DNA from: an uncultured Pelagibacteraceae bacterium
GTDB taxonomy: Bacteria; Pseudomonadota; Alphaproteobacteria; Pelagibacterales; Pelagibacteraceae
Direction of reading: 5' to 3'
Assembly: GCA_902587095.1 (NCBI GenBank)
Contig: CACIJY010000001.1
Coordinates: forward strand, 1-64,000
Length of the DNA stretch: 64,000 nucleotides
Positions 1 to 64,000 of this stretch are shown here, one piece after another. Position 1 is the first letter of the stretch. Every line of letters starts with the position of its first letter. The position numbers and the translations under genes are program-made. The notes under the pieces were generated by a model. That model was not told the origin of the DNA. It searched no databases and was given only the letters and a program-made list of their open reading frames with translations.

Positions 1-565
1 TCTCATCTAAATAAAATAAACCTGAATCTTTCAAAATTTTTTCTTCAAATAATTTTTTAAAATTTAAATAACTCTTTGATTCAAACGGTACATAGCCTAA
101 AGAAAATTCTTTAGTAACTTCGCTATCTAGATTTCTTTTTTTCAAGTAATCTAAAACTTTTTTATTTTGATTATAAGTTGAGAGTAGATTTTGTCTGTTA
201 TTTTCAATATAAGTTGAATATATCTCTGTATAAATATTCCAATCTTTTTCTCTTTGTTCATCTTGTTTGGTAAATCTATATGGTTGTAGTCCGGCCTGAT
301 TTGCTAAACTTCTAACAGCTTCTCCAAATTTTAAATTTTGGGTTTTCATCAAAAAATCAAATATATTTCCATGCTCTCCTGTGCTAAAACAATGATAGAA
401 ACCTTTTTCATCATTAATTGTGAATGATGGTGTTTTTTCATTCTTAAATGGTGATAGACCTACAAATTCCTTGCCTCTTTTTTTAATTGTCACAAATTTA
501 GAAACTACTGTAGAAACTTTTAATCTTGATTTTATTTCTTCTAGATATTCTTTTGGGTATTTCAT
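1..565 (-). CDS. dnaG: DNA primase DnaG, N-terminal part (truncated by window edge)
   Basis: My reverse-strand translation from ATG at 565 gives MKYPKEYLEEIKSRL...GKEFVGLSPFKNEKTPSFTINDEKGFYHCFSTGEHGNIFDF, matching the primase N-terminal domain; no stop before the window edge. Confidence 0.9.
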   Translation of the reverse strand, partial: MKYPKEYLEEIKSRLKVSTVVSKFVTIKKRGKEFVGLSPFKNEKTPSFTINDEKGFYHCFSTGEHGNIFDFLMKTQNLKFGEAVRSLANQAGLQPYRFTKQDEQREKDWNIYTEIYSTYIENNRQNLLSTYNQNKKVLDYLKKRNLDSEVTKEFSLGYVPFESKSYLNFKKLFEEKILKDSGLFYLDE

Positions 566-575
566 ATTAGATTAG

Positions 576-1037
576 TCATTTATTCAAAAGCTCTTTTAAA
601 ACTTTACCAGCCAAAGAAAAATCTAATGTATCAGAATATTTTTTTTTTAACTCTCCCATAACCTTGCCCATATCTTTTATAGATGACGCTTTTGTAGAGC
701 CTATCACTTCACTACAAATTTTCTTTGTTTCTTCCTCGCTCATTTGTTTTGGTAAGTAGCTTGACAAAATTTCTTTCTCTTGTTTTTCAATTTGAAGCAA
801 ATCATCTCTGTTATTTTTCTTATAAACTTCGATTGATTCGGCTCTTTGTTTAATCATTTTCTTCAACATTTTTTTAATATCATCATCATCAGTCTCTTTT
901 TTTTTAGGTGCTGATCTATTGATAATATCTAATTCCTTAATGCCAGATAATATTAACCTGTAAGTTGATATTTTTATTTTATCTTTTAATTTAAGTGAAT
1001 TTTTGTAGTCCAAATCTATCTTGTCTCTAATAGCCAT
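576..1037 (-). CDS. GatB/YqeY domain protein
   Basis: MAIRDKIDLDYKNSLKLKDKIKISTYRLILSGIKELDI... LSSYLPKQMSEEE pattern of the YqeY family; ATG at 1037 preferred over the TTG at 1073 in the ORF track. Confidence 0.88.
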   Translation of the reverse strand: MAIRDKIDLDYKNSLKLKDKIKISTYRLILSGIKELDIINRSAPKKKETDDDDIKKMLKKMIKQRAESIEVYKKNNRDDLLQIEKQEKEILSSYLPKQMSEEETKKICSEVIGSTKASSIKDMGKVMGELKKKYSDTLDFSLAGKVLKELLNK

Positions 1038-1113
1038 AATCTCAAACTTACTTTTAAAGAGAAATTTCTTCAAAAGAAAAAATAATTTTTTTTAGAATTT
1101 TCCATTAGATATG

Positions 1114-1142
1114 TTGCAGAAAAAAGGGTTTTATTGTATTAA
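1114..1142 (+). promoter_or_regulatory. candidate sigma70-type promoter for carAB (TTGCAG-N17-TATTAA)
   Basis: -35-like TTGCAG 1114-1119, 17-nt spacer, -10-like TATTAA 1137-1142 in the divergent intergenic region. Confidence 0.45.
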
Positions 1143-1163
1143 CCTTTAACTCATGAGTTGTAA

Positions 1164-2357
1164 TTGACATCAAAACAGAAAAACAAAACTTCAAATTTTT
1201 CTAATTTACGCCCAGCCATTTTAGTTCTTGAAAATAAGTCAATATTTAAAGGCATCGGATTAGGTTATCAAGGAGAGGCAACTGGGGAGGTTTGTTTTAA
1301 TACTTCGTTAACAGGTTATCAAGAAATTATATCTGATCCATCGTATGCTGGACAAATAATTAATTTTACTTTTCCTCACATAGGTAATGTTGGAACTAAT
1401 AACGAGGATATCGAGTCTGACAAAATTTGGACTAGAGGTGTAATATTTAATTCTGAAATAACAAGTCCTTCGAACTATAGATCTCTTCAAAATTTAGATA
1501 ACTGGCTGAAAAAAAATAAAATAGTTGGAATAACTGGTTTAGATACTAGGGGCTTAACAAATTTTATTAGGGATAAGGGAGCACCTAAAGGTACGATAGC
1601 AAATTTTAAAGACGGAAAATACAACATAAGTAAGTTAATAAATAAGTCAATAAATTGGCCTGGGTTAAAAGGCATGGATCTTGCTAAAGAGGTTACAACA
1701 CCAAAAACTTATACCTGGAAAGGATTAAAAACTTGGAAAAAAATTAAAGGATTTGAAAAAAATAAAAAAAAAAAATTCAAGATTGTTGCAATAGATTTTG
1801 GAATAAAGAAAAATATACTTAGATATTTTTCTAATTATGATTGTGAAGTTAAAGTAGTCTCATGCAAAAAAAAATCGGATGAAATTTTTAAATTAAAACC
1901 CCATGGTGTTTTTTTATCAAATGGTCCGGGAGATCCAGCTGCAACTGGAAAATATGCAATTAATGTTGTAAAAAATCTAATACAATGCGGTTTACCTTTA
2001 TTTGGTATTTGTTTGGGTCATCAAATATTAGCTCTTGCTTTAAACGCAAAAACAAGAAAAATGAAATTAGGACACAGAGGTGCTAACCATCCTGTAAAAA
2101 ATTTAATAACTAATAAAGTTGAAATAACAAGCCAAAACCATGGGTTTGAAGTAATCAAAGAAAGCTTAAAGAAAAATACTGAAATAACTCACTTATCCTT
2201 ATTTGATAATTCTATTGAAGGTATAAGATTAAAAAACAAACCAGTTTTTTCTGTTCAATACCATCCAGAGGCAAATCCAGGTCCCCAAGATAGCAAATAT
2301 TTATTTAGTCATTTCATGGAAGATGTAAAAAAATATGCCAAAAAGAAAAGATATTAA
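1164..2357 (+). CDS. carA: carbamoyl-phosphate synthase small subunit (TTG start)
   Basis: CPSase small-chain N-terminus plus GATase motif FGICLGHQ and QYHPEA; followed by overlapping carB. Confidence 0.95.
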
Positions 2358-5300
2358 AAAAATATTAGTTATTGGAGCTGGTCCAATAATTATTGGTCAA
2401 GCATGTGAGTTTGATTACTCTGGCACACAAGCTTGTAAAGCTCTCAAAGATGAGGGATATAAAGTCATATTAATTAATTCAAACCCTGCAACAATTATGA
2501 CTGATCCTGGCGTTGCAGATAAAACATATATTGAACCTATATCGCTAATAGTACTTGAGGAAGTTATAAAAAAAGAAAAACCTGATGCAATTTTACCAAC
2601 AATGGGTGGCCAGACTGCATTAAATCTTGCAATAAGTGCCGAAAAAATTGGATTATTAAAAAAATATAAAATTGAACTTATAGGTGCAAATTCAAAAGCA
2701 ATTGCTAATGCAGAGGATAGAAAAAAATTTAGAAAAAATATGACTGATATTGGTTTAGATTTACCCAGGTCTGAAATATTGAATACCTTATCAAATTCAA
2801 AAAAATGTCTAAAAAAAATAGGTTTACCTGCAATAATTAGACCTTCATTTACTTTGGGTGGTTTAGGTGGTGGAATTGCAAGAACAAAAAAGGATTTTTT
2901 TAAAATAGTAAAAGAGGGCATGAGAGAGTCGCCACAAAATCAAGTTTTGGTGGAAGAATGTCTTGATGGGTGGAAAGAGTTCGAGATGGAGGTGGTCAGA
3001 GATAAAAATGACAATTGTATTATAATTTGCTCAATTGAAAATGTTGATCCTATGGGGACCCACACAGGTGACTCGGTAACAATAGCCCCAGCCTTAACGC
3101 TAACTGATAAAGAATACCAGGTAATGAGAAATGCATCTATTGCATGTCTAAGAAAAATTGGTGTTGAAACTGGTGGCTCTAATGTTCAATTTGCAATTAA
3201 TCCTAAAAATGGAAGGATGGTAATAATTGAGATGAATCCAAGAGTTTCAAGATCATCGGCTCTAGCATCAAAAGCTACAGGTTTTCCAATTGCCAAAGTT
3301 GCTGCAAAGTTAGCAGTAGGTTATACCTTAGATGAACTTCAAAATGAAATTACAAAAGTAACACCAGCATCTTTCGAGCCAACCATAGATTACGTGGTAA
3401 CAAAAATTCCTAGATTTACCTTTGAGAAGTTTTCAGACACAGATGCAATTTTAGGTACCTCTATGAGATCTGTTGGTGAGGCAATGGCAATTGGAAGAAA
3501 TTTTAAAGAGTCTTTACAAAAAGCGCTTGTATCTCTTGAAATTGGCTTATCAGGATTAGACGACATATTTAATTATAATAAAAAAGAAATTTTAAAAAAA
3601 TTAAAAATTAATATCCCTAACAAGCTACTTCTTATTGCTGACGCATTTAGAAAAAAAATTTCAATAAATACGATTTACAAGTTATCTAAAGTTGACCCTT
3701 GGTTTTTAAATCAAATAAAAGAATTAGTTGAGGAAGAAAATAAATTAGCAATAAGAAGTCTACCAAATAAATTTGCGGAATTTAATAGAATAAAGTCTAT
3801 AGGATTTTCTGATAAAAAAATTTCTAAAATAACTGGAATAAATGAAAAAATAGTAAAATTAAAAAGAAAAGCTCTAAAAGTTTTGCCAGTCTTTAAAAAA
3901 GTTGATACATGCGCAGCTGAATTTAAGTCTTTTACTCCATATATGTATTCGACCTATCAAAGAAATTTTTCTTTTAAAATTGAGTGTGAATCCGAACCAA
4001 CTAATAAGAAGAAAATTATAATTCTTGGAGGGGGGCCTAATAGAATTGGTCAAGGAATAGAATTTGATTATTGCTGTTGTCAAGCTAGCTTTTCTTTGAA
4101 AGAAGCTGGATATGAAACAATCATGATTAATTGTAATCCTGAAACAGTTTCTACAGATTACGACACGAGTGATAGATTGTATTTTGAACCTTTGATTGAA
4201 GAATATGTTGAAAACATAATTTTAAAAGAAAAATCAAAAGGTAATCTCTTAGGTATAATTGCGCAATTTGGTGGCCAAACTCCTATTAAACTCGCAAAAT
4301 TTTTAAATGATAATAAATTGCCAATTTTAGGAACTCAATATACTTCAATTGATTTGGCAGAGGATAGAGACAGATTTAGAGAACTACTAATTAAGTTAAA
4401 ACTCAAGCAAGCAGAAAGTGGAATTGCATACAAGTTTAATCAAGCGATTAAAATTTCTGAAAAAATTGGCTTACCTGTTGTTGTTAGACCATCTTATGTT
4501 TTAGGAGGAAGAGCTATGGAGATAGTCCATGATAAAAGCCAATTAAAACAATTTATTAATGAAGCTTTTAAAGCATCAGAAAAAAATCCGATTTTAATTG
4601 ATAAATTTATTGATAATGCAATGGAAGTAGACGTTGATGCGATCTCCGATGGGAAAGATGTTTATGTTGCTGGAATAATGCAACATATTGAAGAGGCAGG
4701 GATTCACTCAGGCGACTCTGCTTGTTGCTTACCACCCGTATCTATAAAAGCAAATCTTTTAAAAGAATTAAAAGTTCAAACTAGAAAGCTAGCATTAGCA
4801 TTAAATGTTAGAGGATTTTTAAATATACAATTTGCAATAAAAAAAGATGAAATTTATGTAATTGAAGTTAATCCAAGAGCTAGCAGAACTGTACCTTTTG
4901 TCTCTAAAGCTAACGGTATACCGCTTGCAAAAATTGCATCGAGAATTATGTCAGGTGAAAAATTAAGTAAATATAAACTAAAATATAAAACTAATAAAAA
5001 ATTTGCTGTAAAAGAAGCAGTTTTTCCTTTTAATAAATTCCCTGATAGCGATGTATTATTGGGACCAGAGATGAAATCAACTGGAGAGGTTATGGGTTTT
5101 GATAAAGATTTTGGTATGGCGGTAGCAAAAAGTCAAATAGCTGCCTCAAATTCTTTGCCAACAAAAGGAATGGCTTTTTTGTCAGTCAAAGACTCTCATA
5201 AGCAGGAAATTGTTGGTATAGCTCAAAGATTGATTAAACTTGGATTCACTCTTTCGGCTACAAAAGGAACCTCGGATATTATTAAAAAGAATGGAATGAA

Positions 5301-5559
5301 ATGTAGAAAAATTAATAAAGTAAGTAGTGGCAGACCTCATATAGTCGATGTTTTAAATTCAAAACAAATATCTCTTGTAATAAATACTGGAGGTGGAAAC
5401 TCAGAGCATAGAATAAATGACGCGAGAGCTTTAAGAAGAGGGGCATTGGCAAATAAAATTCCGTATTGTACAAATATGTCTACTGCTTACTCTTTTCTTG
5501 AGGCGATAAAATCTTTGAAAACCACTAGACTAAAAGTCCAATCTTTACAGGATAATTAG
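2335..5559 (+). CDS. carB: carbamoyl-phosphate synthase large subunit
   Basis: 1074 aa, duplicated ATP-grasp domains, N-terminal [30 protein letters not shown]. Confidence 0.97.
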
Positions 5560-5563
5560 ATCT

Positions 5564-6226
5564 TTAATTAACTTTCCAGTCTGTCTTAAAGGTAACATAG
5601 TTGACCTGAAGACATCTTCTTTCTTTTACGATTTCTTTTTTTTCCATACCATGCCATGTATTTGGGCCACTAGAAAAAAAATATCCATAATTATCTCTAT
5701 ATGGAACAGTTTTGGTCAGTTTAAGGTCTTTGTTATAAAAGTCAGTGCCAAGGTCCTCGCTTTCGTTTTCTTTATTAACGAATAACAAACATGACATTAA
5801 TTTTTCTTTTATGTCACAGTGTGGTTTTAACCAAAAACCTTTCCTGTCACATATAACCTCAACTCTTACGTAAGAATTGGATAGATCTTTATTAATTAAT
5901 TTAGATATCTTATTATGTGTTTCTTTGTTCTGAAGTTCTTCAATCAAGCTTTTTAATGCTGGAAAATTTTTTTCATTCTCTTTAGTTATAAAACATCTGA
6001 ATTTTAAAGCTTTGCCCCCATCTGATATACCTTCTCTAAATTCACCTTGACCACCATCAATTGCTCTTGTTCCGTCATAATTAATATTGTGTTCAATTGG
6101 ATTATCTATATCAGCTTTTATAATTTCATTAATTTGATCATCAGTAAGAGGTTTGTTTAGTTCCCAGTGATCAAAGGGTTCGCTGAATTTTGAGGAATTA
6201 TTATCTAATGATTTTAAAAATGACAT
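5564..6226 (-). CDS. 2OG-Fe(II) oxygenase superfamily protein
   Basis: HxD (KPHCDIKEKLMSCLLFVN) and distal H...R (NTWHGMEKKEIVKERRCLQVNYV) motifs. Confidence 0.65.
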   Translation of the reverse strand: MSFLKSLDNNSSKFSEPFDHWELNKPLTDDQINEIIKADIDNPIEHNINYDGTRAIDGGQGEFREGISDGGKALKFRCFITKENEKNFPALKSLIEELQNKETHNKISKLINKDLSNSYVRVEVICDRKGFWLKPHCDIKEKLMSCLLFVNKENESEDLGTDFYNKDLKLTKTVPYRDNYGYFFSSGPNTWHGMEKKEIVKERRCLQVNYVTFKTDWKVN

Positions 6227-7162
6227 TTATAATTTTTTTTTTAGTTCATATGCTATTCTTTTAGTTTCATCAAGTTTTTCATACTCCCAGAACTCTAATT
6301 TGTCATCAAATTCTCTTATGACATTCATTCTTTCAAATAATTTTCTGAAGTTTTGAAATCTAGTATCTTTTTTAGAAGGAGGTATCATTGCCACATATAA
6401 AGGTTTGCCAGTTAAAGCCGCTTCAGAAATCATTGAGCTAGAGTCGCAAGTAACAATTATGTAATCCGCAATTCCGAGAGATGATAAATATGCATCTTTA
6501 TCAACTTTATCAATGATTAGATGTTCTTTATTAAAGAATTTTTTTGCAAGATCTATTGTTTTAGACGGTGTTCTGTTTGAAGGTATTACTACTACCTGAA
6601 AATTATTATTAAGAACTTGTTTGCTAATTTTTGAGAAAATATTTAGTAAGTTTTGGTTTGAGTACGTATAATATTTAGTCGGGCCACCCAAAATCAAAGT
6701 AATAATTTTTTTTTCTTTTGATATTTTTTCGAACAAATAATTTTTTTTCTCATTAATTTCCTCAGTTGTTAAATAGTGAATTGCCCCTTTTGAGCTTAGG
6801 ATATTACCACCTTTTAAATTATCATGTTCGGGGGAAATAATATAATCGAAATTTTTAAAATTGACCTTTGGATCTTGGACATGGATGTTTTTTATTTTTT
6901 TGCCATTGATTTTTTTTAGAAATATTGATGGAATTACGCTTTTTCTCCCACATGAAATAATTATATCAAAGTCTCTTTTAATATTATTTTTAAAAACAAA
7001 TTTTTTAACAGGTGTAAATTTTGGTGGAATTAATTTCCAAAAACTATTTAATTCAACTTTTTCGTGAAAATAATCAAGATCAAGAGCTTTTGCTAAACCT
7101 TCTACCTGACTAATCATGCCATGTAATCCCTCTGTCAATAATAACCCTTTTAATTTGCTCAT
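6227..7162 (-). CDS. mitochondrial fission ELM1-like protein (DUF1022 type)
   Basis: VQDPKVNFKNFDYIISPEHD, LILGGPTKYY and DSSSMISEAALTGKPLYV motifs. Confidence 0.7.
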   Translation of the reverse strand: MSKLKGLLLTEGLHGMISQVEGLAKALDLDYFHEKVELNSFWKLIPPKFTPVKKFVFKNNIKRDFDIIISCGRKSVIPSIFLKKINGKKIKNIHVQDPKVNFKNFDYIISPEHDNLKGGNILSSKGAIHYLTTEEINEKKNYLFEKISKEKKIITLILGGPTKYYTYSNQNLLNIFSKISKQVLNNNFQVVVIPSNRTPSKTIDLAKKFFNKEHLIIDKVDKDAYLSSLGIADYIIVTCDSSSMISEAALTGKPLYVAMIPPSKKDTRFQNFRKLFERMNVIREFDDKLEFWEYEKLDETKRIAYELKKKL

Positions 7163-7183
7163 TAATTACTATATAGCTCTCAT

Positions 7184-8128
7184 ATGACTCAAAATCCAAC
7201 TAAACACACAAAAGTGTTAATAATTGGATCTGGACCAGCTGGATACACTGCTGCTGTTTATGCGGCAAGAGCTCTTCTGAAACCCATAATGGTTACGGGT
7301 ATGGAGCCAGGGGGACAATTAACGACTACTACTGATGTTGAAAATTATCCAGGTTTTGCTGAAGTTATCCAAGGTCCCTGGTTAATGGAACAAATGAGAG
7401 ATCAAGCAAAAGCTGTAGGAACAGAAATGATTGAAGATCATATTTCATCCGTAAACTTAAAATCAAAACCTTTTGAAGCAATCGGTGATGGTGGTCAAAA
7501 GTACACCGCTGACTCAATAATTATTTCAACAGGTGCTCAAGCAAGATGGTTAAATTTAGACTCAGAACAAAAATTTAGAGGCTTTGGTGTATCAGCATGT
7601 GCAACATGCGATGGGTTTTTTTTTAAAGATAAAACTGTTGCGGTAGTTGGTGGAGGTAATGCTGCTGTAGAAGAAGCAATGTTTTTAACAAAATTTGCAT
7701 CAAAAGTTAAACTCATTCACAGAAGAGACGAGTTAAGAGCAGAAAAAATGTTGCAAAAAAAACTCATGGAAAACAAAAAAATTGAAATTATTTGGGATAG
7801 TGTCGTTGAAGAAGTTATTGGTGATGATAATCCTAAAAACGTTAAAGGCTTAAAAATTAAAAATGTTAAAACAAATAAAATTGTTGACTTAGAATTGGAT
7901 GGTTTGTTTATAGCTATAGGTCACGATCCTGCAACTCAATTATTTAAAAATCAATTAAAAATGGATAAAGAAGGGTATTTGGTAACTAAATCAGATTCAA
8001 CAGAGACAAATATTCCAGGTGTATTTGCTGCTGGAGATGTGAAAGACAAAATTTTTAGACAAGCTGTTACAGCAGCGGGAATGGGATGTATGGCTGCGCT
8101 AGAGGCTGAAAAATATTTATCACATTGA
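7184..8128 (+). CDS. trxB: thioredoxin-disulfide reductase
   Basis: GSGPAGYTAAVYAARA, redox motif CATCDG, GDV...RQAVTAAGMGCMAA. Confidence 0.97.
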   Translation: MTQNPTKHTKVLIIGSGPAGYTAAVYAARALLKPIMVTGMEPGGQLTTTTDVENYPGFAEVIQGPWLMEQMRDQAKAVGTEMIEDHISSVNLKSKPFEAIGDGGQKYTADSIIISTGAQARWLNLDSEQKFRGFGVSACATCDGFFFKDKTVAVVGGGNAAVEEAMFLTKFASKVKLIHRRDELRAEKMLQKKLMENKKIEIIWDSVVEEVIGDDNPKNVKGLKIKNVKTNKIVDLELDGLFIAIGHDPATQLFKNQLKMDKEGYLVTKSDSTETNIPGVFAAGDVKDKIFRQAVTAAGMGCMAALEAEKYLSH

Positions 8129-8131
8129 TAA

Positions 8132-9079
8132 ATGAGAAATAATCTACATGTATTTTTAGGAGCAACAGTTGCTGATGCTGCGGCTAGACCATTGCATTGG
8201 GTTTATAACCAAAAAAAATTGAATAATTATATCAAAAGAAAAAGAGATTTTTCATTTTTAAAAAATAATAAAAGTCCCTTTTACAATATCAAAACAGGTA
8301 AAGTTTCGGGTTATAACGAGGTAGGCCAAGCTATGTTTAAAACATTGCTCGAAGGTCATGAAAATATAGAGGAAAGATTTAAAAAGAAAATCTTAAAGGT
8401 GTTTGGGCCTGGTAGTGATTATTGGAAAAATTTAAAGTTACGCTCAAAATACAGAAAAGTAAAAGATTGGCGTGGTATTATTAGAGGTCCTTGGATACAC
8501 CAGAATATAATAGAGACAATAGATAATATTAATAAAAACAAAAAAATTACTGGCGGAATTAAAGTCAATGAATCAGATGGTTATTGTGCAACACTTCCTT
8601 ACTTTTTATATTTTAATAATTTAAAATCTTTAAAAAAAATTATTTCAATAATCACGGTATCTAAACTAAGTATCAAATACAGTTTGGCTAAATTTTATTT
8701 ATTAGACCTTGCTTTAAAAGGTACAAAAGATCCTATAAGAGAATTTACCAAAATTTATAGAAAAAATAATCATTTTAAAAAAATTGTCGAAGATATTAAT
8801 CTTTTAAAAAAATTAAAAAAAGAACCCCATAGTAAAATAGTTAAGAAATTTGGTATGGCCTGCAGTTATCCCGGAACATTTAATAGTTCTATTCATGCAA
8901 TTTTGAGTTCAAAGTCCTATAAATCAGCTATATTAAAAACAATCAAGGCAGGCGGATGTAATTGTTCTAGATCTAATTTTATCGGCGCTTACTTTTCTGC
9001 ATTGAAAGGTGTAGGCACGATCCCAAAGGCCTGGATAAAAAAAACTATACCTGCAAAAAAAATCTTAAGCCAAAATTAA
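8132..9079 (+). CDS. ADP-ribosylglycohydrolase family protein (J1-crystallin/SelJ-like flavour)
   Basis: FLGATVADAAARPLHWVYN N-terminus and GGCNCSRSNFIGAYFSALKGVGTIPKAWIKKT C-terminal motif. Confidence 0.7.
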   Translation: MRNNLHVFLGATVADAAARPLHWVYNQKKLNNYIKRKRDFSFLKNNKSPFYNIKTGKVSGYNEVGQAMFKTLLEGHENIEERFKKKILKVFGPGSDYWKNLKLRSKYRKVKDWRGIIRGPWIHQNIIETIDNINKNKKITGGIKVNESDGYCATLPYFLYFNNLKSLKKIISIITVSKLSIKYSLAKFYLLDLALKGTKDPIREFTKIYRKNNHFKKIVEDINLLKKLKKEPHSKIVKKFGMACSYPGTFNSSIHAILSSKSYKSAILKTIKAGGCNCSRSNFIGAYFSALKGVGTIPKAWIKKTIPAKKILSQN

Positions 9080-9093
9080 AATTTTCTTAAGTT

Positions 9094-10305
<1,212 letters not shown>

Positions 10306-10329
10306 TTATTTTAATACTTTGTTTAATAT

Positions 10330-12504
10330 ATGCAAAATACTTATCAAGATTTAATTTCAGATATTCAGAGCAAAAATCCTAAAATTGCGGGTAAACTTGA
10401 AGGCGGTAAAAAATTCAAAATTAAATCTGATTTTAAGCCTGCTGGAGATCAGCCTCAGGCTATTAAAAAATTAGTGAAAAGTGCAAAAAAAGGGGAGTTT
10501 AATCAAGTCTTATTAGGAGTAACTGGGTCAGGGAAAACTTTTACAATGGCCAAAGTTATAGAGGAGACAAACAGACCAGCATTAATTCTAGCTCCTAACA
10601 AAACTTTAGCGGCCCAGCTTTATGGGGAAATGAAAACTTTTTTTCCAGATAATGCAGTAGAATATTTCGTATCTTATTATGACTATTACACTCCTGAAGC
10701 ATATGTTCCAAGATCTGATACATATATAGAAAAAGAAGCTTCCATCAATGAGCAAATAGATAGAATGAGACACTCCGCGACAAGATCTCTATTAGAAAGA
10801 GATGATGTTCTTATAGTTGCAAGTGTTTCATGTATTTATGGATTAGGGTCTGTAGAGGCTTATAGTAAAATGACACTAACCTTACAAAAAAATTATGATT
10901 ATAACAGAGATCAAATAATAAAATCTTTAGTTGCCTTGCAATATAAAAGAAATGATCAAAATTTTTATAGAGGAACTTTCAGAGCTAGAGGTGAATATCT
11001 TGAAATTTTTCCTTCTCACCTTGAAGATAGAGCGTGGAGACTTAGTTTATTTGGAGATAAATTAGAAAAAATTGAAGAATTTGATCCTTTGACGGGAGAT
11101 CAGGTTAGAGAACTTAGTTTAATTAAAGTTTATGCGAATAGCCACTACATAACTCCTAAACCAACTGTAGAACAAGCAGTAATTAATATTAGAAAAGAAT
11201 TAGAGATAACTCTAAAAAAACATAAATCTGAAAATAAGTTACTTGAGGCTCAGAGATTAGAGGAGAGAACAAAATTTGATTTAGAAATGATCGAAGCAAC
11301 TGGATCATGTGCAGGAATTGAAAATTACTCAAGATTTTTATCAGGCAGGAAACCTGGTGAACCTCCTCCAACTCTATTTGAATACTTTCCAGATAATACT
11401 CTAATATTTGTAGATGAGTGTCATGTAACTGTGCCTCAGCTTAACGGGATGTATAAAGGGGATAGATCAAGAAAAAGTACACTTGCTGAATATGGTTTTA
11501 GACTTCCATCTTGTATGGATAATCGACCATTAAAATTTGAAGAGTGGGACCTAATGAGAACTCAAACTATTTTTGTTTCTGCAACTCCTGGTCCTTGGGA
11601 GTTGGATCAAACTAAGGGAAAGTTTATTGATCAAGTTATTAGGCCTACGGGTTTAATTGATCCTCCTGTGGAAATACGATCTGCAAAAACTCAGGTTGAT
11701 GACTTAATGCATGAATGCAAAAAGGTAATTGAAAACAATCATAGAATCTTAGTAACGACTTTAACGAAAAAAATGGCAGAAGATTTAACAGAATATCTTC
11801 ATGAAAATGGAGTAAAAGTTAGATACTTACATTCTGATATAGACACTTTAGAAAGAATAGAAATTATGCGAGATTTAAGGATGGGAGTTTTCGATGTTTT
11901 AGTTGGTATAAATCTTTTAAGGGAAGGATTAGATATACCAGAATGTGCGCTTGTTGGTATCTTAGATGCAGATAAAGAAGGGTTCCTTAGATCTGAAACT
12001 TCTTTGATTCAAACAATTGGTCGAGCAGCTAGGAATGTGGATGGTAAAGTTATTTTGTATGCTGACAAAGAAACTAAAAGTATAAAAAAAGCTATACAAG
12101 AAACTGATAGAAGAAGATCTATTCAGCTTGCCTATAATAAAAAGCATAACATTGATGCAAAAACAGTTAAAAAAGAAATTAGTGATATTTTGGAAAGCGT
12201 GTATGAGAAAGATTATGTGAAGATAAGCGAAGGTGCAAATGTCGGTGGAAATCTTAAAAAACATCTTAAAGCTTTAGATAGAAAAATGAAAGAATCAGCA
12301 TCAAACCTTGAATTTGAGGAAGCTGCTAAAATTAGAGATGAAATTCGCAAACTACAAAGTACAGAACTTGAAATCACATTAAATCCAAAAGTAAGACAAT
12401 ATGATATCAAAAATAAAATTTATCCCAAGGGAAGATCTACTTTAGGAATGCCAGGCACAAGAGTAACAAAAAAAAGAGATAAAAGATGGAAGCACGGAAA
12501 ATAA
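10330..12504 (+). CDS. uvrB: excinuclease ABC subunit B
   Basis: [12 protein letters not shown] Walker A, beta-hairpin region [19 protein letters not shown]-terminal UVR domain. Confidence 0.98.
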
Positions 12505-13241
12505 TTATTACAGGTGGTGCTACCAGGATCGGTGCAGCAATTGCAGAACGATTATCTGGCTTTAAAGTCCAGATTTTAATTCAATATAACAAATCAAAAT
12601 CTAAAGCTGAAAATTTAAGAAATAATTTAGAGCAAAAAGGCTCAAAAATTTATTTAATAAAAGCAGACCTGGGAAAAGAAAAAGATGTTTTAAAAATAAT
12701 CAAATTTGCAAAAAAAAATATGGGTTATCTTGATTGTCTTATTAATAATGCCTCTGTATTCGAAAATGATAAAATTGAAAATTTTAATTCAAAAAGTTGG
12801 AATAATCATCTAAATGCAAACTTAAAAGCACCAGCTATTTTATCTAAAGAATTTTCAAAATGTGTAGTTAAGGGTAACAACAATATTATAAACATTATTG
12901 ACCAAAGAGTTTTTAAACTTACTCCATATTTTTTTTCTTATACCTTAAGCAAAGCTGGTCTTTATACTATGACTAAAACAAGTGCGATGAGTTTTGCGCC
13001 AAGGATAAGAGTTAATGGTATTGCGCCGGGGCCTACGATTAAAAATAAAAGACAATCTGTTGCCCACTTTAAAAAACAGTATCTGGCTACACCACTAAGA
13101 AGACAAGTAAATGTAAATGATATTTGTAATGCAGTTGACTTTTTAATTAAAAATAGATCTATTACTGGTCAAGTTTTAGCGCTAGATAGCGGGCAAAGTT
13201 TGAATTGGCAAACTCCTGATGTATTAGGTGGTAAAGAATGA
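12486..13241 (+). CDS. SDR oxidoreductase, FolM/pteridine-reductase-like
   Basis: TGGATRIG motif (TGxxxRxG of PTR1-type reductases), [11 protein letters not shown]; overlaps the folB start. Confidence 0.7.
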
Positions 13242-13663
13242 AGAAAAATAATATTGAAATTTTCAGAATAGGTAAAACAAAAAACCTATTTAATTACGAA
13301 AAAAAAGTTTTAATTAAAGAACTTATCTTAAATCTAAAACTAGGTTATTATGATTTTGAGAAAGAAAAACCTCAAAAAGTAAAGTTTTCATTAGAAATTG
13401 ATTACAAAGATAAAAAACCATCAAATGATAAAGATTTAAAATCTATAGTAAATTATTCAAAGGTGGTGCGACTTATAAAGAAACTGGTAAAAAATAAACA
13501 TTATAATTTCCTAGAAACTCTAGCTGAAGATGTATTTGATGAACTTTTTAAAGATAAAAGAATTGAGAAAATAAATCTTAAAATAGAAAAACTTGAAATA
13601 ATGAAGGACTGCTCGTCGGTTGGCATTCAAATTTCAAAAAAGAGAATTTATGACAAATTCTGA
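13238..13663 (+). CDS. folB: dihydroneopterin aldolase
   Basis: [32 protein letters not shown] and [12 protein letters not shown] motifs. Confidence 0.8.
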
Positions 13664-15485
13664 TATAGGAAAAGATATTATAAAAAAAGAAATACCGTTA
13701 ATTGCTAAATTGCCGGGTGTTTACAAAATGCTGAACGAGAAAAATGAGGTTTTATATATTGGGAAAGCAAAAAATTTACCTAATAGATTGAAAAGTTATG
13801 TATCAGAGAAAAATCATATTATTAGAACTGAGAGAATGTTATCTCAAACCAGAAAACTTGAAGTAACAACAACTTCAAACGAAAGTGAAGCTTTGCTATT
13901 AGAGGCCAATTTAATTAAAAAGTATAAGCCAAGATTTAATATATTATTGAGAGATGATAAATCGTTTCCTTTTATTTTTATTAGTAACAAAGAAAAGTGG
14001 CCACAAATAAAAAAACATAGAGGGAAAAAGGACAAAGAAGGTTTTTTCTTTGGACCGTTTGCATCCGCAGGCTCTGCAAATTGGACCATAAAAATGATCC
14101 AAAAAATATTTCAGTTAAGAATTTGTGATGACACTGTATTTAAAAATAGGGAAAGACCATGCATATTATATCAAATTAAAAGATGTTCTGGTCCTTGTGT
14201 AAATTTTATACAAGAGAATGATTATAAAAAATCTGTAGATGATGCTATTGACTTTGTCTCTGGAAAATCAAGAAAAATTCAAAAAAGTTTATCGGCACAA
14301 ATGGAAACTGCTAGTGATGAACTAGATTTTGAAAAAGCTGCAATACTTAGGGATAGAATTAAATCACTCAATATTATTCAGTCATCTCAGAGAATTAATG
14401 AAGCGAACTTAGTAGAGGCTGATGTTATTGCTGGTTACAAAGAATCTGGTAAAACTTGTATCCAAGTTTTTTTTTATAGATCTAAACAAAATTGGGGTAA
14501 TCAAGCTTTTTTTCCCAAACATGATTCAGATGAAAATTTAAGTAATATAATTAATTCTTTCGTTACACAATTTTATGAAAATAAAAGTGTACCTATAAAT
14601 ATTATTTTAAGTGAAGAGATAAAAGAAAAACTATTAATCGAAAAAACCTTAAGTAAAAAAGAAAATAAACAAATTAGCATTACAGTTGCTAAAAAAGGTT
14701 CAAAATTAAAAGTCATTAATCAAGCTCTCATAAATGCAAAAGATAGTTTAAATAGAAAAATATATGAGAGCCAAAATAATAAAGACTTATTTGAGAACAT
14801 TTCTCAAAAATTTGATCTTGAGAGTAATATAAACTTAGTAGAGGTATATGATAATAGTCATATTCAAGGTACTGACAGCATAGGAGCGTTAATTACATTT
14901 GGTGAAGAAGGTTTTATAAAGAAAAGATATAGAAAATTTAATATTAAAATTAAAAATAACGAGCAAGACGACTATGGTATGATGAGAGAGGTTATTAATC
15001 GAAGGTTCAAACGAGCCATTCAAGAAAAAGATAATTATTTGACAATGCCAGACTTAATTTTAATTGATGGTGGTAAAGGCCAATACTCAGTAGTAAGAGA
15101 AACAATGAATGAATTGGGCCTTCACGAGATCCCGGTCATAGCAATTGCAAAAGGTAAACTTAGAAATAGTGGTAATGAAACCTTTTTTCATAATGGTAAA
15201 GAATTTAAATTTGAAAAAAACGATCCAACTTTATTTTTTTTACAAAGAATAAGAGATGAGGCGCATAGATTTGCAATAAGCGCTCATAGAGTAAAAAGAA
15301 AAAAGGGCTTAAAAAAATCGCTTCTTGATCAAATTAGCGGGATCGGGTCTATTAGAAAAAGAGCTTTATTAAATCATTTTGGATCTGCTAGAGCTGTCGA
15401 GGCCGCTAGTTTAGATGAAATAAAATCAGTAGAGGGAGTTGAGGAAAAGGTTGCAAAAAAAATATATAACTTTTTTCACGAATGA
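13650..15485 (+). CDS. uvrC: excinuclease ABC subunit C
   Basis: GIY-YIG domain ([22 protein letters not shown]), UVR, RNase H-like and HhH domains; ATG 13650 preferred over TTG 13620. Confidence 0.97.
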
Positions 15486-16063
15486 AATTTAAATTTCCTA
15501 ATTATCTGACAATTGGACGTATAATTATAGTCCCAATATTTGTGTTAACATTTTATTTGCCAGGATTTTATGGAGATGTAATTCCATTTTTTTTATTTGT
15601 TCTTGCGTCTTTTACAGACTTTTTAGATGGTCTTTTAGCAAGATTGTATAAAGAGGAATCTAAACTTGGTGAACTTTTAGATCCCATTGCTGATAAAATT
15701 ATCGTAGCTACAGCTCTAATTTTATTAGTTATGGATGGAACAATAAAAAATTTTGAGGTTATAGCTGCGATTATTATTCTAATAAGGGAAATTTTGATAT
15801 CTGGCCTCAGAGAATTTTTAGCAAAAGGGCAGGTAAATTTACCAGTATCAAATCTTGCAAAATTGAAAACTTTTTTACAAATGTTTTCAATTTCTATTTT
15901 ATTAACAGGGGAAACTGGTAATAAAATTTTAAATTTTCAAGACTATAACGCTCAAACTATTGGCATTATAATTTTGTGGCTTTCGGCTTTCTTAACTTTA
16001 TTTACAGCTTATGATTACCTTAGAAAAGGAATTGACCATGCAATTTCTGAAGATAATAAATAA
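15482..16063 (+). CDS. pgsA: CDP-diacylglycerol--glycerol-3-phosphate 3-phosphatidyltransferase
   Basis: CDP-alcohol phosphatidyltransferase signature DFLDGLLAR...[10 protein letters not shown]. Confidence 0.94.
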
Positions 16064-16948
16064 TTAAGCGGCTTTCTTTTTCCTTACAATCAATTGATAA
16101 GAGTCTGATAATTCGATAATTGTTTTACAAACTTTAAAATTATAATTTGCTATTTGTGAAACTGGAGTTACTTCTGCAGCAGTGCCAGTAAGAAAACAAC
16201 CGGTAAAATTTTTAAGTTCATCTGGTGTAATTTTTCTTTCAATTACTTTTATATTTTTTGATTTTGCAATATCTATGACTGTTCTTCTTGTGATGCCATC
16301 AAGGAAAGAGTCAGGTATTGGGGTATGCAGATTTCCTTCTTTATCTTTAAAGAAAATATTTGCACCAGTGGCTTCTGCAACATTACCTTCATGATCTAAC
16401 ATCAAAGAGTCGGTATATCCATCCCTCTCTGCTTCATGTTTTGACAAAGTACATATCATGTATAATCCAGATGCTTTCGTGTCCCAAGGTATTGTATCTG
16501 GTGCAGGTCTTTTCCATTTAGATATATTTAATTTTATTCCTTCAACTTTTAACTTTGGATCGAAATAAGATCCCCACTCCCAAGTTGCAATTGCTATATG
16601 AATTTTTGTTTGTTGAGCTGAAATAGCCATCATTTCACTACCTCGCCAGGCAATTGGTCTAACATAACCATTTTCAACTTTTTGAACTGAGATAATATTT
16701 TTACTAGCTGTGTTTATTTGATCCTCGCTATAAGGAATTTCAAAACCCATTCTTTTTGCTGAGTGAAAAAATCTAGAGGTATGTTCTTCTAATTTAAAAA
16801 TTTCACCATCGTACACCCTCTCGCCCTCAAAAACGCAGCTCGCGTAATGTAGTCCATGGCTTAAAACATGTAGCTTAACATCTGACCAATTTACTAGTTC
16901 AGAATTATACCAAATTTTACCGTCTCTTTTATCGTAAGGAATCATCAT
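16064..16948 (-). CDS. ilvE: branched-chain amino acid aminotransferase
   Basis: HGLHYASCVFEGERVYDG, class IV PLP motif EATGANIFF. Confidence 0.93.
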   Translation of the reverse strand: MMIPYDKRDGKIWYNSELVNWSDVKLHVLSHGLHYASCVFEGERVYDGEIFKLEEHTSRFFHSAKRMGFEIPYSEDQINTASKNIISVQKVENGYVRPIAWRGSEMMAISAQQTKIHIAIATWEWGSYFDPKLKVEGIKLNISKWKRPAPDTIPWDTKASGLYMICTLSKHEAERDGYTDSLMLDHEGNVAEATGANIFFKDKEGNLHTPIPDSFLDGITRRTVIDIAKSKNIKVIERKITPDELKNFTGCFLTGTAAEVTPVSQIANYNFKVCKTIIELSDSYQLIVRKKKAA

Positions 16949-17010
16949 AAAAAGAAAATTTATAAAAAAATAACTTCCTAAATTTAATATGTCAATATAA
17001 CTTACTTATT

Positions 17011-17454
17011 ATGAAAGATCTTCTTTATTTAAAAGATGAACAATTAAAAGGTTTTATTGAAAAAATTTTTGTCACTTATAGGGAGTCATTTAGTGATCCC
17101 AAGAAAATACTTAAAAAGTATCAATTAGGTACTGCGCATCATAAATCTCTTCATTTAATATCCTTTTATGAAGGAATTACAATTTCACAACTATTAAAGA
17201 AATTAAATGTAACTAAGCAAAGTTTAAATAGGGTTCTAAATGACTTGAAGAGGCTAGATTTTTTAGAATTTAAAAAAGATAGTAAAGATACTAGAGTTAG
17301 ACATATTTATTTAAGTTCTAAAGGAAGTAAAATTTACAACGAAATTTTCTTTTCTCAAAAAAAAAGAATTTATAAAGCTTTTTTAAACTCATCAGCAAAA
17401 GAAGTGCTGAATTTTGACCAAGTATTAAAAAGAATAATAAATGAAAAACTATAA
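17011..17454 (+). CDS. MarR family winged-helix regulator
   Basis: ISQLLKKLNVTKQSLNRVLNDLKRLDFLEFKKDSKDTRVRHIYLSSKG winged helix pattern. Confidence 0.85.
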   Translation: MKDLLYLKDEQLKGFIEKIFVTYRESFSDPKKILKKYQLGTAHHKSLHLISFYEGITISQLLKKLNVTKQSLNRVLNDLKRLDFLEFKKDSKDTRVRHIYLSSKGSKIYNEIFFSQKKRIYKAFLNSSAKEVLNFDQVLKRIINEKL

Positions 17455-18118
17455 AGCTCATATATTAGTTGTAGACGATGATGACGGTATAAGAAATTTA
17501 GTTAAAAAATTTTTAAATGAAAAAAGTTTTTTGGTAAATACAGCTAGTTCAGCTGAAGAAGCTCAAAAAAAAATTGCAATCATAAAATTTGATTTGATAA
17601 TTTTAGATATTATGATGCCTGGCAAAAGTGGTTTGGAATTTTTAAATGAAAATAAATCCTTTATTGATACACCGGTAATACTTTTGACCGCTAAAGGTGA
17701 ACCAAAAGAAAGGGTTGAGGGACTCGAATCTGGAGCAGATGATTATTTACCGAAACCATTTGAGCCGCAGGAACTGCTATTGAGAATAAAAAATATTTTA
17801 TCCAAAACACAAAAAAGGAACCTTATAAGAGCTATAAATTTTGGAAACATTAAAATTGATTTAACAAAGTTGTTAATAATAAAAGAGAAAAAAGAACTTA
17901 AAATCAACACAACCGAAAAGAAAATTTTAGATAAAATGATAAATCAACCTGGTAAAGTTTTCAGTAGACTAGAAATAGGAAAACTTATTAATCTAGAAAA
18001 AGAAAGATCAATTGACGTAATTATTACCAGACTAAGAAAAAAAATTGAAATGAATCCAAAAAATCCAAAATATTTACAAACTATAAGGGGTACAGGATAT
18101 GTTTTATGGATTGAATAA
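17441..18118 (+). CDS. OmpR-family response regulator
   Basis: receiver domain VVDDDDGIRNL...LILDIMMPGKSG...LLTAKG plus winged helix C-terminus. Confidence 0.93.
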   Translation: MKNYKAHILVVDDDDGIRNLVKKFLNEKSFLVNTASSAEEAQKKIAIIKFDLIILDIMMPGKSGLEFLNENKSFIDTPVILLTAKGEPKERVEGLESGADDYLPKPFEPQELLLRIKNILSKTQKRNLIRAINFGNIKIDLTKLLIIKEKKELKINTTEKKILDKMINQPGKVFSRLEIGKLINLEKERSIDVIITRLRKKIEMNPKNPKYLQTIRGTGYVLWIE

Positions 18119-19412
18119 ATTTGTTAAAGAAATACTTCCAAAAAGATTATTTTATAGAGCGCTTTTAATTGTTGCAGCTCCAATAATAATTTTGCAAATC
18201 ACTATATCAGTAGTTTTTTTTGATAGTTTGTGGATAAAAACAAATAAAGGTATGACAAATGCATTAATAGGAGAAATTAAATTTTTTTTAGATGCTTATG
18301 ACAATGAAGATTACAATAAAGAGAATTTAATAAACTTATTTGAAGAACATCACAACTTTACTGTAAAATTTATTTCATTTGGTGACTTACCAAAACAAGA
18401 TATGGAGAGATGGTTCAGTCCTATGGATCGTACTTTGAGAAGAGAATTAAAATCTAGAAATTTAAGTTATTGGTTTGATACTACAAAATTCAAAGGATTA
18501 ATTGAATTAAGAATAAAACATATTAATGGGTACTTTGAATTTTATATTCCCAAAGAAAGAGTTACCAGTACATCGGCGAGATTATTTGCGTTATGGATCA
18601 CATTTCCGGCGTTTTTATTAATTACAGTTGCCTTAATTTTCTTAAAAAACCAAACACGACCAATCGTAAATTTAGCGAAAGCGTCTGAAAAATTTGGAAG
18701 AGGTGAAGATGTTGGTGAATTCAGGCCTTCTGGCGCTCTTGAAATACGTCAAGCTGGATTTGAATTTGATAGAATGAGGAAAAGAATTTTAAGACATTTA
18801 AATCAGAGATCTGAGATGTTGTCTGGAATAAGCCATGATTTAAGAACTCCGCTAACAAGAATAAAGTTACAATTAGCCTTTATCAAAGACAACAATATTT
18901 CAAAAAAACTTTCTGAGGACATAGAGGAAATGGAAAAAATGTTAAATGAATATTTGCAGTTTGCTAGTTCGACGTCTTCTGAAAAAGATGAATCGTTTAA
19001 TATCTCAAAAACAATCAAATCTTTAATAAAAAAATATGATAATGCTTTAATATCCTCAGATATTGAGGAAAATGTAAAATTTAATGGGCGAAAGAATTTA
19101 TTATTAAGGTGTCTCAGCAACATAATAGACAATGGTCTTAAGTATGGAAAAAAAGTTACATTTTCCCTAAAAAAGTTAAATAAAATAATGGTTATAATTA
19201 TAGAAGATGATGGACCAGGTATTCCAAAATCAGAATATTCAAATGTTTTCAAACCTTTTTATAAAATAAATAAAGGAAGAGGTGACTCAAAATCAAGTGT
19301 GGGTCTTGGTCTTTCAATTGCATCTGACGTAGTTAGATCCCATGGGGGAAAAATTGATTTAAATAAATCAAAATTAGGCGGTTTGAGTGTTAAGATTTCT
19401 TTACCTTTTTAG
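18099..19412 (+). CDS. EnvZ-like sensor histidine kinase
   Basis: HAMP-like region, H-box GISHDLRTPLTRIKLQ, N/G boxes DNGLKYG, DDGPGIP, GLGLSI. Confidence 0.93.
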   Translation: MFYGLNKFVKEILPKRLFYRALLIVAAPIIILQITISVVFFDSLWIKTNKGMTNALIGEIKFFLDAYDNEDYNKENLINLFEEHHNFTVKFISFGDLPKQDMERWFSPMDRTLRRELKSRNLSYWFDTTKFKGLIELRIKHINGYFEFYIPKERVTSTSARLFALWITFPAFLLITVALIFLKNQTRPIVNLAKASEKFGRGEDVGEFRPSGALEIRQAGFEFDRMRKRILRHLNQRSEMLSGISHDLRTPLTRIKLQLAFIKDNNISKKLSEDIEEMEKMLNEYLQFASSTSSEKDESFNISKTIKSLIKKYDNALISSDIEENVKFNGRKNLLLRCLSNIIDNGLKYGKKVTFSLKKLNKIMVIIIEDDGPGIPKSEYSNVFKPFYKINKGRGDSKSSVGLGLSIASDVVRSHGGKIDLNKSKLGGLSVKISLPF

Positions 19413-19635
19413 TTCGTTTATTTTTTTTTAATTTATTTATTTCGTTTTCTAACTTTTCAATTCTCCTTTTAAGAATATCTGTTTCTTCTTTTGTTGATAT
19501 TTTCATTTTTAAAATGATTTCATCTCTCTGAGATTTAATTATGTTAATTACTTCATTGCTTAAGTCTTTGTAGGATATTAATCCTTGGGCAACTAAACTT
19601 GTTAATTTTTCTAATAAAATTTTAGATTTTGACAT
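19390..19635 (-). CDS. UbiK-like (BMFP) ubiquinone biosynthesis accessory factor
   Basis: short helical protein with STKEETDILKRRIEKLENEINKLKK pattern. Confidence 0.55.
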   Translation of the reverse strand: MSKSKILLEKLTSLVAQGLISYKDLSNEVINIIKSQRDEIILKMKISTKEETDILKRRIEKLENEINKLKKNKRTKKVKKS

Positions 19636-19675
19636 ACTTTTGCTTTTAAAAATAATATATTCTAATTTTTATAAT

Positions 19676-20434
19676 ATGCTTATTAATAATTTGAATCCAG
19701 TAGCTTTTGAAATATTTTTTATCAAAATTCATTGGTACTCTCTTGCGTATATTTTTGGGATAATCTGTGGATGGATTTACATAAAGAAAATATTAATTAA
19801 AAACAATATTCATAAGATTTACATCGATGATTTAATAACTTATCTAATTATAGGTATAATTATAGGAGGGAGACTAGGTTATATCTTGATTTATAATTTA
19901 AAATTTTACCTAAAAAATCCTTCAGAAATAATTATGATATGGCATGGAGGTATGTCTTTTCACGGGGGTTTAATAGGAATTATAATAGCCACTGTTATTT
20001 TTTGTAAAAAAAATAATTTAGAAAAGTATATTTTTTTTGATTTCATAGCTGTTGCAGCACCTATTGGAATATTTTTTGGTAGAATTGCAAATTTTATAAA
20101 TAGCGAGCTTGTTGGAAAACCAACCGATTTAATTTGGGGTGTTATCTTTCCGTTAGTAGATAATATTCCAAGACATCCGTCACAATTGTACGAGGCTATT
20201 TTTGAGGGTATATTTTTATTCATTATAATGAATAAAATCTACTTTAGTAAAAATTACAAAGAGGGAAGCTGTTCTTTTGCTTTTTTAATTTTTTACGGAA
20301 CATTTAGATTGTTTTCTGAAATTTTTAGAGAACCTGATGAACAAATTGGTTATATCTTTGGATCATTAAGTATGGGAATGTTATTAAGTATACTTATGAT
20401 ATTTATAGGTATTTTGCTTTTACGTAGAAAATGA
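19676..20434 (+). CDS. lgt: prolipoprotein diacylglyceryl transferase
   Basis: IHWYSLAYIFG, GGRLGYILIYN, HGGMSFHGGLIG, GRIANFINSELVGKPT; ATG 19676 preferred over upstream 19640 start. Confidence 0.96.
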   Translation: MLINNLNPVAFEIFFIKIHWYSLAYIFGIICGWIYIKKILIKNNIHKIYIDDLITYLIIGIIIGGRLGYILIYNLKFYLKNPSEIIMIWHGGMSFHGGLIGIIIATVIFCKKNNLEKYIFFDFIAVAAPIGIFFGRIANFINSELVGKPTDLIWGVIFPLVDNIPRHPSQLYEAIFEGIFLFIIMNKIYFSKNYKEGSCSFAFLIFYGTFRLFSEIFREPDEQIGYIFGSLSMGMLLSILMIFIGILLLRRK

Positions 20435-21507
20435 AAAAATCCCTAGAAAAATTTAATATTATAAAAAATCGAAAAATTAAAGTTGATGATTTTATAAATA
20501 GAGCATTATACAAACCAAAAATAGGGTACTATACAAATAAAATGCCTTTTGGGAAAAAGGGTGATTTTGTTACGTCTCCAACTATATCAAATTTATTTTC
20601 TGAGATTATAGCTATATGGATAATTTCGACTTGGGAAACTTTAGGAAAACCTAAAATTTTTAACTTAGTTGAGCTTGGCCCAGGTGATGGAAGTTTATCG
20701 GAAGTATTAGTAAAAACTTTTAAAAATTTTCCAACCTTTAATAATTCTGTAAAATTTTTTTTATATGAAAAAAGTGAATTTTTAAGAAAGTTTCAAAAAA
20801 AAAAATTAAAGGGAACTAATTTAAAGTGGATAAGTGATTATAAAAACATAAAGGGTGGTCCAATTATTTTTTTTGGTAACGAATTTTTTGATGCAATACC
20901 AATAAAACAATTTTTTATTAAGAATAAAAAATTACTGGAAAAATGCTATATTTTTAATGGAAAATTTCTTGAGGAAGCTCAGTGCAAGCCTAATTTGAGT
21001 GATCTAATTAACTTAAAATCTTTTAAAATTTTAAAAAAACTTAAATTTATTGAATATCCAAAACAAGGTCTTGGGGAATTAAGTAAAATTGTAAAAAAAA
21101 TAAAATCTTTGTCTGGAGGAGTGCTATTAATTGATTATGGTTATATGGGAGCATTAAATGAAAGCACTATACAAATAGTGATGAAAAACAGAAGAATTAA
21201 CAAAAATAACTTATTAAAGTGTATTGGTAATGCAGATATCACTTCATTGGTAAATTTTAGCTTATTAAATGAATTTTTTTTAAAAGAAAAATTAGATGTT
21301 AAGAAAGTAGTTACACAGAAATTTTTTTTAGAAAGAATGGGTATTATTGAAAGAGCTAAGATACTAGAAAAAAAAATGAATGAAAAACAGAAAAAATATA
21401 TGATTTCAACACTTTCAAGACTTTTAAATAAGAGTTCAATGGGAGAGTTATTCAAAGTTATTTTTGCATATAAAAGCAATAATAAAAAATTTTTCGGGTT
21501 TGAATGA
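20431..21507 (+). CDS. SAM-dependent methyltransferase, MidA/NDUFAF7 family
   Basis: GYYTNKMPFGKKGDFVTSPTISNLFSE, ELGPGDGSL, GNEFFDAIPIKQF. Confidence 0.88.
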   Translation: MKKSLEKFNIIKNRKIKVDDFINRALYKPKIGYYTNKMPFGKKGDFVTSPTISNLFSEIIAIWIISTWETLGKPKIFNLVELGPGDGSLSEVLVKTFKNFPTFNNSVKFFLYEKSEFLRKFQKKKLKGTNLKWISDYKNIKGGPIIFFGNEFFDAIPIKQFFIKNKKLLEKCYIFNGKFLEEAQCKPNLSDLINLKSFKILKKLKFIEYPKQGLGELSKIVKKIKSLSGGVLLIDYGYMGALNESTIQIVMKNRRINKNNLLKCIGNADITSLVNFSLLNEFFLKEKLDVKKVVTQKFFLERMGIIERAKILEKKMNEKQKKYMISTLSRLLNKSSMGELFKVIFAYKSNNKKFFGFE

Positions 21508-22259
21508 TTTTATCAAAAAAATTATTAAAGTATAAAAGTATTAGACACTGCTTTCTAGGGATGGAAGGTGGAAAATCTAAAGGAATATATAAAAGTTTAA
21601 ACTGTGGAAGAGGTTCATCTGATACAAAAATAAACGTAACAAAAAATCTTAAAATAGCTTGTCAAAAAATTGGTTCAACACACAAAAAATTAATATTGTT
21701 ACATCAAGTCCATAGTAATAAGTTTTTCTATGTAAATAAGAGAAAATATAAAACAAAGCTAGTTGGAGACGCTTTAGTAACAAATAAAAAAAATATTGTA
21801 TTGGGAATTCTGACTGCTGACTGCGCACCTATAATTATTTATGACCCAAAACTCAAAATAATCTCAGCAATACATGCTGGGTGGAAAGGTGCCTACAAAG
21901 AAATCATTAAAAAAGTTGTTAATTTTTTGATTAAATCAGGAAGTGATACCAAAGATTTGGTTGCTGCTATCGGCCCTTGTATAGCTCAAAAAAATTATGA
22001 GATTAAATCTGATTTTAAGCTTAAATTTTTAAAACAAAATACTATGAATAGAACTTTTTTCAAAAAAATAAAAAAAAAAACATATTTTAGCCTAAATAAA
22101 TATGTTTATTTTCAATTGAAAAGTCTTGGTTTAAAAAAAATCGATTTAATTGATAAGGATACATATAATCCAAAAAATAATTTTTTTAGTGCAAGAAGAG
22201 CTATACATAACAATCAAAATGATTATGGTAGAAATATATCATTAATTATGATTAAATAA
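21504..22259 (+). CDS. pgeF: peptidoglycan editing factor PgeF / YfiH-family multicopper polyphenol oxidase-like protein
   Basis: [25 protein letters not shown] motifs. Confidence 0.9.
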
Positions 22260-22273
22260 CTTTTTTCAAAAAA

Positions 22274-23206
22274 ATGAAGCTTCTAACAGGAAATAGTAAT
22301 AAAAAATTAAGTGAAAAAATTGCTAAATATTTAAAAGAAAGACTCGTCAATTCAAGTATTAGAAAATTTAAAGATGGGGAAATATATATAGAGATTAATG
22401 AAAATATTAGAGGCAATAATATTTTTATTATTCAATCAATCTCATCTCCAGCTAATGATAATCTGATGGAAATGCTATTGTGTATTGATGCTTTAAAAAG
22501 ATCATCTGCAAAAAATATCACTGCTGTAATTCCTTATTTTGGATATGCAAGGCAAGATAGAAAAGTTGTGCCAAGAACATCTATATCAGCAAAATTAGTT
22601 TCTAATTTAATTACTAAAGCTGGTGCTGATAGAGTTGTAACAATCGATTTACATGCAGGACAAATTCAGGGTTTTTTTGATATACCAGTAGATAATTTAT
22701 TTGCTACTCCAATATTTGCAAGACACATAAAAAAAAGAATTAAGTCAAAAAATATAATTTGTGTGTCACCAGATGTTGGTGGTGTAGCTAGAACAAGAGG
22801 ATTAAGTAAGTTTCTTAATTCAGGTTTAGCGATTATAGATAAAAGACGACCTTCTCCAGGAAAATCTGAAGTAATGAATGTTATAGGAAATGTTAAAGAT
22901 AAGTGTTGTATAATGGTTGATGATATAATTGACTCAGGAGGTACAATTGTAAACGCTGCTAAAGTTCTAAAAGAAAAAGGTGCAAAGGAGATACACGTTT
23001 ACATAACACATGGTGTGTTAAGTGGTGATGCAGTTAATAAAATTAGAAAATCAACTATTAAAAATTTAGTTATTACAGATACGATAGACAATTATAACAA
23101 AATAAAAAACGCTAAAAATATTGAAATTTTGTCTGTATCAAATTTAATGGGTGAAGCAATAAGACGTATTTCTAACTCAACATCTGTATCTTTTCTGTTC
23201 AAATAA
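22274..23206 (+). CDS. prs: ribose-phosphate pyrophosphokinase
   Basis: [30 protein letters not shown] loop [10 protein letters not shown]. Confidence 0.97.
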
Positions 23207-23251
23207 TTTTCTTGTTTTATTAGTCAACATGAGTTAAAAAACTTTTTTTTT

Positions 23252-23995
23252 ATGAGTACTTTAGAAGCAAATATTAGAAATAATAAAACATCCGGTGAAC
23301 TAAAAATAATAAGACAACAAGGAAATGTTCCGGGTATTGTCTATGGTGGATCAGAGAAAAACCAAAATGTATCTGTATCTATAAAAGTACTAAAAAGTTT
23401 AATGGAAAAAGAAAATTTTCTCTCAAAAATTATTAAACTTAAAGTTGATGGAAAAGAGGAAAATGTATTACCTAAAGATATATCTTTTGATGTGATCACA
23501 GATGAGCCAATACATATAGATTTCTTAAGAGTTGTAAAAGGTTCAAGCGTTATAATTGAGATACCAGTTAAATTTATAAATAATGAAAAATCTCCAGGGT
23601 TAAAAAGAGGAGGTGTACTTAATATTGTTAGAAGGAAAGTAGAATTAAAATGTCCATCTGAAAATATACCAAGTGAATTAATTGTTGATTTGGACGGGGT
23701 GGATATAGGACATAGTTTTAAGATATCATCAATAAAATTACCTGAAAATGTTATTCCAACTATTACGGGAAGAGATTTTGTAATTGCTACCGTAGCAGCG
23801 CCAACAGTAATTAAGGAACCAGAAAAACCAGCTGAGGCCGCAGAAGGTGAAGAAGGTGCAGGAGACTCTACAGATGGACAAGAAGCAGCAGCGGCACCTA
23901 AAGATGGAGCAGACGAAAAAAGTGGAGCTGAAGCAGAAAAAAAAGATGCTAGTAAAAAAGATGAAGGTAAGAAACCTCAATCAGAAAAAAAATAA
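23252..23995 (+). CDS. rplY: 50S ribosomal protein L25/general stress protein Ctc
   Basis: LEANIRNNKTSGELKIIRQQGNVPGIVYGG, L25 C-terminal beta domain, low-complexity acidic/Lys tail. Confidence 0.93.
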   Translation: MSTLEANIRNNKTSGELKIIRQQGNVPGIVYGGSEKNQNVSVSIKVLKSLMEKENFLSKIIKLKVDGKEENVLPKDISFDVITDEPIHIDFLRVVKGSSVIIEIPVKFINNEKSPGLKRGGVLNIVRRKVELKCPSENIPSELIVDLDGVDIGHSFKISSIKLPENVIPTITGRDFVIATVAAPTVIKEPEKPAEAAEGEEGAGDSTDGQEAAAAPKDGADEKSGAEAEKKDASKKDEGKKPQSEKK

Positions 23996-24014
23996 TTGAT
24001 AAAATTTAATTTAC

Positions 24015-24575
24015 ATGTTTTTATTTGTTGGACTAGGTAATCCCACGCCAAATTCAGAGAACAATAGACATAATATTGGTTTCAAAATAATTGATGCTAT
24101 AAACTCAAAATTTAAGTTATCTAAACAAAAACCTAAATTTAAAGGTCTATTAACAACTGGGAATATTAACGAAAAAAAAGTTTATGCGATAAAGCCATTA
24201 ACATTTATGAATAACTCTGGGATCTGTATAAGAGAACTTATAGAGTATTTTAAAATTGAAGCTAAAAATATAATAGTCTTTCATGACGATTTAGATATTG
24301 ACTTTGGTAAGATTAAAACAAAGTTTGGAGGTTCTAGTGCAGGTCACAATGGGATAGAGTCTATTGATAAATTTATAGGTAAAGATTACTCAAGAGTAAG
24401 AATAGGAATTGGTAAACCAAACGACAAAATTGCAGTTTCAGATTATGTTTTAAAGGATTTTGACGATGATGAAAAGCAGCAACTAGAAGCTTTAAAAAAT
24501 AATATTACTGAAAATTTAGCTATTTTAATTGATAAAAAACTAGACCTTTTCTCAAGCACAGTTAATAATAAATAA
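24015..24575 (+). CDS. pth: peptidyl-tRNA hydrolase
   Basis: GLGNPTPNSENNRHNIGF, KPLTFMNNSG, HDDLDIDFGKIKTKFGGSSAGHNG. Confidence 0.97.
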   Translation: MFLFVGLGNPTPNSENNRHNIGFKIIDAINSKFKLSKQKPKFKGLLTTGNINEKKVYAIKPLTFMNNSGICIRELIEYFKIEAKNIIVFHDDLDIDFGKIKTKFGGSSAGHNGIESIDKFIGKDYSRVRIGIGKPNDKIAVSDYVLKDFDDDEKQQLEALKNNITENLAILIDKKLDLFSSTVNNK

Positions 24576-25648
24576 TGGGTTTCAAGTGTGGAATCGTTGG
24601 ATTACCAAATGTAGGTAAATCAACTTTATTTAATGCTTTAACTAATTCATCAAAAGCGCAGGCGGGTAACTTTCCATTTTGTACAATAGAACCTAACGTT
24701 GGTGTTGTTCCAGTTTTAGATAGAAGATTAGACAAATTGTTTGAAATTTCTCAATCAAAAAAAAAAATTTACACAACTATAACTTTTCTTGATATTGCTG
24801 GTTTAGTGAAAGGTGCTTCGAAGGGGGAAGGATTAGGTAACAAATTTTTATCACATATTAGAGAAGTTGATGCAATTGTTCATTTATTAAGATGTTTTGA
24901 CTCTGATGATATCCAAAATGTAAATAAGGATGTAAATCCTATAAGAGACTTAGACATTATTGAGACAGAAATGAAGCTTGCAGACTTAGAGTCTATAGGA
25001 AAAAGAATAGATAAAAAAAATTTAAAAAAGATTACAGGTGATGAGTTGAATATACTTAAAACAACTGAGGATTACATTAATAAGGATAAAGATTTAAATG
25101 ACCTCAGAAATTTGTTTGATTTAGATTTAATAAACAAATCTGGCTTACTGTCCTTAAAACCAAAGCTTTATGTGTGTAATGTTGATGAAAAAAGTATTTC
25201 ATCAGGAAATAAATATTCAGAAGAAGTTAAAAAAAATAAGAAAATTGATAATACAATTTTAGTCTCAGCAGAAATAGAAAATCAGATAAATCAATTACAA
25301 AATAATGATAAGAAAAATTTTATGGAATTAATGAATATTGAAAAAACTGGTTTAAATTATTTAATTGAAAAAGGATATAAGTTGCTTGAACTTGAGACTT
25401 TTTTTACTTCTGGGCCTGAGGAGTCTAGAGCGTGGACTGTAAAAAAAGATAGCACTGCTCCTGTTGCTGCAGGAAAAATTCACTCAGATTTTGAAAAAGG
25501 ATTTATAAGAGCTGAGACAATTTCCTTTGATGATTTTGTTAATAATAATGGTTGGCTTAACTGTAAAAACAATGGCAAAATGAGATTAGAGGGAAAAGAT
25601 TATATAGTAAAAGATGGAGATATTTTAAACTTCCGTTTCAATACGTGA
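24575..25648 (+). CDS. ychF: redox-regulated ATPase/GTPase YchF
   Basis: GIVGLPNVGKSTLFNALT, DIAGLVKGASKGEGLGNKFLSHIRE, C-terminal TGS-like domain. Confidence 0.97.
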   Translation: MGFKCGIVGLPNVGKSTLFNALTNSSKAQAGNFPFCTIEPNVGVVPVLDRRLDKLFEISQSKKKIYTTITFLDIAGLVKGASKGEGLGNKFLSHIREVDAIVHLLRCFDSDDIQNVNKDVNPIRDLDIIETEMKLADLESIGKRIDKKNLKKITGDELNILKTTEDYINKDKDLNDLRNLFDLDLINKSGLLSLKPKLYVCNVDEKSISSGNKYSEEVKKNKKIDNTILVSAEIENQINQLQNNDKKNFMELMNIEKTGLNYLIEKGYKLLELETFFTSGPEESRAWTVKKDSTAPVAAGKIHSDFEKGFIRAETISFDDFVNNNGWLNCKNNGKMRLEGKDYIVKDGDILNFRFNT

Positions 25649-26404
25649 CCAGATTTTTTTCATACTAAAGTAAACTAGTATGCTCAATATAATAAGGTAT
25701 ACTATTGCTCTAAAGCCTATTTTGTGTCTTTGTTCTAAATGAGGTTCTGCTGTCCACATTAGAAAGCTCACTACATCTTTTGCCATTTGTTGTTCTGTAG
25801 CAATTGTGCCATCAGCATATTCAACTAGACCTTCAGACAAAGGTGCTGGCATTTTAATTTTGTTTCCGTACATATATTTATTATAGTGAACTCCATCATC
25901 CAATTTCATTCCAACTGGCGGGTCTTGATATCCAAGCAAGACTGAGTAGACATAATCAGCCCCGCCCTTTCTAGCTTTAACTAGTACCGACATGTCCGGA
26001 GGATAAGCGCCACCATTTGCAGATTTAGCTTCTTCCTCATTTGCGTAAGGCATTGCAAATTTATCAGACAATCTTGCAGGTCTCGTAAACATCTCTCCTT
26101 CTGGATTTGGTCCATCTAATATTTCAAAATTGGCAGCTATAGCTTTCGCCTCTTGCACTGAAAACTCTGGGCCGCCCTCCTCTGAAAGATTTCTGTAAGA
26201 CATATATTTTAATGAGTGACATGAAGCACATACTTCTTGATACACCTGATAACCTCTTTGCAGGGATGCCCTATCAAACTTTCCAAATGGTCCTTTAAAA
26301 GTCCAATCGGTTGTCAATAGTTTTTCAGTATTTTCCGCAGAACTAACTATGTTACCTGAAATTAAAAAAAAAATTAAAGAAAAATACTTTATAAATTTTA
26401 ACAT
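25625..26404 (-). CDS. petC: cytochrome c1
   Basis: heme motif CASCHS, PPDMSVLVKARKGG, C-terminal TM anchor; third gene of petABC. Confidence 0.95.
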   Translation of the reverse strand: MLKFIKYFSLIFFLISGNIVSSAENTEKLLTTDWTFKGPFGKFDRASLQRGYQVYQEVCASCHSLKYMSYRNLSEEGGPEFSVQEAKAIAANFEILDGPNPEGEMFTRPARLSDKFAMPYANEEEAKSANGGAYPPDMSVLVKARKGGADYVYSVLLGYQDPPVGMKLDDGVHYNKYMYGNKIKMPAPLSEGLVEYADGTIATEQQMAKDVVSFLMWTAEPHLEQRHKIGFRAIVYLIILSILVYFSMKKIWSRIETEV

Positions 26405-27669
26405 TATAGCTTTTGAAAATCTTCTTTGCTTCTGGCTGGTTCTGCATTTAAAGAACCACCTAAAATAGGTTCGGATATACTCATCGGCAACGGCAAAGTT
26501 TTTTCAACTTTACCTAATATCGGTAAAATTATTAAAAAGTGTGCGAAATAATAAGCAGTTCCAATTCTCGCGATTAATAAATATAAACCTTCAGCAGGCA
26601 TTGCACCAACATAGCCTAAAATCAATACATCCAGGACTAGTATCCAATAAAATTGTTTGTAGAGTGGTCTGAAAACTGCAGATCTAATTTTTGAGGTATC
26701 TAACCAAGGTAATGCCGCAAGAATTAAAATAGCCGACAACATTGCTATGACCCCCATAAGCTTATCTGGAATTGATCTTAAAATTGCATAAAAAGGTAAG
26801 AGGTACCATTCAGGAACGATATGGGCTGGCGTTACCAACGGATTAGCCTCTATATAATTATCAGCATGACCTAGCACGTTAGGTGAGTAAAAAACGAAAA
26901 ATGCAAATAGTATTAAGAACAATAAAAGTGCAAATAAATCCTTAACAACTATGTAAGGATGAAAAGAAACTGTATCTTTAGACGGTTTTTTTATATCAAT
27001 TCCTATCGGATTGTTATTTCCAGGAACATGTAAAGCCCATATATGTAGAACTACTAAACCTAAAATTAAAAAAGGTATTAAATAATGTAATGTAAAAAAT
27101 CTTGTTAAAGTTGGATTGTCTACAGAGTAACCACCCCATAACCATGTAGTAATACTTTCGCCTACTAAAGGAATTGCGCTGAACAAGTTAGTTATAACTG
27201 TAGCTCCCCAAAAACTCATTTGTCCCCATGGTAAAACATATCCCATGAAAGCAGCTGCCATCATTAGTAAATAAATCATAATTCCTAAAATCCAAATAAT
27301 TTCCCTTGGAGCTTTATATGACCCGTAAAATAAAGATCTGAATATGTGTATGTAAACTGCGAGAAAGAACATTGATGCTCCATTTGCATGGATATATCTT
27401 ATTAGCCAACCATAATTAACGTCTCTCATTATATGTTCAACACTGCTAAAAGCTAAGTCTGCATGAGCGATATAGTGCATAGCTAAAACTAAGCCTGTTA
27501 TAATTTGAGTTATAAGGCAAAAAGTTAATATACCACCAAATGTCCACCAATAATTTAAATTTTTTGGGGTCGGATAATCTGTTAAATGGTTTGCTAATGT
27601 TAATAAAGGCAGTCTGTCATTAAACCATTTTCCAAATTTTGACTTAGGTTGATAATTATGTTCACTCAT
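26404..27669 (-). CDS. petB: cytochrome b (bc1 complex)
   Basis: [49 protein letters not shown]. Confidence 0.97.
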
Positions 27670-27674
27670 TTTTT

Positions 27675-28187
27675 TTATCCAATTTTAATTGTATTATTGT
27701 TAACGAATTCGTATTTAGGTATCTCTAAATTAGTTGGAGCTGGACCTTTTCTAATTCTACCTGAAGTATCGTAGTGCGAGCCATGGCAAGGACAAAACCA
27801 GCCATTATAATCTCCTTTATCTGCAAGGGGCACACATCCAAGATGAGTACATACTCCAAGCATAACAAGCCATTCGGGGTTTGATACTCTATCTTCATCT
27901 TTCTCTGGATGTTTTAGTTCAGTTAAACTCACTGCTTTTGCCTCGTTAATTTCGTTCTCTGTTCTTCTTTTAATAAATACAGGTTTACCTCTCCACAGTA
28001 CAGTTATTGATTGACCAGGCTTAACCAAACTTACATCAACTTCAGTTGTGGCTAATGCCTTAACAGAGGCATCAGGATTCATTTGATCTATCAGAGGCCA
28101 AGCAGCCGCACCGACACCAACTACACCGACTACTGTTGAGGCTGTATAAATAAAGTCTCTTCGATTAACTTTTTTTTGATCTGACAT
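27675..28187 (-). CDS. petA: ubiquinol-cytochrome c reductase Rieske iron-sulfur subunit
   Basis: Rieske motifs CTHLGC and CPCHGSHYD; Tat-like NRRDF N-terminus. Confidence 0.97.
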
Positions 28188-28255
28188 TCTAATTATTAAA
28201 TATACCTAATATATGAATTCATATAATATAAAAGCTAAATATATCCATAGTAAGA

Positions 28256-28726
28256 ATGACACATAAAGAACCAAAATTTGCACCTAAAATTGCACTTTAT
28301 CAGCCAGATATACCGCAAAATACCGCATCGATTATTAGAACCTGCTCTTGTTTAGGAATAATGCTTGAAATTATTGAGCCATGCGGGTTTATCATTAATG
28401 ATCGAAAATTCAAAAGAGTTGTGATGGATTATTATGATGCTAAAAATATTAACTTTTATAGAAGTCCAGAGGACTTTTTTATAAGTAAAAGAAATACAAG
28501 AATAATTTTAATGACAACTAAGTCAAAAAAATCCTATAAAGAATTTCTGTTTAAAAAAAATGATACTGTTTTATTTGGTAGAGAAAGCTCAGGTGTACCA
28601 ACTAGTGTACACAAAAAAGTAAGTCATAGATTAACTATTCCAATGATGAATAAAAAAAGATCACTAAATTTGTCATCATCAGTATCAATTGTAGTTTCAA
28701 AAATTTTAAATCAAAATAATTTTTAA
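28256..28726 (+). CDS. trmL: tRNA (cytidine(34)-2'-O)-methyltransferase
   Basis: SPOUT: ALYQPDIPQNTASIIRTC, LFGRESSGVP, RSLNLSSSVSIV. Confidence 0.93.
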   Translation: MTHKEPKFAPKIALYQPDIPQNTASIIRTCSCLGIMLEIIEPCGFIINDRKFKRVVMDYYDAKNINFYRSPEDFFISKRNTRIILMTTKSKKSYKEFLFKKNDTVLFGRESSGVPTSVHKKVSHRLTIPMMNKKRSLNLSSSVSIVVSKILNQNNF

Positions 28727-29553
28727 TGAACAAATATATAAGAAAGAAATTAACTAAAAATTGGTTTATAAATCTGCAAGAAATGATTTGTAATTCGATA
28801 GAGCAAATTGAGGGTGGAAAAATAAAATTTTTAAAGAAGACTTGGAAAAGAAGTATAAAAAAGGATGAAGGAGGTGGCTGCTATTATATTTTTGAAAATG
28901 GGAAAGTATTTGATAAAGTTGGTGTCAACTTTTCAGAAGTTTATGGAAAGCTGTCTGAAGAATTTAGAAAGAAAATTCCTGGTACAAAAAATAACAGAGA
29001 TTTTTGGGCATCCGGCGTATCCATAGTAATGCACATGAAAAATCCTCATGTGCCAGCCATGCATTTTAATACCAGATATATTTATACAAATCACGGTTGG
29101 TTTGGAGGAGGAATGGATGTTACTCCATGCTTTAATGATTCAACTGTTAAAAAACTATTATTTAAAAAATTAAAAAAAATATGTGATAGGCACGACAAAA
29201 AATATTTTAAAAAATATAAGCAATGGTGTGATGAATATTTTTATTTGTCACACCGAAAAGAACCGAGAGGAATTGGTGGAATTTTTTTTGATTATAAAAA
29301 AAAAGATTGGGAAAAAGATTTTAGATTTGTAAGGGACCTAGGAATAAATTTTATTCAAATCTTTAATCAAATCATTAGTCTTAGAAAAAGTAAAAAATGG
29401 AACTTGAAACAAAAAGATATTCAATATTTAAAAAGAGGTAGATATGTGGAATTTAATTTATTGTATGACAGAGGCACAAAATTTGGTTTACAAACTGGTG
29501 GCAATGTAGAGGCTATACTAATGTCACTACCTCCTTTAGCAAAATGGAAATAA
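28726..29553 (+). CDS. hemF: oxygen-dependent coproporphyrinogen III oxidase
   Basis: HMKNPHVPAMHFNTRYI, WFGGGMDVTPC, CDEYFYLSHRKEPRGIGGIFFD, RGTKFGLQTGGNVEAILMSLPP. Confidence 0.97.
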   Translation: MNKYIRKKLTKNWFINLQEMICNSIEQIEGGKIKFLKKTWKRSIKKDEGGGCYYIFENGKVFDKVGVNFSEVYGKLSEEFRKKIPGTKNNRDFWASGVSIVMHMKNPHVPAMHFNTRYIYTNHGWFGGGMDVTPCFNDSTVKKLLFKKLKKICDRHDKKYFKKYKQWCDEYFYLSHRKEPRGIGGIFFDYKKKDWEKDFRFVRDLGINFIQIFNQIISLRKSKKWNLKQKDIQYLKRGRYVEFNLLYDRGTKFGLQTGGNVEAILMSLPPLAKWK

Positions 29554-29556
29554 AAT

Positions 29557-30036
29557 ATGAGTAACAAAGAACCAATTACAGTAGAAGGACTAAAAAAATT
29601 ATCAGAGGAACTTGTCTTTTTAAAAGAAAAAAAAAGACCTGAAATAGTAAATGCTATTTCAGAAGCTAGGTCACACGGAGATTTAAAAGAAAATGCTGAG
29701 TATCATGCTGCGAAAGAACAGCAATCTTTAAATGAGGGAAGAATCCAAGAAGTAGAAGATACTATAGCAAGAGCAAATGTAATAGATGTAACTAAACTTG
29801 AAAATGATGGTAAGGTAATCTTTGGTGCAACTGTTTCTCTTCAAGATTTAAACAGTAATGAAAAAATTAAATATAAACTTGTTGGTAAAGATGAAGCAGA
29901 TATTAAAAAAAAATTTATATTTTATCAGTCTCCTATTGGCAAAGGTCTGATTGGAAAAAATAATGGTGACTTCGTAGAAATTAACACTCCATCTGGTAAA
30001 AAAAATTTTGAAATTATTAAGGTAGACTACGTTTAA
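29557..30036 (+). CDS. greA: transcription elongation factor GreA
   Basis: [28 protein letters not shown] coiled coil, [18 protein letters not shown]. Confidence 0.97.
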
Positions 30037-31298
30037 TTTCTTAAAATACTATCAACTTTTTCATCAGCTAATTTAAAATTATTACTCAGCCATGCGGTTT
30101 CTAATTGTTTGAGTTTATCACCTAATAGCTTACCATCTTTATAATTATATTTTTCCTTTAAAAATTTAGCATTAAAAGGAAAAACTGGCGTTTTCTCCAT
30201 TTCATAAAATGTAATTAACTCATTAATATTGTGAATATTTTTAGATTTGAGAATATGAAATTTGATAAGGTCAATTACTTTATCTTTACCATGTTTATAA
30301 AGGAGTATTTTTAAATTTTTCTTTTCAAAAAAATTCTTATTGAAATCTTGATAAGTATTTTTTAAAAATAATATTCTATCTTTTTCATCTTTAGGTATAT
30401 TAAATTTATGCACAAAATAATCCGCATTATCAGTTTCATCGATTATTAAAAGGCTTATTAAAAAAGTAAAATTATTTTCTTTAAAGAGATTTTCTTTACT
30501 CCTCTTTTCGATATTTTTAATTACATTAAAATTGTTAATTTGAGGAAAAATTAATTGTATTATTTCTCTTGAAAACTGATCTTTGGGTATTTTAAAAAAA
30601 CCTTTAGATAGAATTATTTTTTTTAACTCACTAAGCAACCTATCGCCTGATATTATATTTATACCACTAATATTTTGTTTGATTATTTTTTTAATTTCCT
30701 CTGAATGATTATTTTTTGAATATATTAGGAAAAACCTAATATATCTTAAAATTCTTAAATAATCTTCTTTAATTCTGGTTGCAGGATTTCCAATAAATTT
30801 AATCCATCCATTTAACAGATCTTTTTTTCCATTAAATGGATCAAACAATTCTCCGTTTAAATTTGAATAAATTGAATTAAATGTGAAATCTCTTCTTTTT
30901 GCATCTTCTTTCCAATTCTTGCAATATTGAACCTCGGCAAACCTTCCATCTGTTTTCACATCTTTTCTCAAAGAGGTTATTTCGAATTTTTTCTTTTCTA
31001 TAATTGCTGTTATCGTTCCGTATTTTTTTCCAACATCTATATGTTTGATATTATTTTTATCTAAACAATTCACAACCTCATCTGGATTAAGGTTAGTTGC
31101 TAGATCAATATCCTCTATCTTCTCACCCAATATATTTTGTCTAACACATCCTCCAACAAAAAGTATTTCACTTTCTGCTGAGTGGTCGTTAATTGAATTA
31201 AAAATTTTTTTTATCTTTGGATCATTTTTTAAATTTTGTAATCTATTTGGAGAATTAATATTACTCTTATTAAAAATTTTTAAGAACTTTTTTATCAT
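30033..31298 (-). CDS. cca: CCA tRNA nucleotidyltransferase / poly(A) polymerase family
   Basis: [47 protein letters not shown]. Confidence 0.9.
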
Positions 31299-31302
31299 AA
31301 AA

Positions 31303-31377
31303 TGGCTGGGGCGCTAGGATTCGAACCTAGGAATGGCGGTACCAAAAACCGCTGCCTTACCACTTGGCTACGCCCCA
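31303..31377 (-). tRNA. tRNA-Gln (anticodon TTG), encoded CCA
   Basis: Reverse complement TGGGGCGTAGCCAAGTGGTAAGGCAGCGGTTTTTGGTACCGCCATTCCTAGGTTCGAATCCTAGCGCCCCAGCCA folds as cloverleaf: acceptor TGGGGCG/CGCCCCA, anticodon stem GCGGT/ACCGC with loop TTTTGGT, T stem CTAGG/CCTAG. Confidence 0.97.
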
Positions 31378-31410
31378 AAGTCAATTTCTTATAACATAAA
31401 GTTTTAATAT

Positions 31411-32241
31411 TTATATAGTTTTAGATAAAACAGACCAATATTTTGGGTAATTTTTTCTAAACTTTTTGAGGCTATTTATAATAGAATTTCTTGATTTAGA
31501 ATAGGCGACAAAACATGACCCCGATCCTGTCATTTTAACAAAATTTATCCCAGGCTGATTTTCGAGAAATTCAATAGGTTTTTTTAACTCTGGATATTTT
31601 TTTATTACGATATCTTGCAAATCATTTTTCAGACTGCCTAAATTATTGAATTTGTTTTTAATGTTTTTTAGTGGTTTTGAGTATTTTTTTACTTTGGAAA
31701 AAATATACTTTGTTGAACAACCATATTTTGGCATAAATAATAATAAAAAATATTTTGTCTTTTTGTTCAATATTCTTACAGGATTATTACCATCTAAATA
31801 CATAATATTTTTAAAAAATCCCAGTTTCACATCCTGTCCAATTGAGTCATTTATATTTTGTAATTTTTTTTTATTAATTTTAATAATTTTATTTTTCATG
31901 AAAATTTTAATTAAAGTGGCAGCATTCATAGATCCACCACCCATTCCTGACTTAGGAGGTATATTTTTTTTTACCATAACAAGATACTTTTTTTTCAATA
32001 ATTTTTTTTTGTCTAAAACAGATAAAGTTTTATAGATTGTATTACGACTAGTAATATTTTTTGAAAATTTACCTTTAAACAATATCTTATGTTTACGACT
32101 GCCTATCTGTCTTAGACTAATTTCATCATAAAGTGAAATCAGTGATACTATACTCTGTAATTTATGTAAATTTTTTGTTTTTCCTACAATATTTAAATTT
32201 AAATTTATTTTTGCATAAGACTTTTGTGATATCGTATTCAT
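31411..32241 (-). CDS. ispE: 4-diphosphocytidyl-2-C-methyl-D-erythritol kinase
   Basis: SYAKINLNLNIVGKT, NIPPKSGMGGGSMNAATLI, MTGSGSCFVAY (GHMP kinase). Confidence 0.93.
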   Translation of the reverse strand: MNTISQKSYAKINLNLNIVGKTKNLHKLQSIVSLISLYDEISLRQIGSRKHKILFKGKFSKNITSRNTIYKTLSVLDKKKLLKKKYLVMVKKNIPPKSGMGGGSMNAATLIKIFMKNKIIKINKKKLQNINDSIGQDVKLGFFKNIMYLDGNNPVRILNKKTKYFLLLFMPKYGCSTKYIFSKVKKYSKPLKNIKNKFNNLGSLKNDLQDIVIKKYPELKKPIEFLENQPGINFVKMTGSGSCFVAYSKSRNSIINSLKKFRKNYPKYWSVLSKTI

Positions 32242-32263
32242 AGAAACGGTTTAATTAGTAAAA

Positions 32264-33931
32264 TTATAGTCCAAAAACTAATTTTTTTTCAATTTCTTTT
32301 TTTAGCTCTTCTTCGGTATCTTCTAATTTTAAAACTCCACTCCAAAAATATCTTGCCTGCATTTTTTTGTTAAGTCTCCATAATACATCACCGTAATGAT
32401 CATTAACTATTGGATCGTAAGGCATAAGTTTTACAGCTTTTTCTAGATATTTTTTTGCGTTAACAAAGTCTTCGATTAAATAATAGGCCCATCCTATTGA
32501 GTCGGTAATGTAAGGGTCATTTTCTCTTAAACTATAAGCTTCCTTTAACATATTCATTGCTTCAGGAATTTTGTAAGATCTCTCTAACCAGCTGTATCCA
32601 AGATAATTTAAAACATATGGTTCATCTGGATCTATTTTAAGAGACTCTATTAAATCTTCATCAGCTTTTAAAAAATCTTTTTTTCTTTCGTAACTAGTTC
32701 CTCTTTTATATAAAAGATCTGCATATTCCTCTGCACTATAATTTGGATATCTTATTAAATTTGAATAAATTTCTATTGCTCCCTCATAGTCTTGAAAATT
32801 TCTCAATATGTTTGCCATATCAAATAAAATCTTGTTTGATGGGTTTTGAATTTTTCTGTATTCTTTTTTGATAAATTTTAGAGCACTATCGTCATTTTTA
32901 GTCTCTTGGATAATTGATGCGTTTTTCTTCACTTTAAACCAGTTATATATAACGTTATCTTTTTCAATGTTACTTAGTTCATTTTTTACTAATTTATATT
33001 TTTTAGTATCCATGTAGTTTTCAATTAGTAATGTCGAATTAAGCGTAAAATTTGGGTTAAGATATTTTGCTAAGATAATATAAAAATTTGATTCTTTATA
33101 TAAACCTTGTGATGAATAAAGATTAGCGATTAAATAGAAAAACTCTGCAATAATATCTTTCTCATTTTTGCATGAAAATAAATTATTTAATTTGTTATAA
33201 TTTTTTTCTTCAATCCATTTTACTGATTGAGCAATTAACAATGGTTTATTAAGTTGATTAATATTTTGTAAAACCTGGTCTATTTTTTTAATTTTATTTT
33301 TTTCAATTAAATAATCTAAATAAAAATATATATATCTAGAGCTACTTCCATCATATTCTATAAATTCTTCAAATCTTTTAGTTGTATTTTTTAAATCAAA
33401 ATAACAGCTTAAAAAAGCTAAACTAATGTCGTCTAATTCTGCAAAATCATTGTTTTTATAACTTTTAATATTATTATTTTTAAAAACTTCTAAATAGTTT
33501 TTTAAAACTTTTGACAAAATAATATGGTATCTATCATCAGGATCAATTAAACTTTCTATTTTTTCTAAATTTAAGCTACTTTTTTCAAAATTTTTGTTCA
33601 TTATATTATCTGCTAAAAGAATCACTTCTTTCTCTAAAAAGGAATAATTGTTTGGAGAATACTTGATTTTCTTAATCGCCAAATCAACTTTTTCATTTGC
33701 AACCAGTGATTTTATATAATTTTTGAAATGTTCTTCGTGTCTGTCATTTAAGATCTTTGAATTTTCCAAGAATTTTAAGGAGTTTTTTGCATCATTATTA
33801 TTGATGGAAAGCACTGCTGAAAAATAATTAGATAAATTTTTTTCATCAAACTTATTCACATCACTTACTTTAGAAAACGATGAAGTTTGATATATTAAAA
33901 AAATAACAAGAAAATAAATGTATTTATGCAT
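32264..33931 (-). CDS. tetratricopeptide-repeat protein with signal peptide
   Basis: hydrophobic N-terminus and C-terminal TPRs (LNYLGYSWLERSYKIPEAMNMLKEAYSLRENDPYITDSIGWAYYL). Confidence 0.82.
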   Translation of the reverse strand: MHKYIYFLVIFLIYQTSSFSKVSDVNKFDEKNLSNYFSAVLSINNNDAKNSLKFLENSKILNDRHEEHFKNYIKSLVANEKVDLAIKKIKYSPNNYSFLEKEVILLADNIMNKNFEKSSLNLEKIESLIDPDDRYHIILSKVLKNYLEVFKNNNIKSYKNNDFAELDDISLAFLSCYFDLKNTTKRFEEFIEYDGSSSRYIYFYLDYLIEKNKIKKIDQVLQNINQLNKPLLIAQSVKWIEEKNYNKLNNLFSCKNEKDIIAEFFYLIANLYSSQGLYKESNFYIILAKYLNPNFTLNSTLLIENYMDTKKYKLVKNELSNIEKDNVIYNWFKVKKNASIIQETKNDDSALKFIKKEYRKIQNPSNKILFDMANILRNFQDYEGAIEIYSNLIRYPNYSAEEYADLLYKRGTSYERKKDFLKADEDLIESLKIDPDEPYVLNYLGYSWLERSYKIPEAMNMLKEAYSLRENDPYITDSIGWAYYLIEDFVNAKKYLEKAVKLMPYDPIVNDHYGDVLWRLNKKMQARYFWSGVLKLEDTEEELKKEIEKKLVFGL

Positions 33932-33942
33932 ACATCAAACAT

Positions 33943-34638
33943 ATGTCTAAAAATAATTTAAATCAAAGAAATAAAATAGAAGATTTTTTATTTAAATCTA
34001 AGTTTGATTACGAAAATCAACCAATTAATAGATTGAAAAAAGTTGAAATAATTCAAAATAAACAAGAGTTGTTAAAAAAACTAAAACTAAAAATTGAAAA
34101 TTTGAAAGATTGTGAACTAAAAAATAATGCTAACAAAATTGTATTTAGTGATGGTAACGAAGATAGTTCGGTAATGATTATAGGTGAAGGACCAGGTCAA
34201 AAAGAAGATGAGCTAGGTAAACCGTTTGTGGGTGATGCGGGTATATTATTAAATAAAATGCTTGCAGCAATTAATTTAGACAGGAAAGATATTTATATTA
34301 CAAATGTTGTTAATTACAGGCCTCCTTCAAACAGAAAACCTGAAATGAAAGAAATTAAAAGATATTCTGAATATTTATACGAACACGTTGAAATTATTAA
34401 TCCAAAAATGATTATTCTACTTGGTAGTACAGCTATGGAAGCTTTTTTTGGATCAAATTTAAAAATATCAAAAGAAAGAGGTATTTGGAAAGAAATACTT
34501 ATCAAAAATAAAACCTTTTTGACAATGATAACTTTTCATCCAGCATATTTACTAAGACAAGCTGATCAAAAAAAATATTCTTGGTTAGATTTAAAAGAAA
34601 TAAGAAAGAAAATTGATGAACTTAAAATCAATATTTAA
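33943..34638 (+). CDS. uracil-DNA glycosylase, family 4-like
   Basis: MIIGEGPGQKEDELGKPFVGDAGILLNKML, ITNVVNYRPPSNRKP, TFHPAYLLR. Confidence 0.88.
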   Translation: MSKNNLNQRNKIEDFLFKSKFDYENQPINRLKKVEIIQNKQELLKKLKLKIENLKDCELKNNANKIVFSDGNEDSSVMIIGEGPGQKEDELGKPFVGDAGILLNKMLAAINLDRKDIYITNVVNYRPPSNRKPEMKEIKRYSEYLYEHVEIINPKMIILLGSTAMEAFFGSNLKISKERGIWKEILIKNKTFLTMITFHPAYLLRQADQKKYSWLDLKEIRKKIDELKINI

Positions 34639-35212
34639 AGGTATTCAAAATATTGCTGGCGTAGATGAAGTGGGTAGAGGCAGTTTAATAGGACCAGTTT
34701 ATGCATCTGCGGTTATATTAAAAAAAAACTGCGATGTTAAAAAATTGAAAGACTCAAAAAAATTAACAAAAAAAGAGCGTGAAGTTTTAAACAAATATAT
34801 AAAAAAAAATTCGTACTGGTCTATCGGTTCTGCATCAAAAGAAGAGATAGAGAAACTAAACATTCTAAATGCCTCTTTGTTAGCTATGAAAAGAGCTATA
34901 AAAAAATTAAAAAAAAAACCTCATTTGGTTTTAGTTGATGGTAACAGAATTCCGGTAATGAAAAATTATAATCTAAAATATGTAATTAAGGGTGATCAAA
35001 AAATACCTCAAATCTCAGCAGCCTCAATAGTTGCTAAAGTTTCTAGGGACAGTTTGATGAAAAAAATATCAAAGAATTTTTCAAAATATCAATGGAATAA
35101 AAATTGTGGATATGGAACAAAAGTTCATATTCAAGCAATTCGAAAATTCGGTGTAACAAAGCATCATAGAAGAACTTTCAAGCCTATACACAATATATTG
35201 AGTCCAAGATAA
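34616..35212 (+). CDS. rnhB: ribonuclease HII
   Basis: AGVDEVGRGSLIGPVYASAVIL, DSKKLTKKER, AASIVAKVSRD. Confidence 0.95.
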   Translation: MNLKSIFKGIQNIAGVDEVGRGSLIGPVYASAVILKKNCDVKKLKDSKKLTKKEREVLNKYIKKNSYWSIGSASKEEIEKLNILNASLLAMKRAIKKLKKKPHLVLVDGNRIPVMKNYNLKYVIKGDQKIPQISAASIVAKVSRDSLMKKISKNFSKYQWNKNCGYGTKVHIQAIRKFGVTKHHRRTFKPIHNILSPR

Positions 35213-35250
35213 TAATAGACACAATTAATTCAAAATAATTCAATCATGAG

Positions 35251-35279
35251 TTGACGTAGAGTCATGCCTAGAGTCTAAT
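35251..35279 (+). promoter_or_regulatory. ccrM promoter with embedded GANTC sites
   Basis: TTGACG 35251-35256, 17-nt spacer, TCTAAT 35274-35279; GAGTC at 35259-35263 and 35271-35275; ATG at 35293. Confidence 0.72.
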
Positions 35280-35292
35280 TATCTTTTTAAAA

Positions 35293-36375
35293 ATGGAAAA
35301 GTTAAACTTAAAAAATAAAATTATTAATGGGGACAGTCTTAAAGAGCTAAAAAAAATCCCTAAAGAAACTTTCGATTTAATCTTTGCAGACCCGCCTTAC
35401 AATTTGCAATTAAAAAATCAACTCACTAGACCAGACAGATCTAAAGTGAGTGCAGTAAATGACAAATGGGATCAGTTTGAAAGCTTTAAAAAATACGATG
35501 ACTTTACATATGCATGGCTTGATGAATGTAAAAGAATTTTAAGAAAAAATGGAGCTATTTGGGTAATTGGTAGTTATCACAATATTTTTAGAGTTGGATC
35601 GGTTATTCAAAATTTAGGCTTTTGGATATTAAATGATGTTATATGGAATAAAAAAAATCCAATGCCTAATTTTAGAGGAACAAGATTTACTAATGCCCAT
35701 GAAACTTTAATTTGGGCATCGAAATCTGAAAAGTCTAAATACACTTTCAACTATCAATCTTTAAAATGTTTAAATGACGATCTTCAAATGAGATCTAACT
35801 GGGAGTTACCGATTTGTAATGGTTCTGAAAGACTAAAAAAGAATGGTAAAAAAGTGCATTCTACCCAAAAACCTGAGGCTCTACTTCACAGAATTTTATT
35901 AGCAACAACAAATAAAAATGATTTTGTTTTAGATCCTTTTTTAGGATCAGGAACAACGGCAACAGTTGCTAAGAAATTGGGAAGAAATTATTATGGTATT
36001 GAAAAGGAGAAAATCTATTTTAATGCAGCTGAGCAAAGGTTAAAAAAAACAAAACCTATAGAAGATGATTATTTAGATACTCTTCAAAATGGAAGATCTA
36101 AACCAAGAATACCTTTTGGCTCATTAGTTGAGTTAGGAATAATTAAACCAGGAACCACTATATACGATAATAAAAAGAAAATTAGTGCAAAAATAATGGC
36201 TGATGGGAGTATTAAGCATGAACAAACAGAAGGTTCAATTCATAAAGTAGCAGCCACAATTTTAGGAGCTGAAAGCTGCAATGGTTGGACTTTTTGGCAC
36301 TACAATTTTAACGGTAGCATTGTACCTATTGATCACTTAAGACAAAGACTAATATCTAGTAATCAAATTTTATAA
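35293..36375 (+). CDS. ccrM: CcrM-type DNA adenine methyltransferase (predicted GANTC)
   Basis: DPPYNLQL catalytic motif, [21 protein letters not shown] motif, CcrM-like C-terminal extension [24 protein letters not shown]. Confidence 0.94.
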
Positions 36376-37508
36376 ATTCTACCTAAATAATATTCTAGAA
36401 ATTTTTTACTTTTTACTAATCTTTTTAGGAAAATATTTCTAAAAAATATTATTAAAGGATTTGATAAATGAAAAGCAAACAAGTTAAATTTTGATCTAAA
36501 ATTAATCATTTTTAACTTATTTACCCTCTTTTTGAAAAAATTGACTTCTTTATCGGTATTTAAAGACACAAACAATTCATAAGCACTCTCAATCGATTGC
36601 GATGCACCTTGTGCAAATGATGGTGGAAAGGCAAAAAAAGCATCACCTATCAAATGAATATTATTATTATGTATTTTGAGAAACTTATCACTAACAAACA
36701 CTGGAAATATTTTTAATTCCTTAATACCTGTAACAAATTCCTTAATTTCTTGGGGGACATTTTCTAAAATTCTTTTGATAAAGGAATTTTCACTAAATAG
36801 TGAATAATTACCTTGTTCCTCTAATGAAAGAGAATGTTTCATAATAGCAATAAAATTTAAATCACCATTAGAATTTAATGGGTAAATAACATGATGGAAG
36901 TTTGGACCTAAAAACAAAGCTATATTTTTTTTGTTCACTTTTTCAGGAAATTTAGTTAATTTACCTCTAATAGCTAATGTGTCATTATATTTTGGTTTTA
37001 CTTTGTTATTTGAAATTAGATTTTTACTCTTTGAAAAAACTCCATCGGCAATAATCAAGTAATCACATTCTTTAGTTACATTATTTTCAAATGAAATTTT
37101 AATTTGTTTTTCTTGGTCATTTATTTTTGAAATTTTAAAACCAGTTTTAATTATGTCGCCCAAATCTTTTTTTAAAAAATTTATTAAAGTTGATCTTTTT
37201 AGTGTTGTATACTTGATGTCATCTGTATTGAAATTCGCAACATCTAGATCACAGATTTTATTTGATGAATTAATTGAAAAAAAATCAATTTTTTCAGGAT
37301 TAAATTTTTCATTATCAGATAATTTATTAAACCCAATTTTATTCAAAAGCTTAACGCTATTGACTGAAAGTTGAATACCGTAGCCATCCTCTAAATCAAT
37401 AATGTCGTTTTTTTCATAAATTGTAATTTCATAATTTAAACTATTTTTAAAAAGATTTGCGATGTACAAACCTGAGATGCCTGCTCCAATTATCGCAATT
37501 TTTTTCAT
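36363..37508 (-). CDS. FAD-dependent monooxygenase (UbiH/UbiF/salicylate hydroxylase-like fold)
   Basis: [58 protein letters not shown]. Confidence 0.82.
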
Positions 37509-38488
37509 TAATTTTTCTCGAGATATTTAACTACTTTTTTAGTGAATGTTGGCAACATATAATTATTTAATTTTCTTTGATCAATCCAAGTAGATGATGA
37601 ATATTTATTGATATTTTTTAAATGTAGTATTTTTATATTCATATTCATATTAGACAATTTAATATTAAGACTTTTATTAAATTTTTTAGGTTTATTTAGT
37701 TCTTCCATGGGAAAAATTCTTAAGTTTTTTAAAAAATTAAATTTAGTATTTTTTATTAATAAATATTTTTGATTTTTTTTATAAACTTTGAGTAAAAAAT
37801 ATTTGTCTTTATATTTTTTTGAATTTTTTGTTAAATTAAAGTCTTTCTTTTTAAAAGATTTGCATTTTTTAGTTATAGGGCATTGGCAGCACATTGGGTT
37901 GGTAGGTTTACAAACTAAAGCACCAAATTCCATAAGTGCCTGAGCATAATCACTTGAACGGTTTGAAAATCCTAAAATAGACTTTTTTTCAATTAAATTT
38001 TCTTTCTGAATTTCTTTTTCTTTTTTTAAATAAAGGTATCTTTTTATAATCCTTTCTACATTTCCATCTAGTGGAATATATGGCTTATTGAATGCAATAG
38101 CTAAAATTGCATTAGCAGTATAATCTCCAATACCGGATAGTGATTTCAAATCGTCGAAATTATCAGGTATTACTCCATTAAAATTTTTAATTACAGACTG
38201 CGCTGCTTTCTTTAAGTTTCTTGCTCTTGAATAATATCCAAGACCTTCCCAAAGTTTAATTAGTTTTTTGTTATCAACACTTGCAAGTTTTTTTATGTTT
38301 GGAATTTCTTTAACAAATTTGTTAAAGTATGGAATTACGGTTGCTACTTGAGTTTGTTGCAACATAAATTCACTAATTAACGTATTATACTGTCTTTTTT
38401 CTTTAGAAACATTTTTTCGCCATGGTAATGATCTTTTATTTAAATCATACCATTTCAGAATGTTTTTTGTTACAAATGGATCGTTCAT
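37508..38488 (-). CDS. mutY: A/G-specific adenine glycosylase
   Basis: LPWRKN, SEFMLQQTQVATVIPYF, HhH LSGIGDYTANAI, Fe-S motif C-x6-C-x2-C-x5-C (CKPTNPMCCQCPITKKC). Confidence 0.95.
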   Translation of the reverse strand: MNDPFVTKNILKWYDLNKRSLPWRKNVSKEKRQYNTLISEFMLQQTQVATVIPYFNKFVKEIPNIKKLASVDNKKLIKLWEGLGYYSRARNLKKAAQSVIKNFNGVIPDNFDDLKSLSGIGDYTANAILAIAFNKPYIPLDGNVERIIKRYLYLKKEKEIQKENLIEKKSILGFSNRSSDYAQALMEFGALVCKPTNPMCCQCPITKKCKSFKKKDFNLTKNSKKYKDKYFLLKVYKKNQKYLLIKNTKFNFLKNLRIFPMEELNKPKKFNKSLNIKLSNMNMNIKILHLKNINKYSSSTWIDQRKLNNYMLPTFTKKVVKYLEKN

Positions 38489-38965
38489 ATGCAATTTAAA
38501 AAATATACTAAGCAGAGATTAGGGGGCATTCAAGGTCTAAGATCTTTTAAAGACACTTTGCCCACAAAAGTTAAAAAAATCATAAATAAAAAAGGTAGTA
38601 TATTTCCTGAAATATTAAATAATTGGAAATACATAGTAGGTAAAGAATTATTCGATATTTGTTATCCAAACAAATTTAAGAGTTCAAACAGAGTAAGAGG
38701 ATCGACATTAGAAATTATGGTAAATAGAGGTAGTGAAGTGGATGTGGAGTATTCTAAAAAACAAATTATGAATAAATTAAATTCAATTTTTGGTTATGTA
38801 GTGGTCGATAAAATAAAGATAATAACTTTTGAAAAAAATGAGAAAATTAATTTAGAAAAAAGTAAAAGTGCGTCAAAAAGAGATTTCTCAAAAAGTTTGA
38901 ACGGCATTAAAAATGTAAATATTAAAAATGCTCTTAAAGAATTAATTAATTCATATAAAAAATAA
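38489..38965 (+). CDS. DUF721/DciA-like protein
   Basis: N-terminal IFPEILNNWKYIVGKELFDICYPNKF...STLEIMVNRGSEVDVEYSKKQIMNKLNSIFGYVVVDKIKI pattern. Confidence 0.75.
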   Translation: MQFKKYTKQRLGGIQGLRSFKDTLPTKVKKIINKKGSIFPEILNNWKYIVGKELFDICYPNKFKSSNRVRGSTLEIMVNRGSEVDVEYSKKQIMNKLNSIFGYVVVDKIKIITFEKNEKINLEKSKSASKRDFSKSLNGIKNVNIKNALKELINSYKK

Positions 38966-39547
38966 ATGAAAAAAATAAAAACTATATTATTATTTGTGTT
39001 TATTGCATTGTCTAATCCGTCTTACGCTGAAACAATTAAGCCAATAATTGATGGAAATAGTAATGCAAAAATAAAACTTGTAGTTTATGAATCTTTAACA
39101 TGTTCTTATTGTGCTAACTTTCATAAGAATGTTTATCCAGAATTAAAGAAAAATTTTATTGATGAGGGGATTATATCAATTGAATATAAAAGTTTTCCAT
39201 TAAATATTGCTGCTTTAAATGCTTCAAAGTTTGCACATTGTGAGAACGACGGGAATTCTGAATTACTTCACTTTTTATATGATAACCAGAACGAATGGGC
39301 AAAAGGTTCGACAGCTGAAGAATATAACAAAAATCTAATCAAAGTTATTAAATCTGGAAACTTTAAAATTGATGAGCAAAAATGCTTGGAGAATAAGTCG
39401 TTAGAGGATCATATACTTAACGACCGAATCGAAGGGGTAAAAAGTTTTAATATAAACTCAACCCCTACTCTATTAATAAATGGGAAAAAGTTCGAAAAAT
39501 CACTTACATACAAAAATTTGAAAAAAGCTATAGAAAAACTATTATAG
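38966..39547 (+). CDS. DsbA-family thiol:disulfide oxidoreductase
   Basis: signal peptide, redox motif SLTCSYCANFH, STPTLLINGKKF. Confidence 0.88.
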   Translation: MKKIKTILLFVFIALSNPSYAETIKPIIDGNSNAKIKLVVYESLTCSYCANFHKNVYPELKKNFIDEGIISIEYKSFPLNIAALNASKFAHCENDGNSELLHFLYDNQNEWAKGSTAEEYNKNLIKVIKSGNFKIDEQKCLENKSLEDHILNDRIEGVKSFNINSTPTLLINGKKFEKSLTYKNLKKAIEKLL

Positions 39548-39553
39548 TTTTTA

Positions 39554-41950
39554 ATGGAATTTAAAAAAATTCAATTAAACGGTTTCAAATCATTTGCCGA
39601 TAAAACCGATCTGTTAATAGAAAATGGGCTTACGGGCATTGTTGGACCTAACGGTTGTGGAAAATCAAATATTGTAGAGTCCTTAAGATGGTGTATGGGA
39701 GAAACTTCTGCGAAGAGCATGAGGGGATCGGGAATGGAGGATGTTATATTCTCTGGCACTTCAAACAAACCATCAAAAAATATTGCAGAGGTAACTTTAA
39801 ATTTACTGAACAATGACAATGAGGGTCCATATCAATATAAAAATACTCCTAGTATAGAAATAAAAAGAAAAATAGAAAAAGACAAAGGATCAAAATTTTC
39901 GATAAATGGCAAAGAAGTACGGGCAAAGGATGCACAGATGTTTTTTGCTGACTTGTCGACTGGTGCTCATTCACCATCACTGATAAGTCAAGGAAGAATA
40001 GGCTCATTAGTAACCGCAAAACCAAGTGACAGAAGAGCTATTTTGGAGGAGGCCGCAGGCATAGCTGGACTGCACGCAAGAAGACATGAAGCTGAAATTA
40101 GATTGAACGCTGCTGAAAATAATCTTAAAAGAGCTGATGAGTTAAGAAGACAACAGGAAAAACAATTAGCAAATTTACAAAAACAAGCGGAGGAGGCGAA
40201 TAAATATAAAGTTATATCAAATGAAATAAAAAAAATAGAGGCTGGTCTATATTATCTCAAGCTTCAAGATATTGATAAAGAGATTAAACTAGAAAAAGAA
40301 ATTAATGAGGACTCTGATAAAGAATTTGACAAATTCAATAATGAAATAGAAGATTTAAAAAATAAAATTCGAAATGAATTAAATAAAATTGACCCTATTA
40401 AACAAAAAAATTTTGAAAATCTATCAAAAATACAAAGGTTAAATTTAGAATTAAAAAGCCTAGATGAGGAAAATATTAGAATACAAGATGAAATAGGAAA
40501 ACTTAATGAAAATCTTAACATTTTAGATCAAGATAAAGATCGAGAAAAAAGCATTATAATTGACGCAAACTCTAATGAGAAGAGAATAAAAGAAGAAAAA
40601 AAAGATTTAATTGAAATAGACTCTAAATATTATGAAACTGAAAAACAATCTTCGTCAGATTTAAAAGATTTTAAGGATAAACTAAATACACAATTAGCCT
40701 TAATTAAGGATTTAATTATCTCTAATAAAAATGATGATGCGGTAATTGCTTTAGAAAATTTCAAGAATACAATCGATGAATACTGTGAAGTATATAGTAA
40801 AAACCAAAATATTAAAAAAGAGTCTGTAAAAAGATCCGAAAGAATACAAAATATTGATAAAGAAATAGAAAGTTGGAAAAATCTTTTAAACAAATCAGAA
40901 ATAACAATCAATAAATTAGAGGATAGGAAAAATAAAACACTTGATCAATTAAAAGGACTTGAGGCCAAACCAAAAGATCAAGCAGAAAAAAAAGGTCAAT
41001 TAAATGAAAATCTCAGATTGTCAAATTTAGATAAAGAACAAAATGAAGTTATTATTAAAGAAAGCGAAGATAAATTATCAATGTTAAATATTAATCTCAA
41101 TGAAGTTAAAGAAAATTCTATTGAGATAAGAGAGAGAAAAGCCAGTTCAGCTGCAACAATTGATGGATTAAATAAGAGAAGATTAGATCTACTTGAGAGA
41201 ATAGAAAATGAACTCAATTTAAATGAAAACAATATTCTTGAATTCTCAAACCTAGAATTAAATGAAGAGTTTCCTGATGCTGTAACGCAAGAAGAGTTAC
41301 TTGATAAGAAAAAGCGAGAGAGAGATAAATTGGGATCTGTTAACCTAAGAGCGGATGAAGAAACTACAAAATATCAAGATGAAATAAAAAAAATGGAAAA
41401 AGATAGATCAGATTTAGTGACTGCAATTACAAAATTAAAAGAAAGTATTAATGAATTAAATCAGAAAGGTAGAGAAAGGCTTATTGAGGCTTTTGAAAAA
41501 GTTAATAGAAAATTTAATGAAGTTTACACAAAACTTTTTAATGGTGGTAGTGCAAAACTAGAACTGATTGACTCTGATGATCCGCTTGATGCAGGTTTAG
41601 AGATGCTTGTAAGTCCTCCAGGAAAAAGATTACAATCAATAACTTTATTGTCAGGTGGTGAACAAGCATTAACAGCCCTATCTTTAATTTTTGCAGTTTT
41701 TTTAACAAACCCTGCTCCAATTTGTGTTTTAGATGAAGTTGATGCTCCTTTAGACGATGCTAACGTCACAAGATTTTGTAATTTACTGGAAGAACTTACA
41801 AAAATTACAAAGACAAAATTTGTGATTGTTACACACCACGCTTTAACAATGTCAAAAATGAACCGTCTTTATGGTGTTACAATGCCTGAAAAAGGTATTA
41901 GTCAGCTTGTTGCGGTTGACCTAGAGAAAGCCGAAAGCATGGTCGCTTAA
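39554..41950 (+). CDS. smc: chromosome segregation protein SMC, short form
   Basis: Walker A VGPNGCGKSNIVESLRW, LSGGEQALTALSLIFAVF signature, Walker B PICVLDEVDAPLDD; only 798 aa. Confidence 0.93.
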   Translation: MEFKKIQLNGFKSFADKTDLLIENGLTGIVGPNGCGKSNIVESLRWCMGETSAKSMRGSGMEDVIFSGTSNKPSKNIAEVTLNLLNNDNEGPYQYKNTPSIEIKRKIEKDKGSKFSINGKEVRAKDAQMFFADLSTGAHSPSLISQGRIGSLVTAKPSDRRAILEEAAGIAGLHARRHEAEIRLNAAENNLKRADELRRQQEKQLANLQKQAEEANKYKVISNEIKKIEAGLYYLKLQDIDKEIKLEKEINEDSDKEFDKFNNEIEDLKNKIRNELNKIDPIKQKNFENLSKIQRLNLELKSLDEENIRIQDEIGKLNENLNILDQDKDREKSIIIDANSNEKRIKEEKKDLIEIDSKYYETEKQSSSDLKDFKDKLNTQLALIKDLIISNKNDDAVIALENFKNTIDEYCEVYSKNQNIKKESVKRSERIQNIDKEIESWKNLLNKSEITINKLEDRKNKTLDQLKGLEAKPKDQAEKKGQLNENLRLSNLDKEQNEVIIKESEDKLSMLNINLNEVKENSIEIRERKASSAATIDGLNKRRLDLLERIENELNLNENNILEFSNLELNEEFPDAVTQEELLDKKKRERDKLGSVNLRADEETTKYQDEIKKMEKDRSDLVTAITKLKESINELNQKGRERLIEAFEKVNRKFNEVYTKLFNGGSAKLELIDSDDPLDAGLEMLVSPPGKRLQSITLLSGGEQALTALSLIFAVFLTNPAPICVLDEVDAPLDDANVTRFCNLLEELTKITKTKFVIVTHHALTMSKMNRLYGVTMPEKGISQLVAVDLEKAESMVA

Positions 41951-42220
41951 ATGAAAAGAGATGACGATCTAAAAATTCGCCTTAAAATTGCAAAAGAAAA
42001 AATTGCCCCTGAAAAAGTACCACCTGCACAGTCAAATTTAGGACAGGCTTTCAAAATGAGCACCGAGCTTGTTTCTGCTGTGTTAGTTGGGACAATTATT
42101 GGGTTTATTTTAGACACTTGGTTTGATACTAAACCATGGTTAATAATAATATTTTTTTTTGTGGGTGTCGTAGCAGGTATAACCAATGTTATTAGGTCTG
42201 CAAAAAAAATACAAAAGTAA
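41951..42220 (+). CDS. atpI: ATP synthase subunit I / AtpZ-AtpI family
   Basis: two TM helices, STELVSAVLVGTIIGFILDTWFDTKPWLIIIFFFVGVVAG; upstream of atpB. Confidence 0.85.
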   Translation: MKRDDDLKIRLKIAKEKIAPEKVPPAQSNLGQAFKMSTELVSAVLVGTIIGFILDTWFDTKPWLIIIFFFVGVVAGITNVIRSAKKIQK

Positions 42221-42225
42221 GATTT

Positions 42226-42960
42226 ATGGCTACAAACCCGATGTACCAATTCAATGTCTATAGAATTGGACCTGAAATTAAAATAGGTGAGGTGGATATA
42301 TCATTTACAAACGCTAGTTTGTTTATGGTTATTAGTACTCTTGCCATTCTGATTGTTTTTAATCTTGGGGCTAAAAAAAAATCACTTATACCTGATAAAA
42401 TTCAATTGTTATCTGAACTTAGCTATTCTTTTGTATCAAAGATGATCAGTGATACAGCAGGTGCAAAGGCAAAACCTTATTTTGCATTTATATTTTCGTT
42501 ATTCATGTTTGTATTATTCTGCAATATGTTCGGTATGATACCTTATTCATTTACAGTAACTAGTCATATTATAGTTACTTTTGTTTTAGCAGCCTTTATC
42601 TTTATAGGCGTAACTATTATTGGTTTCTTAAAACATGGTTTAGGATACTTAAAGCTTTTTGTGCCTAGTGGTGTACCAATCATTCTTTTACCTTTGATAG
42701 TTGTTATAGAGATAATATCATACCTAAGCAGACCAATTAGTTTATCAGTTAGATTGTTTGCTAACATGATGGCTGGACACACAATGATGAAGGTCTTCGG
42801 GGGTTTTGTAGTAAGTCTTGGTTTGGTGGGAGGTTGGCTTCCATTAGGCTTTTCTGTTGCATTAACAGGTTTGGAAATATTAGTTGCTTTTCTTCAAGCT
42901 TATGTTTTTGCAATTTTAACATGTATCTATTTAAATGATGCATTAAATTTACACCATTAA
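42226..42960 (+). CDS. atpB: F0F1 ATP synthase subunit a
   Basis: SLSVRLFANMMAGH and LEILVAFLQAYVFAILTCIYLNDA. Confidence 0.97.
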   Translation: MATNPMYQFNVYRIGPEIKIGEVDISFTNASLFMVISTLAILIVFNLGAKKKSLIPDKIQLLSELSYSFVSKMISDTAGAKAKPYFAFIFSLFMFVLFCNMFGMIPYSFTVTSHIIVTFVLAAFIFIGVTIIGFLKHGLGYLKLFVPSGVPIILLPLIVVIEIISYLSRPISLSVRLFANMMAGHTMMKVFGGFVVSLGLVGGWLPLGFSVALTGLEILVAFLQAYVFAILTCIYLNDALNLHH

Positions 42961-42970
42961 AAAGGAGGAG
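42961..42970 (+). promoter_or_regulatory. strong Shine-Dalgarno upstream of atpE
   Basis: AAAGGAGGAG placed just upstream of ATG 42974. Confidence 0.8.
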
Positions 42971-42973
42971 AAT

Positions 42974-43201
42974 ATGGAACTAGAAGCAGCAAAAATGATA
43001 GGAGCTGGTCTTGCAGCAATTGCATTGGCTGGTGCTGGAGTAGGTATCGGAATTATTTTTGGTAACTATTTATCTGGCGCAATGAGAAATCCGTCTGCAG
43101 CCCAAAAACAGTTTCCTAATTTATTATTAGGTTTTGCTTTGGCTGAAGCTACAGGGCTTTTTGGACTTGTTGTTGCATTGATTATTTTATTCGCATTTTA
43201 A
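42974..43201 (+). CDS. atpE: F0F1 ATP synthase subunit c
   Basis: 75 aa hairpin, GAGVGIGIIFGNYLSGAMRNPSA, ion-binding Glu in ALAEATGLFGLVVALIILF. Confidence 0.97.
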   Translation: MELEAAKMIGAGLAAIALAGAGVGIGIIFGNYLSGAMRNPSAAQKQFPNLLLGFALAEATGLFGLVVALIILFAF

Positions 43202-43209
43202 GTTAAGTT

Positions 43210-43782
43210 GTGAAAAAAATAATAATTTACTTGTATGCACTTTTTAGCTTTAACTGTATTGCTAAAAGTGCTGAGACCGGAGGTATGCCCCAATTAAATC
43301 CAGAGTTTTGGTTTTCTCAAATATTTTGGTTAACCATTTCCTTTGGGATTTTATTTATTATATTATCTAAATTTATACTACCAAAAATAAGAAATAATTT
43401 AGAGACAAGAAAATCACAAATTATGGAAAACATTGAGATTGCAGATAATCAAAAATCAAAAAGTGAAAATAATCTAAAAGAATATGATAAAATAATATCA
43501 GATGCTAAAGATAAAGCCAAAAAAACTTTTAATTCGGCAAAAGAAAAAATTCAATTAGATTTAGGTAAAGAAAGAGAAAAAATAGAAAGTGAACTTAATT
43601 CTAAAATTCAAGATGCTGAAAATGAGATAAAAGATCTAAAAAAATCATCTCCAGAAAAAATAGGTCTAATTGCAGTAGATACTGCAGCTGAAATTATTCA
43701 GAAATTAATTGGAGTAGAGATAAATAAAAGTAACGTTTCAGCAATAGTTAATGAGCAGGTCAAACTTATGAAGGACAAATAA
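43210..43782 (+). CDS. F0F1 ATP synthase subunit b' (GTG start)
   Basis: MPQLNPEFWFSQIFWLTISFGILFIILSKFILPKI + coiled coil; position in Fo operon. Confidence 0.9.
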   Translation: MKKIIIYLYALFSFNCIAKSAETGGMPQLNPEFWFSQIFWLTISFGILFIILSKFILPKIRNNLETRKSQIMENIEIADNQKSKSENNLKEYDKIISDAKDKAKKTFNSAKEKIQLDLGKEREKIESELNSKIQDAENEIKDLKKSSPEKIGLIAVDTAAEIIQKLIGVEINKSNVSAIVNEQVKLMKDK

Positions 43783-44282
43783 TGGTATTTGATGCAACTT
43801 TTTGGGTAGCAATATCTTTTATTATATTTTTTGGAGTTTTAATTTATTTAAAAGTACCTTTAAAAATAAACGAAAACCTAAATAAATTAATTTCAGACAT
43901 AAAAAATGAGCTTAATGAGAGTGAGAAATTAAGAAAAGAAACGAAAATATTTTTAGATCAATCCCAGTCAAAACTTAATAGCACTTCAGATGAAACAAAA
44001 GTTATAATAGAGAATGCTAAGAAAGACGCTGACGCTATGGTTCAACAAATGAAAGATAAATTTAACAAATCTGCAGAAATTAAAAAAAGATTGACTGAGG
44101 AAAAAATTACTCAAATGAAAGAACAAGCAATAAAAGAAATAAAAAATACCTCTATAGACATTGCTGTCACTTCGGTTGAAAAAATTATAAAAAATACAAT
44201 AGATAAGTCTAAATTAGATAACATTTTCCAGAAAAATATTGATGAAAGTAAAGAAGCTCTAAAAAAATTAAAATCAAACTAA
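43782..44282 (+). CDS. atpF: F0F1 ATP synthase subunit b
   Basis: DATFWVAISFIIFFGVLIYLKVP TM plus long charged coiled coil. Confidence 0.92.
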   Translation: MVFDATFWVAISFIIFFGVLIYLKVPLKINENLNKLISDIKNELNESEKLRKETKIFLDQSQSKLNSTSDETKVIIENAKKDADAMVQQMKDKFNKSAEIKKRLTEEKITQMKEQAIKEIKNTSIDIAVTSVEKIIKNTIDKSKLDNIFQKNIDESKEALKKLKSN

Positions 44283-44325
44283 ATATTTTCTTACTTTCGA
44301 ATTTAAAAAAATATAAATTAACAAT

Positions 44326-45783
44326 ATGAAAACTGTAATAGTTGGATCAGGATTTGGTGGTTTATCAGCTGCTTTGAGACTCAAAGCTAAAGGACATGAT
44401 GTTACTATAATTGAAAAACACAAAGATTTAGGCGGTAGAGCGAGAGTTTTTGAAAAAAATGGTTTTAAATTTGATGCTGGGCCTACTGTAATTACAGCAC
44501 CTTATTTGATTAATGAATTATTTCAATTGTTTGGAAAAAAGACAGAAGATTATTTAAATATTAAACCATTACAAACTTGGTACCAATTTGTATTCGAGGA
44601 TGGTTATAAATTTAATTATTCTGGGAACGAGAAAGAAATGAAGAAACAAATCTCAGAAGTTTCTAATGATGACGTGGATGGCTATTTTGATCTATTAAAT
44701 TTTACTAAAAGAATTTTTGATAAAGGTTATATGGAACTTTCTGATGTACCTTTTAATAAACCTTTTTTTATGCTCAAACAAATTCCATCTTTGCTAAAAC
44801 TAAAAAGTTATAAATCTGTTTACTCACTTGTTTCGTCATATGTCAAAAACGAAAAGCTAAGAAGAATATTTAGTATGCATCCGCTTTTAGTAGGAGGAAA
44901 CCCTTTTACAACAACATCTATATACGGATTAATATTATATCTAGAAAAGAAATGGGGAATTCACTACTCCATGGGTGGCACAGGTAATATTGTTAAAGGT
45001 TTAGAAACTTTAATGATAGAAGAAAATATAGAAGTGATTAAAGGAGTAGAAGTTAAAAGAATTATTGAGGAGAATAAAAGTATAAAGGGTGTTGAATTAA
45101 ATAACGGTGAAAAAATATTAGCAGATAATGTTGTTTGTAATGCTGATCCACCAGGGGTTTATGAAAAATTATTAAATAAAAAAAAAGGAAATTTATTTTT
45201 CAATTGGAAAAGAAATAGAATGGATTATTCAATGGGTTTGTTTGTTTATTATTTTGGAACAAAAAAAGTTTATAACGATGTAGAGCATCATACTATTAAA
45301 TTTGGAAATAAGTACAAAGAACATCTTGATGATATATTTAATAAGAAAAAACTGAACGATGATATAAGTTATTATTTACATAGACCGACTGCTACAGATA
45401 AATCAATGGCCCCTGAGGGAAATGATTGTTTTTATGTTTTAGTGCCAGTTCCAAATAATCAATCAAATATTGATTGGTCTATAGAAGGAGAAAAAACTAA
45501 AAAACTTGTAATAAGAAAAATGCAGGATGATTTATTGCCAGATCTTGAAAAAAATATAGTTGAGGATTTTTATTTATCTCCTGATTATTTTGAAAATGAT
45601 TTAAATACAAAGTTTGGGTCAGGTTTTTCAATTCAACCGAAATTTACTCAATCTGCATACTTTCGTTTTCACAACAAGTCAGAAATTTACAAAGGATTAT
45701 ATTTCGTTGGTGCAGGCACTCATCCTGGTGCAGGAGTGCCTGGTGTACTATCTTCTGCTAAAGTATTAGATAAAATATTGTAA
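44326..45783 (+). CDS. crtI: phytoene desaturase
   Basis: IVGSGFGGLSAALRLKAKGHDVTIIEKHKDLGGRARV, YFVGAGTHPGAGVPGVLSSAK. Confidence 0.96.
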   Translation: MKTVIVGSGFGGLSAALRLKAKGHDVTIIEKHKDLGGRARVFEKNGFKFDAGPTVITAPYLINELFQLFGKKTEDYLNIKPLQTWYQFVFEDGYKFNYSGNEKEMKKQISEVSNDDVDGYFDLLNFTKRIFDKGYMELSDVPFNKPFFMLKQIPSLLKLKSYKSVYSLVSSYVKNEKLRRIFSMHPLLVGGNPFTTTSIYGLILYLEKKWGIHYSMGGTGNIVKGLETLMIEENIEVIKGVEVKRIIEENKSIKGVELNNGEKILADNVVCNADPPGVYEKLLNKKKGNLFFNWKRNRMDYSMGLFVYYFGTKKVYNDVEHHTIKFGNKYKEHLDDIFNKKKLNDDISYYLHRPTATDKSMAPEGNDCFYVLVPVPNNQSNIDWSIEGEKTKKLVIRKMQDDLLPDLEKNIVEDFYLSPDYFENDLNTKFGSGFSIQPKFTQSAYFRFHNKSEIYKGLYFVGAGTHPGAGVPGVLSSAKVLDKIL

Positions 45784-46631
45784 TGTCAAACAACCTAATC
45801 TCAACACACGCGAAATCATTTAGTTGGGCAGGTTTTTTTTTAACGAAACAGACGTTCGAAAATGGATCAAGTCTTTATGATTTTTGTAGAACCTTAGATG
45901 ACATAGCAGATGAAAACACGTCTTTGGACTCAAAAAAACAAAAATTTAATAAAATAAAAAAAGATTTCATTGAAAGAAACTTCGAAAATCTTTTGATTAA
46001 AAATATTTACAATCTTATTAAGGAATTCAATATTTCAGAAAAAATAGTTCTAGATCTTTTTGATGGTATTGAATCTGATATTAAAGAAAGTATTGAGTTT
46101 AAAACAAAGCAGGAGCTACTTGTGTATTCATATAGAGTTGCTGGCACAGTGGGACTAATGATGGCAAAAATACTAAAAGTAGATTCAAAAATTGCACTTA
46201 GATCCGCGATAGATCTTGGTATAGCAATGCAGTTAACTAATATAGCAAGAGACGTTGTAGAGGATAGTGGTAGAAATAGAAAATATATAGATCATAATTT
46301 TGTAAAAATTAAAGAGACATTAGGTATAGCTGAACTATTTTATAAAAGCTCTTTTAAGTCGATAAAAGAAATTCCTCTGGTAAATAGATTTGCAATTTTG
46401 GTAGCACGTAGAGTTTATAGAGAAATCGGAAATAACATATTAAGAAAAAAAAATTTAGAAAGTTATAATAAATCTGGAAAAATTTTTGTTAATAAAATTG
46501 GTAAAATAAAACAGACAATATTTAGTATATTTGATCTATTTATATTAATATTCTCTAAATCAGATATTCATTTAACTAATGAAGAACATACGGAAATTAG
46601 TAAGGAAATTAATTTGAATGAAAGATTTTGA
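45783..46631 (+). CDS. crtB: phytoene synthase
   Basis: YDFCRTLDDIAD, YRVAGTVGLMMAKI, AMQLTNIARDVVED. Confidence 0.95.
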   Translation: MSNNLISTHAKSFSWAGFFLTKQTFENGSSLYDFCRTLDDIADENTSLDSKKQKFNKIKKDFIERNFENLLIKNIYNLIKEFNISEKIVLDLFDGIESDIKESIEFKTKQELLVYSYRVAGTVGLMMAKILKVDSKIALRSAIDLGIAMQLTNIARDVVEDSGRNRKYIDHNFVKIKETLGIAELFYKSSFKSIKEIPLVNRFAILVARRVYREIGNNILRKKNLESYNKSGKIFVNKIGKIKQTIFSIFDLFILIFSKSDIHLTNEEHTEISKEINLNERF

Positions 46632-47682
46632 TTACATTATTATTGGAGGCGGATGCGCTGGCTTATCTCTGGCGTATGAATTAGATGCTAAAAACAAGTT
46701 GAAAGATAAAACTCTTGCTATAATAGAAACAAGGGGTGACTATAAAAGAGATAAGACATGGTCATTTTGGAAGGTTATGAATCACAATTTTGAGGATTGT
46801 GTTATCAAAAGTTGGGACAATTTTTCAGTAAATACAGAAACTGGTCATCATGAAATTAGAAATAAAGATTACCCTTATCAAACTATTGATAGCGGTCTTT
46901 TTTACGAAAAAATTCTTAAACGAATAAGTTTAAATAAGAATATAAAATTTTACAAAAATACTGAGAACCTTAATCTTCAAAACTCTATAATATTCAATAG
47001 CATTCCACCTAAAAGTAATAGTGAGTTAAACCTTTGGCAGCACTTTAAAGGCATAGAAATAAAAACTGAAAAAAATATTTTTGATGACAAAATTTTTAAT
47101 TTAATGGATTTTAATTGTGATCAAAGAAAAAATGTTCATTTTTTTTATACTCTTCCTTTTGCAAAAAATAAGGCATTAATTGAAACAACCTGGCTGTCTA
47201 AACTAAACAACAATATGTTAAATGATTACGATACTCAGCTTAGAGATTATATTAAAAATATTTTAAAAATTAAAAATTATGAAATTAGATACAAAGAGCA
47301 AGGAGCAATACCGTTGTTTATTCCAAAATTTGAAAAAAAGAATAATAAAATTAATATAGGATCTGCTGGTGGTATGACAAGGTTAAGCACAGGATATACC
47401 TTTTTAAATATTCAAGATCATTCTAGGTATATTGTTAATCAGATAGAAAATATTAAAAATGCAAAAATTTATGATATCGGAAGGAAATACCAATTTTTAG
47501 ATAACATTTTTTTAAAGGTTTTAAATAGATACCCAGAAAAAATGCCAAGTATATTCTTTAATATGTTTCAAGCACCTTCAAGATCAGTAATTAAATTTTT
47601 GTCAAATAAAAGTAATATATTAGATGACTTAACAGTAATTCTTAAAATGCCAAAATGGTTATTTATAAAAAATATTTTTTAA
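46618..47682 (+). CDS. crtY: lycopene beta-cyclase
   Basis: YIIIGGGCAGLSLAYEL, DKTWSFW, GSAGGMTRLSTGYTF. Confidence 0.95.
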   Translation: MKDFDYIIIGGGCAGLSLAYELDAKNKLKDKTLAIIETRGDYKRDKTWSFWKVMNHNFEDCVIKSWDNFSVNTETGHHEIRNKDYPYQTIDSGLFYEKILKRISLNKNIKFYKNTENLNLQNSIIFNSIPPKSNSELNLWQHFKGIEIKTEKNIFDDKIFNLMDFNCDQRKNVHFFYTLPFAKNKALIETTWLSKLNNNMLNDYDTQLRDYIKNILKIKNYEIRYKEQGAIPLFIPKFEKKNNKINIGSAGGMTRLSTGYTFLNIQDHSRYIVNQIENIKNAKIYDIGRKYQFLDNIFLKVLNRYPEKMPSIFFNMFQAPSRSVIKFLSNKSNILDDLTVILKMPKWLFIKNIF

Positions 47683-47686
47683 TATA

Positions 47687-48586
47687 ATGAATAAGATTAA
47701 TTATTATCATTCTTTAATTTTCTTTAACTTATGTATTTTTTTATCGGCGTTTGAATTTTTAAGAAATGATGACCCTTTAATTATTTGCTTATTTTTAATA
47801 TTGAGTTTGGGTATATCACATGGTGCGCTTGATCATCTTAAAGGTACAAAACTTCTAAAAATTTATAACTATAGGTCAACATTATTATTTTATATTTCAT
47901 ATATTTTTGTCGGATTATCTGTAATTATATTTTGGCTTATATTTCCAAAATTAATATTAATATTATTTTTGATAGTGGCAAGCTATCATTTCGGTAAAGA
48001 GGATTCAGAATTCATTAAAAGATCGTCTAATTTTGAATTAATATATTTTTTAAAAGGGTGTGTGATTATTGTAGCACCATTAATTTTTCATAAATCCGAG
48101 ACACTAGCTATTTTTGAATATTTAAATTTTGAAATTTCTGAAAGCTTTTTGATAGCTAATGTCTTTCTTTGGTCAATTTTAATATTAAGCTTTATTGCAA
48201 ATATTTTAATATCATTGAATAAAAATTTTGAGATAAAGTCTCTACTACTTATGGATTATATCTCAATTATAATTTTAAATTTCTTTTTAAATCCTTTGTT
48301 GGCTTTTACAATTTATTTTTGTTTTTTACATTCGACTAGACATTCATTTAAACTGTCTAACGAACTTAATAAAAAATCACTAATAGAGGGTTTAAAAAAA
48401 TTCGCCTTAAAAGCAATACCTTTAACAATTTTAACTGCCATTTTATTTATAATATCTTTAATTATTTTAAAAAATTATTATGTTCTGGATAATGCTGTTT
48501 CGAAAATTATATTTATTGGTTTGGCGTCTTTAACCTTTCCGCATATATTACTTGAATATCTTTTAGAAAAAAATGAGAAAAAATGA
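47687..48586 (+). CDS. blh: beta-carotene 15,15'-dioxygenase, Brp/Blh family
   Basis: polytopic membrane protein with SHGALDHLKG, ASYHFGKEDSEF, CFLHSTRHSF His motifs; next to crtY. Confidence 0.92.
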   Translation: MNKINYYHSLIFFNLCIFLSAFEFLRNDDPLIICLFLILSLGISHGALDHLKGTKLLKIYNYRSTLLFYISYIFVGLSVIIFWLIFPKLILILFLIVASYHFGKEDSEFIKRSSNFELIYFLKGCVIIVAPLIFHKSETLAIFEYLNFEISESFLIANVFLWSILILSFIANILISLNKNFEIKSLLLMDYISIIILNFFLNPLLAFTIYFCFLHSTRHSFKLSNELNKKSLIEGLKKFALKAIPLTILTAILFIISLIILKNYYVLDNAVSKIIFIGLASLTFPHILLEYLLEKNEKK

Positions 48587-49517
48587 ATTAAAAATTTATT
48601 TAGCATCTCCAAGAGGATTCTGTGCAGGAGTAGATAGAGCAATTGAAATAGTAAAAAAAAGTATTGATAAATTTGGATCACCTGTATACGTGAGACACGA
48701 GATTGTTCATAATAAACATGTTGTTGAAAGTTTAAAAAAAATTGGTGCAATTTTTGTTGAGGAGATTAGTGAAATTAAAGATAAATCTAGACCTGTAATA
48801 TTTTCTGCGCATGGTGTACCAAAAAAGGTCCCTAGAGAAGCAGAGAAATTAAATATGAATTATATAGATGCAACTTGTCCATTAGTATCAAAGGTGCATA
48901 GAGAAGCAGAAAACATGCATAAAAAAGGTTATCATATAATATTAATTGGTCATAAAGGGCACCCAGAGGTAATAGGAACTATGGGACAAATTCCAGAAAA
49001 TAGCATTACGTTAATTGAAACATTAGAGGACGTTAAAAAATTCAAATTTAATAATGATGAGAAGTTAGCATTTATTACACAAACTACTTTATCAGTGGAT
49101 GATACAAAAGATATAATAGATTCTTTAAAAAATAAATTTCCAAGAATTAATGAACCAAAAAAAGAGGATATTTGTTACGCTACAACAAATAGACAGGCTG
49201 CAGTTAAAAAAATTGCTAAGCTTTGTGACATGTTTTTTGTAATTGGAAGTAGAAATTCGTCTAATTCCAAAAGGTTAGTTGAGGTTGCTAATAAAGCGGG
49301 ATGTAATGAGTCTGAATTAATTCATTCAGAAAGTGAAATACCATTAGATAAAATAGGCAAATGTAAAACTATCGGCATTTCGTCAGGGGCTTCAGCGCCT
49401 GAAATAATTGTGCAAGATTTTATAAGTAAAATAAAAGAAAAATACGAGGTTCAAATCGAAGAAGTGGAGATTGTTAAGGAAAATGTATTTTTTAAGATCC
49501 CTGGTATGCTAAATTAA
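48573..49517 (+). CDS. ispH: 4-hydroxy-3-methylbut-2-enyl diphosphate reductase
   Basis: ASPRGFCAGVDRAIEIV, YVRHEIVHNKHVVE, DATCPLVSKVH. Confidence 0.97.
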   Translation: MRKNELKIYLASPRGFCAGVDRAIEIVKKSIDKFGSPVYVRHEIVHNKHVVESLKKIGAIFVEEISEIKDKSRPVIFSAHGVPKKVPREAEKLNMNYIDATCPLVSKVHREAENMHKKGYHIILIGHKGHPEVIGTMGQIPENSITLIETLEDVKKFKFNNDEKLAFITQTTLSVDDTKDIIDSLKNKFPRINEPKKEDICYATTNRQAAVKKIAKLCDMFFVIGSRNSSNSKRLVEVANKAGCNESELIHSESEIPLDKIGKCKTIGISSGASAPEIIVQDFISKIKEKYEVQIEEVEIVKENVFFKIPGMLN

Positions 49518-50488
49518 TGGCTGTTTTTACCAAAATAAATAAAAGAGATATATATAACATTCAAAATTTTTTTAATATCGGAAAAATTATTAGTTACCAT
49601 GGAATAAAAGAAGGAATAGAAAATACAAATTATCTTATTTCTACTAAAAGACAAAAATTTATTTTAACGATTTTTGAAAAAAGGGTTAAAAAAAAGGATC
49701 TCCCATTTTTTATGGGACTAATGGATAAATTGTCTAATTTAAAAGTAAAGTGCCCAAGGCCACTAAAAGATAAAAAAGGAAATTATCTTTTTAACTTAAA
49801 GTCTAAAAAAGCCTGCCTAGTCAGTTTTTTAAAAGGTAAAGATAAGAAAAAATTAAAAAAAAAGGATTTATATGTGATAGGTAAAAATATTGGTAAAATG
49901 CACAAAGCCTCAAGAAAAATCAAATTATACAGGAAAAATTCTTTTTCCCCCCTTAAAATAAAACCTTTATTAGATCGTATAAATAAAAATAAAATTAATA
50001 AACTCTCAAAAAATTTAGTTTCAGAAATGCAAAATATATTTGTGGAAGTTAAAAAAGGGTGGCCAAAATCGCTTCCAAAAAACATAATACATGGTGATCT
50101 TTTTATAGATAATATATTTTTTAATAAAGGAAAATTTTTAGGGTTTATTGATTTTTATTTTTCATCTAATGATTTTGAAGCTTACGAGTTAGCTACATGC
50201 ATAAACGCCCTGTGTTTCAATAAGAGAAAAAAAATTTTTTCCTATGATAAAGGCAAAACTTTGCAATTGATTAAGGGTTACGAAACAATAAGAAAATTAC
50301 AAAAAAAAGAGAAAGATTGTTTGAATATACTTTGTAAAGGATCTGCACTTAGATATCTCGCTACTAGATCGTATGATTATATAAATACTCCAAAATCAGC
50401 AATTATAAAAAAAAAGGATCCAAGAGAATATATTCAAAAATTAGCTTTTCATAAAAAAATTAATTCTTTTAGATCTTATATTAAATAA
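49517..50488 (+). CDS. thrB: homoserine kinase (APH-fold ThrB)
   Basis: GIKEGIENTNYLIST, HGDLFIDNIFF, GFIDFYFS. Confidence 0.92.
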   Translation: MAVFTKINKRDIYNIQNFFNIGKIISYHGIKEGIENTNYLISTKRQKFILTIFEKRVKKKDLPFFMGLMDKLSNLKVKCPRPLKDKKGNYLFNLKSKKACLVSFLKGKDKKKLKKKDLYVIGKNIGKMHKASRKIKLYRKNSFSPLKIKPLLDRINKNKINKLSKNLVSEMQNIFVEVKKGWPKSLPKNIIHGDLFIDNIFFNKGKFLGFIDFYFSSNDFEAYELATCINALCFNKRKKIFSYDKGKTLQLIKGYETIRKLQKKEKDCLNILCKGSALRYLATRSYDYINTPKSAIIKKKDPREYIQKLAFHKKINSFRSYIK

Positions 50489-50910
50489 TGATTAAAATTT
50501 ATACAGATGGTTCATGTATTGGAAATCCTGGGAAGGGTGGCTGGGCTGCAATAATTTTTAAGAATAATGAAAAAAAAATTTTAAAAGGCTCAAAAGATTT
50601 AACAACAAACAATCAAATGGAACTCACGGCTACCATAAAAGCATTAGAATATATTAGTACAAAAGATAAGATTCAAATTTACACAGACTCTAAATATGTA
50701 AAGCAGGGAATAACTGAATGGATAACAAAATGGAAGATTAATGGATGGAAAACATCAAAAAAAGAAGAGGTTAAAAATAAAGATTTATGGCTTGAATTAG
50801 ACAATTTAACTTCTAAGAATTCTATAGAATGGGTTTGGGTTAAGGCTCACTCAGATAATGATTTGAATAATGAAGTTGATTTATTAGCTAGAAAAGAGGC
50901 TGGCCTATAA
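50488..50910 (+). CDS. rnhA: ribonuclease HI
   Basis: IYTDGSCIGNPGKGGWAAI, NNQMELTATIKAL, WVWVKAHS. Confidence 0.97.
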   Translation: MIKIYTDGSCIGNPGKGGWAAIIFKNNEKKILKGSKDLTTNNQMELTATIKALEYISTKDKIQIYTDSKYVKQGITEWITKWKINGWKTSKKEEVKNKDLWLELDNLTSKNSIEWVWVKAHSDNDLNNEVDLLARKEAGL

Positions 50911-51390
50911 TAATTTTAAAAAATTCTCAGCACTTGAGATATCGCAAACTCCGGTATCTTTTTCCTCTTGAATTTTTAAAACATTTAAATTGTCAATTAG
51001 CATAGTATATCTATTTGACCTTAAGCCAAGTCCCCTCCCCGATTTGTCAACTTCTGCGCCTATTGACTTTGTAAAATTTAGAAAAGGATCAGCTAACATT
51101 ACAATATTGTTTTCAACCTTATTTATTTTGCCCCATGCATTCATTACAAATGGATCATTTGCTGCAATACAAAAAATCTGGCTAACTCCTTTCTCATAAA
51201 ATTTTTTTGAAAAGTTAATAAAACTTGGTAAATGTTTTGCAGAACAAACTGAAGTAAACGCTCCCGGCATTCCTAATAAAATAATCTTTTTTTTTGAAAA
51301 CAAACTGTAAATTTTAATCTTTACTGGTTCTTCATTAATGAGCTGAAAAACTTCACTATCTGGAAGTTTTTCATTAATTTTTATTTTCAT
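50905..51390 (-). CDS. peroxiredoxin (Prx5 type)
   Basis: GMPGAFTSVCSAKHLPSF, CIAANDPFVMNAWGK. Confidence 0.92.
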   Translation of the reverse strand: MKIKINEKLPDSEVFQLINEEPVKIKIYSLFSKKKIILLGMPGAFTSVCSAKHLPSFINFSKKFYEKGVSQIFCIAANDPFVMNAWGKINKVENNIVMLADPFLNFTKSIGAEVDKSGRGLGLRSNRYTMLIDNLNVLKIQEEKDTGVCDISSAENFLKLL

Positions 51391-52762
51391 CTATCTTTTT
51401 TAAAATATAATTTTTTACTTGATCTAAGCTATTTTCTAAAATCTCATATTTTTCTTCCTCTTTTAAAACATTTCTTAATTCTGGAGGAAGTTCTTCATTT
51501 TTACCTAATGCATTTTTAATAGCCTCTGGAAATTTACTAGGATGTGCAGTCGATAAGATTACGCAGCTATTGTCTTGTTTAAGCTTTTTTGCAACTCCAT
51601 AACCTATAGCTGTATGTGGATCCAAAACTATACTGTGATTTTTAAATACCTCTTTTATTTCATTTATTGTTTCATCCTCACTGAGTTTTTCGGATAAAAA
51701 ATCTTTATTAATTTTATTTAATGAATTTTCGTCTAATTTGTAATTATTCTCTTTTACCTTAGCCATTATATTTTTTGTTTTGTCCGAATTACATCCTTGT
51801 ATCTCAAATATAAGTCTTTCAAAATTACTAGCAAGTTGTATGTCCATGCTAGGTGAAAAGGTTTCAGAAACTTTTTTTGATGTGTAATCGCCCTTAGAAA
51901 TAGCTCTATGCAATATATCGTTCTGATTGGTTGCAACAATTAATTTATCTATCGGTAAACCCATTTTTTTTGCTAGATATCCTGCATAAATATCCCCGAA
52001 ATTTCCTGTGGGAACAGAAAAATTTAATTTTTTAGAATTTAATGAAAAGAAACAAAAAAAATAATATACTGTCTGCGCTACTATTCTAGCCCAATTTATT
52101 GAATTAACACCAGACATATTAATCTTTTTTGAGAAATTTTGGTCAACAAACATTGCTTTAACTAAGTTTTGACAATCATCAAAATTACCTTCTATGGCTA
52201 TATTAAAAACATTTTTCTCTTTAACAGTACTCATTATTCTTCTTTGAACCGATGAAATTCTATTATGTGGATGAAGAACAAAAATATTAAGATTTTTTTT
52301 TCCTTTTATTGCGTCTATTGCAGCTGCTCCTGTATCGCCAGATGTTGCAACTATTATATTTATAAAGTTTTCGTTTTTTGAAAGATAATATTCATAGAAA
52401 TTACCAATTAATTGCATAGCAATATCTTTAAATGCTAATGTTGGGCCATGAAATAATTCTAATATATTGAAATTTCCAACTTTTCTTAATTTAACAACTT
52501 CTTCTGATCTGAAAGAGGAGTAAGATTTTTTGACTAATTCGTATAAATTATCTTTTTCAATGAAATCTCCAGTAAATTTGTGAACGATTTCAGTAGCAAG
52601 CTCATAATAACTCATACTTTGTAATTTTGACAAATCTTTTTCGTCAAATTTATAATCTTTTTCTGGTAAAAAAAGTCCACCGTCATCAGCAAGGCCTTTA
52701 ATAAAGACGCTTTCAAAAGGTAAACTTTCTGAACTACTTCTTGTGCTTATATATTTCATCAA
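51374..52762 (-). CDS. thrC: threonine synthase
   Basis: ELFHGPTLAFKDIAMQLIG, VATSGDTGAAAIDA, PTGNFGDIYAGY. Confidence 0.96.
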   Translation of the reverse strand: MMKYISTRSSSESLPFESVFIKGLADDGGLFLPEKDYKFDEKDLSKLQSMSYYELATEIVHKFTGDFIEKDNLYELVKKSYSSFRSEEVVKLRKVGNFNILELFHGPTLAFKDIAMQLIGNFYEYYLSKNENFINIIVATSGDTGAAAIDAIKGKKNLNIFVLHPHNRISSVQRRIMSTVKEKNVFNIAIEGNFDDCQNLVKAMFVDQNFSKKINMSGVNSINWARIVAQTVYYFFCFFSLNSKKLNFSVPTGNFGDIYAGYLAKKMGLPIDKLIVATNQNDILHRAISKGDYTSKKVSETFSPSMDIQLASNFERLIFEIQGCNSDKTKNIMAKVKENNYKLDENSLNKINKDFLSEKLSEDETINEIKEVFKNHSIVLDPHTAIGYGVAKKLKQDNSCVILSTAHPSKFPEAIKNALGKNEELPPELRNVLKEEEKYEILENSLDQVKNYILKKIDENKN

Positions 52763-53415
52763 TAATTTTTTTTCCTAAAATACAAATATATTAAAAAAAT
52801 TGAAATCGCTAATGAAAACCATGTTAAGGCATATTTCATGTGATTATTGGAAATATTTGCTGTTATATTTTTCTGAAGAGGGTAATTTTTATCGTTAACT
52901 CTATTGTTCAAATAAATTATATAATTAGGGAATATTTTTCCTGTAAATTTATTTAAATCTTCATCATTTAGGGTAAACCAATAATTATTTTCTAAATCAT
53001 TTTCAGGTTTAAAATAATTGAATTTAGATTTTTCTTTTAATATTGCTGTAAAATTTTCATCGTTCAATTGAAATTTTTTACCCTTTTGATTTCTAGGTAT
53101 CCATCCACGATTAACTAAAAATAATTTATTGTTTATTATAATCGGATTAATTAAATCAAAACCTGGGGCTCCTTTTTCATTTAAAGTGTAAAGATAAATC
53201 TGGTTATTATAGTCGATTTTACCTACAAATTTTATACTTCTAAAATTTGTTAAATTTGTTCCATTAAATTCAGATGGTTCACTATCTAATGACTGATTAA
53301 TTTGTTTTATTAATGTTAACTTCCAATCAAGTCTTATCATTTGCCAAATGCCCAATGATAAAAATACAAATATAAAAAAATATACAAATAATGAAAATGC
53401 TAATTTATTTTTCAA
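52759..53415 (-). CDS. SURF1-family cytochrome oxidase assembly protein
   Basis: FLSLGIWQMIRLDWKLTLI, LVNRGWIP, C-terminal TM; in cox operon. Confidence 0.88.
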   Translation of the reverse strand: MKNKLAFSLFVYFFIFVFLSLGIWQMIRLDWKLTLIKQINQSLDSEPSEFNGTNLTNFRSIKFVGKIDYNNQIYLYTLNEKGAPGFDLINPIIINNKLFLVNRGWIPRNQKGKKFQLNDENFTAILKEKSKFNYFKPENDLENNYWFTLNDEDLNKFTGKIFPNYIIYLNNRVNDKNYPLQKNITANISNNHMKYALTWFSLAISIFLIYLYFRKKNY

Positions 53416-53421
53416 TATTGA

Positions 53422-54213
53422 TTAACTGCCCCAAATATATATTGCTGCAAATAAAAATAGCCAAACCACATCAACAAAATGCCAATACCATGCCGCGGCT
53501 TCAAAACCGAAATGATGATCTTTGTTAAAATGACCAAGTTTACCCCTCCATAAACATACTGCTAAAAATATAGTTCCAACTAAAACATGAAAACCATGAA
53601 ATCCGGTTGCCATATAAAATGTTGCACCGTATATATGACCAGAGAAATTAAAGCTTGCATGCTGATACTCATAAATTTGCAATGCTGTGAAACAGGCACC
53701 TAATATAACTGTGAGCCATAAACCTTGGATAAAACTCTTTCTATCATCTTCAAGTAAAGCATGGTGGGACCATGTTACTGTTGTGCCTGACAACAATAAA
53801 ACTAAAGTGTTAATTAAAGGAATGTCCCAAGGATCAAAAGTTTCAATATCTTTTGGAGGCCAAACATTGCCAACAAATTCACCAGGAAAAAGACTTGCAT
53901 CGAAATAAGCCCAAAACCACGCTACAAAAAACATCACTTCAGACGCAATGAATAATGTCATACCATACCTATGATGAATTTGGACCACTGGAGTATGATG
54001 TCCCTGATGTTCTGCTTCGTTAACAACATCTCTGAACCACATGAAAGCACCGTAAATTAAAAGAGCAAAACCGAAAAGCATAGCCCACATAACTTTTGAG
54101 TGGAAATAATAGACTGTACCAATGGCAGTTATTAACGTAGCGAATGAAGTATAAATTGGCCAAGGACTAGGGTCTACTAAATGATAATCGTGTTTTTGAT
54201 CTTTTGCAGACAT
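53422..54213 (-). CDS. ctaE: cytochrome c oxidase subunit III
   Basis: YHLVDPSPWPIYTSFATL, WYWHFVDVVWLFLFAAIYIWGS. Confidence 0.97.
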   Translation of the reverse strand: MSAKDQKHDYHLVDPSPWPIYTSFATLITAIGTVYYFHSKVMWAMLFGFALLIYGAFMWFRDVVNEAEHQGHHTPVVQIHHRYGMTLFIASEVMFFVAWFWAYFDASLFPGEFVGNVWPPKDIETFDPWDIPLINTLVLLLSGTTVTWSHHALLEDDRKSFIQGLWLTVILGACFTALQIYEYQHASFNFSGHIYGATFYMATGFHGFHVLVGTIFLAVCLWRGKLGHFNKDHHFGFEAAAWYWHFVDVVWLFLFAAIYIWGS

Positions 54214-54762
54214 TTATTTTAATACCTTAGTTTGTTTATAATAATCTGATGAGAAGAAAGTATATGACAAAGTAACATCGCTTACATTCTTTGTTTTTGG
54301 ATCATTTACTACCTCTGGATCAAGATAAAAAGTCATGAAATAACTTTTTTTTTCTCCAGGATTTAAAGTTTGTTTTTCAAAACAAAAACATCCTAGTTTA
54401 TTAAAGTAAGGACCAAATGATGATGGAGAAACATTATAACTTGCAACACCACTAGTAGGATCTTTGCTAAAGTTCTCAACTACGAAGTTTACTTTGTAAA
54501 CTTTGCCTGGTTTGACATCAACCAAATTGTTTTCAGTTTTAAAGTTCCAAGATAAATCAGTTTGAACATTGGTATCCAATCTTACAGATATGGGCTTATC
54601 TATTACGATCTTTGGTATATCCTTCGAAATTTGCGTTGTACCTCCAAAACCAGTTACACGACAAAAAAGGTCATATAAAGGAACAGCAGCAAATGACATA
54701 CCTAGCATTAACAAAAATATAAAAGATAGTAACAGAGGGGTTAGTTTTTTTTTTGATATCAT
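54214..54762 (-). CDS. ctaG: cytochrome c oxidase assembly protein CtaG/Cox11
   Basis: AAVPLYDLFCRVTGFGGTTQ, KLGCFCFEKQTLNPGE Cu motif. Confidence 0.96.
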   Translation of the reverse strand: MISKKKLTPLLLSFIFLLMLGMSFAAVPLYDLFCRVTGFGGTTQISKDIPKIVIDKPISVRLDTNVQTDLSWNFKTENNLVDVKPGKVYKVNFVVENFSKDPTSGVASYNVSPSSFGPYFNKLGCFCFEKQTLNPGEKKSYFMTFYLDPEVVNDPKTKNVSDVTLSYTFFSSDYYKQTKVLK

Positions 54763-54884
54763 ATCACTCTCTCAAATACTCCGACATTATACAAAGTGAA
54801 AACAAACAACAAGATTATAAAAACAACAAGTCCAATTCCTGTTAAAAGATTTTTCTTTTTAACTTTTTTATCAATTTCCATCAT
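54759..54884 (-). CDS. 41-aa single-TM small protein in cox operon (not in ORF track)
   Basis: Reverse-strand translation MMEIDKKVKKKNLLTGIGLVVFIILLFVFTLYNVGVFERVI*; ATG overlaps ctaB TGA and its TGA overlaps the ctaG ATG. Confidence 0.8.
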   Translation of the reverse strand: MMEIDKKVKKKNLLTGIGLVVFIILLFVFTLYNVGVFERVI

Positions 54885-55792
54885 ACGAAATTATCAACTA
54901 AAAATAATACAAAAATTGCAAACAAATAGATTATTGAATAACTAAAAACCTTTTTGGCTTTTAAAATGTTAAATTTGTGCTTTTCGTCTTTGTAAAGATC
55001 AAAACAGACATAGTTATAATATATTGTTAAAGGTAAACAAAATATTGCAAAAAAGTTTCCCACAAAACCAATATGGTATGGCAAATACAATACTGGCAAC
55101 ATAATTAGCGAATAAATAAGTATATTTATTTTAGTATTTTGCACTCCACTTATAACTGGCAACATTGGTATTTTTGCTAATCTATAATCTTCTGCTTTGT
55201 AGAGACTAAGGGCCCAAAAATGCGAGGGTGTCCAGAAAAATATAATTAGGAAAAATGAAATTGCTTCTAATGATAAATTGCCCGTTACTATTGTCCAGCC
55301 TATAACTGGAGGTAATGCGCCTGCAGCACCGCCTATAACTATATTTTGAGGCGTTCTTCTTTTTAACCAAACTGTATAAACAACAACGTAAAAGAAAATA
55401 GTAAAAAAAAGTATAAAGGCAGATAAAAGATTTGAAAAATAATACAATCCATATATTGAAATTACAGATAAAGTTAATCCAAATATTAAAGCTTGTGACT
55501 TGTTTACTTTTCCAGTGGGGATTGGTCTTAAACAGGTTCTTGACATTAATTTATCAAGATCCGCCTCATACCACATATTTAAAGCGCCAGCAGCTCCAGC
55601 ACCCAATGTAACAAAACCTATGCTTATAATTGCATCAAACATTGGTATTTGATTTGGAGCTGTAAGTAACCCTACTGCACAGGTGAAGATTACTAAGGAC
55701 ATCACCCTAGGTTTCATAAGATCAATTAAACCATTAAATAGTTTGATCTCACCAAGTAGATTTCTTTTTAATAATGAATTTAGGGCGTTCAT
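54881..55792 (-). CDS. ctaB: protoheme IX farnesyltransferase
   Basis: UbiA fold, LMKPRVMSLVIFTCAVGLL, NMWYEADLDKLMSRTCLRPIPTG. Confidence 0.96.
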   Translation of the reverse strand: MNALNSLLKRNLLGEIKLFNGLIDLMKPRVMSLVIFTCAVGLLTAPNQIPMFDAIISIGFVTLGAGAAGALNMWYEADLDKLMSRTCLRPIPTGKVNKSQALIFGLTLSVISIYGLYYFSNLLSAFILFFTIFFYVVVYTVWLKRRTPQNIVIGGAAGALPPVIGWTIVTGNLSLEAISFFLIIFFWTPSHFWALSLYKAEDYRLAKIPMLPVISGVQNTKINILIYSLIMLPVLYLPYHIGFVGNFFAIFCLPLTIYYNYVCFDLYKDEKHKFNILKAKKVFSYSIIYLFAIFVLFLVDNFV

Positions 55793-55807
55793 TTAATTAT
55801 TTTTAAA

Positions 55808-57442
<1,635 letters not shown>

Positions 57443-58261
57443 TTATTTACTCGCTATTAAATTATTATTTTGGTTAGTTATTTCTTCTTTTGCAAATTTT
57501 ATTTTAGCTTCATCAAGCCATTCTTGATATTCCTCCTCTGTTACAACTTTTACAGTGATTGGCATAAAAGCATGCTTAATTCCACAAAGTTCTGAACACT
57601 GACCATAAAAAGTTCCTACTCTATCTGCTTTAAACCAAGTTTCATTAACTCGACCAGGCATAGCATCTCTTTTAACTCCAAAAGCAGGTAGTGCCCAAGC
57701 ATGCAATACATCATTAGCAGTAATTAAAACTTTTACTACTTTATTAACTGGAACAATTACCTCATTATCGACTGCTAATAATCTTGGTTGGCCTGGTAAA
57801 AGATCTTTGTCTTCAATCATATAAGAGTCAAAAATTATATTCTCATCAGGATATTCATAACCCCAGTACCATTGATAGCCGATTGCTTTAATAGTTACAT
57901 CAGCTTTTGGTATCGTATCTTGAGAATATAAAATTTTGAAAGATGGAACTGCCATCACAATTAAAATTAAGCAAGGTATTAAAGTCCAAAGAACTTCAAT
58001 AGCAACGTTATGGGTTGTTTTTGAGGGATTTGGGTTTCTTGATTCTCTAAATCTAAAACAAGCATAAGCCATCAAAAATAAAACAAAAACACTTATCGCT
58101 ATAATTATTGGAAGTAATATCGAATTATGAAAACTAACTATTTCGTACATTGATTGTGAGGCTGCGTCTTGAAATCCTAGCTGCCAATCTCTAGGTTGAT
58201 CTGCAAATACCTGTGAAGGCAACAAAATTAACGTTAATAATATAAAAAAAGTTTTTTGCAT
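57443..58261 (-). CDS. ctaC: cytochrome c oxidase subunit II
   Basis: CuA motif GQCSELCGIKHAFMPI; signal peptide MQKTFFILLTLILLPSQVFA; ATG 58261 preferred over 58324. Confidence 0.96.
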   Translation of the reverse strand: MQKTFFILLTLILLPSQVFADQPRDWQLGFQDAASQSMYEIVSFHNSILLPIIIAISVFVLFLMAYACFRFRESRNPNPSKTTHNVAIEVLWTLIPCLILIVMAVPSFKILYSQDTIPKADVTIKAIGYQWYWGYEYPDENIIFDSYMIEDKDLLPGQPRLLAVDNEVIVPVNKVVKVLITANDVLHAWALPAFGVKRDAMPGRVNETWFKADRVGTFYGQCSELCGIKHAFMPITVKVVTEEEYQEWLDEAKIKFAKEEITNQNNNLIASK

Positions 58262-58320
58262 CTTTAAATCTATATAAAGTGATTTTATAGAAATTACACT
58301 TAAGATTTCGCGACAATTTA

Positions 58321-59028
58321 TCAATTTAACTCATAACCTACTATAGATAATGCTGATATTGCTGCTGTTTCAGCCCTCAATATATTTTCACCTAAACTCA
58401 ACTTATAAATATCCTTAAATTTATCAATTTCAGCTCTTTCGGACTCTGAGAAATCTCCCTCTGGGCCAATAATTACACAATTAGATTTTGATAATAATTT
58501 ACCCTTATCCAGTTTTGTAGTTTTTGAATTTAAATCTGTTAAAATTAAATTTATATTTTTTTGATTTTTGTTTAAAAATTTTTTTAATGTTGTTGTTTCT
58601 TCAATATTAGGAATATTTATCCGATTTGACTGTTCGCTTGCTTCTACAACTATTTTTCTTAACCTATCTAAATTTATTTTTCGTACAATTGATCTATCAA
58701 AAATGATTGGTATAAAATTTGTTACGCCTAATTCTGTGGATTTTTGTATCATGAAATTAAAAAAGTTTGATTTAATTGGAGAAAAAGCAAGCCATAATTC
58801 ATTTTTATGTTCTTTTGATCTTGTTTGTTTTCCTAGTTTAAAATTTATCAATCCAGATTTAATACTTTCAAAATGAGCAACCCATTCTCCATTTTCATTG
58901 AATAAATTAAAGTTATCACCTTTTTTAATTCTCATAACTTTTAACAAATAATGAGATTGATCTTTGTTTAATTTACCAGTTAAATTATTAGATAAACTTT
59001 CTTTAAAAAATAATCTAATATTATTCAT
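58321..59028 (-). CDS. rsmE: 16S rRNA (uracil1498-N3)-methyltransferase
   Basis: HYLLKVMRIKKGD, IIGPEGDFSESE, LSLGENILRAETAAISAL. Confidence 0.94.
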   Translation of the reverse strand: MNNIRLFFKESLSNNLTGKLNKDQSHYLLKVMRIKKGDNFNLFNENGEWVAHFESIKSGLINFKLGKQTRSKEHKNELWLAFSPIKSNFFNFMIQKSTELGVTNFIPIIFDRSIVRKINLDRLRKIVVEASEQSNRINIPNIEETTTLKKFLNKNQKNINLILTDLNSKTTKLDKGKLLSKSNCVIIGPEGDFSESERAEIDKFKDIYKLSLGENILRAETAAISALSIVGYELN

Positions 59029-59048
59029 ATATAGATACTAAACTTTTT

Positions 59049-59711
59049 ATGAAAAAAATTAAGGTAATAATTTTTGACGCTTATGGTACCCTTTTTGATG
59101 TAAATTCTGCAGCAGAAAAATGTAAAGAAAAAATTGGTAGTAAATGGGAGCACTTTGCAAACTATTGGAGAACCACTCAGTTGGAGTATACTTGGTTAAG
59201 AAGTATGATGAAAAGACATAAAGATTTCTGGCAAGTTACAGAAGATAGTTTAGATAAATCTTTGTTGGCATTTAAAATTGATCCTAATATGAGATCAGAG
59301 TTGTTAAATCTTTATAAAATTTTAAATACTTTTCCAGAAGTAAAAGGGGTGTTAAAATATCTTAAAGAAAAAAAATATAAAATTTCTATACTCTCCAATG
59401 GCACTCCCGATCTCTTAAATGAGTTAGTAAAAAGTAATAATCTAGAAAAAATGTTTGATGATATATTCTCAATTGAAAAAGTTGGGGTTTATAAACCAGA
59501 TGCAAAAGTGTATGACATGCCTATCAAAAAGTATAAAGTTTCGAAAAATGAAGTTGTATTTTTAAGTGCTAATACTTGGGATGTTTCCGGTGCAGGAAAT
59601 TTTGGTTTCAATGCTATTTGGGTAAATAGAAACAAAAATATTTTTGACAAACTGGATTATATTCCTCATAATGAAATAAATAATCTTAATGGATTATTGA
59701 AATTAATTTAA
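59049..59711 (+). CDS. haloacid dehalogenase type II (HAD superfamily)
   Basis: IFDAYGTLFDVNSAA, LSNGTPDLL, KPDAKVYDM, WVNRN. Confidence 0.9.
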   Translation: MKKIKVIIFDAYGTLFDVNSAAEKCKEKIGSKWEHFANYWRTTQLEYTWLRSMMKRHKDFWQVTEDSLDKSLLAFKIDPNMRSELLNLYKILNTFPEVKGVLKYLKEKKYKISILSNGTPDLLNELVKSNNLEKMFDDIFSIEKVGVYKPDAKVYDMPIKKYKVSKNEVVFLSANTWDVSGAGNFGFNAIWVNRNKNIFDKLDYIPHNEINNLNGLLKLI

Positions 59712-59715
59712 AAAA

Positions 59716-59952
59716 ATGAACAAACCTATTAGAGCAGGAGATAATGCAATCTCAATAGAAGTTGAAAAAGGAAAGTCTTATTTTTGGTGTAGCTGCGGAA
59801 AAAGTTTAAAACAACCTCTTTGTGATGGCTCACATAAAGGAACTGAATTTAAACCAATAGCTTTTAAAGCAGATGTAGCAAAAAAAATATTTTTTTGTAC
59901 TTGTAAACAAACCAAAAATCAGCCATTTTGTGATGGGTCTCATAACAAATAA
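59716..59952 (+). CDS. tandem CDGSH iron-sulfur protein
   Basis: CSCGKSLKQPLCDGSH and CTCKQTKNQPFCDGSH. Confidence 0.93.
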   Translation: MNKPIRAGDNAISIEVEKGKSYFWCSCGKSLKQPLCDGSHKGTEFKPIAFKADVAKKIFFCTCKQTKNQPFCDGSHNK

Positions 59953-59955
59953 ATT

Positions 59956-60342
59956 ATGGAAAACTTGTTTAGTAAATTAAATTTTATTGCACCTTGGTTT
60001 TTAAGACTCGGTCTAGGTGTAGCATTTATTATCCATGGATATTTTAAGTTTCCTTTACCGCCAGCCGGGTTAGTAGAATACTTTGGTTTATCACCGCTTT
60101 TATCATCTGTTGTCGCAATATCTGAAGTTGGATCTGGAATATTATTAATTATAAGTGGGTTTATCAAAGGACCTATTGGAAATTTTCTTACAAGATTAAG
60201 TGCTCTTATTATTACAATTATAATGATCAATGTGTTTGCTATTGGTCATCCAGATTGGTTTTTTACAACAAAACTTTTCACTAGTGAGCAAATATTTCTC
60301 TTTCTGATAAGTTTATATTTTGTTATTAAAGGAAACAATTAA
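59956..60342 (+). CDS. DoxX family membrane protein
   Basis: LRLGLGVAFIIHGYFKF, four TM pattern. Confidence 0.82.
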   Translation: MENLFSKLNFIAPWFLRLGLGVAFIIHGYFKFPLPPAGLVEYFGLSPLLSSVVAISEVGSGILLIISGFIKGPIGNFLTRLSALIITIIMINVFAIGHPDWFFTTKLFTSEQIFLFLISLYFVIKGNN

Positions 60343-60346
60343 TCCA

Positions 60347-61177
60347 ATGATTGAAGTAAGCAAAATTATAAAACCGACTCATGCATCAGATGGTGCTGGT
60401 GTGAAGCTAAAAAGAAGTATCGGTGTTGAGCCAAATTATTATGATCCATTCCTAATGTTAGATGAATTTGGTTCTGAAAATAGCGAGGATTATGTTGCGG
60501 GATTTCCCCCACATCCTCACAGAGGAATTGAAACCGTTACATATATGTTAAATGGGGATTTTGAACACGAGGACAGCAGTGGTGGCAAAGGCAAAATGAC
60601 TGCAGGTGATGTTCAGTGGATGAAAACTGGAAGCGGTATTATCCATTCTGAGATGCCAGCTATGAAAGAAGGTAAACTTCATGGATTTCAATTATGGATA
60701 AATATGCCGGCCAAATTAAAAATGAGTAAACCTGAATATATTTATATTAAATCAGACAAAATGAGTATTCATAAAGATCAAGATAAGGAAGTAAAGACTA
60801 TAGCTGGAAAATTTGAAAAAGCAGAAGGTCCCGTAAAGGGTCATAATGTAGAGCCTATTTATTTTGATGTAGAGCTTAAAAGAGATAAAGAGTTTAATTT
60901 TGATATTCCTAAGACACACAATACCTTTATATATTTAGTTAATGGAGAAATAAAAATTGGAAGCAAAGAACACGGTAAAATTAAAGATAGTACGTTGATA
61001 CTACTTAATAATGGAAAAGAATTAAAAGTTAAAGCATCCTCAGACTCTAAATTTCTACTGATATCTGGAAAACCCTTAAATGAGGATATAGCAAGAGGAG
61101 GTCCATTTGTAATGAATACTAAAAAAGAAATATTAGATGCTGTTAATGACTATCATAATGGAACATTTGTTAAATAA
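60347..61177 (+). CDS. pirin family protein
   Basis: FPPHPHRGIETVTYMLNGDFEHEDS, MKTGSGIIHSEMP; ATG 60347 preferred over TTG 60320. Confidence 0.93.
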   Translation: MIEVSKIIKPTHASDGAGVKLKRSIGVEPNYYDPFLMLDEFGSENSEDYVAGFPPHPHRGIETVTYMLNGDFEHEDSSGGKGKMTAGDVQWMKTGSGIIHSEMPAMKEGKLHGFQLWINMPAKLKMSKPEYIYIKSDKMSIHKDQDKEVKTIAGKFEKAEGPVKGHNVEPIYFDVELKRDKEFNFDIPKTHNTFIYLVNGEIKIGSKEHGKIKDSTLILLNNGKELKVKASSDSKFLLISGKPLNEDIARGGPFVMNTKKEILDAVNDYHNGTFVK

Positions 61178-62148
61178 TGCATAGTGTATCTTTTTCAAAA
61201 ACCGGTGGCCCTGAAGTTCTAGAATATAAAGTGTTAGACCCTAAAGATCCAAACAGTGGAGAAGTTCTAATTAAACACTCAGCAATAGGATTAAATTTTA
61301 TAGATACTTATCATAGATCAGGTTTGTACCCAGTGCCGTTACCGTCAGGAATTGGTTTAGAAGGTGCTGGAATTATTGAAAAAGTTGGACCAGATGTTTC
61401 AAATTTTAAGGAAGGTGATAAAGTTGCCTACGCTGCTGCACCGCTAGGCTCTTACTCCTCCCACAGGATTTATCCCACAAAAAATTTAGTCAAAGTACCA
61501 GATGGAATTGATCTTGAAATAGTAGCATGTCTAATGACAAAAGGTTTAACAACATTTTATTTGTTACATAAAACATATGAGGTAAAAAAAGGTCAAACAA
61601 TATTATTTCATGCAGCTGCTGGTGGAGTAGGTCAAATATTTTGCCAATGGGCAAAAAGCCTAGGTTGTAAAGTCATTGGTACTGTGGGATCTGATAAAAA
61701 AGTAGATTTAGCAAAAAAACATGGGTGTGATGAAGTAATAAATTATTCAAAAGAAAATTTTAAAGATAAAGTGATGGAGATAACTAACAACGAGGGATTA
61801 CCAGTTGTTTATGATGGTGTAGGTAAAGTTACATTAGAAAATTCTTTAGCATGTTTAAAAATGAGGGGAATGATGGTATCCTTTGGAAACGCATCAGGAA
61901 AACTTGATCCTGTTGATGTTGGAAAATTAATTGCACCTAAAGGATTATATTTAACTAGACCAAGTATCGCTCATTACACTGCAACAAGAAAAGAGCTAGA
62001 CGAAGCATCTCAAATGTTATTTGACAAAGTGAAATCTGGTAAAGTTAAAGTTGAAATATTTAAAAAATATAAATTAAAAGACTCAATTGAGGCTCATAAA
62101 GATCTTGAAGACCGTAAAATACTTGGGCCTGCAATTATTATTCCTTAA
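61177..62148 (+). CDS. quinone oxidoreductase (MDR family)
   Basis: GLNFIDTYHRSGLYPVPLPSGIGLEGAG, AAAGGVGQIFCQWAKSLGCKVIGTV. Confidence 0.94.
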   Translation: MHSVSFSKTGGPEVLEYKVLDPKDPNSGEVLIKHSAIGLNFIDTYHRSGLYPVPLPSGIGLEGAGIIEKVGPDVSNFKEGDKVAYAAAPLGSYSSHRIYPTKNLVKVPDGIDLEIVACLMTKGLTTFYLLHKTYEVKKGQTILFHAAAGGVGQIFCQWAKSLGCKVIGTVGSDKKVDLAKKHGCDEVINYSKENFKDKVMEITNNEGLPVVYDGVGKVTLENSLACLKMRGMMVSFGNASGKLDPVDVGKLIAPKGLYLTRPSIAHYTATRKELDEASQMLFDKVKSGKVKVEIFKKYKLKDSIEAHKDLEDRKILGPAIIIP

Positions 62149-62545
62149 ACTGAACATCCATATCTGATATATGAAGTTTTAAAGCTTTGGTCGAAATCTG
62201 AATTTCTCTTATAAAAAAAACGATTGATATCATCATAGATAGACAGCATGACCCAAAAATTATTCTAGCAACAAATATTTTCTCTAAATACAAAGCAAAA
62301 ACTGTCAACATATTAAACAAAAACCCAAAAGCAGAAAACATAATTGTATATTTCAATACATTAATCCTGTTATTTAAATTTATAAGTTGGTCTTTCCACT
62401 CAGGAGGAGTGTGTTTTTCGAAAACATGTTCATCATGAATTTTTCTTATAAGATTACTTAATGTATGGAAACGATTGCTATAAACTCCCATTATTAATGG
62501 GATTGCAGGGAACATTAAAGCTGTGACTGTATAATCAATATCCAT
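62138..62545 (-). CDS. DUF2721-like membrane protein
   Basis: MDIDYTVTALMFPAIPLIMGVYSNRFHTLSNLIRKIHDEH, TM helices; ATG 62545 preferred over TTG 62554. Confidence 0.65.
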   Translation of the reverse strand: MDIDYTVTALMFPAIPLIMGVYSNRFHTLSNLIRKIHDEHVFEKHTPPEWKDQLINLNNRINVLKYTIMFSAFGFLFNMLTVFALYLEKIFVARIIFGSCCLSMMISIVFFIREIQISTKALKLHISDMDVQFKE

Positions 62546-62597
62546 ACGAATCAATTTGATTATGAATCGATGCTTTGTTATTTACAAGTAAATTATA

Positions 62598-63464
62598 ATG
62601 AAAGATATTAAACTTTTTCTTGATTTGATTAGAATTAAAAAACCAATAGGTTTCATGCTTTTATTCTGGCCATGCTCTTGGGGACTAACATTAGCTTATG
62701 AATTTGATAATAATTTTTATTATTATTTAACATTCCTATCTTACTTTTTTTTAGGTTCTTTATTTATGCGATCTGCGGGTTGTATAGTAAATGATATTCT
62801 TGATAGAAAATACGATATACTTGTTGAGAGAACTAAAGATCGTCCAATTGCCTCAGGTAAAGTATCTTTAAAATTAGGCTTAATCTATATAATATTCCTA
62901 TGCTTACTTGCATTAACTATTTTAATACAATTTAATTTAACAACTATATTACTAGGTATTTTATCAATGCCATTCGCATTTAGTTATCCTTTAATGAAAA
63001 GGTACACGTATTGGCCTCAATTATTTTTAGGATTCACTTTCAACTACGGACTTATTATGGCTTGGTTCTCGATAAATAACGAATTTAGTTATATTCCGAT
63101 AATATTTTATTTAGGAGCCATATTTTGGACATTAGCTTACGACACTATATACGGGTTTCAAGATATTAAAGACGATGAAATTATAGGAGTAAAATCAACA
63201 TCAATTAAATTTAAAGCGAATCCTAAATTATTTATTTTTATATGTTATTTAATTTTTATTTCGATGCAGATTATATCAGGTATTTTGATGGACTTTAATA
63301 ACTATTATTTTTTTGGGGTCTTGGTGATAACTGCTCATTTGTTAATTTTTCAAAATTATAAATTAAATATTTCAGATCCAAATTCATGTTTAGCAAAATT
63401 TAAAAGTAATAATTTCGTAGGTTTTTTTATTTTTTTAAATATCTTATTAAATAAAATTGTCTGA
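62598..63464 (+). CDS. ubiA: 4-hydroxybenzoate polyprenyltransferase
   Basis: IRIKKPIGFMLLFWPCSWGL, NDILDRKYDILVERTKDRPIASG, YDTIYGFQDIKDDEIIGVKSTSIKF. Confidence 0.96.
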   Translation: MKDIKLFLDLIRIKKPIGFMLLFWPCSWGLTLAYEFDNNFYYYLTFLSYFFLGSLFMRSAGCIVNDILDRKYDILVERTKDRPIASGKVSLKLGLIYIIFLCLLALTILIQFNLTTILLGILSMPFAFSYPLMKRYTYWPQLFLGFTFNYGLIMAWFSINNEFSYIPIIFYLGAIFWTLAYDTIYGFQDIKDDEIIGVKSTSIKFKANPKLFIFICYLIFISMQIISGILMDFNNYYFFGVLVITAHLLIFQNYKLNISDPNSCLAKFKSNNFVGFFIFLNILLNKIV

Positions 63465-63465
63465 T

Positions 63466-64000
63466 ATGAGCAATATAAAAATATTAAAAAGATTGTTTAA
63501 TGATTATACTAAAAAGTATATTTTTCAAATTTTTTTAGCATTAATTTTTTCTTTAATACTGGCAGCTAGTACATCTTCGATAGCATGGTTATTAGATCCT
63601 GCTGTTGAAAAACTTTTCATACAAAAAAAACAAAGTTTAATGTTATTAATTCCTTTAGGTATAATTCTTGCTTTTGCATCCAAGGGTCTCTCTTTATATC
63701 TAGCTAAGTCAATAATGATAAGTGTTGGTGAAGAAGTTAGAAAAGCAATCCAAATAGATATGATGAAAAATTTAATAAAGGCAGATACTGAGACAATCGA
63801 GAAAAGACATTCAGGAAAATTTATAACAAATTTGATTAGTGATGTTAACTTCATGACAACACTTGTTAGTGTCGGAATACTGAACTTATTTAAAGACTCT
63901 CTTACATTGATAGGTTTGCTAATTGTGATGTTTTATCAAAACTGGAAATTATCTTTAATTGCAATTGTAATGATACCACTTGCAAGTTTTTTTGCTAGAT
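63466..64000 (+). CDS. MsbA-like ABC exporter, N-terminal TM domain (truncated by window edge)
   Basis: My + strand translation MSNIKILKRLFNDYTKKYIFQIFLALIFSLILAASTSSIAWLLDPAVEKLF...; type I exporter TMD; runs off the window. Confidence 0.85.
   Translation, partial: MSNIKILKRLFNDYTKKYIFQIFLALIFSLILAASTSSIAWLLDPAVEKLFIQKKQSLMLLIPLGIILAFASKGLSLYLAKSIMISVGEEVRKAIQIDMMKNLIKADTETIEKRHSGKFITNLISDVNFMTTLVSVGILNLFKDSLTLIGLLIVMFYQNWKLSLIAIVMIPLASFFAR

Follow-up and report, generated by a model that had tools for sequence, protein, structure and literature searches.

Described Systems

Methylation autoregulation of ccrM has been proposed in Caulobacter. The Caulobacter ccrM promoter is activated by CtrA and is sensitive to methylation; by analogy, the promoter described here would share with it the tie between ccrM transcription and the cell cycle, but CtrA, the Caulobacter activator of ccrM, is missing from Pelagibacter (PMC7987155, PMC2877005).

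The Caulobacter promoters ctrA P1, mipZ and podJ P2 have GANTC sites in or near the -10 and -35 elements and a sigma70-type -35, and are controlled by CcrM and GcrA. GcrA binds N6-methyladenine (m6A) GANTC and recruits RNA polymerase (PMC3667746); it acts on sigma region 2 and stimulates open-complex formation at methylated promoters (PMC7403470). Caulobacter start sites with GANTC between the -10 and the -35 are a known promoter class and make up one temporal group, and only 11 of the 96 cell-cycle start sites with GANTC carry more than one (PMC4287350). The promoter described here differs from these in that the gene is ccrM and that two sites lie at fixed distances from TTGAC, one of them on the -10.

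Control of ccrM by GcrA has already been predicted across the class, with ccrM as a core GcrA target, and is said to have been lost in the Caulobacterales (PMC7987155). That prediction concerned the same gene, regulator and motif, conserved across orders; motif presence was scored from -200 to +100 with position expressly ignored (PMC7987155). What the present analysis adds is the position, namely a fixed geometry in the core promoter, together with the length of the leader and the variant seen in SAR11. No prior description of the fixed two-site geometry on the ccrM core promoter across the class, of the one-base shift into the -10 in Pelagibacter or of the short leader was found in the open-licence literature.

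The gcrA promoter of A. tumefaciens also has clustered GANTC sites and an activity affected by methylation, possibly directly through sigma; it differs in the gene, in having six sites in 250 bp and in the sign, which is repression (PMC11514494). The interplay of m6A, GcrA and sigma70 at the -10 has so far been studied mainly on Caulobacter promoters of variable layout.

Anatomy of the ccrM Promoter

The window is the whole stretch of DNA that was analysed (64,000 nucleotides); its close relatives are uncultured Pelagibacteraceae (SAR11). Features around the ccrM promoter are given below in window coordinates, with counts from 136 distinct ccrM loci of the genus aligned on TTGAC.

34613-35212, + strand: rnhB (RNase HII; Pfam RNase_HII), the upstream neighbour, start codon uncertain
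35239-35245, + strand: genus-invariant TTCAATC box, directly upstream of the -35
35251-35256, + strand: -35 element TTGACG (TTGAC invariant in 136/136 genus promoters; upstream of ccrM in 61/79 other class genera)
35257-35273, + strand: spacer of 17 nt, read directly from the sequence
35259-35263, + strand: GANTC site 1 (GAGTC), within the spacer at offset 8 counted from TTGAC
35271-35275, + strand: GANTC site 2 (GAGTC), covering the first two bases of the -10
35274-35279, + strand: -10 element TCTAAT with a non-consensus C at -11 (TCTAAT 134/136, TCTACT 2/136)
35286-35292, + strand: predicted transcription start at about 35286 and 7-nt leader, placed from the -10 geometry
35293-36375, + strand: ccrM, GANTC adenine methyltransferase of 360 aa (Pfam N6_N4_Mtase and RAMA)

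The gene, which begins with ATG at 35293, is a full-length CcrM orthologue, as had been proposed from the open reading frame; it has the N6/N4 methylase domain and a C-terminal RAMA domain, and its best PDB match is CcrMI (6pbd, residues 9-353, E 8.9e-139). Upstream it is flanked by genes for uracil-DNA glycosylase and RNase HII, and downstream by genes for an FAD protein, a MutY-like glycosylase and DciA.

The original prediction placed here a near-consensus promoter, TTGACG-N17-TCTAAT, with one GAGTC in the spacer, another overlapping the -10 and a leader of about 7 nt, and all of its coordinates match the sequence. The methylatable adenines lie at about -26 (top strand) and -24 (bottom strand) in site 1 and at -14 (top) and -12 (bottom) in site 2. 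The term near-consensus does not suit the -10, as TCTAAT has no A at -11, and a standard promoter scan, which requires that A, did not list the ccrM promoter. The assignment of the -10 is nevertheless backed by homology, since every promoter of the genus (136/136) and of the class layout (30/30) has T at position 28, counting from the first T of TTGAC. An alternative -10, TAATTA at 35276-35281, would need a 19-bp spacer and is less likely, given that the base at its end is variable.

The 64-kb window has about half of the GANTC sites expected (88 seen, 163 expected), which fits the depletion published for the Alphaproteobacteria (PMC3973325). Pattern searches in 11 genomes of the genus placed the layout with its TTGAC -35 almost exclusively at ccrM; at other genes these searches, by which genome-wide occurrence was judged, gave scattered matches only, little above a reversed-pattern control. 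With GANTC rare in the window and the layout nearly confined to ccrM, the placement of the two sites exceeds chance.

Conservation within the Genus

The spacer between the -35 and the -10 has one length in all 136 promoters. Both GAGTC positions are conserved among relatives, as the original prediction required: site 2 is GAGTC in 135 of the 136, and site 1 is GANTC in 130, at offset 8 (37 promoters) or offset 9 (93). At offset 8 the central base of site 1 is C in 19 promoters, G in 10, A in 4 and T in 4. When changes were counted on a ccrM coding-sequence tree, the G, A, T and C columns of this group underwent 0 changes and the N column 3, with mostly 4-11 in the flanking columns. Because all four central bases and two registers occur while GA and TC are kept, this pattern is the signature expected of selection for GANTC as opposed to a single fixed word. 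In site 2 the N is fixed, and the site lies inside a longer invariant block, T-N-GAGTCTA-N-T, so a core-promoter constraint is mixed in there.

Layout across SAR11, the Order and the Class

Among 79 non-SAR11 alphaproteobacterial genera (one genome each, from different families, with no correction for phylogeny), the region upstream of ccrM held TTGAC in 61, the spacer site in 40, the -10 site in 35 and both sites in 29. When only the sequence after TTGAC was shuffled with dinucleotides kept, both sites were found in a mean of 0.10 genera and in at most 2 over 500 runs. Other TTGAC words in the same loci carried the GANTC pair in 0 of 148 cases in the class and 0 of 578 in SAR11.

In 30 class promoters the distance from the first base of TTGAC to site 2 is exactly 19 bases. 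Every one of them carries A at offset 24 and T at offset 28, which makes a CANNNT -10 spaced by 17 bp, and the C of this -10 is also the final base of GANTC. The central base of site 2 is A or C across the class, and that of site 1 varies too. A third GANTC lies 14-20 bases upstream of TTGAC in 36 of the genera. Within the order, the sister family shows sites at offsets 8 and 19 in its genera g2 and g4, as in TTGACCTC-GATTC-TATTTT-GAATC-ATATT, and only the one at offset 19 in g3; the third GANTC is retained in all three genera, 14-15 bases upstream of TTGAC. Relative to the class, site 2 in the genus of the window is one base further downstream, so that its C replaces the A at -11, and the TTCAATC box stands in place of the upstream GANTC near -50.

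Other SAR11 genera vary. One or both sites are lost in g5 (L240, L241) and g7 (L238, L239), where the -10 is kept as TCTATT or TTTATT; these two genera are natural test cases for a methylation switch. The spacer site is the only one in g6 and is also present in g8 and g9, and g8 has a further site at offset 25. As far as these genomes go, the two-site element is strongly but not universally retained.

The layout had been taken for a simpler version suited to a minimal genome. That view is not supported, as the 29 class genera that share it have mostly larger genomes. Given its occurrence before ccrM in these genomes, its fixed geometry and the empty controls, the two-site layout is, on comparative grounds, ancestral to much of the class, and it seems to be an ancient form of self-sensing control instead of a shortcut taken in minimal genomes. 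The fixed geometry offers a concrete ancestral target for the joint action of m6A, GcrA and sigma70 at the -10.

The short leader also appears to be widespread. With start codons assigned by alignment and start sites predicted, +1 falls 0-3 nt from the ATG in 18 of the 34 class promoters with a -10 site (e.g. L171, L181, L202, L214), and a leaderless or nearly leaderless ccrM mRNA thus appears common in the class.

GcrA as the Candidate Reader

The original prediction described the promoter as a switch without a regulator. In a search that used a fast first look and included incomplete assemblies, GcrA was found encoded in 35 of 41 relatives and in 39 of 40 near-complete SAR11 genomes, and it is present in relatives whose CcrM is 96-99% identical. 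The genome of the window (69% complete) gave no GcrA match. The match of its contig C20 to the 3.4-kb gcrA region of a close relative covers only the initial 343 bases and stops there with the contig, about 1.2 kb before gcrA; because the contig stops short of the expected place of the gene, the absence is best read as a probable assembly gap. SAR11 GcrA aligns with Caulobacter GcrA in the DNA-binding part (5yiu), the sigma-binding part (5yix) and the full chain (7ye1). The presence of GcrA, together with its published action, makes a regulator-free switch unlikely as the default reading. Gating by methylation is plausible from the position of the sites in the core promoter, and the sites are under selection as GANTC.

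Loss of the sites and loss of GcrA were not correlated in SAR11; GcrA is kept in g5 and g7, the genera with lost sites. The sites are thus not indispensable, and the presence of GcrA does not track them.

Model and Alternatives

Conserved GANTC sites within the core promoter, as found here, are one feature expected of a GcrA/CcrM-responsive promoter. We consider it probable, with real room for doubt, that this is a sigma70 promoter of ccrM which responds to methylation through GcrA and CcrM and has two CcrM targets in its core. The anatomy, the conservation of the sites as GANTC, the ancestral class-wide layout and the occurrence of GcrA in the clade come from the present analysis. GANTC is methylated in Pelagibacter, and ccrM is not named among the unmethylated regulatory sites in the main text of the methylome paper (PMC9516812).

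In the model, CcrM would methylate both core-promoter sites and replication would turn them hemimethylated. GcrA, the likeliest reader, would bind the methylated GANTC sites and sigma70 region 2, speed open-complex formation and so help polymerase open a -10 that has no A at -11. Transcription of ccrM would then follow the methylation state, and hence the replication state, of its own locus. Activation by methylation is favoured over repression by full methylation, given the weakness of the -10 at -11 and the descriptions of GcrA chiefly as an activator; with the opposite sign the promoter could act as a homeostat. The GcrA/CcrM model has to accommodate results that count against it, namely that g5 and g7 keep GcrA despite their lost sites, that 50 of the 79 class genera are without the full pair by the strict test and that methylation represses the gcrA promoter of A. 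tumefaciens even in an E. coli host, where GcrA is absent (PMC11514494). If methylation of the two sites does control ccrM, then one small promoter lies on the path that times genome methylation in SAR11, the most abundant bacteria of the ocean, which have no CtrA.

A broader form of this reading is put forward only tentatively. Here the layout would be an ancient sensing element of the class, through which CcrM senses its own product at the edge of the -10 and in the spacer of a promoter that is often leaderless, with sigma70 itself as part of the reader; the one-base shift in Pelagibacter, by replacing the A at -11, would have made the promoter strongly dependent on methylation and on its reader.

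A direct switch without a regulator seems rather unlikely. In that case m6A at -14/-12 and -26/-24 would alter sigma70 contact or melting by itself, and the promoter would act as a homeostat, with ccrM transcription lowered by full methylation and relieved by replication. Site 2 does touch the -10 itself, in SAR11 as in the class, but GcrA is present and is known to read such sites. Sigma70 is not known to read bases in the region of the spacer site, although that site is conserved. A precedent comes from the same A. tumefaciens promoter, whose activity is lowered by CcrM methylation in E. coli, a host without alphaproteobacterial regulators (PMC11514494).

It is improbable that the promoter is a replication-timed sensor without homeostasis, in which activity is limited to the hemimethylated state, or to one hemimethylated strand, and ccrM fires once per passage of the fork. 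Such behaviour is reported for Caulobacter ctrA P1, which needs hemimethylated GANTC and acts via GcrA (review PMC8116508), and methylation in Pelagibacter is lower near ori, consistent with delayed remethylation (PMC9516812). However, ftsZ is most active when fully methylated (PMC8116508), so the sign cannot be transferred between promoters. A sensor of this kind overlaps the GcrA/CcrM model and differs from it in sign and timing.

That the GAGTC words are parts of the core promoter or a site of another protein, with methylation irrelevant, is very unlikely: site 2 is indeed an invariant longer word with a fixed N in the genus, and the invariant TTCAATC box makes it probable that another factor acts here, but the variation in site 1 falls precisely on N and on the register, which leaves it a GANTC, the central bases of both sites vary across the class, and TTGAC elsewhere does not bring GANTC along.

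The TTCAATC Box and the gcrA Promoter

Over the 136 genus promoters, the columns of the TTCAATC box (alignment columns -12 to -6) underwent 0-1 changes, against 5-26 in most neighbouring columns. With 35251-35254 the box forms an imperfect inverted repeat, TCAA-N7-TTGA, at 35240-35254. Of 11 genomes, 8 contain the pattern TTCAATC-N4-GTTGA a single time, at ccrM, and 3 contain it twice; the box was not seen in the other SAR11 genera examined. Its invariance, the repeat formed with the -35 and its near uniqueness to ccrM in each genome suggest that a second regulator, specific to the genus, acts here, perhaps in competition with polymerase.

At SAR11 gcrA promoters no GANTC was found within 110 bp upstream, so the two genes do not form a mirrored loop. 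SAR11 gcrA is preceded by paired boxes, most often 31 bp apart, that resemble the NrdR consensus ACACWATATWTWGTGT (16/16 in L274); such boxes lie outside the window, for example in L269 (1454-1500), L274 and L248. NrdR is encoded in 7 of the 7 near-complete SAR11 genomes searched, and in this clade there may be a link between GcrA and nucleotide pools.
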